From Maritimibacter sp. 55A14 (lineage in GTDB: Bacteria > Pseudomonadota > Alphaproteobacteria > Rhodobacterales > Rhodobacteraceae): a DNA stretch of 64,000 bases. Within the stretch, counting starts at the first letter, position 1. Every line of letters starts with the position of its first letter. The stretch lies in contig NZ_QEYE01000015.1 in the NCBI RefSeq assembly GCF_003122205.1, forward strand, positions 1-64,000. Reading direction: 5' to 3'. The notes beneath the pieces were generated by a model, which saw only the letters and a list, made by a program, of their open reading frames with translations, searched no databases and was not told the DNA's origin. Positions 1-64,000 of this stretch are shown piece after piece. Position numbers and translations under genes: made by a program.

Positions 1-70
1 GCCCGACAAGCACCTCAACCTGCCTCAGTTTCGTGACAATCTCCTCAGGCTTGTGCCGCTTCGTAGCCAT
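1..70 (-). CDS. IS3-family transposase OrfA, N-terminal fragment (cut by window edge)
   Basis: Only the first 23 codons are visible, from an ATG at 70-68 to the left edge. The residues MATKRHKPEEIVTKLRQ are characteristic of the HTH_Tnp_1 (transposase_8) start of IS3-family OrfA. In this family OrfA is normally joined to the OrfB catalytic domain by programmed -1 frameshifting to give the active transposase. A purine-rich GGAGG lies just upstream on the minus strand. Whether the element is intact cannot be judged here. Confidence 0.7.
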   Translation of the reverse strand, partial: MATKRHKPEEIVTKLRQVEVLVG

Positions 71-126
71 TCCGGTCCTCCGTTTTCCTAAACATTACGG
101 CGGACCACTTTAGTGGGGGAAGATCA
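1..126 (-). mobile_element. end of an IS3-family insertion sequence (partial)
   Basis: Reading leftwards, an ATG at 70-68 opens a frame starting MATKRHKPEEIVTKLRQVEV, the typical N-terminus of IS3-family OrfA (a helix-turn-helix DNA-binding subunit). The 56 bases between that start and about 126 look like the IS tip: on the minus strand they begin TGATCTTCCCCCACTAAAG, matching the TG...CA ends of IS3 elements. The rest of the element, including OrfB with its DDE domain, lies outside the window. The exact outer boundary at 126 is inferred from the terminal CA; the partner inverted repeat and target duplication cannot be seen. Confidence 0.75.
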
Positions 127-616
127 CTAGACTGCCCGGTTCGCGCAGAATTCTCGCGTTGAATGCCTGCTGTGTCCGTGTTCTCGCCTCTGATCGTAGA
201 GCATAATAATAAAGAACATTGTCTGACAAGACCAACCCCAATTCAGAGAAGTACTCCAAGCAACCCATGGATGCGGCGCAATCGCGATAATTGTCAATAC
301 GTACTAACCCACACCTGCCCAGTCCCTTGTCTTTCAGACGCAGCAACGCCTGATACGAGCGGTTCGCAGCCGCCCTTTGGGTTAAGTCCGGCCTGACCTG
401 CCGCATGGCCTCACCTAGCTGCGTGTACGTCCTGGGGCCGTCCCTGAGCGCGGCCAGAACGATCCGCTTGGTCTCGCCCCGCCGCAACGGGCTGTCCTGG
501 TAATAGGCGGGCGGCTTAACACCCCGCATGTCCAGCAGCACGTCCGCCAGCTTGCCTTGGATTCCGCCCTGCTTTCTCAGCGCCAGCAGCGCATTGTCTA
601 TCGTCTTGTCCTGCAT
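110..616 (-). CDS. unrecognised winged-helix-like protein, 3' end probably disrupted by the IS
   Basis: 168 residues, start MQDKTIDNALLALRKQGGIQ. I do not recognise a named family. Residues about 45-95 (RRGETKRIVLAALRDGP...YTQLGEAMRQ...) have the pattern of a winged-helix DNA-binding domain, and similar small proteins are often found on mobile DNA. The last five or six residues and the stop lie inside the IS3 tip that ends near 126, so the native C-terminus was probably replaced by the insertion. Base composition is visibly lower in GC (AT runs around 200-300) than every neighbouring gene, which suggests acquired DNA. It may be a non-functional remnant. Confidence 0.45.
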   Translation of the reverse strand: MQDKTIDNALLALRKQGGIQGKLADVLLDMRGVKPPAYYQDSPLRRGETKRIVLAALRDGPRTYTQLGEAMRQVRPDLTQRAAANRSYQALLRLKDKGLGRCGLVRIDNYRDCAASMGCLEYFSELGLVLSDNVLYYYALRSEARTRTQQAFNARILREPGSLVIFPH

Positions 617-682
617 GGGGGAAGACTAGCGCAAGAGGTTGGAAGGCCGTAGGATTTCCTTGGTGCGCTTGATACATAAGGC

Positions 683-707
683 CGGATATTTGGAGCAAGA
701 AGAAAGC
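683..707 (+). repeat. dispersed intergenic repeat, copy 1 (variant form)
   Basis: The sequence GGATATTTGGAGCAAGAAG, continuing AAAGC, lies between glyA and the hypothetical gene. It resembles the motif (G)GAGTATTT-(T)GGA..AAGA(A/T)GAA found twice more in the window. I remember such strings as very common after genes in Rhodobacteraceae. No function is known to me. Confidence 0.45.
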
Positions 708-740
708 GGGGTTGCGCCGGCACGCCCGGCGGTGCGCGTG

Positions 741-764
741 CGGCGCGGGGGACGTCCCGCGCCG
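741..764 (-). terminator. GC-rich hairpin after glyA
   Basis: A perfect 9-bp stem, CGGCGCGGG with CCCGCGCCG and a 6-base loop, sits 13 bases beyond the glyA stop. There is no clear U-run on the glyA strand, so it may be a weak or 3'-end-stabilising hairpin rather than a strong intrinsic terminator. Confidence 0.4.
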
Positions 765-777
765 CCGCGGCGGTGTG

Positions 778-2073
778 TCAGAGCGTTTCGTAGATCGGAA
801 AGCGCGCGCATAGGTCGAGGGCCTTCGCCTTCACCGCCTCTTCGACGGCGCTGTTGCCGTTCTCGCCATTGGCGGCGAGCCCGTCCACGACCTCGACGAT
901 CATCCGGCCGATCTGGCGGAACTCGGCCTCGCCGAAGCCCCGCGTGGTGCCCGCGGGCGTGCCGAGCCGCAGCCCCGAGGTGACGGTCGGCTTTTCGGGA
1001 TCGAAGGGGATGCCGTTCTTGTTGGCGGTGATATGGGCGCGGCCCAATGCCTTGTCGGCCTGGTTGCCCTTCACGGCCTTGGGCCGCAGGTCGACCAGCA
1101 TGACATGGGTGTCGGTGCCGCCGGTGACGATGTCGAGACCGCCCTTCATCAACTCGTCGGCCAGCGCCTGGGCATTGGCGACCACCTGTTGCTGGTAGGA
1201 CTTGAACTCGGGACGCAGCGCCTCGCCGAAGGCCACCGCCTTGGCGGCGATCACATGCATCAGCGGGCCGCCTTGAATGCCGGGGAAGATGGCCGAGTTG
1301 ACCTTCCTGGCGATCTCCTCGTCATTGGTCAGGATCATGCCGCCGCGCGGGCCGCGCAGTGTCTTGTGCGTGGTGGTGGTGGCGACATGGGCATGCGGGA
1401 AGGGCGAGGGGTGCACGCCCGCGGCCACGAGCCCGGCGAAATGGGCCATGTCCACATGCAGCCAGGCGCCGACCATGTCGGCGATTTCGCGGAACCGGGC
1501 GAAGTCGATGTGCCGCGGGATGGCCGAGCCGCCGGCGATGATGATCTTCGGTTTGTGCTCCCTGGCCAGCGCCTCCACCTGGTCGTAGTCGATCCGGCTG
1601 TCCTGCTGGCGCACGCCGTACTGAATCGCGTTGAACCACTTGCCCGACTGGTTGGGCGCCGCGCCATGCGTCAGATGCCCGCCCGAGGCCAGGTTCATGC
1701 CCAGGATCGTGTCGCCGGGCTGGATCAGCGCCTGCATCACGCCCTGGTTCGCCTGGCTGCCGGAATTGGGCTGCACATTGGCGAAGCCGCAGCCGAAAAG
1801 CTCCCTGGCGCGCTCGATCGCCAGATTCTCGGCCACATCGACGAACTGGCAGCCGCCGTAATAGCGCCGTCCCGGATAGCCTTCCGCGTATTTGTTGGTC
1901 ATCACCGAGCCCTGCGCCTCCATCACGGCGCGGCTGACGATGTTCTCGGAGGCGATCAGCTCGATCTCTTCGCGCTGGCGGCCGAGCTCATCGGTGATGG
2001 CGCCGAAAATTTCGGGGTCGCGGGTGCTGAGCGGTTCGGTGAAGAAACCGGTGGAGCGGTGCGGAGCGTTCAT
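778..2073 (-). CDS. glyA: serine hydroxymethyltransferase
   Basis: 431 residues, full length for the family. It is the cytoplasmic PLP enzyme that interconverts serine plus tetrahydrofolate with glycine plus 5,10-methylene-THF and so supplies one-carbon units. The PLP lysine is K237 in the diagnostic [14 protein letters not shown]; the folate/substrate loop motifs ASEN (41-44) and [11 protein letters not shown] (62-72) are intact. The open frame continues far upstream, but the start [11 protein letters not shown] at 2073 is chosen because AAAGGAG precedes it at good spacing and the protein then aligns with known GlyA. It stands alone, divergent from nadK, with a hairpin downstream. Confidence 0.98.
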
Positions 2074-2120
2074 AGGCGGGACTCCTTTTGGAGAATGGGA
2101 GGGATAAACCAATGATCGGC

Positions 2121-2147
2121 TGTTTAGCGCAGCAGGGGCGCTGTCAA
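2121..2147 (-). promoter_or_regulatory. possible glyA promoter
   Basis: On the minus strand TTGACA (2147-2142) is followed after 15 bases by TAAACA (2126-2121), about 48 bases before the glyA start. The spacer is shorter than the ideal 17, so this is a candidate only. Confidence 0.35.
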
Positions 2148-2241
2148 AACCCTGAAAGCGACCACGGCGGCGATATGCGCGCCATATCGCGGGGCTTGCG
2201 GGCCTTGTGTTTCCGATAGTCGCAGGTGAAGACTGGCAGGC

Positions 2242-3027
2242 ATGAAACGGGGATTGCCGATGGCCGAGAGACGCCGGATTGCCTTCATGGCAAGCAATGT
2301 CGATATTGCCCAGGCCGCCGAGGCGCGCCTGACGGCGCGCTACGGCTCGGTCGCGCCGGGCGACGCGGAGGTGATCGTGGCGTTGGGCGGCGACGGGTTC
2401 ATGCTGCACACGTTGCACGACACGCAGGCGATCGACGCGCCGGTCTACGGGATGAATTGCGGCACGATCGGCTTCCTGATGAACGAATATGCCGAGGACG
2501 AACTGCTGGAGCGTCTGGCGGAAGCGGAACTGGCGACGATCAATCCGCTGCGGATGCAGGCCGAACACGCCGACGGGCGCGTGACCGAGGCGCTGGCGAT
2601 CAACGAGGTGTCGCTGCTGCGCGCCGGTCCGCAGGCGGCGCGGCTGCGGATCAGCGTGGACGGCAAGATGCGCATGGAGGAGCTTGTCTGCGACGGCGCG
2701 CTGGTCGCCACGCCGGCCGGGTCCACCGCCTATAACTACTCCGCCCACGGGCCGATCCTGCCCATTGGCGCGGATGTCCTGGCGCTGACCGCGATGTCGG
2801 CCTTCCGGCCGCGGCGCTGGCGCGGCGCGCTGCTGCCCAAGACCGCCCATGTGCGCTTCGATGTGCTCGACCCGGTCAAGCGCCCGGTGATGGCCGATGC
2901 CGACAGCCGCAGCGCGGGCATCGTCACGGCGGTCGAAATCCGCAGCGCCGCCGACGTGACGCATGAGATCCTTTTCGATCCCGGCCACGGGTTGGAGGAG
3001 CGGCTGATCCGCGAGCAGTTCACGTGA
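2242..3027 (+). CDS. nadK: NAD kinase
   Basis: 261 residues; phosphorylates NAD+ to NADP+ in the cytoplasm and sets the NADPH pool. The family hallmarks are present: the GGDG motif at residues 49-52 (ALGGDGFML), the [10 protein letters not shown] segment near 72-81, and the conserved glycine-rich motif [17 protein letters not shown]. The start is uncertain: ATG 2242 has only a weak GGCAGG upstream, while ATG 2260 (MAERRRIAF) has CGGGGA at a reasonable distance and would fit typical N-termini equally well. It is transcribed divergently from glyA. Confidence 0.95.
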
Positions 3028-3088
3028 GGCGGGGCTTGCAAATCGTGCCTCTCGCGGCCAGATAACGCGCGCAGACGAGGGGAGAGAT

Positions 3089-4156
3089 ATGGGCCTGCCG
3101 GTTCAGCAACAGGCGAAATACTGGGGGATCGCTGCGGCGATCTTTCTCGGTCTGCTGTGGTTCCTGGGCGACGTGATCCTGCCCTTCCTGGTGGGTAGCG
3201 CGATCGCCTATTTCCTGGACCCGGTGGCCGACCGGCTGCAACGGATGGGGCTGGGGCGCACGCTCTCGACAGTGGTGATCTCGCTTGCCGCGATCTTGGC
3301 CTTCGTGGTGATCGGGCTGCTGGTCATCCCGCTTCTGGTGCAGCAGCTCGGCGACCTGATTTCCGCCGCACCGCGACTCTCGAGAAGCCTTCAGGACTTC
3401 CTGTCGGAACGTTTCCCCGCGCTGGTCGACAGCGAATCGGTGCTGCGCCGGTCGCTCGACGGGCTGGGAGAGACGATTCGTTCCAAAGGGGGAGAGTTGA
3501 TCAACGGCGTGCTGGCCACGGCCGTGTCGGTTATCAGCGGGCTGGTCTTCCTGGTGGTGGCGCCGGTCGTGGCCTTCTACATGCTGCTCGACTGGGACAA
3601 CATGGTGGCGCGGATCGACGATCTGCTGCCGCGCGACCACGCCCCGGTGGTCCGCCGCCTGGCGGGCGAGATCGACGCGGTGCTGGCCGGTTTCGTGCGC
3701 GGCCAACTTTCGGTCTGCCTGATCCTGGGTACCGCCTATGCGGTGGCGCTGATGGTGGCGGGGCTAAATTTCGGGCTGGTGGTGGGGCTGGTGGCGGGGC
3801 TGCTGACCTTCATCCCCTATGTTGGCTCCATCGTCGGCGGCACTCTGGCGATCGGACTGGCGCTCTTCCAGTTCTGGGGCGACCCGCTGATGATCGTCGC
3901 GGTTGCGGCGATCTTCGCCGCGGGCCAGATGATCGAGGGCAATCTCCTGACCCCCAAGCTGGTCGGCGGCTCGGTCGGACTGCACCCGGTCTGGCTGCTC
4001 TTCGCGCTTTCGGCCTTCGGGTCGCTCTTCGGCTTCGTGGGGATGCTGGTGGCCGTGCCGGTCGCCGCGATGCTGGGCGTGCTGACCCGGTTCGGGGTGG
4101 AGCAGTACAAGGACGGGCGGCTCTACCGCGGCCTGTCGGGCGGCGGCGAGGGCTGA
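3089..4156 (+). CDS. AI-2E/PerM family membrane protein
   Basis: 355 residues, an integral inner-membrane protein of the AI-2E transporter (PerM, UPF0118) family. Two helices fill the N-terminus (about 12-50), another lies near 65-90, and a cluster of hydrophobic segments runs from about 150 to 335, giving the usual seven or eight membrane spans. The C-terminal half has the family signature around [11 protein letters not shown] and [11 protein letters not shown]. Transported substrates differ between members and cannot be predicted; quorum signal, peptide or Na+/H+ roles have been proposed for relatives. It is preceded by GGGGAG and followed after 3 bases by hdaA, so the two are probably co-transcribed. 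Confidence 0.9.
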
Positions 4157-4159
4157 TCC

Positions 4160-4846
4160 ATGGGCCGCCAACTCGCCTTCGATCTGCCCGTGCGGCCGGC
4201 GCTGGGACGCGCCGAGTTCTTCGTCTCGCCTGCGAACGCGCTGGCCGTCCATGCGGTGGACGGCTGGGCGGGCTGGCCGCTGGGCAAGCTGGTGCTGACC
4301 GGGCCGCCGGGTTCCGGCAAGACCCATCTGGCGCATGTCTGGGCCGCCGAGGCGGGGGCGCGCATCGTCGCCGCGCGCGATCTGGCGGGCATGGACATCC
4401 CCGCGCTCGCTGCGGCGCGCCGCGTCGCGGTCGAGGACGTGCCGGACATTGGCGGCGACGCCGCGGCCGAGGAGGCGCTTTTCCATCTGCACAACCTGCT
4501 GGCCGAGGCGGGCGGGCGTCTCCTGCTGACGGGTGCGGGCCAGCCCGCGCGTTGGCCCATCGCGCTGCCCGACCTAGCCAGCCGCGTACAGGGGGCGTCG
4601 GTTGCGACGCTCGAGGCGATGGACGACCAGCTTCTGACCGCGCTTCTGGTCAAGCTCTTTGCCGACCGGCAGCTCAATGTCGGCCACGGCGTGATCGCCT
4701 GGCTGGTCAGGCGTATGGAACGCTCCTTCGCCGAAGCGCGGCGGATCGTGTCGGAGCTGGACCGCCGGGCCTTGGCCGAGAAGCGCAAGGTCACGCGGGA
4801 TATGGCCGCCGCCGTGGTGGACAATCCCGGCGATGAAGCGCAATAA
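4160..4846 (+). CDS. hdaA: HdaA/Hda, DnaA-related regulator of replication initiation
   Basis: 228 residues. It is a DnaA-like AAA+ protein lacking the DnaA N-terminal domains and the C-terminal DNA-binding domain. The Walker A loop GPPGSGKT lies at 48-55. The extreme N-terminus [10 protein letters not shown] fits the sliding-clamp-binding motif (QLxxxLP type) through which Hda proteins dock on DnaN. In alphaproteobacteria HdaA with the clamp stimulates ATP hydrolysis by DnaA (RIDA) and prevents re-initiation. It follows the PerM-like gene by 3 bases. The Walker B region is divergent ([11 protein letters not shown]), as is common in this family. Confidence 0.88.
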
Positions 4847-4887
4847 CTGTCATCGTTTTGTCACGTCCCCGACCGATAAGGCACCGC

Positions 4888-7065
4888 ATGGTGGATGCAG
4901 ATTTCCTGAAGGCGCCCTTCGCCACCGCCGTCGAGCTTCCGGCGGACGAGACCGAGGGCCCGAAACGCTTCTTCAACCGCGAGCTGAGCTGGGTCGCGTT
5001 CAACTGGCGTGTGCTGGAAGAGGCGTCCAATCCCAGGGTGCCGCTGCTGGAGCGGCTGCGCTTCCTGTCGATCTCGGCCACCAATCTCGATGAATTCTAC
5101 ACCGTGCGCGTGGCCGGTCTCTGGGAACTGGCGCGCGCCGGCAACACAACGCCCGCCGCGGACGGGCTGAGCCCGGCCGAGCAGCTTATCCTGATCGACA
5201 AGGATGCGCGCGAACTGATGAAGACGCAGCAGGATGCCTGGATCACCCTCAAGGCGGAGATGGAGGAGGCCGGCATCAGCCTGCTGGCCCGCGGGGACAT
5301 GACCAAGGCCGACCGGCAGGAGATGGAGAGCCATTTCCTAGACAAGGTGTTCCCGGTTCTCTCGCCGCTGGCGATTGACCCGGCGCATCCCTTCCCCTTC
5401 ATCCCCAATGCCGGGTTCTCGCTGGCGCTCCAGATGGAGCGCAAGGCCGACGGGCGGCTCTTGCAGGCGCTGCTGCCGATCCCTAACCAGATCGACCGTT
5501 TCGTGGCCCTGCCGGACGGCCCCGAGGGCCAGCACCGCTTCCTGCCGCTGGAGGAGCTGCTCCTGCAGCATCTTGGCGATCTCTTTCCCGGCTACACCGT
5601 GAAAGGGCATTGCGCCTTCCGGGTGCTGCGCGACAGCGACCTGGAGGTGGAGGAGGAGGCCGAGGACCTGGTGCGCGAATTCGAGACCGCGCTCAAGCGC
5701 CGCCGCCGGGGCGAGGTGATCCGCCTCACCGTCTCGGCCGGCGCGCCCGAGAAGCTGCGCTGCCTGGTGACCGAGGCGCTGCATGTCAGCGACGGCGAAG
5801 TGATCGAGATGGCCGGGATGATCGGTATCGCCGATGTCAGGGAACTGGTGATCGACGCGCGGCCCGACCTGCAATGGCCTTCCTTCACGCCGCGGGTGCC
5901 GGAACGGGTGCAGGACCATGACGGCGACATGTTCTCGGCCATCCGGCAGAAGGACATGCTGCTGCACCACCCCTACGAGACCTTCGACATGGTGGTCCGG
6001 TTCCTCGCGCAGGCTGCGCGCGATCCGGACGTGGTGGCGATCAAGCAGACGCTCTACCGAACGTCGCGCGACAGCCCGATCGTCGAGGCGCTTTGCGAGG
6101 CGGCGGAGGCGGGCAAGTCCGTCACCGCGCTGGTGGAACTCAAGGCACGTTTCGACGAGGCGGCGAATATCCGGCAGTCCCGCCGGCTGGAGCGCGCGGG
6201 CGCGCATGTGGTCTATGGCTTCATCAACTACAAGACCCATGCCAAGATCAGCACGGTGGTCCGCCGCGAAGGCGAGAACCTGGTGACCTATTCGCATTTT
6301 GGAACCGGCAATTACCACCCGATCACTGCGCGCATTTATACCGATCTGAGCCTCTTCACCTGCGATCCGGCGCTGGGCCGGGACGCCACGCGGGTCTTCA
6401 ACTATGTCTCGGGCTACGCGACCCCCGCGGCGCTGGAGAACCTGGCGATCTCGCCGCTGACGCTCAAGACGCGGCTGATCGAGAGTATCGAGGCCGAGAT
6501 CGAACATGCGCAGGCCGGCCGCCCGGCGGAGATCTGGGGCAAAGCCAATGCGCTGGTCGAGCCCGACGTGATCGACGCGATGTACCGCGCGAGCCAGGCG
6601 GGGGTGCGCATCCACCTGGTGATCCGCGGCATCTGCGGGCTTCGGCCCGGCATCAAGGGCCTGTCGGAGAACATCCGGGTGAAATCCATCGTCGGCCGCT
6701 TCCTGGAACATTCGCGCATCATCTGCTTCGGCAACGGTCACGGCCTGCCGTCGAAGAAGGCGCGCGTCTACATGTCCTCGGCCGACTGGATGGGCCGCAA
6801 TCTCAACCGCCGGGTGGAGACGCTGGTGGAGATCACCAACCCCACCGTGCATGCCCAGATCATGAGCCAGATCATGGCCGCCAACCTGGCCGATCAGGCG
6901 CAAAGCTGGGTGTTGCAGCCCGACGGGCGCTTTCTGCGCCACGATGCGGAGCCGGGCGCGCATCTCTTCAACTGCCATCGGTTCTTCATGGAGAACCCGT
7001 CACTTTCCGGGCGCGGCTCGGCCGGGGCCAAGGACGCGCCCAAGCTTGCCCATTCCAGAGATTGA
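4888..7065 (+). CDS. ppk1: polyphosphate kinase 1
   Basis: 725 residues, normal PPK1 size. It reversibly transfers the gamma phosphate of ATP to polyphosphate. The N-terminal domain begins [19 protein letters not shown], the classic PPK signature. The autophosphorylated histidine is in NYKTHAKIS, and the second phospholipase-D-like segment is [16 protein letters not shown]. The start ATG 4888 ([11 protein letters not shown]) is preferred over an in-frame TTG at 4858 because AAGG precedes it and the extra residues are not conserved-looking. It is followed 46 bases later by ppx, so polymer synthesis and breakdown are encoded together. Confidence 0.97.
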
Positions 7066-7111
7066 CGCGCCCGCGCCCGTCAGGGCAGGCTGCGTCACGC
7101 GGAGGACGGTC

Positions 7112-8677
7112 ATGGATGGCGCATCGGACGGGCATCGCGGCAACGGCGGCGGCATATTCGACAAACCCCTGTTCGAGGACCCGTCCGCGCGGGCACTTTC
7201 GCGCGTTGGCGTCGTGGATGTCGGCTCCAACTCGGTCCGTCTAGTCGTCTTCGACGGCGCCGCGCGATCGCCCGCCTATTTCTACAACGAAAAAATCCTT
7301 TGCGGGCTGGGCACCGGGCTGACGCAGACCGGGCGGCTCCATGCCGAGGGGCGGGTGCGCGCGCTGGCGGCGCTGCGCCGCTTCGCCGCCGTGGCCGAGG
7401 CGATGGACATCGCTCCGCTGACCGGCGTGGCCACCGCCGCCGTGCGCGAGGCCGAGGATGGCCCGGATTTCTGCGCCGAGGTGGAGCGCGAGACCGGCCT
7501 GAAGCTCTGGGTCGCAAGCGGCGAGGAGGAGGCGCGGCTCTCGGCGCAGGGCGTTTTGCTGGGCTGGCCGGGCGCGCGCGGGCTGGTCTGCGACATCGGC
7601 GGCGGCTCGATGGAACTGGCGGAGCTTTCGGGAGGCGATACCGGGCGCTGCCTGACCAGCCCGTTGGGACCGTTTCGCCTGGAAGCCGTTCCCGGCGGCA
7701 AGAAGGGGCTCAAGGCCTATCTCAAGGCCACGATGGCCGATCTTCGCGCGCGGATGGATGGCGAATACGGCACGCTCTACCTGGTCGGCGGCTCCTGGCG
7801 GGCGATCGCGCGGCTCGACATGGAGCGGCGCAATTATCCGCTGAAGGTGCTGCATGAATACGCGATGACGCCGAAATCGGTGCGCGATGTCGTCAAATGG
7901 ATCGAAAAAACCGATCTGGACGCCGCCCGCGCCCGCACCGGTACCTCCGCAGAACGCATGCGGCTCGTTCCGACGGCTGCGCAGGTGCTCAAGGTGCTGG
8001 TGCAAACATTCAAGCCCAAGCGCATCGCGATCTCCAGCTATGGCATCCGCGAAGGGCTGCTCTACGGGCAGATGCCCGAGCGGCTGCGCGCCCGCGATCC
8101 GCTGATCGAGGCGGCGCGTTTCGCCGAGGCGACCTCGGCCCGGATGCCGGGCTTCGGCAAGACGCTCTACCGGTTCCTCCAGCCGCTCTACCGCAATGCG
8201 CGGCCCGACCGGCTGCGGCTGGTGCGCGCGGCCTGCCTTCTGCACGATACCACCTGGCGCGCGCATCCCGACTATCGCGCCGAGGTCTGTTTCGACAATG
8301 CCACCCGCACCAACCTTGGCGGGCTCAACCATGCCGAGCGTGTCTTCCTGGGTCTGGCGCTGCTGCATCGCTACAAGAACTCCCGATCCGAGAGTTTCGA
8401 TGCCGTGGCGGGGCTTCTGAGCCCGCGCGTGGTGCAGGAGGCCGAGGTTCTGGGCAAGGCGATGCGTTTCGGCGCGATGATCTCGGTCAACCGGCCCGAG
8501 GATATGGGTCAGCTCAGATACTACCCGAAGAAGAAGGTGCTGGAGCTGGTGGTGAACCCCGCTTCCGAGGATCTTTTCGGGGAGGTGGTGATGGCGCGCT
8601 TCGCCTCGCTCGCCGTGGCGCTGGGCTGCGAGACGAAGGTCTCGAAACGCCGGGTGCCGCCGCCCCGGCAGGCTTGA
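7112..8677 (+). CDS. ppx: exopolyphosphatase / Ppx-GppA phosphatase
   Basis: 521 residues, ASKHA fold. The two phosphate-binding loops are visible: GVVDVGSNSVRLVVFDG near residues 30-46 and CDIGGGSMELAEL near 160-172. The enzyme releases phosphate from the ends of polyphosphate and may also act on pppGpp. A C-terminal HD-like helical region follows (around LVRAACLLHDTTWRAHPDYR). The start ATG 7112 is chosen because GGAGGA lies 5 bases upstream; the frame remains open further back only as overlap with the end of ppk1. Pairing with ppk1 supports polyphosphate as substrate. Confidence 0.95.
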   Translation: MDGASDGHRGNGGGIFDKPLFEDPSARALSRVGVVDVGSNSVRLVVFDGAARSPAYFYNEKILCGLGTGLTQTGRLHAEGRVRALAALRRFAAVAEAMDIAPLTGVATAAVREAEDGPDFCAEVERETGLKLWVASGEEEARLSAQGVLLGWPGARGLVCDIGGGSMELAELSGGDTGRCLTSPLGPFRLEAVPGGKKGLKAYLKATMADLRARMDGEYGTLYLVGGSWRAIARLDMERRNYPLKVLHEYAMTPKSVRDVVKWIEKTDLDAARARTGTSAERMRLVPTAAQVLKVLVQTFKPKRIAISSYGIREGLLYGQMPERLRARDPLIEAARFAEATSARMPGFGKTLYRFLQPLYRNARPDRLRLVRAACLLHDTTWRAHPDYRAEVCFDNATRTNLGGLNHAERVFLGLALLHRYKNSRSESFDAVAGLLSPRVVQEAEVLGKAMRFGAMISVNRPEDMGQLRYYPKKKVLELVVNPASEDLFGEVVMARFASLAVALGCETKVSKRRVPPPRQA

Positions 8678-8732
8678 CCGCGCCGCCCGTGCGGCGTCTG
8701 ATCGGGCAGCGCCGCGATCGGGAGGGGAACGC

Positions 8733-9533
8733 ATGCCGGACAAGCTGGTACTGGTCGAGCACGCCGAGGATCCGGTCGCGCATGTGCGCCTGAACCGCCC
8801 GGCCAAGAAGAACGCGATGACGCTGGAGATGATGGACGCGCTGGTGGAGGCCGGACGCGGCCTGATGCAGCGCCCCGGCTTGCGGGCGGTCATCCTTTCG
8901 GGGGCGGGCGGGGATTTCTGCGCCGGGCTCGACACCGGCGCACTGATGGGCATGGCCACGCAGATCCACGCGCTGAAGGCACAGATGCTCAATCCCGCGC
9001 CGGGCGAGCTTGCCAACCGCTTCCAGCTTCCCTGCACGATCTGGTCGGCCCTGCGCGTTCCGGTGATCGCGGCACTGGATGGCGTCTGTTTCGGGGCCGG
9101 CGCGCAGCTCGCGCTGGGCGCCGATTTCCGGATCATGGCGCCGGGCGGGCGCTTCTCGGTGATGGAGGCGAAATGGGGCCTGATCCCGGATATGGGCATC
9201 ACCCAGTCGCTGCCTGCGCTCGTGTCCGCGGATCGCGCCAAGGAGCTGATCCTGACCGCCCGCGTGCTCGATGCGGCGGAGGCGCAGGAGGCGGGCCTGG
9301 TGACGCGGCTGGCCGACAACCCGTATATGGCTGCGCGGGAGCTGGCGGACGAGATCGCCGCGCGCTCGCCCGACGCGGTGGCCGCGGGCAAGCAGCTTGT
9401 CGATGCGGTGTGGGGCCGGGACACGGCGGGCCTGCGGCTGGAGGCGGAATTGCAGGCCGCGCTGATCGGCGCCCCCAATCAGGTGGAGGCCGTGATGGCC
9501 AACATGCAGCGCCGCGCGCCCGTCTGGAAATAG
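8733..9533 (+). CDS. crotonase-family enoyl-CoA hydratase/isomerase
   Basis: 266 residues with the crotonase fold. The oxyanion-hole residues appear in FCAGLDTGAL (about 65-75) and in DGVCFGAGAQLALGADFRI (about 112-130), followed by the family segment MEAKWGLIPDMG. Members hydrate or isomerise acyl-CoA double bonds in fatty-acid or amino-acid catabolism; the real substrate cannot be read from sequence. The start has GGAGGGG at 8721-8727. It is transcribed with ppx upstream (gap 55 bases), although no functional link is evident, and lies about 100 bases before proS. Confidence 0.88.
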   Translation: MPDKLVLVEHAEDPVAHVRLNRPAKKNAMTLEMMDALVEAGRGLMQRPGLRAVILSGAGGDFCAGLDTGALMGMATQIHALKAQMLNPAPGELANRFQLPCTIWSALRVPVIAALDGVCFGAGAQLALGADFRIMAPGGRFSVMEAKWGLIPDMGITQSLPALVSADRAKELILTARVLDAAEAQEAGLVTRLADNPYMAARELADEIAARSPDAVAAGKQLVDAVWGRDTAGLRLEAELQAALIGAPNQVEAVMANMQRRAPVWK

Positions 9534-9634
9534 CGCTCGCCGCGGGGCCGCGCGGAAAACCGGGTCTTGTCCGCGGCCTGTGGCTCGCCTAAACCGCCCC
9601 CTAGCCGTTTCACACTGTCCGAAGGACCCAAGCG

Positions 9635-10984
9635 ATGCGCCTGTCCCGTTACTTTCTGCCTGTCCTCAAGGAAAACCCCGCCGAGGCGCAGATCGTCAGC
9701 CACCGCCTGATGCTGCGCGCGGGCATGATCAAGCAGGCGGCCTCGGGCATCTATTCCTGGCTGCCGCTGGGCTACCGGGTGCTGCGCAATATCGAGCGGA
9801 TCGTGCATGAGGAACAGCAGCGCGCGGGCCATATCCCGATGCTCATGCCGACGCTGCAATCGGCCGATCTGTGGCGCGAGAGCGGGCGCTACGACGATTA
9901 CGGCGAGGAGATGCTGCGCGTCACCGACCGGCACGGGCGCGACATGCTCTACGGACCCACCAACGAGGAGCTGATCACCGACATCTTCCGCTCCCATGTC
10001 GGCAGCTACCGCGACCTGCCGCTGACGCTCTATCACATCCAGTGGAAATTCCGCGACGAGGTGCGCCCGCGTTTCGGCGTGATGCGCGGCCGCGAATTCT
10101 ACATGAAGGACGGCTACAATTTCGACCTGACCGAGGCCGACGCCAAACACGCCTATAACCGCCATCTGGTCAGCTACCTGCGCACCTATGAGCGCATGGG
10201 GCTCCAGGCGATCCCGATGAAGGCCGAGGGCGGGCCGATCGGGGGCGACTACACGCATGAATTCCTGGTGCTGGCGGAGACCGGCGAGTCCGGCGTCTTC
10301 TACGACAGCGAGATCACCGATCTCCGCTTCGGCCACCGCGAGATCGACTATGACGACGCCCCGGCCTGCCAGGCGGTGCTGGAGGAGTTCACCTCGCGCT
10401 ACGCGCGCACCGACGACACCCATGACGAGGCGGTGTTCAACGAGCGCGTGCCCGAAGCACGCCGCCGGCAGGCACGCGGGATCGAAGTGGGGCAGATTTT
10501 CTATTTCGGCACCAAGTATTCCGAGCCGATGGGCGCCACCGTGGCCGATAAGGACGGCAACCGCGTGCCGGTCCACATGGGCAGCCACGGCATCGGGGTC
10601 AGCCGTCTCACCGGCGCGATCATCGAGGCCAGCCACGACGACAAGGGCATCATCTGGCCCGAGGGTGTCACGCCCTTCCATTGCGGGATCGTCAACCTCA
10701 AGCAGGGGGACACCAAGGCCGACGCGGCCTGCGAGGCGCTCTATGCCTCTGTCGCGGCACTGGGGCTGGAGGCGCTCTATGACGACACCGAGGAACGCGC
10801 GGGCGCGAAATTCGCCACCCAGGACCTGATCGGTCTGCCGTGGCGGATCACGGTCGGCCCGCGGGGGCTTAAGAACGGCGTCGTTGAACTGACCAGCCGC
10901 CGGACCGGCGAGAGCGAGGAAATGCCGCCCGCGGCCGCCATCGAACGGATCGCGCAGGTATACGGCAAGGCGGCTTCTATCTGA
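9635..10984 (+). CDS. proS: prolyl-tRNA synthetase (short alphaproteobacterial type)
   Basis: 449 residues. A class II aminoacyl-tRNA synthetase charging tRNA-Pro. Motif 2 is in the [21 protein letters not shown] region and motif 3 in [14 protein letters not shown]; the anticodon-binding domain occupies roughly the last 100 residues. At 449 residues it lacks the roughly 180-residue INS editing domain found between motifs 2 and 3 in E. coli ProS, which is usual in alphaproteobacteria and means that Ala-tRNA-Pro must be cleared by a separate factor. The start [10 protein letters not shown] follows GAAGGA. Confidence 0.97.
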
Positions 10985-11257
10985 TCCGCAACATATGGTC
11001 TTGGGCGGAGATACGTCTTTTGCCGCCCGCGCGGATCAAGGCCGCAGACCGCCCCGACGGGCTGGCGATATCGTGACGCCCGGTCAAAGCCTCGATCATT
11101 TTCGGATGCAACTGGGATAAAGCGCGCGGCTCAGGCGTTGGATCGCCATCCCGCGATCTGGCGACCGCTCGGCTCGTCTCCGGGCGGGCCAGTGCCCGAA
11201 AGAGCCGTCGACACTGGGCCTGCCTCTGGGGCGGGCTGCTCCCGGCGGATCGGCACG

Positions 11258-11422
11258 CTAGTGGCAGTGAACCCGGCCGGTACTCGTCTGCATGTGGCAG
11301 CATTGCCCCGGCGGCGAGCTTTTCCGGCATCCGCCGCCATGTCCTGCCTCGCGTGGCGCGTCCGTCTGGACACCTGCCGCAGGCAGCGCGGCCAATACGG
11401 CGCAGATCATGTATTTCAACAT
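11258..11422 (-). CDS. small secreted Cys/His-rich peptide (54 residues)
   Basis: This is a short frame in an otherwise gene-free stretch of about 600 bases between proS and lolC. Residues 1-17 (MLKYMICAVLAALPAAG) form a convincing signal peptide, and the mature part ends GCRKSSPPGQCCHMQTSTG followed by RVHCH, with four cysteines and three histidines close together, as in a metal- or disulfide-stabilised peptide. AAGGGA lies upstream at a slightly long distance. I cannot name a family. Length and composition alone could arise by chance at this GC, but a signal peptide joined to a compact Cys/His tail is unlikely to be random. The rest of 10985-11590 shows only long shadow frames. Confidence 0.45.
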   Translation of the reverse strand: MLKYMICAVLAALPAAGVQTDAPREAGHGGGCRKSSPPGQCCHMQTSTGRVHCH

Positions 11423-11460
11423 CGGGCGGGCCCCCCCATCCCTTGGCGACGCCGGGAAGC

Positions 11461-11485
11461 TTGACAGTTCGAAGCATTATGTCAA
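11461..11485. promoter_or_regulatory. inverted repeat TTGACA-N13-TGTCAA between the peptide gene and lolC
   Basis: A dyad with 6-base arms lies between the leftward small peptide gene (start 11422) and rightward lolC (start 11591). Each arm also reads as a -35 hexamer for one direction, but no matching -10 at 16-18 bases was found, so it could be an operator or chance. Confidence 0.25.
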
Positions 11486-11590
11486 TGACGCCGCCACGCG
11501 ATTTGCGGGCCGGCAGGGTCCCCCGCGAGACGCCCTTGACCCCGGTCGCTGCCCGGCGCAGTGTCCCGCAACTTTTCTTCGGGAGGTCCG

Positions 11591-12877
11591 ATGAGCGGCC
11601 GCACACGCCCCTTCGCGGGTTTCGAATGGATGATCGCCGCCCGTTACTTGCGGGCGCGCCGCGCCGAGGGCGGGGTCAGTGTGATGACCTGGATCAGCTT
11701 CATCGGCATTGCGCTGGCGGTCTTTGCGCTGATCGCCACGCTGGCGGTGCGCTCGGGCTTCCGGCATGAATTCGTGGCGACAATCCTGGGCGCGAATGCC
11801 CATGTCACGGTTTATTCCGCAACCCGCGTTACCGATACCGGCCAGGAGGTCCGCGTGCTGGAGGATTTCGACGCCGCCGCCGCGCGGGTCGCGGAACTGC
11901 CCGGCGTCACCCGCGTGGCGCCGCTGATCAAGGGACAGGTGATGGCGGCCAGCACCAGCCGCAACGCCGGGGTCGAGGTCTTCGGGATGCGCGCGGAGGA
12001 TTTGCGCACGCTGCCGCTGATCTCCGATCCGCCGGAATCAGCCGGCGATCTGGACCGCTATGGCGAGGGCATCGCCATCGGCTCGGGCGTGGCGCGCGAA
12101 CTTGGCGTCGGCGTGGGAGACCGGGTGCGGCTGATCTCGCCCAACGGGGTGAAGACGGCGTTTGGCACCTCGCCCCGCGTCAGCGCCTACGAGGTGGTCT
12201 ATATCTTCTCGGTCGGCCGCTACGACATCGACCGCACCCGCGTCTACATGCCCTTCTCCGAGGCGCAGAGCTACTTCAACCGCGAGGGCGTGGCCGACGA
12301 GCTGGAGGTGATGGTGGCCGACCCCGACCGTGTCGACGCGATGGCGCCGCAGCTTTTGCAGGCGGCGGGCGAACATGCGCTGGTCTGGACCTGGCGCGAC
12401 GCCTCGGGCGCCTTCCTGCGCGCGCTGGAGATGGAGGACAACGTGATGTTCATCATCCTGTCGATCCTGGTGCTGATCGCGGCGATGAACATCGTCTCGG
12501 GGCTCATCATGCTGGTGAAGAACAAGGGCCGCGACATCGGCATTCTGCGAACGATGGGCCTGACCGAGGGCGCGGTGCTGCGCGTATTCTTCATCTGCGG
12601 TGCGTCGGTGGGCGTGGCGGGCACGGTGCTGGGCGTCCTGCTGGGCTGCCTCTTCGCGATCTATATCGACCCGATCTTCAACGCCGTGAACTGGTTCGCC
12701 GGCGGCGGCGTCTGGGACCCGTCGGTGCGCTTCCTGTCACGCCTGCCCGCGCGGCTGGAATGGGGCGACGTGCTCTCGGCGGTGGCGCTGTCGCTGGGCC
12801 TGTCTTTCGGGGTGACGGTCTTTCCCGCGCGCCGGGCGGCGCGGATGAACCCGGTGGAGGCCCTGCGCTATGAATGA
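11591..12877 (+). CDS. lolC: lipoprotein-releasing ABC transporter permease LolC/LolE type
   Basis: 428 residues. Topology is typical: one N-terminal membrane helix ([19 protein letters not shown]), a periplasmic domain of about 220 residues, then three C-terminal helices (around [40 protein letters not shown] and [17 protein letters not shown]). With LolD it extracts mature lipoproteins from the inner membrane for transfer to LolA. Many alphaproteobacteria have a single LolC/E-like gene forming a homodimer, and no second permease is seen here. The start at 11591 follows GGGAGG by 4 bases; an upstream in-frame ATG at 11561 is less likely. It overlaps lolD by 8 bases. Confidence 0.95.
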
Positions 12878-13550
12878 CGCGCCGATGCTGCGGCTCGACG
12901 GGATCGGGAAGGTCTTCAACCGCGGCCTGCCGGGGGAGGTGCGCGTGCTCGATGGCGCGAGCCTCGACGTGGCCAAGGGCGAAGTCGTGGCGCTGGTCGC
13001 GCCGTCGGGCGCGGGCAAGTCAACGCTCCTGCATATCGCCGGGCTGCTCGACACCTGCGACCGGGGGCAGGTCGCCATCGGCGGGCAGGCGATGACGGGC
13101 ATGAACGATGCCGCGCGCACCCGCGTGCGCCGACAGGCGGTGGGCTTCATCTACCAGTTCCATCACCTGTTGCCCGAGTTCAGCGCGGCCGAGAATGTAA
13201 TGCTGCCGCAACTGGCCAACGGCGCCACGAAATCGGAGGCCGCAGCGCGCGCGGCGCGGCTGCTGGACCGCGTCGGTCTGGCGCCGCGCGCTGGCCACCG
13301 CCCGGCCGAGATGTCGGGCGGTGAGCAACAGCGCACCGCCTTTTGCCGGGCGCTGGCCAACAGCCCGCGCGTGCTGCTGGCGGACGAGCCCACGGGCAAC
13401 CTCGATCCGGCCACCTCGGATCAGGTCTTCGACGCGCTGATGGAACTGGTGCGCGAGACCGGGCTCTCGGCGCTGATCGCCACCCACAACGCCGATCTGG
13501 CGGCGCGCATGGACCGCGTCGTGCATCTGGAGGACGGGCGGGTCTTGTGA
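12870..13550 (+). CDS. lolD: lipoprotein-releasing ABC transporter ATPase
   Basis: 226 residues, a complete ABC ATPase: Walker [10 protein letters not shown] near residue 47, Q-loop in [20 protein letters not shown], signature [15 protein letters not shown], Walker [13 protein letters not shown], and a switch histidine in IATHNADLA. The first glycine of Walker A is alanine, a tolerated variation. It powers the LolC permease encoded immediately upstream, with which it overlaps by 8 bases (ATGAATGA), indicating translational coupling. The following gene is convergent and only 19 bases away. Confidence 0.96.
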
Positions 13551-13569
13551 CGCACCACGCCCGCGCGCG

Positions 13570-14379
13570 TCAATGCGCCGAGGCCACCACCGCGTCCAGG
13601 ATCGACCGGCCGCCATCCACCCGCAACACCTCGCCGGTGATGAAGCACGCGCTGTCGGAGGCCAGGAACTGCGCGGCCTCCGCGACCTCGCTGGCCGGGG
13701 CGATCCGCCCCAACGGGGTCGCGTCGCAGATCGCGTCGCGCAATCCCTTGTCGTCCTTCAGCGCCTTTTGCAGGCTGGCGCTCATCACCGAGCCGAAGGC
13801 GATCGCATTGACGCGGATGCGGTGCGGGGCCAGCGCCACGGCGAGTGAGCGCGTGGTCTGGTCCAGCGCCGCGCAACTGACGGAATAGGCCATCAGGTCT
13901 GGCCGGGTGCGCTGCCCCGCGACCGAGGAGAGGTTGACGATCGCGCCCACGCTGCCCTCGGTCTCGCCGGCTTCTTCGGCCTGCTGGATCATCCGTTCCG
14001 CCACCAGTTGCGAGAGCCGCAGGTTTGACAAGAGGTTCTGTTGCAGGAGGATGTCCATCGACTCGTCATTGCGGTCGAGCGGATCGGAGAACAACACCTG
14101 CCGGCTGCCGTTCACCAGGATGTCCACATGCTCGAACGCGTCGATCGTGGCCGAAAGCAGATTGGCCTGGGTCAGCTTCTCGCGGATGTCCCCGGCGAAG
14201 TAGCGCGCGGTGGAGGCGTCGGCGTCGGATTTGCCGATCTCGTCGCGCAGGCGCTCCTCGTCCATGTCGGCGAACATGACGTTGGCCCCGGCGTCGAGGA
14301 ACTTGCGGGCGATGGCCAGGCCCACGCCATTGGCGGCCCCGGTTACGATGGCCGTCTTTCCGGCGATGGAGAAGGACAT
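13570..14379 (-). CDS. SDR-family protein lacking the canonical catalytic lysine
   Basis: 269 residues with a Rossmann fold: the dinucleotide motif TGAANGVG is at 13-20 and the C-terminal GEVLRVDGG is normal for the classical short-chain dehydrogenase/reductase family. The catalytic serine (NLSSVAG, 149-155) and tyrosine (Y165) are present, but the YxxxK lysine is replaced by cysteine (YSVSC, 165-169) and the structural NNAG motif reads NGSR (90-93). It is therefore either an unusual oxidoreductase or a binding/regulatory SDR. It follows the RsmC-like gene after 4 bases on the same strand, so the two are likely co-transcribed. Confidence 0.85.
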   Translation of the reverse strand: MSFSIAGKTAIVTGAANGVGLAIARKFLDAGANVMFADMDEERLRDEIGKSDADASTARYFAGDIREKLTQANLLSATIDAFEHVDILVNGSRQVLFSDPLDRNDESMDILLQQNLLSNLRLSQLVAERMIQQAEEAGETEGSVGAIVNLSSVAGQRTRPDLMAYSVSCAALDQTTRSLAVALAPHRIRVNAIAFGSVMSASLQKALKDDKGLRDAICDATPLGRIAPASEVAEAAQFLASDSACFITGEVLRVDGGRSILDAVVASAH

Positions 14380-14383
14380 GGGA

Positions 14384-15442
14384 TCAGGCTCCTGCTTTGT
14401 GTCCGCGGGGCGAGCTTACGGGCTTGCCGGCGCCCGCGCGAGAGGCGGATTTCGGGCGCCCGGCCTGGAGGATCTTGAAGGCGGGCGTTTCCCGCAGCGT
14501 GGCGAGTTCGGAAAAGCACTCGGCCAGCGTGCGCTCATAGGGCAACTGGCGGTTGGCGACCATCAGGAAGCGTCCGCCGGGGCGCAGCACGGCGGCGGCG
14601 GTCCGGATGAAGGCCTGACCCAGCCCCGGATCGGCGGCGCGGCCCTGGTGGAAGGGCGGATTGGAGATCACCCAGTCATAGGTAGCGCCGGTCCGCCACC
14701 CTGCCACGTCTTCCCAGAGAAACCGCGCGCGGGCGTCGCTGACGTTGCGGCGCGCGGCCTCCAGCGCGTCGTGCTCGCCCTCCACCAGGTCGAGCCCGGT
14801 AACCCCCGGATGGGCCAGCACGGCGGGCGCCAGCGCGCCCCAGCCCGCGCCCAGATCGGCCACAAGGCCCTTGAGCGATTGCGGCAGGCACTCGGCCAGC
14901 AAGGCGCTGCCCGCGTCGAGCCTGCCGGCCGAGAAGACGCCAGCCTGCGTCACCGCGCCGTCCGCGCCCGCGGTGGGTGCCGCGGCCGTGGCCCAGTCGG
15001 CGACCGCACCGGGCAGGGCGGCGGGGCGGGTCAGAACAAAGAGCTTGCCATGCGCCTTGGCGACCACGGCGGTCTCGCCCAGCGCGCGCTTGCAGGTCTT
15101 GAGCAAACTGTCGATCCCGTCGGTCTTCTGCCCGTCCACCGCGATGGGCGCATCGGCGGGCACCAGATGCAGCGCCGTGGCGATCAACCCCAGCGTCTGG
15201 GGCTTGGACCGGGTCGCGGCGACCAGCGCTGCGGCGTAAGGCCCCTCGGGCGCCACGGCACAATCGAAGCGGCGCGCCAGCGCGTCGAAATGCGGGCGGA
15301 AGCCCTGCACCACATGTAGCCGCTCGGCCGGAAGCGCCGAGAGGTCATGGTCGGGCCGCACGCGCAGCGCCGCAATGCGCCCTGCCGGTGGCACCGGGAA
15401 TGTGCCGGTTTCCACGGCGAGGCTGATTCGGGAGGCTGTCAT
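14384..15442 (-). CDS. class I SAM methyltransferase, RsmC-like (16S rRNA guanine-N2)
   Basis: 352 residues in two methyltransferase-like halves, as in RsmC: a divergent N-terminal half and a C-terminal half with the SAM motif LVADLGAGWGALAPA (about 190-204) and the catalytic NPPFHQG near 260, typical of N6-adenine or N2-guanine methylation of nucleic acids. The likely reaction is modification of G1207 in 16S rRNA, though RlmG-type activity cannot be excluded. A basic tail (RPKSASRAGAGK...GHKAGA) could contact RNA. The SDR gene follows after 4 bases. Confidence 0.85.
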   Translation of the reverse strand: MTASRISLAVETGTFPVPPAGRIAALRVRPDHDLSALPAERLHVVQGFRPHFDALARRFDCAVAPEGPYAAALVAATRSKPQTLGLIATALHLVPADAPIAVDGQKTDGIDSLLKTCKRALGETAVVAKAHGKLFVLTRPAALPGAVADWATAAAPTAGADGAVTQAGVFSAGRLDAGSALLAECLPQSLKGLVADLGAGWGALAPAVLAHPGVTGLDLVEGEHDALEAARRNVSDARARFLWEDVAGWRTGATYDWVISNPPFHQGRAADPGLGQAFIRTAAAVLRPGGRFLMVANRQLPYERTLAECFSELATLRETPAFKILQAGRPKSASRAGAGKPVSSPRGHKAGA

Positions 15443-15463
15443 GGCCGGACGGCGCGGCGGCGC

Positions 15464-15805
15464 CTATTCCTTCTCCATCGTGCATTGCAGCGGATGCTGG
15501 TTGCGGCGTGCGAAATCCATCACCTGTGCCACCTTGGTCTCGGCGATCTCGTAGGAGAACACGCCGACCACCGCCACGCCCTTCTTATGGACGGTGAGCA
15601 TGATCTCGACCGATTGCGCGTGGTTCAGGCCGAAGAAGCGTTCGAGCACATGCACAACGAACTCCATCGGCGTGTAGTCGTCGTTGAGCAGCAGAACCTT
15701 GTAGAGCGGCGGACGCTGGGTCTTCGGCTTGGTCTTGGTGATGACGGCCGATTCGCTGTCGCCGTCGCCGTCTTTGTCAGACATCAGGATCGGGGACAGT
15801 TTCAC
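15464..15805 (-). CDS. clpS: ATP-dependent Clp protease adaptor ClpS
   Basis: 113 residues with the chosen start. ClpS delivers N-degron substrates to ClpAP. The folded core is complete: [20 protein letters not shown] binds N-terminal bulky residues, and [20 protein letters not shown] follows. The N-terminal tail is acidic and flexible as usual. GTG at 15805 is preferred because GGAGAA sits 6 bases upstream; ATG at 15784 (MSDKDGDGD) gives a 106-residue protein but has no clear ribosome site. The gene lies just after the RsmC-like gene start in the same orientation and stands divergent from the HAD gene. Confidence 0.95.
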
Positions 15806-15903
15806 GCTGAGTTCTCCGTGGTAAAGGCTGCGAGTCACAAGGCCACTATATATTCTCGGGGAAATCCCTGAAAAGGGGCAGTGAAAGATTAGCCGGAGGT
15901 CCG

Positions 15904-16617
15904 ATGCCCGCCCTCACCACGATCGGCTTCGACGCCGATGACACGCTTTGGCATAACGAGCGGTTCTTCCGCATGACGCAGGACCGCTTTCGCGCGCTGC
16001 TGGCAGATTTCGCCGCACCCGAGGATCTCGACGCGCGGCTCCTGGCGGCGGAGCGGCGCAACCTCGGCCATTACGGCTTCGGGGTGAAGGGTTTCACGCT
16101 TTCCATGATCGAGACCGCGGTCGAGGTGACCGAGGATCGCGTGCCCGCCGCAGTGATCCGCGAGATCATGTATTCCGGGCGCGAGATGCTGCGCCACCCG
16201 ATCGAGCTTCTGCCCCACGCGGCAGAGGCCGTCGCGGCGCTGGCGGGCGAATTTCGGCTGGTGCTCATCACCAAGGGTGATCTTCTGGACCAGGAGCGCA
16301 AGCTCGCTCAGTCGGGGCTGGGGGAGATGTTCGATGCCGTCGAGATCGTGTCGGAGAAGACTGCCGGGACCTATACTCGCGCCTTCGCTACGCATGGCGA
16401 CGGCGCGGAGCGTGCGATGATGGTGGGCAACTCGCTGCGCTCGGACGTGGTTCCGGCGATCGCGGCGGGATCCTGGGGCGTTCATATCCCGCATGAGATG
16501 ACATGGGAGCTGGAGCACGATGAGCCGCCGCATGGCGCGCCGCGCTTCCGGGAACTCGGCGATCTGGGCGACTTGCCCGAACTGATCGGAACGCTCACCG
16601 GCCGATCGCCCATCTAG
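15904..16617 (+). CDS. HAD-superfamily hydrolase
   Basis: 237 residues. HAD motif I is [11 protein letters not shown] at the N-terminus (nucleophile D10), motif II is LVLITKGD near 120, and motif III/IV is [17 protein letters not shown] near 180-195. A helical cap of the C1 type lies between motifs I and II. Such proteins are phosphatases or related hydrolases; the substrate cannot be predicted. GGAGGT precedes the start. It is divergent from clpS and followed by a gap of 180 bases containing the likely promoter of the carboxypeptidase gene. Confidence 0.88.
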
Positions 16618-16797
16618 AGGTGACGCGGCCGGGAGTGCCCAGATATTGAAGTTGGGTGAGCGTTGGGTCAAAACCCATTGAAATTTAATATTTTCGCCCC
16701 TCTCTTCCTGTGCTAGTGTAATTTCAAATCAATGCGCCCACCGCGGCAAACGCGGGGGCCGAGGCAGGAACGAGCAGGTGCCTTGAAAAATCGGTGT

Positions 16798-18366
16798 ATG
16801 CAGATTGCCCGTTGCGGGCTGATGGTCGTTGCGTTCTGCGTGGCGGCCGCGTCGTCACAGGCCGCACCCTATGCGGCAATTGTCATGGATGCGCGCAGCG
16901 GCGAGGTGCTCCATTCCCGCAATGCCGATACGCGGCTGCATCCGGCGTCGCTGACCAAGATGATGACGCTTTACGTGGTGTTCGAGGCAATCCGCAACGG
17001 CGAGATCACGCTCGACACGGAGGTGACGATCTCCCGCAAGGCCGCGGCCGAGCCGCCCTCGAAACTGGGTCTGCGCGCCGGGCAGAAAATCAAGCTGCGC
17101 TACCTGATCCGCGCGGCCTCGGTGAAATCCGCGAATGACGCCGCTACGGCGCTGGGCGAGGCCATCGAGGGCAGCGAGGCGGCCTTCGCGCGGCGCATGA
17201 ACCGCACCGCGAAGGCGCTGGGAATGACGCGCACCACCTTCAAAAACGCCCACGGGCTGACCGAATCCGGGCATCTCTCCACTGCACGCGACATGACGAT
17301 CATGGGCCGCAGCCTGTTCTACCATTACCCGGAATACTACAATCTCTTTTCACGCCATTCGACCCATGCCGGGTTGAAGACCGTCTACAACACCAACCGC
17401 CGTTTTCTGGCCGCATATCGTGGCGCCGACGGGATCAAGACCGGATATACGCGCGCGGCGGGCTTCAACCTGGTCTCCTCGGCCGAACGCGGCGGCGAGC
17501 GGATCATCGCCACGGTCTTCGGGGGACGCTCCACCGCCGACCGCAATGCGCGGGTGGCGGAGTTGCTGGACATGGGCTTCAAGCGCGCGCCAACGCGCGT
17601 CGCCGTGCGCGAGCCCGCGCGGCCCTCCTATTCCGGCAGTGGCACCCGGTACGCGCTGGCCGTCCCCCAGAGCCGCCGTCCCGCGCCGCGTCCGGTGGCA
17701 CCCTCGGCGGTGCTGGCGGCGATGCAGAGCGATATCGAGAGGGCCGTGGCCGAGGCCGCAGCCGCACCGGCGCCCGCCGCGGTGGCGCAGGCGGCCGAAT
17801 CCGACGCGCGGCCCGAAAGCGTGGTCGCCGAGGTGGAAGCGGTCGTGCAGGTCGAGGTGGCCGAAGCGGCACCTTCCGATCCGGCGCCGGAACCGCGTCC
17901 GTCGGACACGGCCTCGACGCAGGACGCGCCGCTGGTGGTCGTGCAAGCCGCCACGAAAAACTCGCCCAGCCCCGCGCCGCGGCCGCAGCGGATCGCCAGT
18001 GCCGAGCCGGTGGAGGCCCAGGGCAGCGCGCAGCCGCAGCCGGTCGCCCGGCCGGAGGAAGAGGCGCTCGTCCAACAGGCCGCGCTCGCCGAGCCCGAGC
18101 AGGAGGTTGTTACCCGCGCTTCGTCCTCCGGCGGGCGGCTCTGGGCGATCAACCTGGGCGAGCAGCCCTCGCGCTACCATGCCGAGAAACTGCTGCTGAA
18201 GACGGCGCTTCAGGAACTCGACACGCTCGACGAGGCGCTGCGCAAGGTCGTCAAGCGGCCCGGCGGCTACGAGGCGCGTTTCGTAGGGCTGAGCCAGACC
18301 GAGGCCGAATATGCCTGCGCGCGGCTCTCGGCGCGTAGCGTGAGTTGCAGCACCGACGGGCCCTGA
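16798..18366 (+). CDS. D-alanyl-D-alanine carboxypeptidase with C-terminal SPOR domain
   Basis: 522 residues. A signal peptide (MQIARCGLMVVAFCVAAASSQA) leads into a penicillin-binding S11 peptidase domain with all three motifs: SxxK in PASLTKMM, SxN in SVKSANDAA, and KTG in DGIKTGYT. A long Ala/Pro-rich linker (about 270-430) joins it to a C-terminal SPOR domain (about 440-520), which binds glycan strands without stem peptides at the septum. The predicted role is periplasmic trimming of peptidoglycan pentapeptides, recruited to division sites. ATG 16798 is chosen; TTG 16783 (LKNRCMQIA) with GCAGG upstream is an alternative. The domain order is typical of Rhodobacteraceae. Confidence 0.93.
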   Translation: MQIARCGLMVVAFCVAAASSQAAPYAAIVMDARSGEVLHSRNADTRLHPASLTKMMTLYVVFEAIRNGEITLDTEVTISRKAAAEPPSKLGLRAGQKIKLRYLIRAASVKSANDAATALGEAIEGSEAAFARRMNRTAKALGMTRTTFKNAHGLTESGHLSTARDMTIMGRSLFYHYPEYYNLFSRHSTHAGLKTVYNTNRRFLAAYRGADGIKTGYTRAAGFNLVSSAERGGERIIATVFGGRSTADRNARVAELLDMGFKRAPTRVAVREPARPSYSGSGTRYALAVPQSRRPAPRPVAPSAVLAAMQSDIERAVAEAAAAPAPAAVAQAAESDARPESVVAEVEAVVQVEVAEAAPSDPAPEPRPSDTASTQDAPLVVVQAATKNSPSPAPRPQRIASAEPVEAQGSAQPQPVARPEEEALVQQAALAEPEQEVVTRASSSGGRLWAINLGEQPSRYHAEKLLLKTALQELDTLDEALRKVVKRPGGYEARFVGLSQTEAEYACARLSARSVSCSTDGP

Positions 18367-18382
18367 GCCGCCGAGCCCGCCC

Positions 18383-19384
18383 TCAGTTCTCGGAAAACCG
18401 CGCCTGCCAGCACGGCACGGTATCGCCTGGCGCGGGCCGGGCTGCGTGAACCCCGCGCGCGATCGCCCGAGTCAGGCAGAGCGCCGCCGCATGGCCGAGC
18501 CGCAGCGTATCGCCGGCGGGATCGCCCAGCGCCCGCGCCCCCGTCGCCGCCACGAAGACCAGATCGCCGTCGAAGGGCGTGTGACTGGGCACAATCGCGC
18601 GCGACATGCCGTCATGGGCGGCGATGGCCAGGCGCGTGGCCTCGGCCTTGCGCAGCGCGGCATCGGTGGCCACGATGGCAATGGTCGTGTTGCCGCCCGC
18701 CGCACCCGGTCCGGGCAGCGCGGGTTCGGCAAAGGGATTCCAGCTTGGCGCGGGGCCCAGGCCGCCGAATTCCGTGCCCATCTCGAAAGGCGCGGCCCAG
18801 AAATTGCGCTGCCCCTGCTGCACCACCGAGCCCAGCGCGTTGACCGCCACCAGCGCGCCCACGGTGTGGCCGCTCTCCAGCACCACCGACGCCGAGCCGA
18901 GCCCGCCCTTCAGATCGAGCGTCGTGGCCCCCAGCCCGGCGCCGGCACTGCCGATCTCGAAGGTCTCCGCGGCGGCCTCGAGCGCGGCGGCGCCCAGCGC
19001 CTTGTAGGGGTTCTCCGTCCAGTTCTTGTCGCCGCCATTGAGTAGGTCGAAAAGGATCGCGCCGGGTACGATGGGCACCCGCGCCGCACCCACGGGGAAG
19101 CCCCGTCCCTGTGCGGCCAGCGCGTCGGCTACGCCCGAAGCCGCGTCGAGCCCGAAGGCCGAGCCCCCGGCCAGCACCAGCGCGTCGGCCTTCTGCACCA
19201 GCCGGTCGGGAGCAAGGAGATCCGTCTCCCGCGTGCCGGGCGCCCCGCCCATCACATGCACGGCGGCGGTGAAGGGCGCGTCGCCCACCAGCACGCTGAC
19301 CCCGGATTTGAGCCGCTCGGATCCCGCGTTGCCGACCTTCAGGCCGGGCACGTCGGTAATCAGGTTGCGCTGTCCGGGGCGCAT
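18383..19384 (-). CDS. P1-family (DmpA-type, S58) peptidase
   Basis: 333 residues of the Ntn-like self-processing peptidase family. The presumed autocleavage and nucleophile site is the GGNTTIAIVATDAAL segment about two thirds along, where cleavage between Asn and Thr would give an alpha and a beta chain. The N-terminal NLITDVPGLKVGNA and central ADALVLAGGSAFGLDAASGV match the DmpA/aminopeptidase P1 pattern. Relatives are L-aminopeptidase/D-esterases or beta-peptidyl aminopeptidases. No signal peptide is visible, so it is likely cytoplasmic. It ends 17 bases from the convergent carboxypeptidase gene and follows the cupin gene by 4 bases in one leftward operon. Confidence 0.9.
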   Translation of the reverse strand: MRPGQRNLITDVPGLKVGNAGSERLKSGVSVLVGDAPFTAAVHVMGGAPGTRETDLLAPDRLVQKADALVLAGGSAFGLDAASGVADALAAQGRGFPVGAARVPIVPGAILFDLLNGGDKNWTENPYKALGAAALEAAAETFEIGSAGAGLGATTLDLKGGLGSASVVLESGHTVGALVAVNALGSVVQQGQRNFWAAPFEMGTEFGGLGPAPSWNPFAEPALPGPGAAGGNTTIAIVATDAALRKAEATRLAIAAHDGMSRAIVPSHTPFDGDLVFVAATGARALGDPAGDTLRLGHAAALCLTRAIARGVHAARPAPGDTVPCWQARFSEN

Positions 19385-19388
19385 CGGT

Positions 19389-19739
19389 TCAGATCCGCGG
19401 CTTCGGCGCAGCGGTGGCCGGATCGCCGGTATTGGGCGTGCCGCGCGGCTCGATCAGTAGAAGCTTTGCCTCGGTCTCGGCGCGGGGCCGGTGGCGAACG
19501 CCCGCGGGGACCACGAAAAGCTCGCCGGGGCCGAGCCTGTGGGTCGCGTCGGCCACATCCAGCAGCACCTCGCCTTCCAGAACCAGGAAGAAATCATCGG
19601 TGTCGGGATGTTCGTGAAACGGAAATTCCCCCTGGACCTTCACCACCATCACGTCATTGCCATTGAAATCCGCGACCACGCGGGGGCTCCGGTGGTCGTC
19701 GAACGCGGCCAGTTTGCGGGCCAGGTTCACTTTCTCCAT
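19389..19739 (-). CDS. small cupin-domain protein
   Basis: 116 residues forming one cupin barrel. The metal-binding motif 1 is FPFHEHPDTDDFFLVLEGEV (two His and a Glu) and motif 2 is the GPGELFVVPAGVRHRPRAE region. Such proteins may be dioxygenases, isomerases or ligand-binding modules; no substrate can be assigned. The start MEKVNLARK follows GAGGAAGAG; an upstream ATG gives extra residues that overlap the SDR gene. Order SDR, cupin, P1 peptidase on one strand suggests a small catabolic operon. Confidence 0.85.
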   Translation of the reverse strand: MEKVNLARKLAAFDDHRSPRVVADFNGNDVMVVKVQGEFPFHEHPDTDDFFLVLEGEVLLDVADATHRLGPGELFVVPAGVRHRPRAETEAKLLLIEPRGTPNTGDPATAAPKPRI

Positions 19740-19749
19740 GGTCTCTTCC

Positions 19750-20517
19750 TCATATGCAGCGCCCGCCGTCCACTTCCAGCACCGCACCGGTGATCATGGA
19801 TGCCTCGTCGGAGCACAGGAACACCGCCGCATTACCCATGTCGGCGGGGGTGGAAAAACGTCCGAGCGGGATCGTGGCGAGGAACTTCGCGCGCATCTGT
19901 GGCGTATCCTCGCCCAGGAATTGCGGCAGAAGCGGCGTGTCCCCGGCCACCGGGGCCAGTGCGTTGACGCGGATGCCCGCTTCCGCAAGCTCCACAGCCA
20001 TCGTCTTCGTTGCAGTGATCATCCAGCCCTTGGAGGCATTGTACCAGTTCAGCCCGGTGCGCGGGCTGATCCCGGCGGTCGAGGCCATGTTCAGGATCGC
20101 GCCGCCCCCCGTCGCCTTCATCGCCGGCACCAACGCCCGCGCGGCCAGGTAGACGGATTTGCAGTTCACCGCGAAGACCCGGTCGAAGGCGTCTTCGTCC
20201 ACCTCTTCCAGCGGGCCGCGGCGATGGGTGATCCCGGCATTGTTGACGAGGATATCCATCCGGTCCCAGGCCGCAAGCGCGGCACGCGCCAGTCCCGCCA
20301 TGCTTTCGCCATCGGCCACGTCTACCGTCTGCGCCCGCCCGCCGATCTCCGCCGCGACGGCGGCGGCAGATTCGGCGTCGATATCGGCCACCATGACACT
20401 TGCGCCCTCGGCCGCGAACTTGCTTGCGATCCCGGCGCCGAAACCCGACCCGCCGCCGGTCACGATCGCGGTCTTTCCGGCAAGCCGTCCTCTACGGGGG
20501 GCGCGGGTCTCAGTCAT
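19750..20517 (-). CDS. SDR-family oxidoreductase
   Basis: 255 residues, a canonical classical SDR: TGGGSGFG at about 20-27 binds NAD(P), NNAG is present, and the Ser-Tyr-Lys triad is in STAGISPRTGLNWYNASKGW. D45 in VADIDAES suggests NAD(H) preference. Best described as a 3-oxoacyl-ACP-reductase-like or sugar/alcohol dehydrogenase; the substrate is unknown. It is the first gene of the leftward SDR-cupin-P1 peptidase group and is divergent from the creatinase gene, with about 310 bases between them. Confidence 0.88.
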   Translation of the reverse strand: MTETRAPRRGRLAGKTAIVTGGGSGFGAGIASKFAAEGASVMVADIDAESAAAVAAEIGGRAQTVDVADGESMAGLARAALAAWDRMDILVNNAGITHRRGPLEEVDEDAFDRVFAVNCKSVYLAARALVPAMKATGGGAILNMASTAGISPRTGLNWYNASKGWMITATKTMAVELAEAGIRVNALAPVAGDTPLLPQFLGEDTPQMRAKFLATIPLGRFSTPADMGNAAVFLCSDEASMITGAVLEVDGGRCI

Positions 20518-20705
20518 CGTCGGTCACCTGCCAGGTCTCGGGGCTGAGCGTGGGTGTGGGCCCGCAGCGGGGAGGGTCCGGTGCCGAACCTAGCAGCAAC
20601 GCGCCGCTGCCGTCCATCTTATCGAACCTGGCCATGGTCCGCGTGGCGCATGTCGCAAACAGGCTTGCGCGCTTGTGCAGCCCGGTCTAGATCGGCCCCG
20701 AGCCT

Positions 20706-20739
20706 GTGGCGATGGCGTCGCCACACCGGACATGTCCGG
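20706..20739. promoter_or_regulatory. two adjacent palindromes upstream of the creatinase gene
   Basis: The 310-base gap 20518-20827 between the divergent SDR and creatinase genes holds no gene. It contains GTGGCGA-N5-TCGCCAC (20706-20724) followed one base later by the perfect 14-base palindrome CCGGACATGTCCGG (20726-20739), about 90 bases before the creatinase start. These look like operator sites for a repressor or activator; the regulator is not in the window. Confidence 0.4.
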
Positions 20740-20827
20740 CAGCTCGCGGGCCGCGCGCCCGCCTGCGTCCTGAACGCCGGGACCTCTTCAATGGGGCCCG
20801 GTGCGGCCTCGATACCGGAGGTCGAAC

Positions 20828-22042
20828 ATGACTGATACCCAACGTCCCGAATTCTACCGTTTCCACAATGGCGAGAAGGCCCCGCTGCCCTTCGAGGCCG
20901 TGGAATACGAGGCCCGTCTGGACGGGCTGCGCCGGATCATGCGGGCCGACGGGGTGGAGGCCGCAGTGTTCACCTCGATGCACAATATCGCCTTTTACTC
21001 GGGCTTTCTCTACTGTTCCTTCGGGCGGCCCTATGGCCTTGTAGTGACGGAAAGCGATTGCGTCACGATCAGCGCGGGCATCGACGCGGGCCAGCCCTGG
21101 CGGCGCTGCCACGGCGACAATCTCACCTATACCGACTGGGCGCGCGACAATTACTGGCGCGCGATCCGATCGGTCACGGGCGAGGGGCGCGTCGTGGGAT
21201 ATGAGGGCGATCATCTGACGCTGATGCAGCGCGACAAGCTGGAGGGTTTCCTGAAACCCGCCGCCATGCACGATCTGGCCCCGGCCACCATGCGCCAGCG
21301 AATGCGCAAATCCGAGGCCGAGATCGCGCTCATACGTGCCTGCGCGCAGGTGGCGGATGTGGGCGGCTATGCAATCCGCGACGCGGTCACGATCAGCGCG
21401 CGCGAGATCGACATCGCCATGGCCGGGCGCGACGCGATGGAACTGGAGATCGCGCTTCGCTTTCCCAATGCCGAATATCGCGACACGTGGGTCTGGTTCC
21501 AGTCCGGCATCAACACCGACGGCGCGCATAATCCGGTGACGGCGCGCAAGATCGAGCGCGGCGATATCCTGTCCCTCAACACCTTCCCGATGGTCTCGGG
21601 CTATTACGTGGCGCTCGAACGCACCATGTTCGCGGGTGAGGTGGACGCGGCCAGCCTGAAGATCTGGCAGGCCAATATCGCCGCCCATGAATACGGTATG
21701 TCGCTGCTGAAACCCGGTGTGAGTTGCGCCGAGGTGACGTATCGGATCAACGCCTTCCTCGCCGAACGCGACCTGCTGCAATACCGCACCTTCGGCTACG
21801 GCCATTCCTTCGGCATCCTCAGCCATTACTACGGCCGCGAGGCGGGGCTGGAACTGCGCGAGGATATCGACACGCTGCTGGAGCCCGGCATGGTCATCTC
21901 GATGGAGCCGATGCTGACGCTCGGCGCGGACCTGCCGGGCGCCGGCGGCTACCGCGAACACGATATCCTGGTGATCACTTCGGATGGCAACGAGAACATC
22001 ACCGGTTACCCCTACGGCTCCGGGTTCAACGTGGTTGGGTGA
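20828..22042 (+). CDS. creatinase (creatine amidinohydrolase), M24 pita-bread fold
   Basis: 404 residues, matching the 403-residue Pseudomonas putida creatinase very closely by eye. It hydrolyses creatine to sarcosine and urea. The catalytic histidine (H232 in P. putida) is H234 in SGINTDGAHNPVT, the binding glutamate is in YYVALERTMF (E264), and the C-terminal LSHYYGREAGLELREDIDT and SMEPML segments are conserved. The conventional M24 metal ligands are absent, as expected for creatinase. The start follows GGAGG by 6 bases. An intrinsic terminator lies at 22104-22129. No creatininase, urease or sarcosine oxidase gene is next to it; ectoine hydrolase is a less likely alternative. Confidence 0.92.
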   Translation: MTDTQRPEFYRFHNGEKAPLPFEAVEYEARLDGLRRIMRADGVEAAVFTSMHNIAFYSGFLYCSFGRPYGLVVTESDCVTISAGIDAGQPWRRCHGDNLTYTDWARDNYWRAIRSVTGEGRVVGYEGDHLTLMQRDKLEGFLKPAAMHDLAPATMRQRMRKSEAEIALIRACAQVADVGGYAIRDAVTISAREIDIAMAGRDAMELEIALRFPNAEYRDTWVWFQSGINTDGAHNPVTARKIERGDILSLNTFPMVSGYYVALERTMFAGEVDAASLKIWQANIAAHEYGMSLLKPGVSCAEVTYRINAFLAERDLLQYRTFGYGHSFGILSHYYGREAGLELREDIDTLLEPGMVISMEPMLTLGADLPGAGGYREHDILVITSDGNENITGYPYGSGFNVVG

Positions 22043-22103
22043 TCCACGGCGTGCGCGGGTCCCGCATGCGCTTAGGCGAAGCCTCGCTTGTGTGGTAAGA
22101 TAG

Positions 22104-22129
22104 CGGGCCGCCTTTGCCGCGGCCCGTTT
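22104..22129 (+). terminator. intrinsic terminator after the creatinase gene
   Basis: Perfect 8-bp stem CGGGCCGC / GCGGCCCG with a 7-base loop, followed by TTT and a pyrimidine-rich stretch, 62 bases after the creatinase stop. Confidence 0.65.
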
Positions 22130-22180
22130 CCCATTTCCGTTGTGTGGTTCTTTTCCAATCATCGAGAGAGCGAGGACGCC

Positions 22181-22471
22181 ATGTTTGCACGCGTAACCGA
22201 ATACCGCATGAAACCGGATTCAATCGAAGCTGCCGAAGCCCTGCTCAACAAGCTCAAGTCGCGGATCATGTCGATGAAGGGCATGCATCAGTTCATCAAC
22301 GTGATGGGCGAGGATGGCCGCGGCTATGTCGTGGCCCTCGTCGAGAGCAAGGAAACCTCCGACGCCAACCTGGAAACCGTCCGGGCCATCTGGGGAGAGT
22401 TCGCCGACATGCTGGCGGAACCCCCGAAGCCTGCAGGCTTTCATGTGCTGATGAACGAGACGCGGGCCTGA
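22181..22471 (+). CDS. small dimeric alpha-beta-barrel-like protein (ABM-type), function unknown
   Basis: 96 residues beginning [21 protein letters not shown]. The pattern of a short beta strand, a long helix, [27 protein letters not shown] and a second helix fits the ferredoxin-like fold of antibiotic-biosynthesis-monooxygenase/stress-responsive proteins. No catalytic residues can be identified. ATG 22181 is chosen because GAGGA lies 5 bases upstream; the frame is open further back into the terminator region. The gene stands between the creatinase terminator and panB, 82 bases before the latter. Confidence 0.75.
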
Positions 22472-22553
22472 CCAATCCCGCGCTGGGCTCTGGTTTCTTC
22501 TGCGCCGCGGCGTTAAAAGGGCGGTAAGCAGACGCATGCCCCGGAGCCTTTCC

Positions 22554-23390
22554 ATGAGCGTATCGAAGAGCCTGCGCGCGCCGACCCCGGCGGACATTCT
22601 CGCCCGCAAGGGCGGCGACCCCCTGGTGGTGCTGACCGCCTATACCACGCCGATCGCGCGGCTGGTGGACCCGCATTGCGACATCGTGCTGGTGGGCGAC
22701 AGCCTGGGCATGGTCGTGCACGGGATGGACAGCACGCTGGGCGTGACGATGGAAATGATGATCCTGCACGGCCAGGCCGCCGCGCGCGGGACGAAATCGG
22801 CGATGCTGGTCATCGACATGCCGTTCGGCAGCTACGAGGAAAGCCCCGAGCAGGCCTTCGCCAATGCCGCCGAAGTGATGCGGCAGACCGGCTGCGCCGC
22901 GGTCAAGCTCGAAGGCGGGCAGCACATGGCCGACACGATCCGTTTCCTGACCGCCCGTGGTGTGCCGGTGATGGCGCATGTGGGGCTCACCCCGCAGGCC
23001 ATCAACACGCTGGGCGGCTACAAGGTGCAGGGCCGCGACGCGGATGCCGCGCGCGTGCTGGAGGATGCCCGCGCCGTGGCTGCCGCCGGCGCCTTCTCGG
23101 TGGTGCTGGAGAAAGTCACCGCGCCGCTGGCCACCGAGATCACCCGCGCCATCGCCATCCCCACGATCGGCATCGGCGCCTCGGTCGATTGCGACGGGCA
23201 GGTTCTGGTGGTCGATGACATGCTGGGGCTCTTCACCGAGTTCAAGCCGAAATTCGCCAAGCGCTACGCTGAACTGGGCGATCACGCCTCCGACGCCATC
23301 GCGCGCTACGCCGCCGAGGTGCGCGCCCGCACCTTCCCCGCGCCGGAGCATGTCTACGGCCTCGAGACGTCCGGGGCGCCGAAGCCGTGA
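22554..23390 (+). CDS. panB: 3-methyl-2-oxobutanoate hydroxymethyltransferase
   Basis: 278 residues, normal length. Transfers a hydroxymethyl group from methylene-THF to alpha-ketoisovalerate, giving ketopantoate, the first step of pantothenate synthesis. Conserved segments include [13 protein letters not shown] (metal-binding Asp), the [11 protein letters not shown] loop, VKLEGG, and [12 protein letters not shown] 22554 ([11 protein letters not shown]) has GGAG eight bases upstream; ATG 22536 is the alternative. It overlaps panC by 4 bases (GTGA), so the two steps are translationally coupled. Confidence 0.97.
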
Positions 23391-24241
23391 GCGTGCCGAT
23401 CGAGCGCAGTCGCGCGCGCCTCAGGGCGGCGGTCGCGGGCTGGAAGGCTGCGGGCGCGCGGGTCGGCGTGGTGCCCACGATGGGGGCGCTCCATGCCGGT
23501 CACATAAGCCTGGTGGAGGCCGCCCGCGCGGCCTGCGACCGGGTTGTCGTGACGCTCTTCATCAATCCCCGGCAGTTCAACAACCCCGCCGACCTGGAAA
23601 GCTATCCGCGCACCGAGGTCTCCGATGCCGCCAAGCTGGCGCCGCTCGGGGTCGATCTGCTCTATGTCCCCGACCCCGACCAGATCTATCCCGAGGGCTT
23701 CGCCACGAATGTCTCTGTGGGGGGGATCAGCGACGGGCTGTGCGGTGCGCACCGGCCCGGCCATTTCGACGGGGTGGCCACGGTCGTCACCAAGCTCCTG
23801 TTGCAAACCGGGGCCGAGCGCGCCTTTTTCGGCGAGAAGGACTACCAGCAACTCCTGATCGTGCGCCGGCTGGTGCGCGACCTGGACATTCCCTGCACGA
23901 TCACCGGCTGTCCGACGGTGCGTGAGCCCGACGGTCTGGCGCTGTCATCGCGCAACGCGCGCCTCGACGCGACCGCGCGCGCCATCGCGCCGGCGCTCAA
24001 CTGCGCCATGCTTGGCGCGGCGGCGGCGCTGGCACAGGGCGCAGCCGCGGCGCCCGCGCTCGCGGCCGCCCGCCAGGACATCCGCGCCGCCGGCTTCGAC
24101 GAGGTGGAATATCTGGAGCTGCGCGATGCCGCCACGCTCGCCCCCGTCGAAACCGCCGACCGGCCCGCCCGGCTCCTCGCCGCCGCCTGGGTGGGCGGGG
24201 TACGGCTCATCGACAATATCGCCGTGCCGCCGGACACCTGA
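23387..24241 (+). CDS. panC: pantothenate synthetase
   Basis: 284 residues. Ligates pantoate and beta-alanine with ATP to give pantothenate. The adenylation motifs are complete: [16 protein letters not shown] (HIGH-like, with Met and His ligands), [29 protein letters not shown] and the SSRN loop in [10 protein letters not shown]. It starts at a GTG that overlaps the panB stop. The stop at 24241 directly abuts a copy of the dispersed repeat, and the next gene is convergent 61 bases away. Confidence 0.97.
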
Positions 24242-24247
24242 CCTCCC

Positions 24248-24268
24248 TTCATCTTTCCAAAAATACTC
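24248..24268 (-). repeat. dispersed intergenic repeat, copy 2
   Basis: On the minus strand this reads GAGTATTTTTGGAAAGATGA followed by A. It is the same string as copy 3 at 51531-51552 apart from one inserted base. It fills the short gap between the convergent panC and M20 genes. Confidence 0.6.
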
Positions 24269-24302
24269 AAACCCGCGGCCGCCTCCCGCGCGACGGGGAG
24301 GA

Positions 24303-25592
24303 TCAGCGCACGAGCAGTTCCGCCAGCGTCAGCGCCATGACCCCGGCGCTGTCGACCATGTCGTCGATGCCGACCCATTCGTCGGGCTGATGCGCGAGGT
24401 CGAGGATGCCCGGCCCGTAGGCGATGCAATTATGCATCCGCCCGATCCGGTCGATGTGCTTCTGGTCATAGGTGCCGGGCGAGACCACGTATTCGGGCGC
24501 GCGCGCCAGAACCCGCTCGATCGCGGCGGCCACGCTTGTCACGATCGGTGCCTCGCGCGCGGTCATGCTGGGCAGCACCTCGAACATGTCCCGGATCTCG
24601 TAGGAAAAGTCGGGTCGCTCGGCTTTCACATGCTCCATCATGGCGGCGATCTCGGCCTTGACGGTGGCGATATCCTCCTCGATCAGGAAGCGCCGGTCGA
24701 TCACGATGCGGCAGCGGTCGGGCACGCAGGGCGCCGGGAAGCCGTCATAGCCCGGTTCCGGTTCCGGCTCGCCGCCATGGATCGAGTTGATGTTGAGCGT
24801 GGAGTGCCGCGCGCCCTCGGGCACCACCGGCATCGCCGTGCGGCGCGAAGCCAGGAGCGGCATGAGGTGGCGCTCGATCTCCTCCAGGACGGCGCCCATG
24901 TGGCGCACCGCGCAATCGCCCAGGAACGGCATCGAGCCATGCGCGATCCGGCCCTGCGTCTCGATCTCGGCCCACCAGACGCCGCGATGCCCCAGGCAGA
25001 TGCGATCCTTGCCCAGCGGTTCGGGGATGATGACATGCTGCACGCGCTCCGGTGTGAAATAGCCTTTCTCGGCCAGCCAGGCGACACCGCCATAGCCCCC
25101 CGATTCCTCGTCCGCCGTTCCCGATATCTCGATCGCGCCTGCGAAATCCGGGTGCCGCGCCAGGAAGGACTCGGCCGCCACGATGGAGGCGGCGAGCCCG
25201 CCCTTCATGTCGCAGGCACCGCGGCCGTAGACGCGGCCGTCCCTGAGTTCGCCGCCGAAGGGATCGACGCTCCAGCCGTGGCCGACCTCCACCACATCGG
25301 TATGACTGTTGAAATGCACGCAGTCGCCGGGTCGCGCGCCGTCGCGCCGGGCGATGATGTTCCAGCGCGGGTGGCGGTCGCTGTCGGCGCGCGCGCCGGT
25401 GGCGCGGACAAGTTCGGTCTTGAAGCCCGCGCGCCGCAGCCGCGCATCCAGATATTCGCAAATATCGCGATAATGCCGCCCCGGCGGGTTCAAAGTGGGG
25501 ATGCGGATCAGTTCCTGCGTGAGCGTCACCAGATCGTCGCGCCGCCGCGCGATCTCGGCCAGGAGCGGGTCTTGGGGTCTGTCGGCATCCAT
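24303..25592 (-). CDS. M20-family amidohydrolase (ArgE/DapE/succinyl-diaminopimelate desuccinylase-like)
   Basis: 429 residues. The di-zinc centre of M20 peptidases is readable: HFNSHTDVV (first His with the following Asp), YGRGACDMKGGLAA (bridging Asp), GTADEESGG (catalytic Glu and ligand Glu), and a late His in CIAYGPGILDLAHQPDEW. A dimerisation lid domain interrupts the catalytic domain (about 200-310). Members release acyl or carbamoyl groups from amino acids; acetylornithine deacetylase is the usual label but the substrate is not certain here. It is monocistronic in appearance and divergent from the DUF1523 gene. Confidence 0.88.
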   Translation of the reverse strand: MDADRPQDPLLAEIARRRDDLVTLTQELIRIPTLNPPGRHYRDICEYLDARLRRAGFKTELVRATGARADSDRHPRWNIIARRDGARPGDCVHFNSHTDVVEVGHGWSVDPFGGELRDGRVYGRGACDMKGGLAASIVAAESFLARHPDFAGAIEISGTADEESGGYGGVAWLAEKGYFTPERVQHVIIPEPLGKDRICLGHRGVWWAEIETQGRIAHGSMPFLGDCAVRHMGAVLEEIERHLMPLLASRRTAMPVVPEGARHSTLNINSIHGGEPEPEPGYDGFPAPCVPDRCRIVIDRRFLIEEDIATVKAEIAAMMEHVKAERPDFSYEIRDMFEVLPSMTAREAPIVTSVAAAIERVLARAPEYVVSPGTYDQKHIDRIGRMHNCIAYGPGILDLAHQPDEWVGIDDMVDSAGVMALTLAELLVR

Positions 25593-25722
25593 GGTCCGAA
25601 CCTAGCCCCGCGCCCGTCCTGCGACAATCGCCTTCTTCCCGATCGCCGCGCCGACCCCATATCGCCCACTGGCGGAGATGCGGGCGCTCTGGTATCGAAC
25701 GCGGCAAGGCATGGAGGCGTCG

Positions 25723-26313
25723 ATGCGTTACGTGAAATTCGGAATATCCGCGGTCCTGATCCTGATCGTGGCAGGCTTCCTGCATTACATCCTGCCGCAG
25801 CGCGACGTGGTGCAGATCGTCGGCACCGATGTCATCCGCCGCGACGTGGAAAGCTCAGATGGGCGGATCCTCTCGCAGGACGTGCGCTACATCAACGCGC
25901 GCACCGATGGCGGCGAGAGCCGCGAGTACCGCAACGAGGATACCGGCTGGGGTTTTCCCTTCTACTTCAAGTTCGACAGCGGCAAGCTGGCCGCCGAGGC
26001 GCAATCCATGGCCAAGGATGACGGCTGGGTTGCCGTGACCCATTACGGCTGGCGCATCACCTTCCTGTCGATGTACCCGAACGCGGTGAAGCTCAAACCG
26101 GTGGCCGGGCCGGATGTCCGGCTGATCCCGTGGTTCAACATCGTCTTCCTGATCGTTCTGGCGGCGGCGATCTTCGCGATCTGGCGGCGCATCCAGCGTT
26201 TCCGCGAGAACCGGATCGACCCGGTTCTCGATGATCTCGACCGAAGCTGGGACGAGACCACGGAAAGCGCGAGCGGATTCTGGCAACGGCTCAGGGACCG
26301 TTTCCGCAGGTAG
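25723..26313 (+). CDS. DUF1523-family membrane protein
   Basis: 196 residues. One membrane helix at the N-terminus (FGISAVLILIVAGFLHYIL, about 5-24) and one near 145-165 (PWFNIVFLIVLAAAIFAIW) flank a roughly 120-residue domain that should be periplasmic. Phrases such as LHYILPQRDVVQIVGTDV, YRNEDTGWGFPFYFKFD, and WVAVTHYGWR are what I remember of the DUF1523 family, seen mostly in Rhodobacteraceae. Its function is unknown. ATG 25723 follows GGAGG; an upstream in-frame start gives a non-conserved extension. The C-terminus is charged and cytoplasmic. Confidence 0.8.
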   Translation: MRYVKFGISAVLILIVAGFLHYILPQRDVVQIVGTDVIRRDVESSDGRILSQDVRYINARTDGGESREYRNEDTGWGFPFYFKFDSGKLAAEAQSMAKDDGWVAVTHYGWRITFLSMYPNAVKLKPVAGPDVRLIPWFNIVFLIVLAAAIFAIWRRIQRFRENRIDPVLDDLDRSWDETTESASGFWQRLRDRFRR

Positions 26314-26325
26314 CGGTGCGCGGGC

Positions 26326-28275
26326 TCAGCCGCCCGGCAGCCAGAGGCGCTGCCGCCGGTTGGCGCGGCGCATGAGTTCCGCGTCATCGCGTAGCGCACT
26401 GGCATCGGCGCACCAGGTTGCGCACTCCCGCGTCTGAGCGTCAGCGTCGGGACAGAAGCACCAGAGCGCATCGAGCCCCCGCGCGGCGGCAAGCCGTCCG
26501 GGCGTAAGCGGCAGGAGCTGGACCAGCCCCTCGGGCAGCCCTCTCATAATGGCGCTGGACAAGGCCTGCGGACCCTCACTGCTGACCGAGACGACCAGCC
26601 CGTTACCGCAGCCCGCCGCGATGGCGACCAGACTTGCGATATCTGCCGCGCTCGTGTCCGATCCCAGGATCGCGCCGATCACCCCATGCGGCCGCGCGAT
26701 CTCCAGTGCCAGCCCCCCGCCGGGCGCAAGCAGGGCCGCGGAGGGCGGCATGGTGGCCAGAGCCGCGCCCGCGCAAAGCCGCGCGGCGGCGTCGGGGTCG
26801 GACGCGGCGAGTGCCTCGGCGCAGGCGGCCAGCCGGTCGGCGCGCGCCCCGGCATCGAGCGCCGCCCAGCCGGGCTGCGCCGCACGGGCGGCCGCACTCG
26901 CAGCGGCCCCGTCCCCGGTTCCCGCCGCGGGTGGGCCGCTCGGGACATCGGGCATCCCGTCGGGCCGGGTGAAGGCGGCCGGCTCCTCCGGCATGATCGA
27001 CCCCAGGCCGTCATTCACCACGACCTTCCGTGCGGCCAGCGCCAGCGCGGTCGTCTGCGCGGTGGCGCCGCATTCGCTCCAGACCCAGGCGTTGCGCGCA
27101 GGCTGCATCCCGCCTGCCAGCGCGATGGCCTCGCCAAGGGTGCGGAACGTCATGCTGCGCAGCACCGGCCCCCGGATGCCGGACTGCATCGCGGCGGCGG
27201 CGGGCGCGAGCCCCGTCAGCAGCACCGGGGCGTGGTAGCGGCCTGTTTCGGGCAGGGGCAGGGCGGCCCGATACACCTCCGCGCCCTCGTCACGGGCCAC
27301 ATCGCAGAACTCGTCGAGCGCTCCGGCATGTGCCAGCGGGCCGAGATCCGTGCCTTGATCCAGCGGATCGCCGGGGCAGAGCCGCGCCATCCGGTCGCGG
27401 AGGCGGCTGTGAAACGCCTCTGCCACGCCCTCCTGCACCAGGAGCCGCGTCGCGTCCGCCGCCTTCTGTCCGCCCGTGGCCCAAAGCGTGTCGTCGAGCG
27501 CGGCCACGGCGCTGTCCAGATCGGCATCGGCATGGACGATGGTCAGCCCGGAGGCCGGGCCGGGGGCGGGCGTGTCCGGGCAGATCACGCCCTCCGCCGT
27601 CGCCAGCGCGTCGGCCTCGCAGCAGAGGACGCAGAAGACCCCGCCCGGCAGCCCCGCCGCGCGGGCGAGCCCGGCGACGCAGAACGCGGCCAGTGCGGCG
27701 CCCGGCGGCGTGTGCAGGACCGCCGCATTGCCTGCCGCGAGCGCGGGCGCGGCGCGTGCCAGCCAGTCCTCCGGGCCGTCGAGCGGGTCGGAGAGCAGCC
27801 CGACCACGCCGAGCGCCTGCCGGCCGGTCCCCGGTGCCCGCCCGCCTTCGGCGGCGCGCGCGGCGGCGTGCAGATGATCCAGCGCGCGAGGCAGGTCGCG
27901 GCCCCGCGTCACACGCCAGGGCAGGCCGGTCTCCAGGCTGCGGAGCACTGCCAGCAAATCGAGCTCCGCCTTGAGCGCCGCGCCGAAGGCCCGCAGCGCC
28001 CCGGCCCGCGCGAAGCCCGGCAGCGCCGCCCAGCCCGCCTGCGCGCCGCGTGCCCCGGCGATGGCGTTGGCGATGTCGGACGCTCCGGCTTGCGTGATCC
28101 GCGCCAGCACCACGCCGGTTGCGGGATTGGCGATCTCCACCGCCGCGCCGCCGCCCGCGCACGGCCCTTCCACCGTCACCATGCCCAGCTGTCCGGCATG
28201 GTCCGCCAGCCAGCCAATGGCGGGCTTTGCGCCGACGGGGTGCGTGCCCCTTTCCAGTCTCTCCATCCCGGTCAT
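26326..28275 (-). CDS. aldehyde dehydrogenase-family protein, catalytic residues lost (tandem-ALDH type, shortened)
   Basis: 649 residues starting MTGMERLERG. The layout follows the roughly 780-residue double-ALDH proteins that sit next to deoC in Rhodobacteraceae: a first ALDH region (about 45-400) and a second, truncated one (about 430-649, ending RRQRLWLPGG). In the first region the catalytic cysteine position in GQxC reads GQKA (A272), the ELGGK glutamate segment reads PGPASGL, the WNFP asparagine is gone, and the NAD-binding KPAE reads HTPP. It should therefore not oxidise aldehydes by the normal mechanism. It overlaps deoC by 4 bases (ATGA). It may be a structural partner or a decaying gene; the intact frame and coupling favour a retained protein. 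Confidence 0.8.
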   Translation of the reverse strand: MTGMERLERGTHPVGAKPAIGWLADHAGQLGMVTVEGPCAGGGAAVEIANPATGVVLARITQAGASDIANAIAGARGAQAGWAALPGFARAGALRAFGAALKAELDLLAVLRSLETGLPWRVTRGRDLPRALDHLHAAARAAEGGRAPGTGRQALGVVGLLSDPLDGPEDWLARAAPALAAGNAAVLHTPPGAALAAFCVAGLARAAGLPGGVFCVLCCEADALATAEGVICPDTPAPGPASGLTIVHADADLDSAVAALDDTLWATGGQKAADATRLLVQEGVAEAFHSRLRDRMARLCPGDPLDQGTDLGPLAHAGALDEFCDVARDEGAEVYRAALPLPETGRYHAPVLLTGLAPAAAAMQSGIRGPVLRSMTFRTLGEAIALAGGMQPARNAWVWSECGATAQTTALALAARKVVVNDGLGSIMPEEPAAFTRPDGMPDVPSGPPAAGTGDGAAASAAARAAQPGWAALDAGARADRLAACAEALAASDPDAAARLCAGAALATMPPSAALLAPGGGLALEIARPHGVIGAILGSDTSAADIASLVAIAAGCGNGLVVSVSSEGPQALSSAIMRGLPEGLVQLLPLTPGRLAAARGLDALWCFCPDADAQTRECATWCADASALRDDAELMRRANRRQRLWLPGG

Positions 28276-29282
28276 CCCATCGGCATCTGCCAGGGTGCCG
28301 GGGCATGCCCCCAGACCAGCACACCCAGCCGTTTCTCGATAGCGCCCAGAAGGCTCGACGCGCCGAAGCGGAAGAGGCCGGGCGTCAGCCAGTCGTCGCC
28401 CGCCTCCGCCTGTACCAGCGCCATCCAGGACAGCGCGTCCGCGGCCTTTGATATCCCGCCCGCGGGCTTGAAGCCCACACGCGCGCCGGTCTCTGCCTCG
28501 TAGGCGCGGATCGCGCGCAGCATGGTCAGCGAGACGGAAAGGGTGGCGTTGACCGGCTCCTTGCCGGTCGATGTCTTGATGAAATCCGCCCCGGCCATCA
28601 TCGCGACCATGCTGGCGCGCGCGACATCGGTGAGGCTGCCCAGTTCGCCGGTGGCCAGGATCGCCTTGAGATGCGCAGGGCCGCAGGCTTCGCGGAAGGC
28701 GCGGATCTCGGCGTGGAGGGCGGCCCAATCGCCCAGCAGGACATGGCGGCGGGAAATCACGATGTCGATTTCGTCTGCGCCCGCGGCGACGGAGCGGCGC
28801 ACCTCGTCCACCCGCAGGTCGAAGGGCGAGAGCCCTGCCGGGAAGCCCGCCGAGACCGCCGCCACCGGGATGCCGCTACCCGCGAGGGCCGCGCGCGCCG
28901 CCGGGATCATCTCGTGATAGACGCAGAGCGCGGCGGTGTGCAGCCCCTCCGCCGCCGGTCCCAGTGCCCCGGTCAGCGCGGGGCCCAGCGGGGCGCGGGC
29001 CTTGGCGGCCAGGCGGCGCACCCGGCCGGGCGTGTCATCGCCCGAGAGCGTGGTCAGATCGGTCAGCGCAATGGCGCGCATCAGCCAGGCGGGCTCCTGC
29101 GCGGGCGCCACGGGGCGGCGCGTGGCGATGGTATGGGCTTGCGATGCGGTTGCGCGGGCATTGACGCGGATCGCCGCGATCCGGTCGGCATCGAAGGCCA
29201 GGCCCGGATTGCGCACGGGCGGCGGCGGGTCGGTGTCGCCGCCGACCGGGCGGAGCGGTGCGCGCGCGCGCTCGTCGGGCAT
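28272..29282 (-). CDS. deoC: deoxyribose-phosphate aldolase
   Basis: 336 residues; class I aldolase cleaving 2-deoxyribose-5-phosphate to glyceraldehyde-3-phosphate and acetaldehyde in deoxynucleoside catabolism. The Schiff-base lysine is in GADFIKTSTGK and the second lysine in VGFKPAGGI; the EIDIVISR strand is also conserved. It is about 75 residues longer than E. coli DeoC owing to an N-terminal extension usual in alphaproteobacteria. The start MPDERARAPL follows GAAGGAA. It is coupled to the ALDH-like gene, whose normal relatives would remove acetaldehyde, but that protein lacks catalytic residues here. Confidence 0.94.
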   Translation of the reverse strand: MPDERARAPLRPVGGDTDPPPPVRNPGLAFDADRIAAIRVNARATASQAHTIATRRPVAPAQEPAWLMRAIALTDLTTLSGDDTPGRVRRLAAKARAPLGPALTGALGPAAEGLHTAALCVYHEMIPAARAALAGSGIPVAAVSAGFPAGLSPFDLRVDEVRRSVAAGADEIDIVISRRHVLLGDWAALHAEIRAFREACGPAHLKAILATGELGSLTDVARASMVAMMAGADFIKTSTGKEPVNATLSVSLTMLRAIRAYEAETGARVGFKPAGGISKAADALSWMALVQAEAGDDWLTPGLFRFGASSLLGAIEKRLGVLVWGHAPAPWQMPMG

Positions 29283-29362
29283 GGGGCGGGTTCCTTCGCG
29301 GCCACGTGCGGGGCCACGAGGGTTGCATGACCGACGGGCGCGCGCAAGCGCGGGCGTGCGGT

Positions 29363-30157
29363 TCAGCCCCGGTCCAGAAGCGCCGAGACGCCGGCGACCA
29401 GCGCGAAGCCCCCGGCGGCCACGGCGACCATGCTGGGGCCGGTGGGCGTGTCGGCCATCCAGGAGAGCCAGAGCCCCGCCAGCGCCGCGCCTCCCGCCAG
29501 AAACACCGCCGCTGCCGCCATCGCCTCGGGCGAGCGCGCGAGCCCCCGCGCGGTTGCCGCCGGGATGATCAGCATGGCCGAGATCAGCAGCGCCCCCACA
29601 ACCTTGATGGCGACCGCCACGACCAGCGCCAGCGCCAGTGTCAGCACCATCCTCTCGCGCCGCGGGTCGAGCCCGGCGGCAAAGGCCAGATCGGCGTTGA
29701 GCGTGGCGGTCAGAAGCGGCGACCAGCGCCAGACCAACAGCGCCAGGACCGCTCCCGCGCCGGTCCAGATCACCGCCAGGTCGGTGCGGCTGACGGCCAG
29801 GATGTCGCCGAAGAGATAGGCCGTCAGATCGACCCGCACACCGTGCAGGAGCGACACCGCGACCAGCCCCAGCGCCAGCGCCGCATGGGCGGTCACGCCC
29901 AGCAGCGTGTCGGTCGAGTGCTGCCGCCCACTCAGCGCCGCGACCAGACCCGCCGCCGCCAGCGCCACCGCCAGAACGCCGGTGAAGATCGACAGGTCGA
30001 AGGCCAGCGCAAGCGCCACGCCCAGCAACGCGGCATGGGCGGTGGCGTCGCCGAAATAGGCCATGCGCCGCCAGACCACAAAACAGCCCAGCGGGCCGGC
30101 AGCCAGAGCAAGCCCCAGCCCTGCAAGCCCGGCGCGGATCAGGAAATCGTCCAGCAT
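29363..30157 (-). CDS. znuB: zinc ABC transporter permease
   Basis: 264 residues, an ABC-3 family permease with about eight hydrophobic helices spanning the whole length. The family pattern includes GCFVVWRRMAYFGDATAHAALLGVALA at 25-51 and, later, AIKVVGALLISAMLIIPAATAR, the coupling region to the ATPase. It forms the inner-membrane channel for Zn(II) delivered by ZnuA. ATG 30157 overlaps the znuC stop by one base (TGATG); a GTG one codon earlier is also possible. Last gene of the leftward zur-znuC-znuB operon. Confidence 0.96.
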   Translation of the reverse strand: MLDDFLIRAGLAGLGLALAAGPLGCFVVWRRMAYFGDATAHAALLGVALALAFDLSIFTGVLAVALAAAGLVAALSGRQHSTDTLLGVTAHAALALGLVAVSLLHGVRVDLTAYLFGDILAVSRTDLAVIWTGAGAVLALLVWRWSPLLTATLNADLAFAAGLDPRRERMVLTLALALVVAVAIKVVGALLISAMLIIPAATARGLARSPEAMAAAAVFLAGGAALAGLWLSWMADTPTGPSMVAVAAGGFALVAGVSALLDRG

Positions 30158-30948
30158 CACGGCGCCCGCCCGTTCGTGGAATGCTCGTCCGCGGAATGGT
30201 CGTGTCTGCAGTCCCCGGCGTCCTCTCCCTGCGGAGCGGCGCCGTGGCTGTGGTCGTGCTCATGTCGGTAGAGCGCCAGCGTGCCGCCGGTACCCGGCCC
30301 GAAGAGCGCCCGGTATTCCGGCGCCTCCGACACGACGGTCGGCGTACCCTCGCAGCAGACATGGCCGTTGAGGCAGATCACCCTGTCGGAGGCGCTCATC
30401 ACCACATGCAGGTCGTGGCTGACCATTAGCACCGCCGCGCCGGTCTCCGCGCGCAGGGTCTCGATGAGCTGGTAGAAGGCCGCGGTGCCGGGCTGGTCGA
30501 GCCCCTGCGTTGGTTCGTCGAGCACCAGGATATCGGGGCGGCGCAGGATGGCGCGTGCCAGCAGCACGCGCTGGAACTGGCCGCCGGAAAGCTGCGCCAT
30601 GTCGCGGGTGCCGATCCCCTCCAGCCCGACGCGGTCCAGCGCGGCGGCGACCTGCGCGGGCGGCTGCCGGTCCGGCAGGTCGAGGAAACGCGCGACGGTC
30701 ACGGGCATGGTGCGGTCCACCTCCAGCCGTTGCGGCACATAGCCGATGCGCAGCCCCGGCGCGCGGCGCAGCCGGCCGCGTGCGGGCCGGAGCGCCCCGA
30801 TCAGGCAGCGGATCAGCGTCGACTTGCCGGACCCGTTGGGGCCGACGACGGTGACGATCTCGCCGCGTTCGATGCTGAAATCGACATCGCGCAGCACCAC
30901 CATCCGGCCCAATCGAACGGTCACGCCTTCTGCGTCGATCAGGCTCAT
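30157..30948 (-). CDS. znuC: zinc ABC transporter ATP-binding protein with His-rich tail
   Basis: 263 residues. ABC ATPase motifs are complete: Walker A GPNGSGKST near 36-44, signature LSGGQFQRVLLARA, Walker B ILVLDEPTQGLD, switch His in MVSHDLHVV. The last 35 residues contain a His/Asp-rich stretch (HEHDHSHG...CRHDHSADEHS) that could bind zinc and report cytoplasmic zinc status; such tails are found on some ZnuC proteins. It overlaps zur upstream by 4 bases and znuB downstream by one base. Confidence 0.96.
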   Translation of the reverse strand: MSLIDAEGVTVRLGRMVVLRDVDFSIERGEIVTVVGPNGSGKSTLIRCLIGALRPARGRLRRAPGLRIGYVPQRLEVDRTMPVTVARFLDLPDRQPPAQVAAALDRVGLEGIGTRDMAQLSGGQFQRVLLARAILRRPDILVLDEPTQGLDQPGTAAFYQLIETLRAETGAAVLMVSHDLHVVMSASDRVICLNGHVCCEGTPTVVSEAPEYRALFGPGTGGTLALYRHEHDHSHGAAPQGEDAGDCRHDHSADEHSTNGRAP

Positions 30949-31430
30949 GCCTCCTCCGCGCCGCGGCAGGCGGGGCAGAGGCCGACCGCCTCGATCACTG
31001 CGCGTTCCACCGTGAAGCCCGCATCGCCGGCGGCCTGGTCCAGCGCCCCGCGCACCGCCGCCGTATCGGCTTCGGCCACCGTGTCGCAGCCACGGCAGAT
31101 CAGGAAAGCGGGGTCGTGGCGCTCGCCCGGATGCATGCAGGCGGTGAAGGCGTTGAGACGGCGGATGCGGTGGGCAAAGCCGTGATCGACGAGGAAATCG
31201 AGCGCCCGGTAGGCCACCGGCGGCTGGGTGCCCAGCCCTTCGTCGGACAGCCGCGCCAGCACGTCATAGGCGCCGGTCGCGGCATGGGCCTCGAGCAGGA
31301 TTTCCAGCACCCGGCGGCGCACCGGTGTCAGGCGCAGCCCCTCGCGCTTGCAGATATCCTCCACCCGGCCGAGCACGCCGCGCACACAGCCCGTGTGGTC
31401 GTGGCGTTCGAATGCGGAATGGTCGGGCAT
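30945..31430 (-). CDS. zur: zinc uptake regulator (Fur family)
   Basis: 161 residues. A winged-helix domain (about 20-90: REGLRLTPVRRRVLEILLEAH...PVAYRALDFL) is followed by a dimerisation domain with the structural zinc cysteines in FLICRGC and LCPACRG, plus ligands in CMHPGERHD. Identity as Zur rather than Fur is inferred from its position as first gene of the zur-znuC-znuB operon and the divergent znuA. It should repress both arms when zinc-loaded, acting at the dyad 31451-31465. The stop overlaps the znuC start. Confidence 0.93.
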   Translation of the reverse strand: MPDHSAFERHDHTGCVRGVLGRVEDICKREGLRLTPVRRRVLEILLEAHAATGAYDVLARLSDEGLGTQPPVAYRALDFLVDHGFAHRIRRLNAFTACMHPGERHDPAFLICRGCDTVAEADTAAVRGALDQAAGDAGFTVERAVIEAVGLCPACRGAEEA

Positions 31431-31450
31431 GGCGCTGGTTTTCCCGGTTG

Positions 31451-31465
31451 TGTTATAATATTACA
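31451..31465. promoter_or_regulatory. Zur-box-like operator between zur and znuA
   Basis: The 81-base gap between the divergent zur and znuA genes contains TGTTATAATATTACA, an AT-rich dyad in which six of seven base pairs match around the centre. Its composition and place fit alphaproteobacterial Zur boxes (GTTATAatATAAC type). TATAAT inside it could also serve as a -10 element, so bound Zur would block transcription. Confidence 0.75.
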
Positions 31466-31511
31466 TACCATATGTTGGTGACGAACCCCTGATAGGCAAG
31501 GACAGGATGCA

Positions 31512-32525
31512 ATGAAAGCGATTTTTTTGGCGATTGCGGCCGGGGCGCTGCTGGCGGGTGCGCGTGCCGGGGCCGAGCCTCCGCGCGTGGTGGCCGATAT
31601 CGCGCCGGTCCATTCCCTCGTCGCGCAGGTGATGGCGGGCGTGGGCGAGGCGGAGCTGCTGTTGCCGCCGGGGGCCTCGCCGCACGGCTACGCGCTGCGC
31701 CCCTCCCAGGCCCGCGCACTTTCCGAGGCCGATCTGGTCTTCTGGGTCGGTCCCGGCCTCACGCCCTGGCTGGAGGACGCATTGAAAACGCTGGCGGGAG
31801 ATGGCGCGACGGTGGCGCTGCAGGAGGCCGAAGGCGTGCGCCTGCTGGACTATCGCGAGGGCGCGACATTCGCCGCGCATGACCACGGGGACGATGAAGG
31901 GCACGGGGAACACACGGGTCACGACAATCACGATGCCGATGACGCCCATGAGGACCACGACGACCGTGCGGCGCAGGACGACCACGACGCGCATGATCAC
32001 GGCGACCACGATCCGCATATCTGGCTCGACCCGGTTAACGCCGCCGCGATCGTCGATGCCGCCGCCGCGCATCTGGTGGCGGCCGATCCCGGCAATGCCG
32101 AAACCTACCGCGCCAATGCGCGCGCAGCGCGGGCGCGGCTTGACGCGCTCAATTCAGAGATCGCCGCGCAGCTTGCACCGCTGCGTGGCCGGCCCTTCGT
32201 GGTGTTCCACGACGCCTATCACTATCTCGAGGCGCGCTACGACATCGAGGCCGCCGGGGCACTCTCGGTTGGGGACGCCGCCGATCCCGGCGCCGCGCGG
32301 GTGGCGCGCATCCGCGACGCGATCCGCGATCTGGGCGCGCGCGGCGTCTTCGCCGAGCCGCAATTCGATCCGCGCCTCGCCGATAGCCTTGCCGAGGCCG
32401 GCGGCGCGCGGCTGGGCGTTCTGGACCCGCTGGGCGCGGAGATCGCGCCGGGACCGGACCATTACGCGACGTTGATGCGCGGGATCGCGGGAGCCATGAC
32501 CGCCTGCCTGGCGGAGGGCGGCTGA
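31512..32525 (+). CDS. znuA: zinc ABC transporter substrate-binding protein
   Basis: 337 residues. Signal peptide 1-21 (MKAIFLAIAAGALLAGARAG). Periplasmic cluster A-I metal receptor with zinc ligands expected at H34 (APVHSL), H58 (SPHGY), H169 (DPHIWLDP) and the late Asp/His pair around FHDAYHYLE. Residues 123-169 are the His/Asp-rich loop characteristic of ZnuA, with at least twelve histidines, thought to collect zinc or sense its level. It is divergent from zur-znuC-znuB and shares the presumed Zur box with it. Confidence 0.96.
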   Translation: MKAIFLAIAAGALLAGARAGAEPPRVVADIAPVHSLVAQVMAGVGEAELLLPPGASPHGYALRPSQARALSEADLVFWVGPGLTPWLEDALKTLAGDGATVALQEAEGVRLLDYREGATFAAHDHGDDEGHGEHTGHDNHDADDAHEDHDDRAAQDDHDAHDHGDHDPHIWLDPVNAAAIVDAAAAHLVAADPGNAETYRANARAARARLDALNSEIAAQLAPLRGRPFVVFHDAYHYLEARYDIEAAGALSVGDAADPGAARVARIRDAIRDLGARGVFAEPQFDPRLADSLAEAGGARLGVLDPLGAEIAPGPDHYATLMRGIAGAMTACLAEGG

Positions 32526-32595
32526 TCCCCGCCGGGCTGGACAATCGGCCCACGGGCAGGCATCCCGGCCGGGAAGCTTGAAGAAGGAGCGCACG

Positions 32596-33438
32596 ATGGC
32601 GCAACCGGACTGGATCGCGGCGGATGCCGGCGCCGGCGGGGCAGGGGCCTGGGCCATGACGGAAGCGGGCGAGGTTCTGGACCGGGCCGAACCGCCGCCG
32701 GGCGGCAGGGTCACGCTGGCCGATCTGAGTTCGCGCTGGCTGGTTTCCGGCGCGCGGGTGCCGGTGCTGGCCTGCGGTCTGACCGCGGCGGAGGCAGCGC
32801 GTAAGCTGCCTTGCGCGCCGCTGGAGCCCGGCCCGCCGCTTGCCGTCGGCGCCGACGACCCGAGCATGGCATTGCGCCTCGTGCCGGGGCTGCGGCAGGA
32901 CAACCCGCCGGTGCTGACCGAAGGCGCGGAGACCCGGATCGCGGGCTTTCTGGACGGGCGCCCGGATTTCGACGGTGTGCTCTGCCTGACCGGCGCCATG
33001 AGCCTCTGGGCGCATGTCAGCGCGGGCGAGGTTGTCAGCATGCGCGCCTTCCTGAGCGGTGAGTTGGCCGGGGCTGCCGGCGTCGCGGCCATGCCCGACC
33101 CTGCCGCGGTGGCCGACGCGGCGGCCGATACGATTTCGCGCCCCGAGGCGTTGGCCGCGAAACTGGCCGAAGCCCGGACCGCGCTGCGTCTGGGCCTGAT
33201 GGTGCCGGAGGCCGCGCAGGCGGGGATCGCGGGCGCGCTGATCGGCGCGGAACTGGCGGCCGCGCGGCCCTATTGGCTGGGCCAGGAGCTGGTGCTGGTC
33301 GGATACCCCGCGGAAACCGCGCTCTACAGCGCCGCACTGGCCGCGCAGGGGCTCGCGCCCCAGGCGTTGGACGGCGCCGGCATGGCGCTGGCCGGGCTTT
33401 GCGCAGCCTGGCGCGGCCTGGTCGGGACGCGCGCTTGA
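32596..33438 (+). CDS. DgoK-like (2-dehydro-3-deoxygalactonokinase family) protein with degraded active-site motifs
   Basis: 280 residues. The body follows the family: PVLACG, then RLVPGLRQDNPP, TRIAGFLDGRPDFDGVLCL, SAGEVVSMRAFLSGEL and LIGAELAAARPYWLGQELVLVG. However the phosphate-1 motif expected as DWGTS at the N-terminus reads DAGAG (10-14), and the GTHTKW motif that carries catalytic residues reads GAMSLW (133-138). Kinase activity is therefore doubtful. ATG 32596 is chosen for AAGGAG 7 bases upstream. No other galactonate or sugar-acid gene is nearby; it lies 70 bases after znuA. Confidence 0.75.
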   Translation: MAQPDWIAADAGAGGAGAWAMTEAGEVLDRAEPPPGGRVTLADLSSRWLVSGARVPVLACGLTAAEAARKLPCAPLEPGPPLAVGADDPSMALRLVPGLRQDNPPVLTEGAETRIAGFLDGRPDFDGVLCLTGAMSLWAHVSAGEVVSMRAFLSGELAGAAGVAAMPDPAAVADAAADTISRPEALAAKLAEARTALRLGLMVPEAAQAGIAGALIGAELAAARPYWLGQELVLVGYPAETALYSAALAAQGLAPQALDGAGMALAGLCAAWRGLVGTRA

Positions 33439-33563
33439 CGGGTCAACCCCGCAGCCGTGGATGCGCCATGATCCGGGCTTGGTCGGTGGCTAGCGTGCCA
33501 TGCGGCGCCCGCGGGTACGAGCCAGTCAGTCCCAGAGGTTGAATCTGGCGATGCTGACGTCTG

Positions 33564-34547
33564 TCATGTTGCCGCCTCGTGGCGATCCAGCGCCATCGCG
33601 AAGACAGCGGCATCGACATTGCCGCCGGTCGCCACTGCGACCACCGCGTCGCCCGTAATGGCCTCGGGACGGAAGAGCGCGGCGGCCAGCGCCACCGCCC
33701 CGCCGGGTTCCAGGACCAGTTTGAGCCGCAGGAAGGCGAGCGCCATTGCGCGCAACGCCTCGTCCTCGGTCACGACGAGGCCCGGACCGCAGAGCCGGCG
33801 CAGGATCGGGAAGGTGATCTCGCCGGGGCTGGGCGTGAGGATCGCATCGCAGAGCGATCCACTGCGGCGGCTGTTGACCTCGCGCCGGTCGGAGGCGAGC
33901 GAGCGCGCCATATCGTCGAACCCCTCGGGCTCCGCCGTACGGACGCGCAGGCCGGGCGCGCGGGCCTCCAGCGCCAGCGCGATGCCACTGCTCAGCCCGC
34001 CGCCGCCGCAGCAGACAAGAACATCGGCCTGCATCACGTCCCTCGCCTGCGCCTGCGCGGCGATCTCCAGCCCCGTGCTGCCCTGTCCCGCGATCACCTG
34101 CGGATCGTCGTAGGGCTTGACCAGGGTCAGGCCACGATCCCCTGCGATCCGTGCGCCGATTGCGTCGCGGTCCTCGCCCTCACGGTCGTAGAGCACCACC
34201 TCCGCGCCGAGCGCGCGGGTGTTCTCGATCTTCAGGAGCGGTGCGTCCGAAGGCATGATGATGACCGCCGGTGCGCCCAGCGCGGCGGCCGCACGCGCCA
34301 CGCCCTGCGCGTGGTTGCCCGAGGAATACGCGATCACGCCGCGCCGGCGCGCGGCCTCGTCCAGCGCCGAGATCGCCGCCCAGCCGCCACGCGCCTTGAA
34401 GGAACCGGTATGTTGAAGGCATTCCGCCTTGACCAGAACCCGCCGGCCCGCGATCCGGTCGAGAAAGGGTGAGGAGAGGAGCGGTGTTTCCCGGACATGC
34501 CCGTCCAGCCGCCGCGCGGCGGCCTCGATCAGCGCAATGTCGACCAT
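33564..34547 (-). CDS. PLP-dependent threonine/serine dehydratase family protein
   Basis: 327 residues, fold type II PLP enzyme. The PLP lysine is in QHTGSFKARGGWAA (about residue 51), the phosphate loop is CCGGGGLSSGIALA, and the asparagine contact is in YSSGNHAQGVA. It has no C-terminal ACT regulatory domain, so it resembles catabolic threonine dehydratase, serine racemase or the EutB-type dehydratase of hydroxyectoine degradation. The start overlaps the end of the alpha/beta hydrolase gene by 19 bases, and three genes (dehalogenase, hydrolase, dehydratase) form one leftward operon. Confidence 0.88.
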   Translation of the reverse strand: MVDIALIEAAARRLDGHVRETPLLSSPFLDRIAGRRVLVKAECLQHTGSFKARGGWAAISALDEAARRRGVIAYSSGNHAQGVARAAAALGAPAVIIMPSDAPLLKIENTRALGAEVVLYDREGEDRDAIGARIAGDRGLTLVKPYDDPQVIAGQGSTGLEIAAQAQARDVMQADVLVCCGGGGLSSGIALALEARAPGLRVRTAEPEGFDDMARSLASDRREVNSRRSGSLCDAILTPSPGEITFPILRRLCGPGLVVTEDEALRAMALAFLRLKLVLEPGGAVALAAALFRPEAITGDAVVAVATGGNVDAAVFAMALDRHEAAT

Positions 34548-35368
34548 GCGGTCTGCTCCAGGAATTCGCCGATCGCGGCCAGGCTCTCGGCCTCGTCGAG
34601 GAAGGGGATATGCCCCCGGTCGGGCACTTCGGCAAAGATCATGTCGGGGCGGCGGCGGCGCATCTCGGCCGCCGTTTCGGGTGCGAGCAGGTCGGAATTC
34701 GCGCCACGGATCAGGCCGACGGGCAGTCCCTCCAGTGCGTCGAAGAGTGGCCAGAGGTCCGGCGCATCGCCCTCGAAGGCGGCCAGGAAAGCGGTGCGCA
34801 GCACCGGGTCGTAATTGATCCTCAGCCCGTTCTCGGTCTGCACGAAATGCCGCGCCGCCTCTTCGCGCCAGCGGCCCGGCGGCAGGTCGGCGAAACCGTC
34901 CATCGTGCGCGCCAGCGCCTCGGCGGCGTCGTCCAGCGTCTTGGCCGTCGGATTGCGCCCGACATATTCGCGAATGCGCTCCAGCCCGGCGGGGGCGATG
35001 TCCGGGCCGACATCGTTCAGCAACAGTCCAGCCATCCGGTCTTTCGCCGTGGCCGCCATCATCATCCCGATCAGCCCACCGCGCGAGGTGCCGATGATCG
35101 CGGCGCGCGGCACGTCCAGATGGTCGAGCAGTTCGACGACGTCGCGTGCCTCCACCGGGACGGTATAGCTGGTATGGTCGGGCGCCCAGTCGGAGGCCCC
35201 GCGGCCGCGATAATCGGGCCGGATCAGCCGCACGCCGGAGATATGCGCGGCCATGTAGTCGAAATCGCTGGAATTGCGGGTGAGGCCGGGCAGGCAGAGC
35301 ACCGCTTGCCCCTCGCCTTCGTCCCGATAGGCCAGGCGCAGGCCGTCGGAGGAGGTGTAGACCCCCAT
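34529..35368 (-). CDS. alpha/beta-fold hydrolase
   Basis: 279 residues. The nucleophile elbow is GTSRGG (serine near residue 94), an HG-like oxyanion segment appears as LPGLTRNSSDFD, the acid is probably in RGANSDLLAP, and the histidine is in VPDRGHIPFLDE. Substrates could be esters or lactones; none can be named. It overlaps its upstream neighbour by one base and its downstream neighbour by 19, which implies coupled translation with both. Confidence 0.88.
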   Translation of the reverse strand: MGVYTSSDGLRLAYRDEGEGQAVLCLPGLTRNSSDFDYMAAHISGVRLIRPDYRGRGASDWAPDHTSYTVPVEARDVVELLDHLDVPRAAIIGTSRGGLIGMMMAATAKDRMAGLLLNDVGPDIAPAGLERIREYVGRNPTAKTLDDAAEALARTMDGFADLPPGRWREEAARHFVQTENGLRINYDPVLRTAFLAAFEGDAPDLWPLFDALEGLPVGLIRGANSDLLAPETAAEMRRRRPDMIFAEVPDRGHIPFLDEAESLAAIGEFLEQTAWSTLR

Positions 35369-36057
35369 CAGAGCGACTCGGCCAGCCCGGCGATCCCGGT
35401 CAGGTCTTCGAGCACATGGGCCGGTTGCCAGGGCAGGCGGTCCATCGGGTCGCCCGCGCGGTTGACCCAGGCGGAGATGAAGCCGTAGCCCGAGGCCGCC
35501 GCCGCGTCCCAGCCGTTGGAGGACACGAAGAGCACGTTGCCGGGCGCGCAGCCGAAGCGCTTGCCCACGAGGTCATAGACGCTGCGATGTGGCTTGAAGA
35601 CGCCGACGCTCTCGACGCTCAGAACGTCGTCGAGATGCCCGCCGATCCCGGCGGAATTCACCGCTCCCGCCAGCATGTCGGGCGATCCGTTGGACAGAAT
35701 CGCCGTCTCCCGGCCCGCCGCCTTCAGGTCGGCCAGCATCTTCGGCACTTCCGGATAGGCGGCCAGTTCCCAGTAGAGCGCGAGCAGCCTCTCCCGCAGG
35801 TCCGGGTCGCCCGAAAGGCCGGTGGCCTCCAGCGCCCAGTCCAGCCCCTGCTGCGTGACCTCCCAGAAATCGGTATGGGCGTCGGCCACGGCGCGCAGCC
35901 AGGTGTATTGCAACTGCTTGAGCCGCCAGTGCTCGGCCAGTTTCGGCCAATGTTCGGCGAAGGCCTCGCGGCCGGGTTCGCGGGCCGCCTGCCGCGCGGC
36001 GGCGGCCACGTCGAAGAGCGTGCCATAGGCGTCGAAGATGCAAGTTGTGATGGGCAT
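35368..36057 (-). CDS. haloacid dehalogenase, type II
   Basis: 229 residues, HAD superfamily in the L-2-haloacid dehalogenase branch. The nucleophile is D9 in TCIFDAYGTLFDV; SNGSPDMLAGAV gives motif II; the lysine is in VGVFKPHRSVYDL; and FVSSNGWDAAAASGYGF is the motif that distinguishes this group from phosphatases. It should replace halogen with hydroxyl on short 2-haloacids, although real substrates of many genomic members are unproven. First gene of the leftward three-gene operon. Confidence 0.9.
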   Translation of the reverse strand: MPITTCIFDAYGTLFDVAAAARQAAREPGREAFAEHWPKLAEHWRLKQLQYTWLRAVADAHTDFWEVTQQGLDWALEATGLSGDPDLRERLLALYWELAAYPEVPKMLADLKAAGRETAILSNGSPDMLAGAVNSAGIGGHLDDVLSVESVGVFKPHRSVYDLVGKRFGCAPGNVLFVSSNGWDAAAASGYGFISAWVNRAGDPMDRLPWQPAHVLEDLTGIAGLAESL

Positions 36058-36236
36058 GTGTCGGTCTCCTTCGGCGCGACTTTGGCACAGCCTGAACCGG
36101 CTTTGTATCCCCGATTTTCGGCTTCGGGGTTCACATCCGCGCCATGTCCCTTATGTTGGGTTCCACAGCCGGAGTACCTGCGCGAATGGCGCGCGGCCTC
36201 TGAAATCAACACCTCCCAGACAAAAAGAGAGTTGCC

Positions 36237-36665
36237 ATGACACAGGCACAAACGGGCGACAAAGTCCGTATCCACTACACCGGCACGCTGGATGACGGGA
36301 GCACCTTCGACAGTTCCGAAGGGCGCGATCCGCTGGAATTCACCGTCGGCTCGGGCGAGATCATTCCAGGTCTCGACAACGAGATCGCCGGCATGGAAGT
36401 GGGCGAGAAGAAAAGCGTCAAGGTCGACGCCACGGAAGCCTATGGCCCGCACGATCCGAACCGCACGCAGGCGGTCCCGCGCGAAACCGTGCCCGATCAC
36501 ATCCCGCTCGATATCGGCACGCAGCTTCAGATGCAGACGCCCGACGGCCAGGCCGTGGCCGTGAGCGTGGCGGAAGTGACCGAGAACGAAGTCGTGCTCG
36601 ACGCCAACCATCCGCTGGCCGGCAAGGATCTGAATTTCGCGGTCGAACTGGTCGAAATCGTCTGA
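36237..36665 (+). CDS. FKBP-type peptidyl-prolyl cis-trans isomerase, SlyD-like
   Basis: 142 residues. The FKBP core is split around an IF (insert-in-flap) chaperone domain, as in SlyD: RIHYTGTLDDGSTFDSS and IIPGLDNEIAGM before, then AYGPHDPNRTQAVPRE...EVVLDANHPLAGKDLNFAVEL after. It has no signal peptide and lacks the long His-rich SlyD tail. Likely cytoplasmic folding helper. The 179 bases upstream, shared with the divergent dehalogenase operon, contain a small CCCCGA/TCGGGG hairpin (36109-36129) but nothing else I can name. Confidence 0.92.
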   Translation: MTQAQTGDKVRIHYTGTLDDGSTFDSSEGRDPLEFTVGSGEIIPGLDNEIAGMEVGEKKSVKVDATEAYGPHDPNRTQAVPRETVPDHIPLDIGTQLQMQTPDGQAVAVSVAEVTENEVVLDANHPLAGKDLNFAVELVEIV

Positions 36666-36738
36666 CGGCGATGCGGGCGGCGGACGCCCACGCGCCGCCG
36701 CCCGGTTCCCACGGATCGAAGCCCGGTCCGGGTCCGGA

Positions 36739-37527
36739 TCAGAGGTTGTCCACCTGCGGCATGCCCAGCACGTGGAAGCCGCCATCCACCATGACGATCT
36801 CGCCCGTCGTGCAGGCGCCGTAGTCGGAGGCCAGCCACACGGCGGTGCCGCCCACGGCCTCAAGCGTGGCATTGGCGCGCAGGGGCGCGTTGAGTTCCGT
36901 CGTGCGGAAGGTCTTGCGGGCGCCGCCGATGGCCGCCCCGGCCAGTGTGCGCATCGGCCCCGGGCTGATCGCATTGACGCGGATGCCTTCCGGGCCAAGG
37001 TCGTTCGCCAGGTAGCGCACCGCCGATTCCAGCGCCGCCTTGGCCACGCCCATCACGTTGTAATAGGGCGTCACCTTGTTGGAGCCCTGATAGGTCAGCG
37101 TCAGGATCGTCCCGCCATCCTTCATCAACGGCCGCGCCCGGCGCGACACGTCGATCAGCGAATAGCAGGAGATCGTCAGCGAATTGCGGAAATTCTCGCG
37201 CGTGGTGTTGATGAACCGGCCCGACAGTTCGTTCTTGTCAGAATAGGCGATGGCATGCACCAGGAAGTCGATGGAGCCCCATTCCTCGGCCAGCCGGGCA
37301 AAGGCGCGGTCGAGCGAGGCATCGTCCATCACGTCGGCATCCACGATCAGGTCCGAGCCCAGGCTCTGCGCCAGTGGCTCCACCCGCTTGCCGAAGGCCT
37401 CGCCCTGATAGGTGAAGGCAAGCTCCGCGCCTTCGGCCGCCAGCGCCTTGGAAATTCCCCAGGCGATCGACTTCTCGTTCGCGACGCCCATCACAAGCCC
37501 GCGCTTGCCTTTCATCAGATCTGCCAT
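36739..37527 (-). CDS. fabI: enoyl-[acyl-carrier-protein] reductase (NADH)
   Basis: 262 residues. Last step of each fatty-acid elongation cycle. The FabI variant of the SDR fold is clear: GVANEKSIAWGI nucleotide motif, Tyr-x6-Lys catalytic pair in YYNVMGVAKAALE, and ISPGPMRTLAG. ATG 37527 (MADLMKGKRG) is preferred since it starts 4 bases after the fabB stop and matches known FabI N-termini; the frame is open to 37557, which would overlap fabB by 26 bases. Third gene of fabA-fabB-fabI. Confidence 0.96.
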   Translation of the reverse strand: MADLMKGKRGLVMGVANEKSIAWGISKALAAEGAELAFTYQGEAFGKRVEPLAQSLGSDLIVDADVMDDASLDRAFARLAEEWGSIDFLVHAIAYSDKNELSGRFINTTRENFRNSLTISCYSLIDVSRRARPLMKDGGTILTLTYQGSNKVTPYYNVMGVAKAALESAVRYLANDLGPEGIRVNAISPGPMRTLAGAAIGGARKTFRTTELNAPLRANATLEAVGGTAVWLASDYGACTTGEIVMVDGGFHVLGMPQVDNL

Positions 37528-37531
37528 CTGC

Positions 37532-38755
37532 TCATCCGTGATATTTGCTGAAAACAAGCGTCGCGTTGGTGCCGCCGAATCCGAAGCTGTTGGACAGAAC
37601 CGTGTCGAGCTCCGTCTCGCGCATTTCGGTGACGATTTCCTCCGGCCGTAGTGCCGGGTCGAGTTCCGTGACGTTGGCCGAGGCGGAGATGAACCCTTCC
37701 TGCATCATCAGGATGGAATAGATCGCCTCCTGCACGCCGGTGGCGCCTAGGCTGTGGCCCGTCAGCGACTTGGTGGAGCTGATCGGCGGGACGGCGTCCT
37801 CGCCGAAGACCTCGCGAACGGCCTTCACCTCGATCACGTCGCCCGCCGGGGTCGAGGTGCCATGCGCGTTGATATAATCCACCTTGCGCTCGCCTATGGT
37901 GGAGAGCGCGAGTTTCATCGAGCGTATGCCACCCTCGCCCGATGGGGCCACCATGTCATAGCCGTCGGAGGTTGCGCCATAGCCAGTCAGCTCGGCATAG
38001 ATCCTAGCGCCGCGCGCCTTGGCGTGCTCCAGATCCTCCAGCACGACGACACCACCGCCGCCGGCGATCACGAAACCGTCGCGCGTGGCGTCGAACGGGC
38101 GCGAGGCGGTCTCCGGCGTGTCGTTGTACTTGCTCGACATCGCGCCCATCGCGTCGAAGAGGCAGGAGAGCGTCCAGTCCAGTTCCTCCCCGCCGCCGGC
38201 GAAGACGATGTCCTGCTTGCCAAGCTGGATCTGCTCCATGCCGTTGCCGATGCAATGCGCCGAGGTGGAGCAGGCCGAGGTGATGGAATAGTTCACGCCC
38301 TTGATCTGGAACGGCGTGGCCAGGCAGGCGGAATTGGTTGAGGACATGCAGCGCGTGACCATGAAGGGTCCCATCCGCTTGGGGCTGCCCTTTTCCAGAA
38401 CGGCCTTGTGCGCGGTCAGGAAATTCGAGGTCGATGGCCCGCCCGAACCCACGACGAGCCCGGTGCGTTCATTGGAGACATCGCCCGGCTCCAGCCCGCT
38501 GTCGGCGATCGCGCGTTCCATCGCGATGTAATTGTAGGCCGCGCCGGGTCCCATGAAGCGAAGCTGGCGCTTGTCGACCTGGTCCTCAAGCACGATGTCG
38601 GGCTTGCCGTGGACCTGGTTGCGGAAGCCCAGTTCCGCATATTCCGGTGCAAAGACGATCCCCGACCGGCCCTCGCGCAGGGAACGGGTGACTTCTTCCT
38701 TGGTATTCCCGATCGCGGAGACGATCCCGATACCGGTGACGACGACTCGACGCAT
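37532..38755 (-). CDS. fabB: 3-oxoacyl-[acyl-carrier-protein] synthase I
   Basis: 407 residues, a condensing enzyme with the Cys-His-His set: [21 protein letters not shown] and [10 protein letters not shown]. Placement between fabA and fabI identifies it as the FabB type, which elongates the cis-3-decenoyl product of FabA and so makes unsaturated fatty acids. The start [10 protein letters not shown] follows GGGGGAA. It lies 34 bases after fabA in a leftward operon. Confidence 0.97.
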
Positions 38756-38789
38756 AGATATTCCCCCTTCGCCTGGCGCTGGCGCGTAT

Positions 38790-39296
38790 TCAGTCCGTGA
38801 ACAGGCCGACCTTCATGGCTTCGGTCGTGTAGATCTCCTCGCCATCGGCCAACATCCGGCCATTGGCGATGCCCATCTTCAGCTTGCGGTCGATGACCCG
38901 TGTGAAATCGACCAGATAGGTCACTTTCCTCGTCTCCGGTGTCACCATCTGCTTGAACTTCACTTCGCCGACGCCCAGCGCCCGGCCGCGTCCGGTCATC
39001 CCGCGCCACCCCAGGTTGAACCCCGTCAGTTGCCAGAGCGCGTCGAGCCCCAGGCAGCCCGGCATGACGGGATCACCCGGAAAATGGCAGGCGAAGAACC
39101 ACAGGTCGGGATGGATGTCGAGTTCCGCCACGACGTGACCCTTGCCGTGCAGCCCCCCGTCCGACGAGATCTCGGTGACGCGGTCCATCATCAGCATCGG
39201 CGGTTCGGGCAGTTGCGGATTGCCGGGGCCGAACAACTCGCCGCGCGCGCATTGCAGCAGACCGTCCTTGTCAAAGCTCGTCGGGTAGTCCGGCAT
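38790..39296 (-). CDS. fabA: 3-hydroxydecanoyl-[ACP] dehydratase/isomerase
   Basis: 168 residues, normal length. Introduces the double bond of unsaturated fatty acids at the C10 stage. The hot-dog fold active site is [21 protein letters not shown], containing the catalytic His and, further on, the Asp. It is the first gene of fabA-fabB-fabI and is divergent from irr across a 171-base gap, an arrangement I remember as common in Rhodobacterales. Confidence 0.97.
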
Positions 39297-39409
39297 CCAC
39301 AGTCTCTCCCTGGATATTCCCTCTCTGCTCCGTTCCTCCTATCATCGGGTTCGGATGGGTGGCAATAGCCACGCATGCGCGCGCCCGGCCCGCAACTGCG
39401 GGATTCCGT

Positions 39410-39440
39410 TTGAAATGATGCGCACTTGGCTCCATATTAT
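39410..39440 (+). promoter_or_regulatory. possible irr promoter
   Basis: TTGAAA (39410-39415) and TATTAT (39435-39440) are separated by 19 bases, ending 27 bases before the irr start. The spacing is long, so this is only a candidate. Confidence 0.3.
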
Positions 39441-39467
39441 AGCGCAGGATGACAAGTGGTTCGAACG

Positions 39468-39884
39468 ATGAAACCTGAGACGGCGGAGCAGGGTACAAGT
39501 TGGCTGCGCGGCGCCGGACTGCGCCCGACGCGCCAGCGTGTCGCGCTCGCGGCGCTCTTGGTGGGCGACGGACAGGACAGGCACGTCACGGCCGAGAGCC
39601 TCTATGAGGACGCGCGCTCGTCAGGGGCGGGCGTGTCGCTTGCGACGGTCTATAACACTCTGCGCGCCTTCCGCGATGCAGGGCTCATCAAAGAGATCAC
39701 GGTCGACGGGACGAAATCCTATTTCGACACCCGCACCGATGACCATCCGCATTTCTTCTGGGAAGACACCGGCGCGCTGACTGACGCACCCAAGGAAGAA
39801 TTGCGGATCGAAAGCCTGCCCACCGCCCCCGAAGGCACGACCATTTCCAAGGTCGATGTGGTGGTGCGGTTGCGCCGCGACTGA
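39468..39884 (+). CDS. irr: iron response regulator Irr (Fur family)
   Basis: 138 residues. Winged-helix part GLRPTRQRVALAALL...VSLATVYNTLRAF followed by a short dimer domain with HxH in TDDHPHFFWEDTG, the metal/haem-sensing region. It lacks the CxxC zinc cysteines of Fur and Zur, which together with the position next to fabA points to Irr, the alphaproteobacterial repressor/activator that accumulates under iron limitation and controls haem and iron genes. ATG 39468 or the GTG at 39456 may be used; neither has a strong ribosome site. Confidence 0.85.
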   Translation: MKPETAEQGTSWLRGAGLRPTRQRVALAALLVGDGQDRHVTAESLYEDARSSGAGVSLATVYNTLRAFRDAGLIKEITVDGTKSYFDTRTDDHPHFFWEDTGALTDAPKEELRIESLPTAPEGTTISKVDVVVRLRRD

Positions 39885-39976
39885 CGCGCGCGCGCCGCGG
39901 CGGCGTGATGCACGGCATTGACCCCGGACGGCATTGACGGCATCTGAGGGCATCCTCGCCCATCGGTAAGAGCCGC

Positions 39977-40711
39977 ATGTCCCGTTTCCTTGTCCTGCAA
40001 CTGCGCCCCGAGACGGCGGCCTCCGACGACGAATTCGCGGCCATCCTGCGCAAGGGCGGCCTGTTGCCGGCGCAGGTCCAACGCGTCCGGCTCGATTGCG
40101 AGAGCCTGCCGGGGGATCTGCGGCTCGACGACTACGCTGGCGTAATCGTGGGCGGCGGGCCGGGCTGCGTCAGCGACGCGCCGGAGCAGAAATCCCAGAC
40201 CGAAGCGCGCATCGAGGCCGCGGTGCTGGGCCTCATGCCCGAGATCGCCTCGCGAGATTTCCCCTATCTCGGCTGCTGCTACGGGATCGGCATCCTGGCC
40301 CATCATCTGGGTGCAGCGGTCGGCAAGGCGCGCTATTCGGAACCCGTGGGCGCAGTGGACTGCACCCTGACCGATGCCGGCATGGCCGACCCGCTGCTGA
40401 CCGGCATCGCACCGCGCTTCCGCGCCTTCGTGGGCCACAAGGAGGCGGTGCAGGAATTGCCGCCGGGCTGCGTTCACCTGGCGGCGTCCGGTCCCTGTCC
40501 GTTCCAGATGATCCGCTTCGGCAGGAACGTCTATGCCACGCAGTTTCATCCCGAGGCCGACAGCGACGGGTTCGAGACCCGCATTCGCATCTACCGCAAC
40601 AAGGGCTATTTCCCGCCCCAGGACGCCGAGCGGCTGATCGACATGTGCCGGGCCGAGGACGTTCACATGCCCGAACGCATCCTGCGCAACTTCGTCGTCC
40701 GTTATGGCTGA
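39977..40711 (+). CDS. class I glutamine amidotransferase-like protein
   Basis: 244 residues. The GATase domain is stand-alone: nucleophile Cys in YLGCCYGIGILAHHLG, and catalytic His-Glu in ATQFHPEADSDG. Similar proteins are annotated as GMP-synthase-like amidotransferases or gamma-glutamyl peptidases acting on glutamyl conjugates. No synthetase partner is next to it. It is downstream of irr by 92 bases and converges on the GT2-like gene. Confidence 0.85.
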   Translation: MSRFLVLQLRPETAASDDEFAAILRKGGLLPAQVQRVRLDCESLPGDLRLDDYAGVIVGGGPGCVSDAPEQKSQTEARIEAAVLGLMPEIASRDFPYLGCCYGIGILAHHLGAAVGKARYSEPVGAVDCTLTDAGMADPLLTGIAPRFRAFVGHKEAVQELPPGCVHLAASGPCPFQMIRFGRNVYATQFHPEADSDGFETRIRIYRNKGYFPPQDAERLIDMCRAEDVHMPERILRNFVVRYG

Positions 40712-40733
40712 CCGCCGGGCCGGTGTGCCCTTC

Positions 40734-41597
40734 TCAGAACCATTGTCCCGGCTCCATCAGCCCCAGATCCATAAGTTGCTGGGAGTGCCATTCGAAACGC
40801 CCGGAATTGTACCAGGCAAAGCTGGGTATCTCGAAGGTCGAGCCGGCGTTGGTCTTCAGCGCCTTGGCGGTGCGGAAGGAACAGACCGCGGCGGTCAGGT
40901 TGTTGTGCCAGGGGCAGGCATAGGTGTTGTATTCGGGATCGCTGAACGTGTGGTCGTCGAGCAGTTCAAGCCCCTCTTTGGCCACGAAGAGGCCGATCCG
41001 GTCGATCCGGCGGCGCGGCGGCGGGATATGTTCCTCGAAGCGCCAGCGCAACCCGCCGAAGAAATCGAGCTGCCGCTCCTTCGGGTGGCCGTTCTCGTCG
41101 GGACGGGCAAGTGCGTAATACCCGGCCAGATCCAGATGCGCGTCGTCGCGCGACACGGCGTCGGGATGCCGGCTCAGATCCGAGGCATAGAGGTCGATGA
41201 CATAGGTCAGGACCGAGGCGCGCCGTTCCTCGGCGACGAAACCCAGCATTTCGCCGATGGTACGGCTCTCGCAGAACGGGAAGAACAGGTATTCCGCGTT
41301 GTAGCAGTAATAGATCCAGTGGCCCGGAAAGGCTGCAATCAGCCGGTTGACCGCGCGCGGCGTCATGCCGTCGGCCAGCGTGTCGAAGGGGATGCGGTCG
41401 ATCCACTCGCGCAAGTCGGGGTCGATCTCGACGTGGTCGGGGGCCAGCACCAGCGGGGTCCGGAAACCCAGGCCCATATGGTGGCGTATTGTGCTGTCCA
41501 CTTCCGCCCGGTCTTCGACCAGGATGACCGCGACGGGCCCGGCGCCGCGCGCCCGCGCGCCGCGCGCCAGATAATCGTCGAGATCGGCATAGGTCAT
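40734..41597 (-). CDS. glycosyltransferase family 2-like protein, function unknown
   Basis: 287 residues with ATG 41597 (MTYADLDDYL); a TTG at 41663 would add 22 basic residues. The N-terminal part (VAVILVEDRAEVDSTIRHHM, then TPLVLAP) has the rhythm of a GT-A nucleotide-sugar fold, and I remember such proteins being labelled GT2-like in Rhodobacteraceae, but no clear DxD is visible. Distinctive conserved-looking strings are GHWIYYCYNAEYLFFPFCES, LDFFGGLRWRFEEHIP and CPWHNNLTAAVCSFRTAKAL. It is divergent from miaB. The real reaction is unknown. Confidence 0.7.
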   Translation of the reverse strand: MTYADLDDYLARGARARGAGPVAVILVEDRAEVDSTIRHHMGLGFRTPLVLAPDHVEIDPDLREWIDRIPFDTLADGMTPRAVNRLIAAFPGHWIYYCYNAEYLFFPFCESRTIGEMLGFVAEERRASVLTYVIDLYASDLSRHPDAVSRDDAHLDLAGYYALARPDENGHPKERQLDFFGGLRWRFEEHIPPPRRRIDRIGLFVAKEGLELLDDHTFSDPEYNTYACPWHNNLTAAVCSFRTAKALKTNAGSTFEIPSFAWYNSGRFEWHSQQLMDLGLMEPGQWF

Positions 41598-41758
41598 GGG
41601 CAGTGGATATCCGGAAACCTCAAAGCGTCGCTTAACCTCTACCCGCTTGGCCGGGTTTTTCAAGCAGCCCGGTCCGCGCCCGCGCCGGGGATCGGCGATT
41701 GCGGCGAAGGCGGCGATTGTGTAGACGCCGGACGAGCGCGCTCGGAAAGGCGAAGGAC

Positions 41759-43081
41759 ATGTCCGACCCGAAGAAACTCTTCATCAAGACTTACGGCTGT
41801 CAGATGAACGTCTACGACAGCGAACGCATGGCCGAGGCGCTGGGTCCGTCGGGCTACGTCACCACCGACGCGCCGGAAGACGCCGACATGATCCTGCTCA
41901 ACACCTGCCATATCCGCGAGAAGGCGGCCGAGAAGGTCTATTCCGAACTGGGCCGGCTGAAGCGGCTGAAGGACGCCAACCCGGCGCTGAAGATCGGTGT
42001 GGCGGGCTGTGTCGCGCAGGCCGAGGGCGAGGAGATCATGCGCCGCCAGCCGTTGGTCGATCTGGTCGTGGGTCCGCAGAGTTATCACCGCTTGCCCGCA
42101 CTGGAGGCCCGCACGCGCGAAGGCAGCAAGGCGCTTGATACGGAGTTCCCGCAGGAGGACAAGTTCGATCACCTCCCCGCGCGGCCCGCCCCGGCGCGCG
42201 GCCCCACCGCCTTCCTGACGGTGCAGGAAGGCTGCGACAAGTTCTGCGCTTTCTGCGTGGTGCCCTATACCCGCGGCGCGGAGGTCAGCCGCCCGGCGGC
42301 GCGGCTGATGGCCGAAGCCCGCGATCTGGTGGCGCGCGGCGTGCGCGAAATCACGCTGCTGGGCCAGAACGTCAACGCCTATCACGGCGAGGGGCCGGAC
42401 GGCGCGGACTGGTCGCTGGCCCGGCTCATCCGCGAGATGGCCGACATTGACGGGCTGGCGCGCATCCGCTTCACCACCTCGCATCCCAACGACATGGATG
42501 ACGACCTGATCGCCGCGCATGGCGATTGCGACAAGCTGATGCCCTATCTGCACCTTCCGGTGCAGTCCGGCTCGGACCGGATCCTGAAGGCGATGAACCG
42601 CAAGCATACCGCCGAGAGCTATGTCCGGCTGGTCGAGCGCATCCGCGCGGCGCGTCCCGACCTGCTGCTTTCCGGGGATTTCATCGTCGGCTTTCCCGGC
42701 GAGACCGAGGCCGATTTCCGCGACACGCTGGCGCTTGTGGAGGCGGTGGGTTACGGCCAGGCCTATTCCTTCAAGTATTCCGCCCGCCCCGGAACCCCTG
42801 CGGCGGAACGCGCCGAGTTGCCCGAGGACGAGAAATCCGACCGGCTGGCGCGGCTCCAGGCGCTGCTGAACCGGCAGGCCCGCGCGGCGCAGGACGCGAT
42901 GGTCGGGCGCGAGTTGCGGGTGCTCTTCGAAAAGCCGGGCCGCCTTGAAGGACAACTCGTCGGCAAGTCGGAATACCTGCACGCGGTGCATGTGCCCGGC
43001 GGCGAGGTCCGAATCGGGGATATCGCCCGCGTCCGGATCGTCAACTCAGAGGCGCATTCTCTCTCTGGTGCTCTCGTTTAG
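41759..43081 (+). CDS. miaB: tRNA-2-methylthio-N6-dimethylallyladenosine synthase
   Basis: 440 residues. Radical-SAM methylthiotransferase acting on i6A37 of tRNAs. The N-terminal UPF0004 domain supplies three cysteines ([20 protein letters not shown]) for the auxiliary 4Fe-4S cluster; the radical SAM CxxxCxxC is CDKFCAFC; and a C-terminal TRAM domain (about 375-438) binds RNA. The start [13 protein letters not shown] has GAAGG upstream. It is followed by a 220-base, relatively AT-rich gap with no gene. Confidence 0.97.
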
Positions 43082-43301
43082 GTTCCGGCACCCTTCTGCC
43101 CCTAAATCCCATTGGAACGACTCCGGCAACAGTGATGCGCCGGACCGTGTTATGTTTCTGAAATAGGGGAAGAAAATCGAATAACACCCTTCACGGACGT
43201 TCGAAATATGTCCAAAATCGGGCGGGTTTGGGAATTTTTTGTGCCCGCGGCCGGTGTCCATTTTCCGTCCGCGGAATGGGTAAGCCGAGGGGGTATCAAC
43301 C

Positions 43302-43877
43302 ATGCTTGGAGCAGCCTTCAGGATGGGCGGCGTCTGGGTGCCGGCCGCAGTCGCGGCGTCGCTGGCGCTGCTGCTGAATGCCGGCGCGGTCGACGCGGGG
43401 GAGCGGCGCGTCGTATCGGGCGAACGCTACACGCCCGGTATCTGGGTCGATCCGGACGGATGCGAACACTGGGTCATGGATGACGGGGTGGAAGGCTTCA
43501 TGACCCCGCATGTGACCCGCGACGGCATTCCGGTCTGCAAGCGCGGCACGCCCTGCGGCACGCTGGAGACGGATCAACTCTTCGCCACCGACCGGCACAG
43601 TATCAACGCTGCCGGGCGGGAGCGGCTGAAGCGTTTCTTCCGCAGCGTCGGGGCAACCTCCTACATCATCGAGGGCCATACCGACAGCCGCGCCAGCGAC
43701 GCCTACAATTTGGCCCTGTCGGACCGGCGCGCCCGCGCCGTGGCCGTGGTGGCGCAGAGCACCGGCGCCCGCATTGCGGCAGTCCGCGCTTATGGCGAGC
43801 GTAACCCGCGCGCCACCAACCGCACCGCGGCCGGCATGCAGCAGAACCGCCGTGTCGAGATCTACTGCATCCGCTGA
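43302..43877 (+). CDS. OmpA-family outer-membrane/periplasmic protein with N-terminal GIWVDP module
   Basis: 191 residues. A signal peptide occupies about 1-32. Residues 46-79 (GIWVDPDGC...IPVC) form a module with two cysteines 25 residues apart, repeated in the next gene. The OmpA-like peptidoglycan-binding domain covers about 90-190: LFATDRHSINAAGRERL, IIEGHTDSRASDAYN LALS-type segment, then AYGERNP and RRVEIYC. It should anchor to the cell wall in the periplasm. GAGGGGG precedes the start. The upstream gap 43082-43301 is AT-richer than its surroundings. Confidence 0.88.
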   Translation: MLGAAFRMGGVWVPAAVAASLALLLNAGAVDAGERRVVSGERYTPGIWVDPDGCEHWVMDDGVEGFMTPHVTRDGIPVCKRGTPCGTLETDQLFATDRHSINAAGRERLKRFFRSVGATSYIIEGHTDSRASDAYNLALSDRRARAVAVVAQSTGARIAAVRAYGERNPRATNRTAAGMQQNRRVEIYCIR

Positions 43878-43892
43878 AGGAGGGGAGTGCCC

Positions 43893-44192
43893 ATGAAACC
43901 CATTGCGATTCTGCCCCTGCTGGCCGCCGCCCTTGCGCTGTCGGCCTGTGACATACCGAAGAAGAACAAGACCGTGGACCGATTCTACGACCACGGACAT
44001 CTGAGCCAGCTCAAGGCGGGCATCTGGGTGGACCCGCGCGGTTGCGACCATTGGATCATCGACGATGGCGTCGAAGGGTACCTGTCGGCGCGGCTCGACC
44101 ACCGCGGCAAGCCGGTCTGCTCGGGCAGCGCGCCGCCGGAAATGGCCGTGGGCCCGTTCAAGGACGGCAGCGGCTTCCCGGATCCGATCTGA
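43893..44192 (+). CDS. small lipoprotein sharing the GIWVDP module
   Basis: 99 residues. Signal peptide with lipobox LSAC (C19 lipidated), so probably carried to the outer membrane by Lol. Residues 43-76 repeat the module of the preceding OmpA-like protein with 20 identities in 34 positions and the same cysteine spacing (C51, C76). The rest is a short tail. AAGGAGGGG precedes the start, 15 bases after the OmpA-like stop, so both are one operon. Function unknown; a paired envelope structure is likely. Confidence 0.85.
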   Translation: MKPIAILPLLAAALALSACDIPKKNKTVDRFYDHGHLSQLKAGIWVDPRGCDHWIIDDGVEGYLSARLDHRGKPVCSGSAPPEMAVGPFKDGSGFPDPI

Positions 44193-44344
44193 TAATTGCC
44201 GTAATTCCGTGCAGGTTCCGGCGGCTTCGTGCCGCCGGGCGCTCAATCTTCGTGTCGGTCGCGTGACAATCGCCGAACGGCCCTTGATTGCGGCGCGGAG
44301 AGTTGGCACCCTCAAGATATGGAAACCCCGGAACGGAATCGTTT

Positions 44345-45364
44345 TTGACGACCAGCGCGCTGACCCCCCCGCAGATACCCCAGGATGCCCCTGAAACGGC
44401 GCTGGAGTTTCCCGACAACCGTTTGCTGATCGACCTCTGCGGAGAGTTCGACCGCAACCTCGCCCAGATCGAGGACAAGCTCAGTGTGCAGATCATGCGC
44501 CGCGGCAACCATCTGTCGGTGCTGGGCGACGAGGACGACCGCAACCAAACCGCCGACGTGCTGGGCGCGCTCTATGAGCGGCTGGAACAGGGCCGCACGC
44601 TGGAGCCCGCCGATATCGACGCAGCCATCCGCTTCGGCAACTCGGCGCAGGACACCGGAACGCGCCGTGGCGATCAGTTGGAGATGTTCCAGGGCGGGCG
44701 GATCGAGATCAAGACCCGCAAGAAGCTGGTGGAGCCACGCACCGAGACCCAGAAGGCCTATGTCCATGGGCTCTTCTCGCATGAGTTGTGCTTTGGGATT
44801 GGCCCGGCGGGCACCGGCAAGACCTACCTGGCCGTCGCCGTCGCCGTGTCGATGTTCATCGACGGACACGTGGACCGGATCATCCTCTCTCGCCCCGCGG
44901 TGGAGGCGGGCGAACGGCTGGGCTTCCTGCCCGGCGACATGAAGGAGAAGGTCGATCCCTTCATGCAGCCGCTCTATGACGCGCTGCACGATTTCCTGCC
45001 CGGCAAGCAGCTTGCCCGGCTGATGGAGGAGAAGCGGATCGAGATCGCACCGCTCGCCTTCATGCGCGGGCGCACGCTCTCCAATGCCTTCGTCGTGCTG
45101 GACGAGGCGCAGAACGCCTCGGCCATGCAGATGAAGATGTTCCTCACCCGGCTGGGCGAGGGGTCGCGCATGGCGATCACCGGCGACCGCAGCCAGATCG
45201 ACCTGCCGCGCGGCCAGATGTCGGGCCTGGTGGAGGCCGAGCGCATCCTGCGCGACGTGAAGGACATCTCCTTCACCTATTTCACCGCACGCGACGTGGT
45301 GCGTCACCCGATGGTGGCCCGGATCATCGAGGCTTATGACGCCGACAGCGGCGAGGATGCCTGA
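44345..45364 (+). CDS. phoH: PhoH-like ATPase (YbeZ family)
   Basis: 339 residues from a TTG start. An N-terminal region with a KH-like fold is followed by an ATPase domain with Walker A GIGPAGTGKTYLAVA and Walker B FVVLDEAQNAS; AITGDRSQIDLP is also diagnostic. It partners YbeY in RNA processing and ribosome quality control. TTG 44345 (LTTSALTPPQ) is chosen since GGAACGGAA precedes it and upstream residues look like leader; another start cannot be excluded. It overlaps ybeY by 8 bases in the phoH-ybeY-corC-lnt operon. Confidence 0.93.
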   Translation: MTTSALTPPQIPQDAPETALEFPDNRLLIDLCGEFDRNLAQIEDKLSVQIMRRGNHLSVLGDEDDRNQTADVLGALYERLEQGRTLEPADIDAAIRFGNSAQDTGTRRGDQLEMFQGGRIEIKTRKKLVEPRTETQKAYVHGLFSHELCFGIGPAGTGKTYLAVAVAVSMFIDGHVDRIILSRPAVEAGERLGFLPGDMKEKVDPFMQPLYDALHDFLPGKQLARLMEEKRIEIAPLAFMRGRTLSNAFVVLDEAQNASAMQMKMFLTRLGEGSRMAITGDRSQIDLPRGQMSGLVEAERILRDVKDISFTYFTARDVVRHPMVARIIEAYDADSGEDA

Positions 45365-45860
45365 CCTGGTCGAAACCGTGTCGGAGGACGCGCGCTGGGA
45401 CGCCGCCGGTATCGAGGCCCTGGCGGCGCGCGCCTGTGGTGCGGTGCTGGAAGAGCTGCGTCTCGACCCGTTGGCGTTCGAGATCGGGTTCCTGGCCTGC
45501 GACGACGCGCGCATCGCCACGCTGAACGCCGATTTCCGCGGCAAGCCGGCCCCGACCAACGTGCTCTCCTGGCCGGCCGAGGATCTTGCCTCCGAAATCG
45601 AGGGGGACGATCCGCACCGCCCCGACACCTCGCCGGGGGGGCCGCCCGCGCATCTGGGCGACATCGCGATCGCCTGGGAAACCTGCGCCGCCGAGGCCGC
45701 CGATCAGGGCAAGCCTTTCGAGGCGCATTGCCTGCATCTTCTGGTGCATGGCTGCCTGCACCTGTTGGGCTACGATCACATTTCCGATAAAGATGCGGCC
45801 CTTATGGAGGGTCTGGAGCGGCGTATACTTGCAAAAATGGGCCTTCCCGACCCATATTGA
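45357..45860 (+). CDS. ybeY: endoribonuclease YbeY
   Basis: 167 residues. Zinc-dependent RNase of 16S rRNA 3'-end maturation and 70S quality control. The metal-binding motif is H-x3-H-x5-H in HLLVHGCLHLLGYDH; NVLSWPAED and HLGDIAIAWE are also conserved. It starts inside the phoH stop region (ATGCCTGA) and is followed by corC after 38 bases, matching the classical order. Confidence 0.97.
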   Translation: MPDLVETVSEDARWDAAGIEALAARACGAVLEELRLDPLAFEIGFLACDDARIATLNADFRGKPAPTNVLSWPAEDLASEIEGDDPHRPDTSPGGPPAHLGDIAIAWETCAAEAADQGKPFEAHCLHLLVHGCLHLLGYDHISDKDAALMEGLERRILAKMGLPDPY

Positions 45861-45898
45861 ACGGGTCCGCATGGACGGATGTTGGTTTGGAAAGAGAA

Positions 45899-46792
45899 AT
45901 GGGCGAGACGAGCGACGGGTCCTCTAGCGCAGCGCAGGGCGCGCAGGATTCCGAAGGATCAAGTAACAAGAGCCTTTTCGAACGGCTCTTCGGCACGTTC
46001 GGCGGCGACGACGATGACGACGCGCAGGACGAAGTGAACGGACACAGCGACAATGACGTGGCGCAGGTTTTCGCGCCCGATGGCCATATGGGGCATCTGC
46101 GGCGCATGCGCGTGGATGACGTGGCGATCCCGCGCGCCGAGATCGTCTCGGTGCCGGTCGATATCGAGCTTCCCGACCTGGTGGAAGTGTTCCGCGAGAG
46201 CGGGCTGACGCGGCTGCCGGTCTATGATGGCACGCTCGACAACCCGCTGGGGCTTGTGCATCTCAAGGATCTCGCGCTCAAGCACGGGTTCACTTCCGAC
46301 GGCCCTACCTTTGGTCTGTCCGGCATGGTGCGCCCGCTGATCTATGCGCCGCCCTCGATGCCCATCGCGGTGCTCTTGCAGAAGATGCAGACCGACCGGC
46401 AGCACATGGCGCTGGTCATCGACGAATATGGCGGCGTGGACGGGCTGGTGACGATCGAGGATCTGATCGAACAGATCATCGGCGAGATCACCGACGAGCA
46501 CGATATCGAGGAAGACAAGTTCTGGACGGTGGAGAAGCCCGGCGTCTACCTGGCGCAGGCGCGCACGCCGCTGGAGGATTTCGAGGCCGAGATCGGTTGC
46601 AAGCTGGTCGAGGGCGAGGACGTGGAGGAGGTCGACACGCTGGGCGGCCTGGTCTTCATGCTCACCGGGCGGGTGCCCGCGCGCGGCGAGGTCATCACCC
46701 ACCCCGCCGGTGCCGATTTCGAGATCGTCGAGGCCGATCCGCGCCGGATTCAGAGGTTGCGCGTGCGCTATCCCGCGCCGCGCGGCGTCTGA
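45899..46792 (+). CDS. CBS-domain transporter-associated protein (CorC/HlyC family)
   Basis: 297 residues. After a variable acidic N-terminus (GGDDDDDAQDE) come two CBS domains (MRVDDVAIPRAEIVSV... and IAVLLQKMQTDRQHMALVIDEYGG...) and a C-terminal CorC_HlyC domain (about 215-295). No membrane segment is seen, as in E. coli CorC. Proposed roles are in Mg/Co homeostasis or support of the adjacent lipoprotein acyltransferase. ATG 45899 follows GGAAAGAG; a TTG at 45857 is the alternative. Confidence 0.92.
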   Translation: MGETSDGSSSAAQGAQDSEGSSNKSLFERLFGTFGGDDDDDAQDEVNGHSDNDVAQVFAPDGHMGHLRRMRVDDVAIPRAEIVSVPVDIELPDLVEVFRESGLTRLPVYDGTLDNPLGLVHLKDLALKHGFTSDGPTFGLSGMVRPLIYAPPSMPIAVLLQKMQTDRQHMALVIDEYGGVDGLVTIEDLIEQIIGEITDEHDIEEDKFWTVEKPGVYLAQARTPLEDFEAEIGCKLVEGEDVEEVDTLGGLVFMLTGRVPARGEVITHPAGADFEIVEADPRRIQRLRVRYPAPRGV

Positions 46793-46794
46793 AC

Positions 46795-48336
46795 GTGACG
46801 GTGGCCGGGGCGCTGCGGCCCGTGGCCGCCGGCGGCTGGCGGCTGCGTATGGGCTGCGTGGCGGCGGGCCTGATGGCCGCCGCCGGCCATGTGCCCCTGG
46901 CGCTGCCGGTATTGGGTTTCCCCGGATTTGCGCTGGTGATCTGGCTCGTCTCTGCCGCGCCCGCCGCACGGGCGGCGATGTGGCGCGGCTGTTTCGCCGG
47001 GCTGGGCTATTTCGCCGCGACGCTGTTCTGGATCGTGGAACCTTTCCTGGTCGATGTCGCGCGGCATGGCTGGATGGCGCCTTTCGCGCTGGTTTTCCTG
47101 GCCGCGGGCATGGCGCTCTTCTGGGGCGCGGCGGCCTGGCTGGGCGCGGCGCTGGGACGCGGACCCGCGGCGCGCGCGGGGGTCTTTGCCGCGGCGCTGG
47201 CTCTGGCGGGGCTGGGGCGGGCGTATCTGCTGACCGGCTTTCCCTGGGCGCTTCCCGCTTACATCTGGACCGAAACGCCGGTTATCCAGCTTGCCGCCTG
47301 GACCGGCGCGCATGGGCTGGGACTGCTGACGCTTCTGGCCGCCGCGCTGCCGGGAATGGCGGCGGCGCGCGGGCGCCGTGCTATTGCACTGGGCGGCACG
47401 GCGGCGCTGGGCCTGGTGGCGCTGGGCTGGGGCATGGGCGCCGCCCGTCTGGCCGAAGACATGCCCGCGCCGCGCGATCTGCGTGTGCGGCTGGTCCAGC
47501 CCAATGCGGCGCAACACCTCAAATGGAAGCCCGCGATGATCCCGGTCTTCTTTGAGCGCGCGCTCGCGCTCACCGCCGCCCCGGCGGCACGCGCGCCCGA
47601 TCTGGTGGTCTGGCCGGAGACCGCGATGCCCTGGCTGCTCTCCACCGCGGGGCCGGCGCTGGAGGAGATGCGCGCCGCCGCAGGGCCGCGGGCCACAGTG
47701 GCCTTCGGCGCGCAGAGGCGCGGGGATGCGGGCGGCTTTCACAACAGCCTCGTGGTCATGGAAGCAGGCACGGCGGTGCCCGGCACGATCTACGACAAAC
47801 ACCACCTGGTGCCCTTCGGGGAATACATGCCGTTCTCGGACCTGGCGGCGCGGCTGGGCATCCGCGGGCTGGCCGAACAACTGGGCGGCGGCTATGCGCC
47901 GGGGCCGGGGCCGCGGCTGGTGCCCACAGGCGGCGGGCTGACCGCGCTGCCGCTCGTCTGCTACGAGGCGGTCTTCCCGCAGGATGTCTTCCGCGCGCCC
48001 GTCCGGCCCGACTACCTGCTGCATGTCACCAACGATGCCTGGTTCGGTCAGCTTGCGGGGCCGTGGCAGCATCTCGCGCAGGCACGCGTGCGGACGATCG
48101 AGCAGGGGCTGCCGATGCTGCGCGCCGCCAATACCGGCATCTCGGCCGTGATCGACGCGCGCGGCCGGATGCTGGACACGCTGGCATTGGGGCAGGCGGG
48201 GCATGTCGATGCCGATCTGCCCGGCGCGTTGCCTCCCACATTCTACGCGCGCTGGCGCGACATGCCTGCCTTTTGGGCCGTGGCGCTGCTGTTACTGGCG
48301 CTCGCCGCGATGCGGCTTCGACGCATATCAAGTTGA
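46795..48336 (+). CDS. lnt: apolipoprotein N-acyltransferase
   Basis: 513 residues. Six to seven hydrophobic helices fill residues about 15-215, followed by a nitrilase-type catalytic domain on the periplasmic side with triad Glu (VVWPETAMPW), Lys (YDKHHLVPFGEYMPF) and Cys (LVCYEAVFP), then a final membrane helix (FWAVALLLLALAAM). It adds the third acyl chain to lipoproteins, upstream of Lol sorting. The GTG at 46795 comes 2 bases after the corC stop; another GTG at 46801 is possible. Confidence 0.95.
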   Translation: MTVAGALRPVAAGGWRLRMGCVAAGLMAAAGHVPLALPVLGFPGFALVIWLVSAAPAARAAMWRGCFAGLGYFAATLFWIVEPFLVDVARHGWMAPFALVFLAAGMALFWGAAAWLGAALGRGPAARAGVFAAALALAGLGRAYLLTGFPWALPAYIWTETPVIQLAAWTGAHGLGLLTLLAAALPGMAAARGRRAIALGGTAALGLVALGWGMGAARLAEDMPAPRDLRVRLVQPNAAQHLKWKPAMIPVFFERALALTAAPAARAPDLVVWPETAMPWLLSTAGPALEEMRAAAGPRATVAFGAQRRGDAGGFHNSLVVMEAGTAVPGTIYDKHHLVPFGEYMPFSDLAARLGIRGLAEQLGGGYAPGPGPRLVPTGGGLTALPLVCYEAVFPQDVFRAPVRPDYLLHVTNDAWFGQLAGPWQHLAQARVRTIEQGLPMLRAANTGISAVIDARGRMLDTLALGQAGHVDADLPGALPPTFYARWRDMPAFWAVALLLLALAAMRLRRISS

Positions 48337-48372
48337 CCATTTCCGCGCCGCGCAGTATCGGAGATGCCATTG

Positions 48373-48420
48373 CCTGTCACAACGGCTTCCTGGCGTGACA
48401 GGGACATTTCCAATGGAGCA
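48373..48420 (+). promoter_or_regulatory. SAM/SAH riboswitch upstream of metK
   Basis: Stem CCTGTCAC (48373-48380) pairs with GTGACAGG (48395-48402) around the loop AACGGCTTCCTGGC, and the downstream AATGGAGCA (48412-48420) can pair with the loop to form the pseudoknot. This matches closely what I recall of the SAM/SAH riboswitch consensus (ACAACGGCTTCCTGGCGTGA ... GGAGCA), found only in Rhodobacterales before metK. The GGAG in the 3' strand is the metK ribosome site, so ligand binding should hide it and block translation. Confidence 0.95.
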
Positions 48421-48426
48421 CTTCCC

Positions 48427-49593
48427 ATGCCGCGTCAGAATTACATCTTCACTTCGGAGTCCGTGTCCGAGGGCCACCCCGACAAGGTCTGCGACCGTAT
48501 CTCGGACGCAGTCCTCGATGCCTTCCTCGCGGAGGATCCGCATGCCCGCGTCGCCTGCGAGACATTCGCCACCACCGACCGGGTCGTGATCGGCGGCGAG
48601 GTGCGCGGTCCGGGCGCGGTGATCAAGCGGGTGGAAGAGATCGCCCGAGATTGCGTGCGCGACATCGGCTACGAGCAGGAGGGCTTCCATTGGGCCAATC
48701 TGAAGGTGGACAGCTACCTGCACGCGCAATCCGCAGATATCGCGCAGGGCGTGGATGCGGACGGCAACAAGGACGAGGGCGCGGGCGACCAGGGCATCAT
48801 GTTCGGTTATGCCTGCAACGAGACGCCCGAACTCATGCCCGCGCCGATCCTCTTTGCCCATGCGATCCTGCGGCGGCTGGCGGAGGCGCGCAAATCCGGG
48901 GCGGAGCCCGCGCTCGGCCCTGATGCGAAATCGCAGCTCACCGTTCGCTACGAGAACGGCAAGCCGGTCGGGATCACCTCGGTCGTGCTTTCAACCCAGC
49001 ACACGGACCCGGCGCTGACCTCGGACGACGTGCGCGCCATCGTGGAGCCGCATATCCGCGACGTGCTGCCCGAGGGCTGGCTGCTGCCGGAGACCGAATG
49101 GTGGGTCAACCCGACCGGGAAATTCGTCATCGGCGGGCCGGACGGCGATGCCGGGCTGACCGGGCGCAAGATCATCGTGGACACCTATGGCGGCGCCGCG
49201 CCACATGGCGGCGGCGCGTTCTCGGGCAAGGACCCGACCAAGGTGGACCGCTCGGCCGCCTATGCGGCGCGCTACCTGGCCAAGAACGTGGTTGCCGCCG
49301 GGCTGGCCGAACGCTGCTGCCTCCAGCTTTCCTATGCGATCGGCGTGGCCAAGCCGCTGTCGATCTATGTCGATACCTACGGCACCGGCGAGGTTGACGA
49401 GACCCGGATCGAGCGCGCGGTCAACGAGGTGATGAACCTGACCCCGCGCGGCATCCGCGAGCATCTGAGCCTGAACCGCCCGATCTTTCAGCGGACCGCC
49501 GCCTATGGCCATTTCGGCCGCGCGCCGGAGCCCGATGGCGGCTTCAGCTGGGAAAAGACCGATCTCGTCGATGCGCTGAAGGCCGCTGTCTGA
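48427..49593 (+). CDS. metK: S-adenosylmethionine synthetase
   Basis: 388 residues. Makes SAM from methionine and ATP. Conserved segments: [36 protein letters not shown], and [19 protein letters not shown] with the phosphate-binding residues. The frame is open into the leader, but ATG 48427 is the start because the riboswitch and its GGAG end 7-9 bases before it. Control is therefore at translation, by SAM or SAH. trmB follows after 32 bases. Confidence 0.98.
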
Positions 49594-49625
49594 CGCGCAG
49601 CCCTGCCGCAGCGGGAGAGACGCCC

Positions 49626-50375
49626 ATGACCGAGCGACGCTCCGCGAAAGCCGCGCCCTGGCGCAATTTCTACGGTCGCCGCCGGGGTAAGGGCCTTCGT
49701 GACAGCCAGAAGACCTATTTGCGCGAGGATCTGGCTCAGCTTGCGACGCCCAGCGTGGACTGGGATGAGAACCCGGAGCGCGCGTCGCTCGATCTGGCCG
49801 CGCTCTTCGGCGAAAGCCGCCCGGTCTGGCTGGAGATCGGCTTCGGCGGCGGCGAGCATATGGTCCATCAGGCGGCGCTCAACCGCGATGTCGGGCTGAT
49901 CGGCTGCGAGCCCTATATCAACGGCGTGGCGATGCTGCTGGGCAAGATCCGCGCGGCCGGGGTCACCAACCTGTCGGTGCATCCGGGAGATGTGCGCGAT
50001 CTCTTCGACGTGCTGCCGGATGCGAGCATCGCGCGGGCTTTCCTGCTCTATCCCGATCCCTGGCCGAAGAAGCGCCACCACCGCCGCCGCTTCGTCACTC
50101 CCGAACATCTGGAGCCGCTGGCGCGCGTGCTGGCGCCGGGCGCGATCTTCCGCGTGGCGACCGACATCCCGGACTACGTGCGCCAGACCATCGAACAGGT
50201 GCCGCGCCACGGCTTCACCTGGCTGGCGGAGGGTCCCGAAGACTGGCGCAGGCCCTGGGACGACTGGTTGTCCACGCGCTACGAGCAGAAGGCCCTGCGC
50301 GAGGGCCGGGAGCCGCATTACCTGACTTTCCGGCGCGACGGGCCCCCGCGCATGAGCGCGGCGATTGTGCTATGA
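49626..50375 (+). CDS. trmB: tRNA (guanine-N7-)-methyltransferase
   Basis: 249 residues. Methylates G46 of tRNA. SAM motif LEIGFGGGEHMVHQA, and the TrmB signature LLYPDPWPKKRHHRRRF followed by DWLSTRYEQKALREGR. The basic N-terminus (RNFYGRRRGKGLR) suits tRNA contact. It is probably co-transcribed with metK, a logical pairing of SAM supply and use. Confidence 0.96.
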   Translation: MTERRSAKAAPWRNFYGRRRGKGLRDSQKTYLREDLAQLATPSVDWDENPERASLDLAALFGESRPVWLEIGFGGGEHMVHQAALNRDVGLIGCEPYINGVAMLLGKIRAAGVTNLSVHPGDVRDLFDVLPDASIARAFLLYPDPWPKKRHHRRRFVTPEHLEPLARVLAPGAIFRVATDIPDYVRQTIEQVPRHGFTWLAEGPEDWRRPWDDWLSTRYEQKALREGREPHYLTFRRDGPPRMSAAIVL

Positions 50376-50407
50376 TTATATGATTAAATGAAGGAGGGAG
50401 GTGCAAG

Positions 50408-51487
50408 ATGGCGGCCCTGCGCATCACCAACACGCATATCCACACCTTCACCGCGGCGCATGTGCCGCGTTACTATCCGCATCCCGCGCTTTACGTTTTC
50501 AAGCGGGTGCCGGGGCTGGTCCGCGGGCTGGCCTGGCTCCTGAGGGTTGCCGGGCATCCAGCCGCCGAAACGCTGGAGCGGCTCCTGCAGTTCCAGAAGG
50601 AAGCCTATCGCGGCGGGCAGGCGGAAATATTCGCCTCTGTCCGCCGCCAGTACCCGCCCGATACCCGTTTCGTGGTCCTGCCGATGGACATGGCCCCGAT
50701 CGGGCACGGGCCGGTGGAGGCCGATATCGAGGCCCAGCACGACGAGTTGTCGCGCTTGGCGCGCTCGGACGCCTTCCGGGGCAGCGTGATCCCCTTCGCC
50801 AGCATCCATCCCGACCGTCCCGGCGCCGCGGCGGAGGTGCGGCGCGTCGTCGAACGGCTGCATTTCCGGGGCCTCAAGCTCTATCCCCGACTTGGGTTTC
50901 CGCCCGACCACCCGGTCCTGATGAACGAGATCTATCCGTTTCTGGTGGAGCATGACCTGCCGGTGATGAGCCATTGTTCGCGCGGCGGGGTGCGCGGGCG
51001 CGACGTCTCGGTCCACGCCGCGGACCGGTTCACCGAGCCCGCGGCCTTCATTCCGGTAATGCGCAAGTTCCCCGATCTGCGCATCTGCCTTGCCCATCTC
51101 GGCGGCGTGGAGGATTGGCGACGCTATGCCGAGGACGGGATCGACCCCGACGACCCGGCAGCGCGGGCGGCCAACTGGCAGGTGGCGATCCGCGACATGA
51201 TCACCAGCGGCGACTGGCCGAACCTCTGGACCGACATCTCCTATACGCTTTTCCGCTTCGAGGAGAACATTGCCTTCCTGCGGCTCTTCCTGAGCGGCGG
51301 CGCGCGGGCCGAGGCGCTCTCGCGGCGGGTGCTCTTCGGCTCGGATTTCTACATGACCCGGCAGGAGGCGCTGTCGGAACGCGCGGTCTGCTTCCGGTTG
51401 CGCAACGCGCTGGGCGAGGAGACCTTCCGTCGGATCGCCGAGACCAACCCAGAGATCTGGCTGGGCGAGCGCGGCGGGGACGCCTGA
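50408..51487 (+). CDS. amidohydrolase-family (amidohydrolase_2) protein
   Basis: 359 residues, TIM-barrel metal-dependent hydrolase or decarboxylase. Metal-binding pattern: NTHIHTF at the N-terminus, lysine in [14 protein letters not shown], His in VMSHCSRGG, His in [10 protein letters not shown] and Asp in [11 protein letters not shown]. Such proteins include ACMSD-like decarboxylases and lactonases; no substrate is evident. AAGGAGGGAGG precedes the start. A copy of the dispersed repeat lies 44 bases after the stop. Confidence 0.85.
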
Positions 51488-51530
51488 GACCGCGACCGTG
51501 CCGAGTGCAGCGGGCCTGCGCCTCCGGCGG

Positions 51531-51552
51531 GAGTATTTTTCGGAAAGATGAA
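51531..51552 (+). repeat. dispersed intergenic repeat, copy 3
   Basis: GAGTATTTTTCGGAAAGATG followed by AA, preceded by the near-palindrome CTCCGGCGGGAG. It equals copy 2 (24248-24268) except for one inserted C. It lies in the 137-base gap between the amidohydrolase gene and aroA. Confidence 0.6.
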
Positions 51553-51624
51553 AGCCGATTTCCGCGATGGACGCGCGGCGGCGGCTTCGGTATCAGGCCG
51601 GTATTGCAGCAAGAGGGACATGCG

Positions 51625-52977
51625 ATGTCGGGCCATGGGAAAGCGATTCCGATGACGGCGCGCGCAGGCGGCAGGCTGAGCGGGCGCGCCGAGGTGCCGG
51701 GCGACAAGTCGATCAGCCACAGGGCGCTGATCCTGGGCGCGCTGGCGGTGGGCGAGACGCGGATCACCGGGCTTCTGGAGGGACAGGACGTGATGGACAC
51801 GGCCCGTGCGATGGCGGCCTTCGGCGCTGAAGTGACCGATCACGGCGGCGGTGCCTGGTCGGTGCATGGCCTGGGCACCGGAGGCTTCGCCGAGCCCGAG
51901 GATGTGATCGATTGCGGCAATTCGGGCACCGGCGTGCGGCTGATCATGGGGGCGATGGCGACCTCGCCAATTGCCGCGACCTTCACCGGCGACGCGAGCC
52001 TGCGCGCGCGCCCCATGGGCCGGGTGACGGACCCGCTGCGGCTTTTCGGGGCGGAGGCGCATGGCCGCGCCGGGGGGCGGCTGCCGCTGACGCTCAAGGG
52101 CGCGGTGACGCCTGTGCCGGTGCGCTACACCGTCCCGGTGCCTTCAGCGCAGGTGAAATCGGCGGTGCTGCTGGCCGGGCTCAACGCGCCGGGCGAGACC
52201 ATGGTGATCGAGGCCGAGGCGACTCGCGATCACACCGAGCGCATGCTGGCGGGCTTCGGCGCGGCGATCCGCACCGAGACGACGACCGAGGGCCGGGTCA
52301 TCACCCTGACCGGACAGCCGGAACTGCGTCCGCAGACCATCGCGGTGCCGCGCGACCCGAGTTCCGCGGCCTTTCCCGTCTGCGCGGCGCTGATCGTGGA
52401 GGGTTCGGACGTGCTGGTGCCGGGGATCGGACTCAACCCGACGCGGGCGGGGCTATACGAGACCCTGATCGAGATGGGCGCCGATCTGAGCTACGAAAAC
52501 ATGCGCGAGGAGGGCGGCGAGCCGGTTGCCGATCTGCGCGCGCGCTTCTCGCCCGACCTGCGCGGCATCGAGGTGCCGGCGGAGCGCGCGCCCTCGATGA
52601 TCGACGAATACCCGATCCTGTCGGTCGTCGCCTCCTGCGCCACGGGCGCGACCGTGATGCGCGGGGTGGCGGAGCTCAGGGTGAAGGAAAGCGACCGGAT
52701 CGACGCGATGGCCCGCGGGCTGGAAGCCTGCGGCGTCCGGGTGGAGGAGACGCGCGACAGCTTCACTATCCACGGCATGGGCGCGGGCGGCGTGACGGGG
52801 GGTACGGTCTGCGCGACCCATCTGGACCATCGGATCGCGATGAGCTTCCTCTGCCTCGGTCTGGCCACGCGCCGGCCCGTCGGTGTCGATGATGCCGGCC
52901 CCATCGCCACATCCTTCCCGGTCTTCGAGCCGTTGATGCGGGCCCTCGGCGCGACACTGGAAAGGGGCGCGGCATGA
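51625..52977 (+). CDS. aroA: 3-phosphoshikimate 1-carboxyvinyltransferase (EPSP synthase)
   Basis: 450 residues. Shikimate-pathway enzyme joining shikimate-3-phosphate and [20 protein letters not shown], the [11 protein letters not shown] region, and the late [20 protein letters not shown] and [15 protein letters not shown] motifs are present. The loop reads [12 protein letters not shown] rather than GNAGTAxRPL, the class II pattern associated with low glyphosate sensitivity. ATG 51625 follows AAGAGGGA; the open frame upstream is a shadow of the amidohydrolase gene. It overlaps the GFA gene by 4 bases. Confidence 0.97.
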
Positions 52978-53384
52978 GCGTGGAGGGCGGTTGCCTTTGC
53001 GGTGCGGTCCGCTACCGGGTGGACGGGCCGCTGCGCCCGATCATCGCGTGCCACTGCCTGCAGTGCCGCAAGACCAGCGGACACCATGTCGCCGCGACCT
53101 CGGCGCAGCGCGGTCAGGTGGAGATCGCGGGCGAAGTGCAATGGTACGCCTCCTCCGACACGGCGCGGCGCGGCTTCTGCTCGGTCTGTGGCTCCAATCT
53201 TTTCTGGGACGGGCCAAGCGCGAACCTGTCGATCTTCGCGGGCACGATCGACGGCGATCCGGGGGTGCGGCTGACCGGGCATATCTTTTGTGCCGACAAG
53301 GGCGATTATTACGAGATCGGGGACGGGCTGCCGCAGGCCGAGGCCGCCGATCCGGCGCTGACCACGCAGGTGGGCGGGGCATGA
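52974..53384 (+). CDS. GFA-family (glutathione-dependent formaldehyde-activating enzyme-like) zinc protein
   Basis: 136 residues. Cysteines sit in the GFA zinc pattern: [22 protein letters not shown] and [12 protein letters not shown]. Members bind zinc and, in one case, catalyse addition of formaldehyde to glutathione; the activity of most is unknown. It is squeezed between aroA and cmk with 4-base ATGA overlaps on both sides, so the three genes form one translationally coupled unit without an obvious metabolic reason. Confidence 0.9.
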
Positions 53385-54022
53385 GCGCGCGTGCGGGTTT
53401 CACGGTCGCCATCGACGGCCCGGCGGCGGCGGGCAAGGGCACCGTGTCGCGCGCGGTGGCCGGGCATTTCGGTTTTGCGCATCTGGATACCGGGCTGCTA
53501 TACCGCGCTGTGGCCCGGCGGATGCTGGACGCGGGAGGCGGGTATGACGCCGGACGGGCCGAGGCCATAGCCGCCGCGCTGGAGCCGGCCGATCTGGACC
53601 GCGGCGACCTGCGCACCGCCGAGGTGGCGCAGGCGGCGAGCCGGGTGGCGGCCGTGCCGCAGGTGCGCGCCGCGCTTCTGGAGTTTCAGCGGGCATTTGC
53701 CGCGCGGGCGGGCGGCGCGGTGCTCGACGGGCGCGATATCGGCACGGTGATTTGTCCCGAGGCGGATGTGAAGCTCTTCGTCACCGCCAGTGACGCGGTG
53801 CGCGCCGGCCGGCGCTTCCGGGAGTTGACGGAAAAGGGTTTCGACACCGATTTCGACACGGTGCTCGCCGATCTGCGCGCCCGCGACGCGCGCGACGCCG
53901 ACCGCATCGACGCGCCGCTCAAGCCCGCCGGGGACGCCTTGCTGCTCGACACCTCGGAGATGTCGATAGAACAGGCGGTCGCGGCGGCGATCGCGGCGGT
54001 GGAGGCGCGGCTGACCGGTTAG
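53381..54022 (+). CDS. cmk: cytidylate kinase
   Basis: 213 residues. Phosphorylates CMP and dCMP. P-loop [16 protein letters not shown] near residues 10-25, [11 protein letters not shown] and [20 protein letters not shown], and the late [11 protein letters not shown] for phosphate contact. ATG 53381 overlaps the GFA stop. rpsA follows, separated by 269 bases that hold its own promoter. Confidence 0.97.
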
Positions 54023-54097
54023 CGGCTCGGCCCGTCGTCAGTGCGCGCCTGGCATGGGCGGGGTCTTGCGTGCAACGCCCCACACGGCGGTTTGGCC

Positions 54098-54126
54098 TTG
54101 CCTCGCAGGGCCGGGGCGTCTATAGA
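54098..54126 (+). promoter_or_regulatory. predicted rpsA promoter
   Basis: TTGCCT (54098-54103), a 17-base spacer and TATAGA (54121-54126) form a good housekeeping-type promoter. Transcription would start near 54133 and give a leader of about 160 bases before rpsA. Confidence 0.6.
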
Positions 54127-54175
54127 CCACCCCGTCGACAAGGCGGGAAACACCGCAGAACAAGAGAGAGCGAGC

Positions 54176-54205
54176 AGGGTCGGGTCTACCGGCCCTCTTT
54201 GTTTT
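54176..54205 (+). terminator. intrinsic terminator/attenuator in the rpsA leader
   Basis: An 8-bp stem (AGGGTCGG with CCGGCCCT, one G-U pair) and 5-base loop is followed by CTTTGTTTT. It lies downstream of the predicted rpsA promoter and 87 bases before the rpsA start, so it could end cmk transcripts and also attenuate rpsA. A second small hairpin, CCCGTC-N5-GGCGGG, lies just 5' of it (54131-54147). Confidence 0.55.
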
Positions 54206-54291
54206 GCGAACCGTCTGACCAACGAAACCCCAAGACCGGCGGAGACAACCGCACGGCCGGAAAAATACGACTGCAAAGGAAATCGACTTAC

Positions 54292-55977
54292 ATGTCAGCG
54301 AACGTATCCATGGAGGAATTCGAAGCCCTCCTCAACGAAAGCTTCGAGATCGACACGCCCGAGGAAGGGACCGTCGTCAAAGGCAAGGTCATCGCCGTGG
54401 AGGCGGGGCAAGCCATCATCGACATCGGCTACAAGATGGAAGGCCGCGTCGAACTCAAGGAATTCGCAAATCCCGGCGAAGCGCCCGAAATCTCCCCCGG
54501 TGACGAGGTGGAGGTGTTCCTGGAGCGCGTCGAGAACGCCCGGGGCGAGGCCGTCATCAGCCGCGACAAGGCCCGCCGCGAGGAAGCCTGGGACCGTCTG
54601 GAAAAAGCCTACGCCGACGATGCTCGCGTCGAGGGCGCGATCTTCGGCCGCGTCAAGGGTGGCTTCACCGTCGATCTGGGCGGCGCCGTGGCCTTCCTGC
54701 CGGGCAGCCAGGTCGATGTGCGTCCGGTGCGCGATGCCGGCCCGCTGATGGGCCTCAAGCAGCCGTTCCAGATCCTCAAGATGGACCGCCGCCGCGGCAA
54801 TATCGTTGTGTCGCGCCGCGCCATCCTGGAAGAAAGCCGCGCCGAGCAGCGCGCCGAAGTGATCGCGCAGCTCACCGAAGGCCAGGTCGTGGACGGCGTG
54901 GTGAAGAACATCACCGAATACGGCGCCTTCGTCGATCTGGGCGGTGTGGACGGCCTGCTGCATGTCACCGACATGGCCTGGCGGCGGGTCAACCATCCCT
55001 CCGAGATCCTGTCGATCGGCGAGACCGTCAAGGTGCAGGTCATCAAGGTCAACAAGGAAACCCATCGCATCTCGCTGGGCATGAAGCAGCTTCAGGAAGA
55101 CCCCTGGACCAATGTCGAGGCGAAATTCCCGCTGGGCACCGTCCACAAGGGCCGCGTCACCAACATCACCGACTACGGCGCATTCGTCGAGCTGGAGCCG
55201 GGTGTCGAGGGGCTGGTCCATGTCTCCGAGATGTCCTGGACCAAGAAGAACGTGCATCCCGGCAAGATCGTCTCCACCTCCCAGGAAGTTGAGGTCATGG
55301 TGCTGGAGATCGACACCGCCAAGCGCCGCGTGTCGCTGGGTCTCAAGCAGACCATGCGCAACCCGTGGGAGCTTTTCGCCGAGACCCATCCGATCGGCAC
55401 CGAAGTCGAGGGCGAGGTCAAGAACACCACCGAATTCGGGCTCTTCATCGGTCTGGATCAGGACATCGACGGCATGGTGCATCTCAGCGATCTGAGCTGG
55501 GACGAACCGGGCGAGCAGGCGATCCAGAACTACTCGAAAGGCGATGTGGTCAAGGCCGTCGTCACCGAGGTCGACACCGAGAAGGAGCGCATCTCGCTCT
55601 CCATCAAGGCGCTGGACGGCGATCCCTTCGCCGATGCCGTCGCCGGCGTGAAGCGCGGCGCGATCATCACTGTCGCGGTTACCGCGATCGAGGATGGCGG
55701 GATCGAGGTGGAATACGAGGGCATGAAATCCTTCATCCGCCGCTCGGACCTCAGCCGCGACCGCGCCGAACAGCGCCCCGAGCGGTTCCAGGTCGGCGAC
55801 AAGGTCGATGTGCGCGTGACCAACGTGGACAGCAAGTCGCGCCGCCTGGGCCTCAGCATCAAGGCGCGCGAGATCGCCGAGGAAAAAGAGGCGGTGGAAC
55901 AGTACGGCTCTTCCGACTCCGGTGCTTCGCTGGGCGATATCCTGGGCGCTGCGCTCAAGCAGCAGGACGACAAGTGA
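54292..55977 (+). CDS. rpsA: 30S ribosomal protein S1
   Basis: 561 residues with six S1 (OB-fold) repeats, full length. The first two bind the ribosome; the later ones bind mRNA. Repeats begin around EEGTVVKGKVIAVEAG, VEGAIFGRVKGGFTVDL, EGQVVDGVVKNITEYGAFV, LGTVHKGRVTNITDYGAFV, IGTEVEGEVKNTTEFGLFI and KRGAIITVAVTAIEDGG. AAAGGA precedes ATG 54292 at a long distance, typical of S1 mRNAs. It has its own promoter with an attenuator-like leader and a strong terminator downstream. Confidence 0.98.
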   Translation: MSANVSMEEFEALLNESFEIDTPEEGTVVKGKVIAVEAGQAIIDIGYKMEGRVELKEFANPGEAPEISPGDEVEVFLERVENARGEAVISRDKARREEAWDRLEKAYADDARVEGAIFGRVKGGFTVDLGGAVAFLPGSQVDVRPVRDAGPLMGLKQPFQILKMDRRRGNIVVSRRAILEESRAEQRAEVIAQLTEGQVVDGVVKNITEYGAFVDLGGVDGLLHVTDMAWRRVNHPSEILSIGETVKVQVIKVNKETHRISLGMKQLQEDPWTNVEAKFPLGTVHKGRVTNITDYGAFVELEPGVEGLVHVSEMSWTKKNVHPGKIVSTSQEVEVMVLEIDTAKRRVSLGLKQTMRNPWELFAETHPIGTEVEGEVKNTTEFGLFIGLDQDIDGMVHLSDLSWDEPGEQAIQNYSKGDVVKAVVTEVDTEKERISLSIKALDGDPFADAVAGVKRGAIITVAVTAIEDGGIEVEYEGMKSFIRRSDLSRDRAEQRPERFQVGDKVDVRVTNVDSKSRRLGLSIKAREIAEEKEAVEQYGSSDSGASLGDILGAALKQQDDK

Positions 55978-56009
55978 TCCTTGTCCCCTGACCGGGGATA
56001 GACAAAATC

Positions 56010-56046
56010 ACGGGCGGCTCCTGTCGGGGCCGCCCGTTTCCTTTTC
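56010..56046 (+). terminator. intrinsic terminator after rpsA
   Basis: Nine-bp perfect stem ACGGGCGGC / GCCGCCCGT with a 10-base loop, followed by TTCCTTTTC, 32 bases after the rpsA stop. Confidence 0.85.
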
Positions 56047-56193
56047 GTCGGCGGGATACCGCGAATCACTGTGTCTGATCTGCCGGGAGCGTGGCGGGCG
56101 AGACGCGGCCAAGCGTGCCTGCGGACCGGCTTTGCGCCGATAATCCCTTGAAATAGATGGGTTTGCGACGGATTTAACGGGAAATGTCGGCTC

Positions 56194-56214
56194 TTGGTAT
56201 TTCCAGCTTACCAA
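56194..56214. promoter_or_regulatory. inverted repeat TTGGTA-N9-TACCAA before ihfB
   Basis: A perfect 6-base-arm dyad lies about 77 bases before ihfB and ends 10 bases before a TATAGT that would serve as -10 (56224-56229). This places it over the -35 region, suitable for a repressor or for autoregulation by IHF. No convincing -35 hexamer was found. Confidence 0.35.
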
Positions 56215-56290
56215 ATTTCCGACTATAGTCTCCGCTTGTATGCGCATGGTTTTCATTTGCCGTGATCGTGAATTGGGGGGACGGAACCGT

Positions 56291-56578
56291 ATGATACGCT
56301 CTGAACTGATCCAGAAGATCGCCGAAGAGAATCCCCACCTCTACCAGCGCGATGTCGAACGCATTGTGAACACCATATTCGAGGAAATCATCGAGGCCAT
56401 GGCGGAGGGCAACCGGGTGGAGTTGCGCGGCTTCGGGGCGTTTTCGGTCAAGAGCCGCGACGCGCGCATCGGCCGCAATCCGCGGACCGGCGAGGCTGTT
56501 CAGGTCGAGGCCAAATGTGTACCCTTCTTCAAGACGGGCAAGCTGCTGCGCGACAGGCTCAACGGTGGCACGTCCTGA
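56291..56578 (+). CDS. ihfB: integration host factor beta subunit
   Basis: 95 residues, complete HU/IHF fold. [21 protein letters not shown] at the start marks the beta subunit, and the DNA-bending arm has [15 protein letters not shown] with the intercalating proline. It forms a heterodimer with IhfA and bends DNA at promoters and recombination sites. ATG 56291 with GGGGGGA upstream is chosen; the frame is open to 56240 but those residues are leader. Confidence 0.96.
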
Positions 56579-56600
56579 GATCTGACAGGGAACGACGTCG

Positions 56601-56942
56601 ATGCGCTATATCCGCCTGGTCTTTCTGGCCATCCTCGGCATTCTTCTGCTGACCCTCGCGCTGGCCAATCGCGGGCCAGTCACGCTGCATATGCTGCCCG
56701 AAAGCATCGCGGGCTTCGTGCCGCTGCCAAACGCGATCTCGCTGCCGGTCTTCGTGGTGATCTTCGCCGGTATCGTGCTGGGCCTGCTGATCGGCTTCGT
56801 CTGGGAATGGCTGCGCGAACACAGGCACCGCGCCGAGGCCGCACGCCAGAGGCGCGAGGCCGCGAAGCTCAAGCAGGAAGTGTCGAGCCTGCGCGAGAAA
56901 AAGGCGGATGGCCGCGACGACGTACTCGCACTGCTTGAGTGA
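56601..56942 (+). CDS. lapA: LapA-family (DUF1049) membrane protein
   Basis: 113 residues with two membrane helices (IRLVFLAILGILLLTLALAN and LPVFVVIFAGIVLGLLIGFVWEW) and a C-terminal coiled coil (EHRHRAEAARQRREAAKLKQEVSSL-type region). In E. coli LapA works with LapB in controlling LpxC and LPS synthesis. Here it lies between ihfB and trpF, in an order common to Rhodobacterales. The exact role in this lineage is inferred. Confidence 0.85.
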   Translation: MRYIRLVFLAILGILLLTLALANRGPVTLHMLPESIAGFVPLPNAISLPVFVVIFAGIVLGLLIGFVWEWLREHRHRAEAARQRREAAKLKQEVSSLREKKADGRDDVLALLE

Positions 56943-56970
56943 TCGGCCCGGATCGGGCAGAAGGCCCGCC

Positions 56971-57618
56971 ATGAGCAATGATATTCGCGTCAAGATCTGC
57001 GGACTGACCACCAGCGCCGACATTCCGGCCGCGCTTCTGGCGGGGGCGAGCTATCTGGGTTTTGTCTTTTTCCCGCCGTCGCCGCGCCATCTGGAACTGG
57101 ACCATGCCAGCTTCATGGCCGGCACGGTACCCGAGGGCATCTGCAAGGTGGCGCTGACGGTCGATCCCGACGACTCTGCACTCGACAAGTTGCTCGACAT
57201 GGTGCCGATCGACATGTTGCAGCTACACGGCAAGGAGACGCCCGAGCGGGTCGAGGCGATCCGCGCTCGATACGGGCTGCCGGTGATGAAGGCGGTGGGT
57301 ATCGGGGACGAGGGCGACCTGCCGAAACTGGCGGAATATGCGCGCGTCGCGGACCAGCTTCTGGTGGATGCCAAGCCGCCGCGGGGCTCTGCCGTTCCGG
57401 GCGGCAATGCGCTGGCCTTCGACTGGCGGCTGATCGCCGGACGGCGCTGGGTGGTGCCCTGGATGCTGGCGGGCGGCCTGACGCCAGAGAACGTGGCCGA
57501 GGCGATCCGGTTGACCGGTGCGCGGCAGGTCGATGTTTCCTCGGGCGTGGAAAGCGCGCCGGGGGTCAAGGATGCAGAGAAGATGGCGGCATTCGTGCGC
57601 GCCGCGCAAGGAGAGTGA
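56971..57618 (+). CDS. trpF: phosphoribosylanthranilate isomerase
   Basis: 215 residues. Tryptophan pathway, Amadori rearrangement of PRA to CdRP. The TIM-barrel landmarks [16 protein letters not shown] (catalytic Cys), [22 protein letters not shown] with catalytic Asp, and [16 protein letters not shown] and [15 protein letters not shown] are intact. Its stop is one base before trpB, so the two are coupled. No trpA follows trpB in this window. Confidence 0.97.
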
Positions 57619-57619
57619 G

Positions 57620-58852
<1,233 letters not shown>

Positions 58853-58857
58853 TAAAT

Positions 58858-58902
58858 CACGGCTTGCGGATTTTCAGGCGTTTAGCCGTGCATACCCTGA
58901 AA
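58858..58902 (+). terminator. dyads after trpB, possible terminator
   Basis: Two overlapping inverted repeats follow the trpB stop: CACGGCT / AGCCGTG (58858-58864 with 58884-58890) and TTTCAGG / CCTGAAA (58872-58878 with 58896-58902). They cannot form at once. Neither has a good U-run; they lie between convergent trpB and the hydrolase gene. Confidence 0.35.
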
Positions 58903-58934
58903 GCCTGGCGGAGGCCGGCATGCCGCGCCGAGCG

Positions 58935-60092
58935 TCAGAGGACATCGCGGATTTCGCGGAACATCGCGATATTGCTTTCATGGGCGCCCGGCGCCCGGAA
59001 TTCCCTGTCCGCCCCGTTGACTGCGATCACCACGCCCCGCGCCCGGTCGATAAAGATATATTGCCCATAGACGCCGCGCGCGAAGACTTCGCCCTTTGGC
59101 GCGTCGGGGGCGATCCACCATTGGTAGCCGTATTGCGTGGCCCCCGGATCGGTGGGCGCGGAGGGGGTCGTGGAGACCGCGATCCAGTTCTCCGGCACCA
59201 CCCGCCGGCCGGCGATCCGCCCGCCCTGTGCCACCATCAGTCCGAAGCGCGCGAAATCGCGCGTCGTCATGTTGAGCCCGCCCAGAACGAAGGCCACGCC
59301 TTCGCCGTCGGTCAGGTAGTAGGGCGCGCGTTCCAGGCCCAGCGGTGCGATGACCTTTTCAGCCATCAACTCGTGAATGCTGCGGCCGGTCGCGCCGCGG
59401 ATCACCATCCCGATCACATGCGTGTCGATGGAGACGTAATGCCAGTCCGCGCCCGGTGCGGCGCGGGTCCGGTCCAGCCCGGCGGCGAAGCCGTCCATGG
59501 AAGACCCCAGCGCCAGAACCCGGCCCATGCGGTTGATGTCGGACCAGAAATCGAAATAGTCCTCGTTGAACTCGACCCCGCTGGCCATCTGCACGACGTC
59601 GCGCAGCCGGGCACCGTCATAGGCCGAGCCGCGCAGGTCCGGTGCATAGTCGGTCACCGGCACGTCGAGCGAGGCGACCGCGCCTTCCTCCAGCAGCACG
59701 CCCAGAAGGATGGAGAGGTAGCTCTTGGCCACCGACCAGGAGATGCGCCGGTCATCGGGCGCCGTGCCCAGCCGGTAGCGCTCCGCCGCGATCCTCCCGT
59801 CCTTGAGCACCACCAGCCCGGTGACGGCGCGCGCCTCCATCCAGGCGTCGAGGCCCGCGGGCATCGGGCGCGGGTCTTCGGGCAGGGCGGTGACGGGATG
59901 CGGGCCGCGCGGTAGCTCGCGATGAAGGAAGAGCCCGTCCATATTGCTGAAATTCTGAACGATCCGATCCTCGGCGAATAGCGAATTGACCGCCAACAGC
60001 CGGGTCACCTCCTCGCGTTTCCAGAGCGCCGCCGCGGCCAGAACCAGCAGGACCACCAGCCCGGCGCGCAGGATCTTCTTCACGAGCCGCAT
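58935..60092 (-). CDS. membrane-anchored serine hydrolase (beta-lactamase/penicillin-binding fold)
   Basis: 385 residues. An N-terminal helix (ILRAGLVVLLVLAAAALW, about 7-24) anchors or exports it. The class C/beta-lactamase-like domain has SxxK in SWSVAKSYLS and YxN-like YVSIDTHVIG. It resembles 6-aminohexanoate-dimer hydrolase/EstB-type esterases; the substrate is unknown. ATG 60092 follows GGGGAGGA. It converges on trpB and follows the DUF2237 gene. Confidence 0.87.
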   Translation of the reverse strand: MRLVKKILRAGLVVLLVLAAAALWKREEVTRLLAVNSLFAEDRIVQNFSNMDGLFLHRELPRGPHPVTALPEDPRPMPAGLDAWMEARAVTGLVVLKDGRIAAERYRLGTAPDDRRISWSVAKSYLSILLGVLLEEGAVASLDVPVTDYAPDLRGSAYDGARLRDVVQMASGVEFNEDYFDFWSDINRMGRVLALGSSMDGFAAGLDRTRAAPGADWHYVSIDTHVIGMVIRGATGRSIHELMAEKVIAPLGLERAPYYLTDGEGVAFVLGGLNMTTRDFARFGLMVAQGGRIAGRRVVPENWIAVSTTPSAPTDPGATQYGYQWWIAPDAPKGEVFARGVYGQYIFIDRARGVVIAVNGADREFRAPGAHESNIAMFREIRDVL

Positions 60093-60144
60093 GTTCCGTC
60101 CTCCCCGGCGGAAGAAAAGCACCGGGGTCCGGGGCGGGCAAGCG

Positions 60145-60549
60145 TTACTCTGCGGCAGGTCCGCCATCCGTGCCCGCGAGGGCGTGTTCGCGGAGCACCT
60201 CAAGCGGCACGATGTCGAGCGCGGCGGCATGGGTGGCCGTGAGCTTCACCTTCGGCGCGCAACCCTCGTCATGGGCTTGCAGGAAGCGCCCTGCGCAGAG
60301 GCACCACTGATCGCCGGGCTTCAGACCGTTGAAGCCGAACTCGGGCCGCGGCGTGGACAGGTCGTTGCCGACATATTTGGAATAGGCCAGAAACTCTGCG
60401 GTCATCACCGCGCAGACAGTGTGGCTGCCCCTGTCCTGCGGCCCGGTATCGCAGCAGCCGTTGCGGAAGAACCCGGTCACGGGTGCGGTGGAGCAGAGCG
60501 TCAGCGGTCCGCCCAGCACGTTCACCGAGGGCGTTTTGTCCGGCAGCAT
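60145..60549 (-). CDS. DUF2237-family protein
   Basis: 134 residues. The Cys-rich and Trp/Gly-rich pattern NVLGGPLTLCSTAPVTGFFR, HTVCAVMTAEFLAYSK and GDQWCLCAGRFLQAHDEG matches what I remember of DUF2237, a small conserved family of unknown function found in bacteria and plastids. It has no signal peptide. Its start abuts the end of the CDGSH gene after one base, so both are probably one operon. Confidence 0.85.
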   Translation of the reverse strand: MLPDKTPSVNVLGGPLTLCSTAPVTGFFRNGCCDTGPQDRGSHTVCAVMTAEFLAYSKYVGNDLSTPRPEFGFNGLKPGDQWCLCAGRFLQAHDEGCAPKVKLTATHAAALDIVPLEVLREHALAGTDGGPAAE

Positions 60550-60550
60550 G

Positions 60551-60793
60551 TCAAAGCCCCTTGTGGCTGCCGTCGCAGAGCGGCGCGCCGGCCGACCGCT
60601 TGCAGCCGCAGAAAAAGACGCGGCGGCTCTCGGGGGCCTGCCATTTCACCGGCTGGAACCCGGTGCCCTTGTGGCTGCCGTCGCAGAACGGCTGGTTCGC
60701 GGAGCGGCCGCAGGCGCACCAGAAGTAGTTCTTCCCGGCCTCGACCTCGATGGGGTAGGGCGCCTTCTGTGCGATCTCGGGCGTGTCGGACAT
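60551..60793 (-). CDS. double CDGSH iron-sulfur domain protein
   Basis: 80 residues with two copies of the CDGSH 2Fe-2S motif: CACGRSANQPFCDGSHKG and CGCKRSAGAPLCDGSHKG. Each cluster is bound by three Cys and one His, as in mitoNEET; role in electron or Fe-S transfer is inferred. The start at 60793 follows GAGGAGG; the open frame upstream is a shadow of pth. It lies 35 bases after pth in one leftward group. Confidence 0.93.
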   Translation of the reverse strand: MSDTPEIAQKAPYPIEVEAGKNYFWCACGRSANQPFCDGSHKGTGFQPVKWQAPESRRVFFCGCKRSAGAPLCDGSHKGL

Positions 60794-60828
60794 CTCGTGA
60801 TCCTCCTCTGGGTATCCGGCCCGGTGGG

Positions 60829-61515
60829 TCACCGGAACCTGTCGACCAGCTTTTGCAGGGCCGAGCGCGGCGGCTCTCGCGGCTCCGCTTCCGGCTTCGG
60901 CGCGGGTTCCGGGCCGCGTTCCGGCTTCGGGGTGGTGGACGATCGCGGCGGCGCGGTGCGCAGCGCGACCGCGTTCATGAACCGCCCGCCATCGCCCTCG
61001 GCCAGCGCGGCGGCGCCGTCGCTGATGCCACGCAGCAGATCGTCCAGCCAATCGCGGTCGGACTGCGCGAAATCGTGCAGCACATAGCCCGAGACCAGTT
61101 CCTTGCGGCCCGGGTGCCCGATGCCCAGCCGCACGCGGGTGAAGTCCGGCCCGACATGCGCATGCATCGAGCGCAACCCGTTATGCCCGGCATGGCCGCC
61201 GCCCTGCTTGACACGCAGCTTGCCGGGGGCAAGGTCCAGTTCGTCATGGAAGACGATCACATCCTGCGGGTCGAGCTTGAAGAAACGCATCGCCTCGCCC
61301 ACGGACTGGCCCGAGAGGTTCATGAAGGTCTCGGGCTTGAGCAGTATGACCTTCTCGTGGCCCAGACGGCCTTCGGCGATCTGGCCCTGGAACTTGGCGC
61401 GCCAGGGCGTGAACCCGTGATCGGCGGCGATCCGGTCCACGGCCATGAAGCCGATATTGTGCCGGTTGGCGGCGTATTTCCGGCCGGGATTTCCCAGCCC
61501 GACGATCAGTTTCAC
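60829..61515 (-). CDS. pth: peptidyl-tRNA hydrolase
   Basis: 228 residues. Releases peptides from dropped-off peptidyl-tRNA. Catalytic His is in [14 protein letters not shown], Asn in [13 protein letters not shown], Asp in [23 protein letters not shown]-type loop. It has a Pro/Glu-rich C-terminal extension of about 35 residues beyond the normal end. GTG 61515 is chosen: GAAGGAG precedes it and the translated start [14 protein letters not shown] is canonical. Divergent from the FkbM gene. Confidence 0.96.
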
Positions 61516-61617
61516 CGCGCGCGCTCCTTCATGTTTCCCGGCCGCCGGGATAGTGTGAACATATTGGCCCGCCCGCCGCGATGCAATGCGCGGGCCGGCG
61601 GCAGCGAGGGCGCCCGG

Positions 61618-62295
61618 ATGGCTGAGTTCCAGATCGACGGCATCGCCTTGGAGGTGCCGGACGCGCAGTTGACGGACGCGCTGCGCAAGGCGATGGGCGC
61701 CGGTCTCTACGAGCATGTCGAGGCCCGCGCGGTGGCGCAGCATGTCCGGCCCGGCGACCGGGTGCTGGAACTGGGGGCCGGTGCGGGCTTCATCGCGGCG
61801 CAGATTGCACGGCGTGCGGGCGCGGCGGGGCTGCTGAGCGTGGAGGCCAACCCGGCGATGATCCCGGTGATCAAGGGCAATCTCGCCCGCAACGGGGCGC
61901 AGGCGGTATCGCTGCTGCACGGGGCAGTGGTGCCCGACGGCTATGAGGGCGACGAAATCGGCCTGCACGTGCCGGCGGGGTTCTGGGCCGCATCGCTCGC
62001 CGCGCCGGCGCTGAAGTCGCGCCGGACCGTGCAGGTGCCGGCGCTGCGCCTCGGGCAACTGCTGGAGCGTCACCGCCCCGACGTGGTCGTCATGGATATC
62101 GAGGGCGCCGAGGAGTTTCTTTTCGAGCAGCCCTGGCCCGGCTATCTCCGGGTGCTGGTGCTGGAGTTGCATCCGCGCCGCTATCCCGCCTCCACCGTGC
62201 AGCGCATCTTCGACTGCATGTCCGCATCGGGCCTGTGCTATGTGGCGGACGGCTCGCGCGGGGCCGTGGTGGTGTTCAGCCGGGTGACGGAGTAG
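61618..62295 (+). CDS. FkbM-family SAM methyltransferase
   Basis: 225 residues. The SAM-binding motif is [19 protein letters not shown] and the family signature [15 protein letters not shown] follows near 160. FkbM-type enzymes O-methylate sugars or other small acceptors; no gene cluster for a methylated product is present, so the target is unknown. Divergent from pth and convergent with rplY, with a shared terminator. The upstream open frame is a shadow. Confidence 0.85.
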
Positions 62296-62331
62296 GTCTC
62301 CGCCGGATCGCGCGGGGCGCGGGCATGAAAG

Positions 62332-62361
62332 AAGGGCGCGAAACCCGGTTCCGCGCCCTTT
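62332..62361. terminator. bidirectional intrinsic terminator between the FkbM gene and rplY
   Basis: Nine-bp stem AAGGGCGCG / CGCGCCCTT with an 11-base loop, flanked by GAAAG on the left and TTTCCC on the right, so it can end both converging transcripts. Confidence 0.75.
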
Positions 62362-62384
62362 CCCAATTCCAGTGCGGTGCGTTT

Positions 62385-63056
62385 CTACGCCTCGTCGCCG
62401 GCCTCTTCCTCGGTCTCGGCCTCGGGCGCCTCGTCCGCTGCCGCCGCCTCTTCTTCGGCTTCCTCGTCCTCTTCGGAGCGCAGGCTCGACGGGGCGGAGA
62501 TGCTGGCGATCACGAAATCGCGGTCGGTGATCATCGGGCGCGTGCCCTCGGGCAGGGTGATCATCGAGATGGTCGCAGTGTCGCCGATCTCCATTTCCGA
62601 AATGTCGAGCGTGAGGCTCTCGGGGATGTCGCCCGCGGTCACTTTCAGCTCGACTTCCGGGCGCATGACGGTCAGCACGCCGCCCTTGCGGAGGCCGGGG
62701 GCGGTGTCCTCGCCCACGATCTCGACCGGGATGAAGAGGTTGACGCGCGAGGTCCGGCGCAGGCGCATCAGGTCAAGATGGGTCGGCAGATCCTTCACCA
62801 CGTCGCGCTGGACGCCGCGGCAGATGACCCGAACGTCCTCCAAGCCTTCGACCTTGAGGTTGAAGAGCGTGGACAGGAACCGGCCCGCCTTCAGGCGCTT
62901 CACGAGTTGGTTGTACTGGATGTTGATCGGCTGCGGATCGCCGCCGCCGCCATATACGATGCCGGGTACGAGATGCTCGCGGCGAGCTTGACGGGCGGCC
63001 CCCTTGCCTGTCCCCGTTCGTACCGTGGCGATGAGATCCGGGATCTGTCCGGCCAT
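62385..63056 (-). CDS. rplY: 50S ribosomal protein L25/CTC
   Basis: 223 residues, the long CTC/TL5 form: an L25-like N-terminal domain binding 5S rRNA ([19 protein letters not shown]) and a C-terminal beta domain, ending in a very acidic tail ([20 protein letters not shown]). The start [15 protein letters not shown] has AGGAGAA upstream. Pairing of rplY with pth is common; here they are separated by the FkbM gene on the opposite strand. Confidence 0.95.
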
Positions 63057-63186
63057 GGTCGTTCTCCTGAGTTTGAAAGGGCATCCTCCAAGGGTGTATG
63101 CCCGGTGAAACCGCGCGTATAGGCGGTTTGGCGTGGTTTGAAAAGGGGCGAAATCGGCCAAGCGGATCATTTGCGGCGCTTTGGCG

Positions 63187-63212
63187 TTGACAATGCAAAG
63201 TGAAATAGTCAG
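63187..63212. promoter_or_regulatory. possible iron-responsive control region before bfd-bfr
   Basis: TTGACA at 63187-63192 and TAGTCAG at 63206-63212 form an imperfect dyad about 75-100 bases before bfd, in a locally AT-rich spot. No good -10 at 17 bases was found. It may be a binding site for an iron regulator, but I could not match a known box. Confidence 0.25.
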
Positions 63213-63285
63213 GTATGGAGCGAAATCGCCCTCTGCCGCGCGCCATTCCGTACCGCCCGCGCGCGGCCGCAACCCCGAGGTGGCC

Positions 63286-63537
63286 ATGATCGTATGCCAT
63301 TGTACCGGTATCACAGACCGCGAGATACGCGAAGCGGTGGACTGGATGCGTCTCGCGGACCCATATGGTATAGTGACGGCGGGCAGGGTCTACCGGGCGC
63401 TGGGTAAGCGCCCGGAGTGCGGCGGATGTATGCCGCTCTTCCTTGAAGAAATGTCGGAGAACAATAGTTTTTCGGTTCCGGCCACGCCGCAAGTCCCGAA
63501 CCTCGCAAGCACAGGAGATGCCAGCAATGAAGGGTGA
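63286..63537 (+). CDS. bfd: bacterioferritin-associated ferredoxin
   Basis: 83 residues. BFD-like 2Fe-2S domain with CHC ([14 protein letters not shown]) and CxxC (ECGGCMPLF) ligands, 1-55. It docks on bacterioferritin and donates electrons to release stored iron. ATG 63286 is chosen, as MIVCHC is the canonical start and the upstream residues are leader. It overlaps bfr by 11 bases. Confidence 0.93.
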
Positions 63538-64000
63538 CGCCAAGGTAATCGAATATCTCAACAAGGCCCTGCGGAGCGAATTGACAGCGGTCAGCCAGTA
63601 TTGGCTGCATTACCGGTTACAGGAAGACTGGGGCTATGGCCACGTCGCGTCCAAGTCGCGTGAGGAAAGCATCGAGGAGATGCACCATGCCGACAAGCTG
63701 ATCGAGCGCATCATCTTCCTGGGCGGGCATCCCAACCTCCAGAAACTTGACCCGCTGCGCATCGGCCAGAATCTCAAGGAGACACTGGATGCCGATCTGG
63801 CAGCCGAGCACGACGCGCGCACGCTCTATATCGAGGCGCGCGATCATTGCGACAGCGTGAGCGACTACGTGTCGAAGAATCTGTTCGAGGAACTGATCGC
63901 CGACGAGGAAGGCCATATAGACTTCCTGGAAACCCAACTCGACCTTTACGGAGATCTGGGCGCGGAACGCTACGCGCTGCTCAACGCCAGTCCCGCCGAC
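63527..64000 (+). CDS. bfr: bacterioferritin (stop codon beyond the window)
   Basis: 158 codons up to the window edge, already full family length, so only the last residues or the stop are missing. It forms a 24-mer iron-storage shell with haem. The ferroxidase ligands E18, E51, H54, E94, E127 and H130 and the haem ligand M52 are all present ([29 protein letters not shown]). GGAG lies 10 bases before the ATG, which is inside the end of bfd. Confidence 0.97.

Follow-up and report, generated by a model that had tools for sequence, protein, structure and literature searches.

The closest described relatives of the proteins reported here are the Pal and OmpA C-terminal-domain proteins, YfiB among them. 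YfiB is described as a lipoprotein that sequesters the repressor YfiR (PMC4655355). In the Rhodobacterales, DalA (RSP_1200) is described as a peptidoglycan-binding outer-membrane lipoprotein whose loss impairs division, and the same paper reports that Lpp homologues are absent from most alphaproteobacteria (PMC10470522). OmpA-family proteins and lipoproteins are also listed for outer-membrane vesicles of Dinoroseobacter (PMC7901474). How alphaproteobacteria without Braun's lipoprotein hold the outer membrane to the wall is an open question.

Here we describe two adjacent genes in a 64,000-nucleotide stretch of DNA from Maritimibacter sp. 55A14, the whole of which is called the window below. 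The upstream gene encodes protein A, which has the same ordinary OmpA domain with an HTD...R motif as Pal, OmpA and YfiB, judging from Pfam and from fold comparisons. Protein A differs from these proteins in that it is not lipidated (in one relative, L134, the OmpA-module protein itself bears a lipobox), has no barrel, and adds an N-terminal module that is described by no library profile. The downstream gene encodes protein B, a lipoprotein that carries a second copy of the same module. Neither the pair nor the module appeared in any paper among the matches listed in the open-licence literature, and the open-licence papers searched contain none of four module peptides and neither of two identifiers for the Ruegeria copy.

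Organization of the locus

On the + strand of the window the gene order is miaB, gene A, gene B, phoH, ybeY, a corC-like gene, lnt, metK and trmB. The names of the neighbours come from sequence recognition, from tblastn of five of them against relatives, and from the annotated Ruegeria pomeroyi record, which extends as far as metK. The features to which we refer are as follows.

41699-43081, + strand: miaB open reading frame, 5' of gene A
43302-43877, + strand: gene A, open reading frame for the upstream module-OmpA protein, 191 aa
43302-43397, + strand: signal peptide, assigned by eye from the sequence, with cleavage after ...AVDA
43437-43538, + strand: module copy A, residues 46-79 with Cys54 and Cys79 (BLASTP)
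43554-43556 and 43866-43868, + strand: C85 and C189, an outer Cys pair flanking the OmpA domain
43578-43850, + strand: OmpA domain (Pfam), with D128 and R143 of the HTD...R peptidoglycan motif
43878-43883, + strand: ribosome-binding site AGGAGG, from the sequence, right after the TGA of gene A
43893-44192, + strand: gene B, open reading frame for the downstream lipoprotein, 99 aa from the ATG, or 101 aa from a GTG at 43887
43947-43949, + strand: Cys of the lipobox LSA/C, from the sequence
44019-44120, + strand: module copy B, residues 43-76 of the ATG form (BLASTP)

Gene B begins 15 nt downstream of gene A. Its start is probably the ATG at 43893, with the GTG at 43887 as a possible alternative.

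The upstream protein carries an OmpA domain

Protein A is a secreted protein composed of a signal peptide, module copy A and a C-terminal OmpA-like domain. Residues 93-183 match the Pfam OmpA family (PF00691) with E = 4.2e-12 and 46.7 bits against a cut-off of 27.2, and the fold matches of this part are the C-terminal domains of YfiB, OprF, Pal and OmpA. At 191 aa, the protein is too short to hold a beta-barrel as well. For the residues that contact peptidoglycan we used an Asp and an Arg position 15 residues apart, which we take to be those of A. baumannii OmpA. Conservation was judged in 138 upstream proteins, that is, in the 146 gathered pairs less eight with short upstream proteins. D128 is kept in 137 of these and R143 in all 138, the exception without the HTD Asp being L130; in an alignment of 70 rows from which L130 was left out (A6), both the Asp and the Arg are present in 70/70. 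Given the kept motif residues and the fold matches, the OmpA part appears capable of peptidoglycan binding, in agreement with a preliminary description of this DNA that had placed a peptidoglycan-binding domain beside one of the module copies. The outer cysteines C85 and C189 are each kept in 137/138 upstream proteins, and both are missing only in L134; their joint loss is as expected of a second disulfide. Nine PF00691 matches over the Pfam cut-off are present in the window genome, protein A among them. Compared with NCBIfam equivalogs, protein A scores far below the cut-off for Pal (TIGR02802; 57.5 of 125.35 bits), YfiB (66.2 of 128 bits) and YiaD (80.2 of 175 bits).

By sequence as well as by fold, YfiB ranks with the nearest solved relatives of the OmpA part, and this raises the possibility of a periplasmic sensor pair like YfiB-YfiR, in which envelope stress would be sensed and the signal passed on. 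We consider such a role highly unlikely. The resemblance is limited to the generic OmpA domain, and in YfiBNR the lipoprotein itself carries the OmpA domain, unlike the pair described here. Moreover, no signalling gene lies between miaB and lnt or phoH in two annotated records.

The downstream protein is a small lipoprotein

Protein B is a lipoprotein of approximately 9 kDa, and its mature chain of 81 residues contains little beyond the module, a linker and a short tail. A permissive lipobox-like pattern is found in the lipoproteins of 146/146 pairs versus 30/146 of the upstream proteins, which bears out the earlier proposal that the second module copy is attached to a lipid anchor. At position +2 the window copy has Asp, which is also the residue in 34/146 pairs, with Val in 24 and Glu in 22. 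In E. coli, Asp at +2 is an inner-membrane retention signal, a rule that may not apply to this group. The Asp thus leaves the target membrane of the lipoprotein ambiguous, and it may be the outer membrane. By its published description, DalA is larger than protein B, at approximately 18 kDa against approximately 9 kDa, and the main text of the DalA paper mentions neither miaB nor phoH (PMC10470522).

The two proteins share a two-cysteine module

By our own count, residues 46-79 of protein A and 43-76 of protein B (ATG numbering) are identical at 20/34 positions, and the Cys pair is 25 residues apart in both copies. BLASTP aligns module A with module B with 21/39 identities and E = 3e-15. The duplicated module that had been proposed from inspection of the sequence is therefore borne out. 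When all 99 candidates in the window genome were scored with a module profile, two strong copies were found, and the sole other match at E <= 1 has E = 0.887. Among 32 diverse copies the invariant core is G-C-x2-W-x2-D-x-G-x-E-G-x13/14-C, from which a diverged pair at L154 deviates. The two cysteines of the module are kept in all 138 upstream proteins long enough to judge, and we infer that each module is closed by a bond between them. The window lipoprotein, when modelled alone, gives block-mean pLDDT values of 82-94 over mature residues 21-70, with a three-stranded beta sheet predicted for module copy B.

We compared the 32 module copies with profile libraries and found no convincing profile in Pfam (best E 0.012, DUF6440, 8/32 copies), in NCBIfam (best E 0.064, 1/32) or in PHROGs (best E 0.0019, phrog_11767, 12/32). 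Likewise, the whole lipoprotein reaches 12.7 bits with the Pfam family DUF6372 (cut-off 27.4), and 17.8 of 33 bits with EexN and 17.0 of 100 bits with Omp10 in NCBIfam. It matches phrog_11767 with E 8.3e-4. This weak signal did not hold up: the family was sought in the window genome with nothing at E <= 1, and it is matched in 10/14 control genomes, so that it is unspecific at that threshold. Among PDB sequences there is no convincing relative of the module, the better of two matches having E 0.015 over 13 positions. Fold searches with the module against the PDB gave weak matches, with a best E of 1.5 from Foldseek and, from VIA-align over 331 chains, a best Z of 2.5 with an rmsd of 5.3 over 54 residues; such weak matches are no proof of a new fold. 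The first reading of the sequence had left the module without a name, and none of the four collections (Pfam, NCBIfam, PHROGs and the PDB) holds a convincing match to it.

The preliminary description had suggested that the pair links cell wall and outer membrane through the same ligand, a picture that depends on which membrane holds the lipoprotein. In such a reading, both copies would bind one third ligand, each from its own anchor and without ever touching each other; the ligand could be a glycan, a metal ion, a peptidoglycan stem or a partner protein. This is the main rival of the docking reading that we propose below. A shared ligand would be consistent with the occurrence of the same G-C..W..D.G.EG......C core in both copies, with the retention of that core in genomes with a single match, and with the co-divergence of the two modules. 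However, neither a ligand nor a pocket came to light, and no solved relative of the module was found by sequence or fold. We regard a shared ligand as possible but somewhat unlikely.

Distribution of the module

In a search of the family, 121/198 genomes match the lipoprotein at E <= 0.01, and 120 of these 121 have two or more matches. An order-wide search with a broad module profile gave matches in 215/292 genomes at E <= 0.05; with 12 genomes whose best E was 0.007-0.05 set aside, 203 strongly matching genomes remain, and 189 of them carry two or more matches (E <= 0.05). The two genes thus recur as a pair in relatives and are not a product of chance, and their co-occurrence, on which the earlier interpretation of the pair depended, holds in both searches. 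A single match is present in 14/203 genomes, all from genus g200, which further includes one genome with two matches and one with a weak match only.

The relatives among the 80 listed belong nearly throughout to the Rhodobacteraceae and close kin, one being labelled Alphaproteobacteria only and one Rhodobacterales. Searches of the class (385 and 337 genomes) and of the phylum (349 genomes) gave no strong module match outside the family, with approximately 19-25 candidates scored per genome, as in the order search, a depth at which distant forms could escape. Seven weak matches with E 0.002-0.008 fall outside the family, in six genomes (G561, G278, G440 twice, G485, G1134 and G1179). The matches in four of these six genomes were read (G561, G278, G485 and G440), and none is the module. 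Every confirmed copy lies within the window's own family, and as far as these sequence searches reach, the module is family-restricted. A phage origin was also considered and rejected. In tblastn searches of 50,697 phage records, the window lipoprotein had no match at E <= 1, and a search with two divergent lipoproteins at E <= 10 yielded chance-level matches only (best E 3 and 0.8). No module relative was confirmed in two viral-contig scans.

Architecture variants

The rule is a module-OmpA protein followed by a lipoprotein-module protein. A profile search for other architectures, as the preliminary description had suggested, revealed pairs lacking the OmpA domain, lone lipoproteins and a diverged second pair. 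Seven pairs, spread over three genera, have an upstream protein with the module but without the OmpA domain, encoded beside the lipoprotein. Five of these are from genomes of genus g582 (L155-L159), where the upstream protein ends a few residues past the last Cys of the module; in L140 (genus g83) and L142 (genus g48), the upstream module is followed by a different short tail. The module starts are 251-352 bp apart in these seven pairs versus 554-710 bp in the others. An eighth short case is L015, in which the reading frame stops inside the module, a truncation that may be an error.

In single-match genomes the match is the lipoprotein (two were read, G448 and G812), and the same module core is kept. 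The lone module lipoprotein of G448 (genus g200; L162:4998-5315, + strand) is the only module match of its genome and follows glnB and glnA, by our own recognition of these genes. In G812 the lone lipoprotein has neither miaB nor phoH in its flank. Genome G700 contains a second, strongly diverged pair (L154:1489-2375, + strand), again a module-OmpA protein and then a module-lipoprotein, with an altered core that reads GLQGF for GVEGY. Taken together, the upstream proteins without an OmpA domain and the single-copy genus indicate that the module is the constant part, and that the two-protein arrangement is usual, not obligatory.

The pair usually occupies a site between miaB and phoH

We gathered 146 distinct adjacent pairs from the matches, a sample that is therefore biased to pair-bearing genomes. 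Of these, 116 have flanks long enough to judge; 112 are followed by phoH, 101 are preceded by miaB, and 100 have both neighbours. The 16 exceptions include loci in which the distance limit was exceeded (e.g. L040, L065 and L174), and in L134 and L154 neither miaB nor phoH is in the flank. phoH was found in 20/20 genomes without a match. In 12 of these 20, a distance of 61-192 bp separates the end of the miaB match from the phoH match; five have a gap of 0.9-1.05 kb between the two genes, and in three miaB is outside the flank examined. The pair, being present or absent between miaB and phoH, thus resembles a removable cassette set in a core neighbourhood.

Four of the five long gaps were read: L193, L201 and L210 contain other open reading frames, and L195 contains none that passes the length filter. 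With phoH oriented forward, L201:475-1119 (+ strand) and L210:620-940 (- strand) encode small, Cys-containing, seemingly secreted proteins that are alike by eye, suggesting that the miaB-phoH gap serves as an insertion site for genes of the envelope. In the same orientation, L193:492-1349 (+ strand) encodes what appears by eye to be a beta-barrel outer-membrane protein, also between miaB and phoH.

Two plasmids carry the locus. In Ruegeria pomeroyi DSS-3 the core neighbourhood from miaB to metK, with lnt, is on a 491-kb megaplasmid (L174, NC_006569.1 1-9869), and the pair (SPO_RS19800 and SPO_RS19805) is annotated as 'OmpA family protein' and 'hypothetical protein'. In a Thioclava strain, a 437-kb plasmid carries the pair, again with miaB and phoH on either side.

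Co-divergence and duplication history

We correlated residual divergences after regressing out PhoH and MiaB distances, leaving out L154, the copies on plasmids and the pairs whose upstream protein is short. For 122 pairs, module A and module B give r = 0.81, the highest of six comparisons, and module A and its own OmpA domain give 0.40. Removal of 13 loci changes these values to 0.88 and 0.51, respectively. Removal of 10 more loci, which have the long-loop type of module, lowers the module A-module B value to 0.56, no higher than the 0.58 of module A and the OmpA domain. All six comparisons beat all 1000 shuffles; the shuffles therefore do not discriminate, and phylogeny remains in them. In a set of 79 loci the values are 0.61 for module A and the lipoprotein, 0.60 for the OmpA domain and the lipoprotein, and 0.29 for module A and the OmpA domain, and in a 71-locus subset they are 0.45 for the two modules, -0.08 for module A and the OmpA domain, and 0.11 for the two neighbours YbeY and CorC. 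By these comparisons the pair co-diverges, but one deep clade accounts for most of the coupling that is specific to the modules. The co-divergence would be explained equally well by inheritance as a unit.

These values bear on a reading in which the module is a stabilising disulfide knob only, the two proteins having separate jobs and the pair being kept by inheritance as a unit. Such a reading fits a small module with two invariant cysteines, a neighbourhood whose genes travel together even onto a megaplasmid, and modules that, without one clade, co-diverge no more than other parts. However, the module is kept in the seven pairs in which the OmpA domain is absent, it makes up most of a mature lipoprotein that has little else, and its invariant Trp, Asp and Glu would exceed the needs of a knob. 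On balance, a purely structural knob seems quite unlikely to us.

Gene conversion between the modules is not supported, since module A-module B identity within genomes (0.563) is hardly above that between genomes (0.559), and 166/2000 shuffles reach the within-genome value. We also examined the long loop, with one extra residue between the cysteines, in 78 pairs. It is present in B alone in 7, in both modules in 13 and in A alone in 0, with a short loop in both modules in 57 and one pair misparsed; this pattern is suggestive only, because phylogeny can yield the same. In the module tree, the best split between A and B copies misplaces 19/201 sequences, of which 17 are A copies, 16 of these with the long loop. 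A single old duplication of the module is the likely origin of the two copies.

A proposed role for the pair

We propose, with a probability of roughly 0.4, that the pair is a two-piece envelope scaffold in which module-to-module contact docks a peptidoglycan-binding protein onto a membrane lipoprotein. Modules A and B would bind each other, an ancestral homodimer having been split by duplication, and their contact would dock the wall-bound protein A onto the membrane-bound protein B. The pair together would then perform the task that Pal or OmpA performs as a single chain, forming a non-covalent tether from membrane to peptidoglycan; alternatively, within the same proposal, the scaffold may serve to place another envelope protein. 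Since protein A is itself without lipid or barrel, it would need another membrane holder if it is to tether, and the module-bearing lipoprotein is the obvious candidate. A homodimeric ancestor would also fit the way in which paralogous pairs may commonly arise from a self-associating domain. The lone lipoprotein of genus g200 would form a homodimer or work with a different partner. A read-through fusion of A and B was modelled with middling confidence, with a pTM of 0.55 and pLDDT values of 53-69 for the module blocks.

A more specific form of the docking proposal, which we hold to be rather doubtful, is that this family-confined module, with a fold unseen in the PDB, constitutes a matched pair for docking and so divides the job of Pal between a soluble peptidoglycan binder and a lipid anchor. 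It would thereby provide a reversible membrane-to-wall link in bacteria said to be without Lpp homologues. What we have observed is a conserved feature at the level of the family, a variation on the OmpA/Pal theme rather than a new system. As a conserved two-gene cassette with a docking-type module, the pair is a candidate for attachment of the outer membrane to the wall without Braun's lipoprotein.
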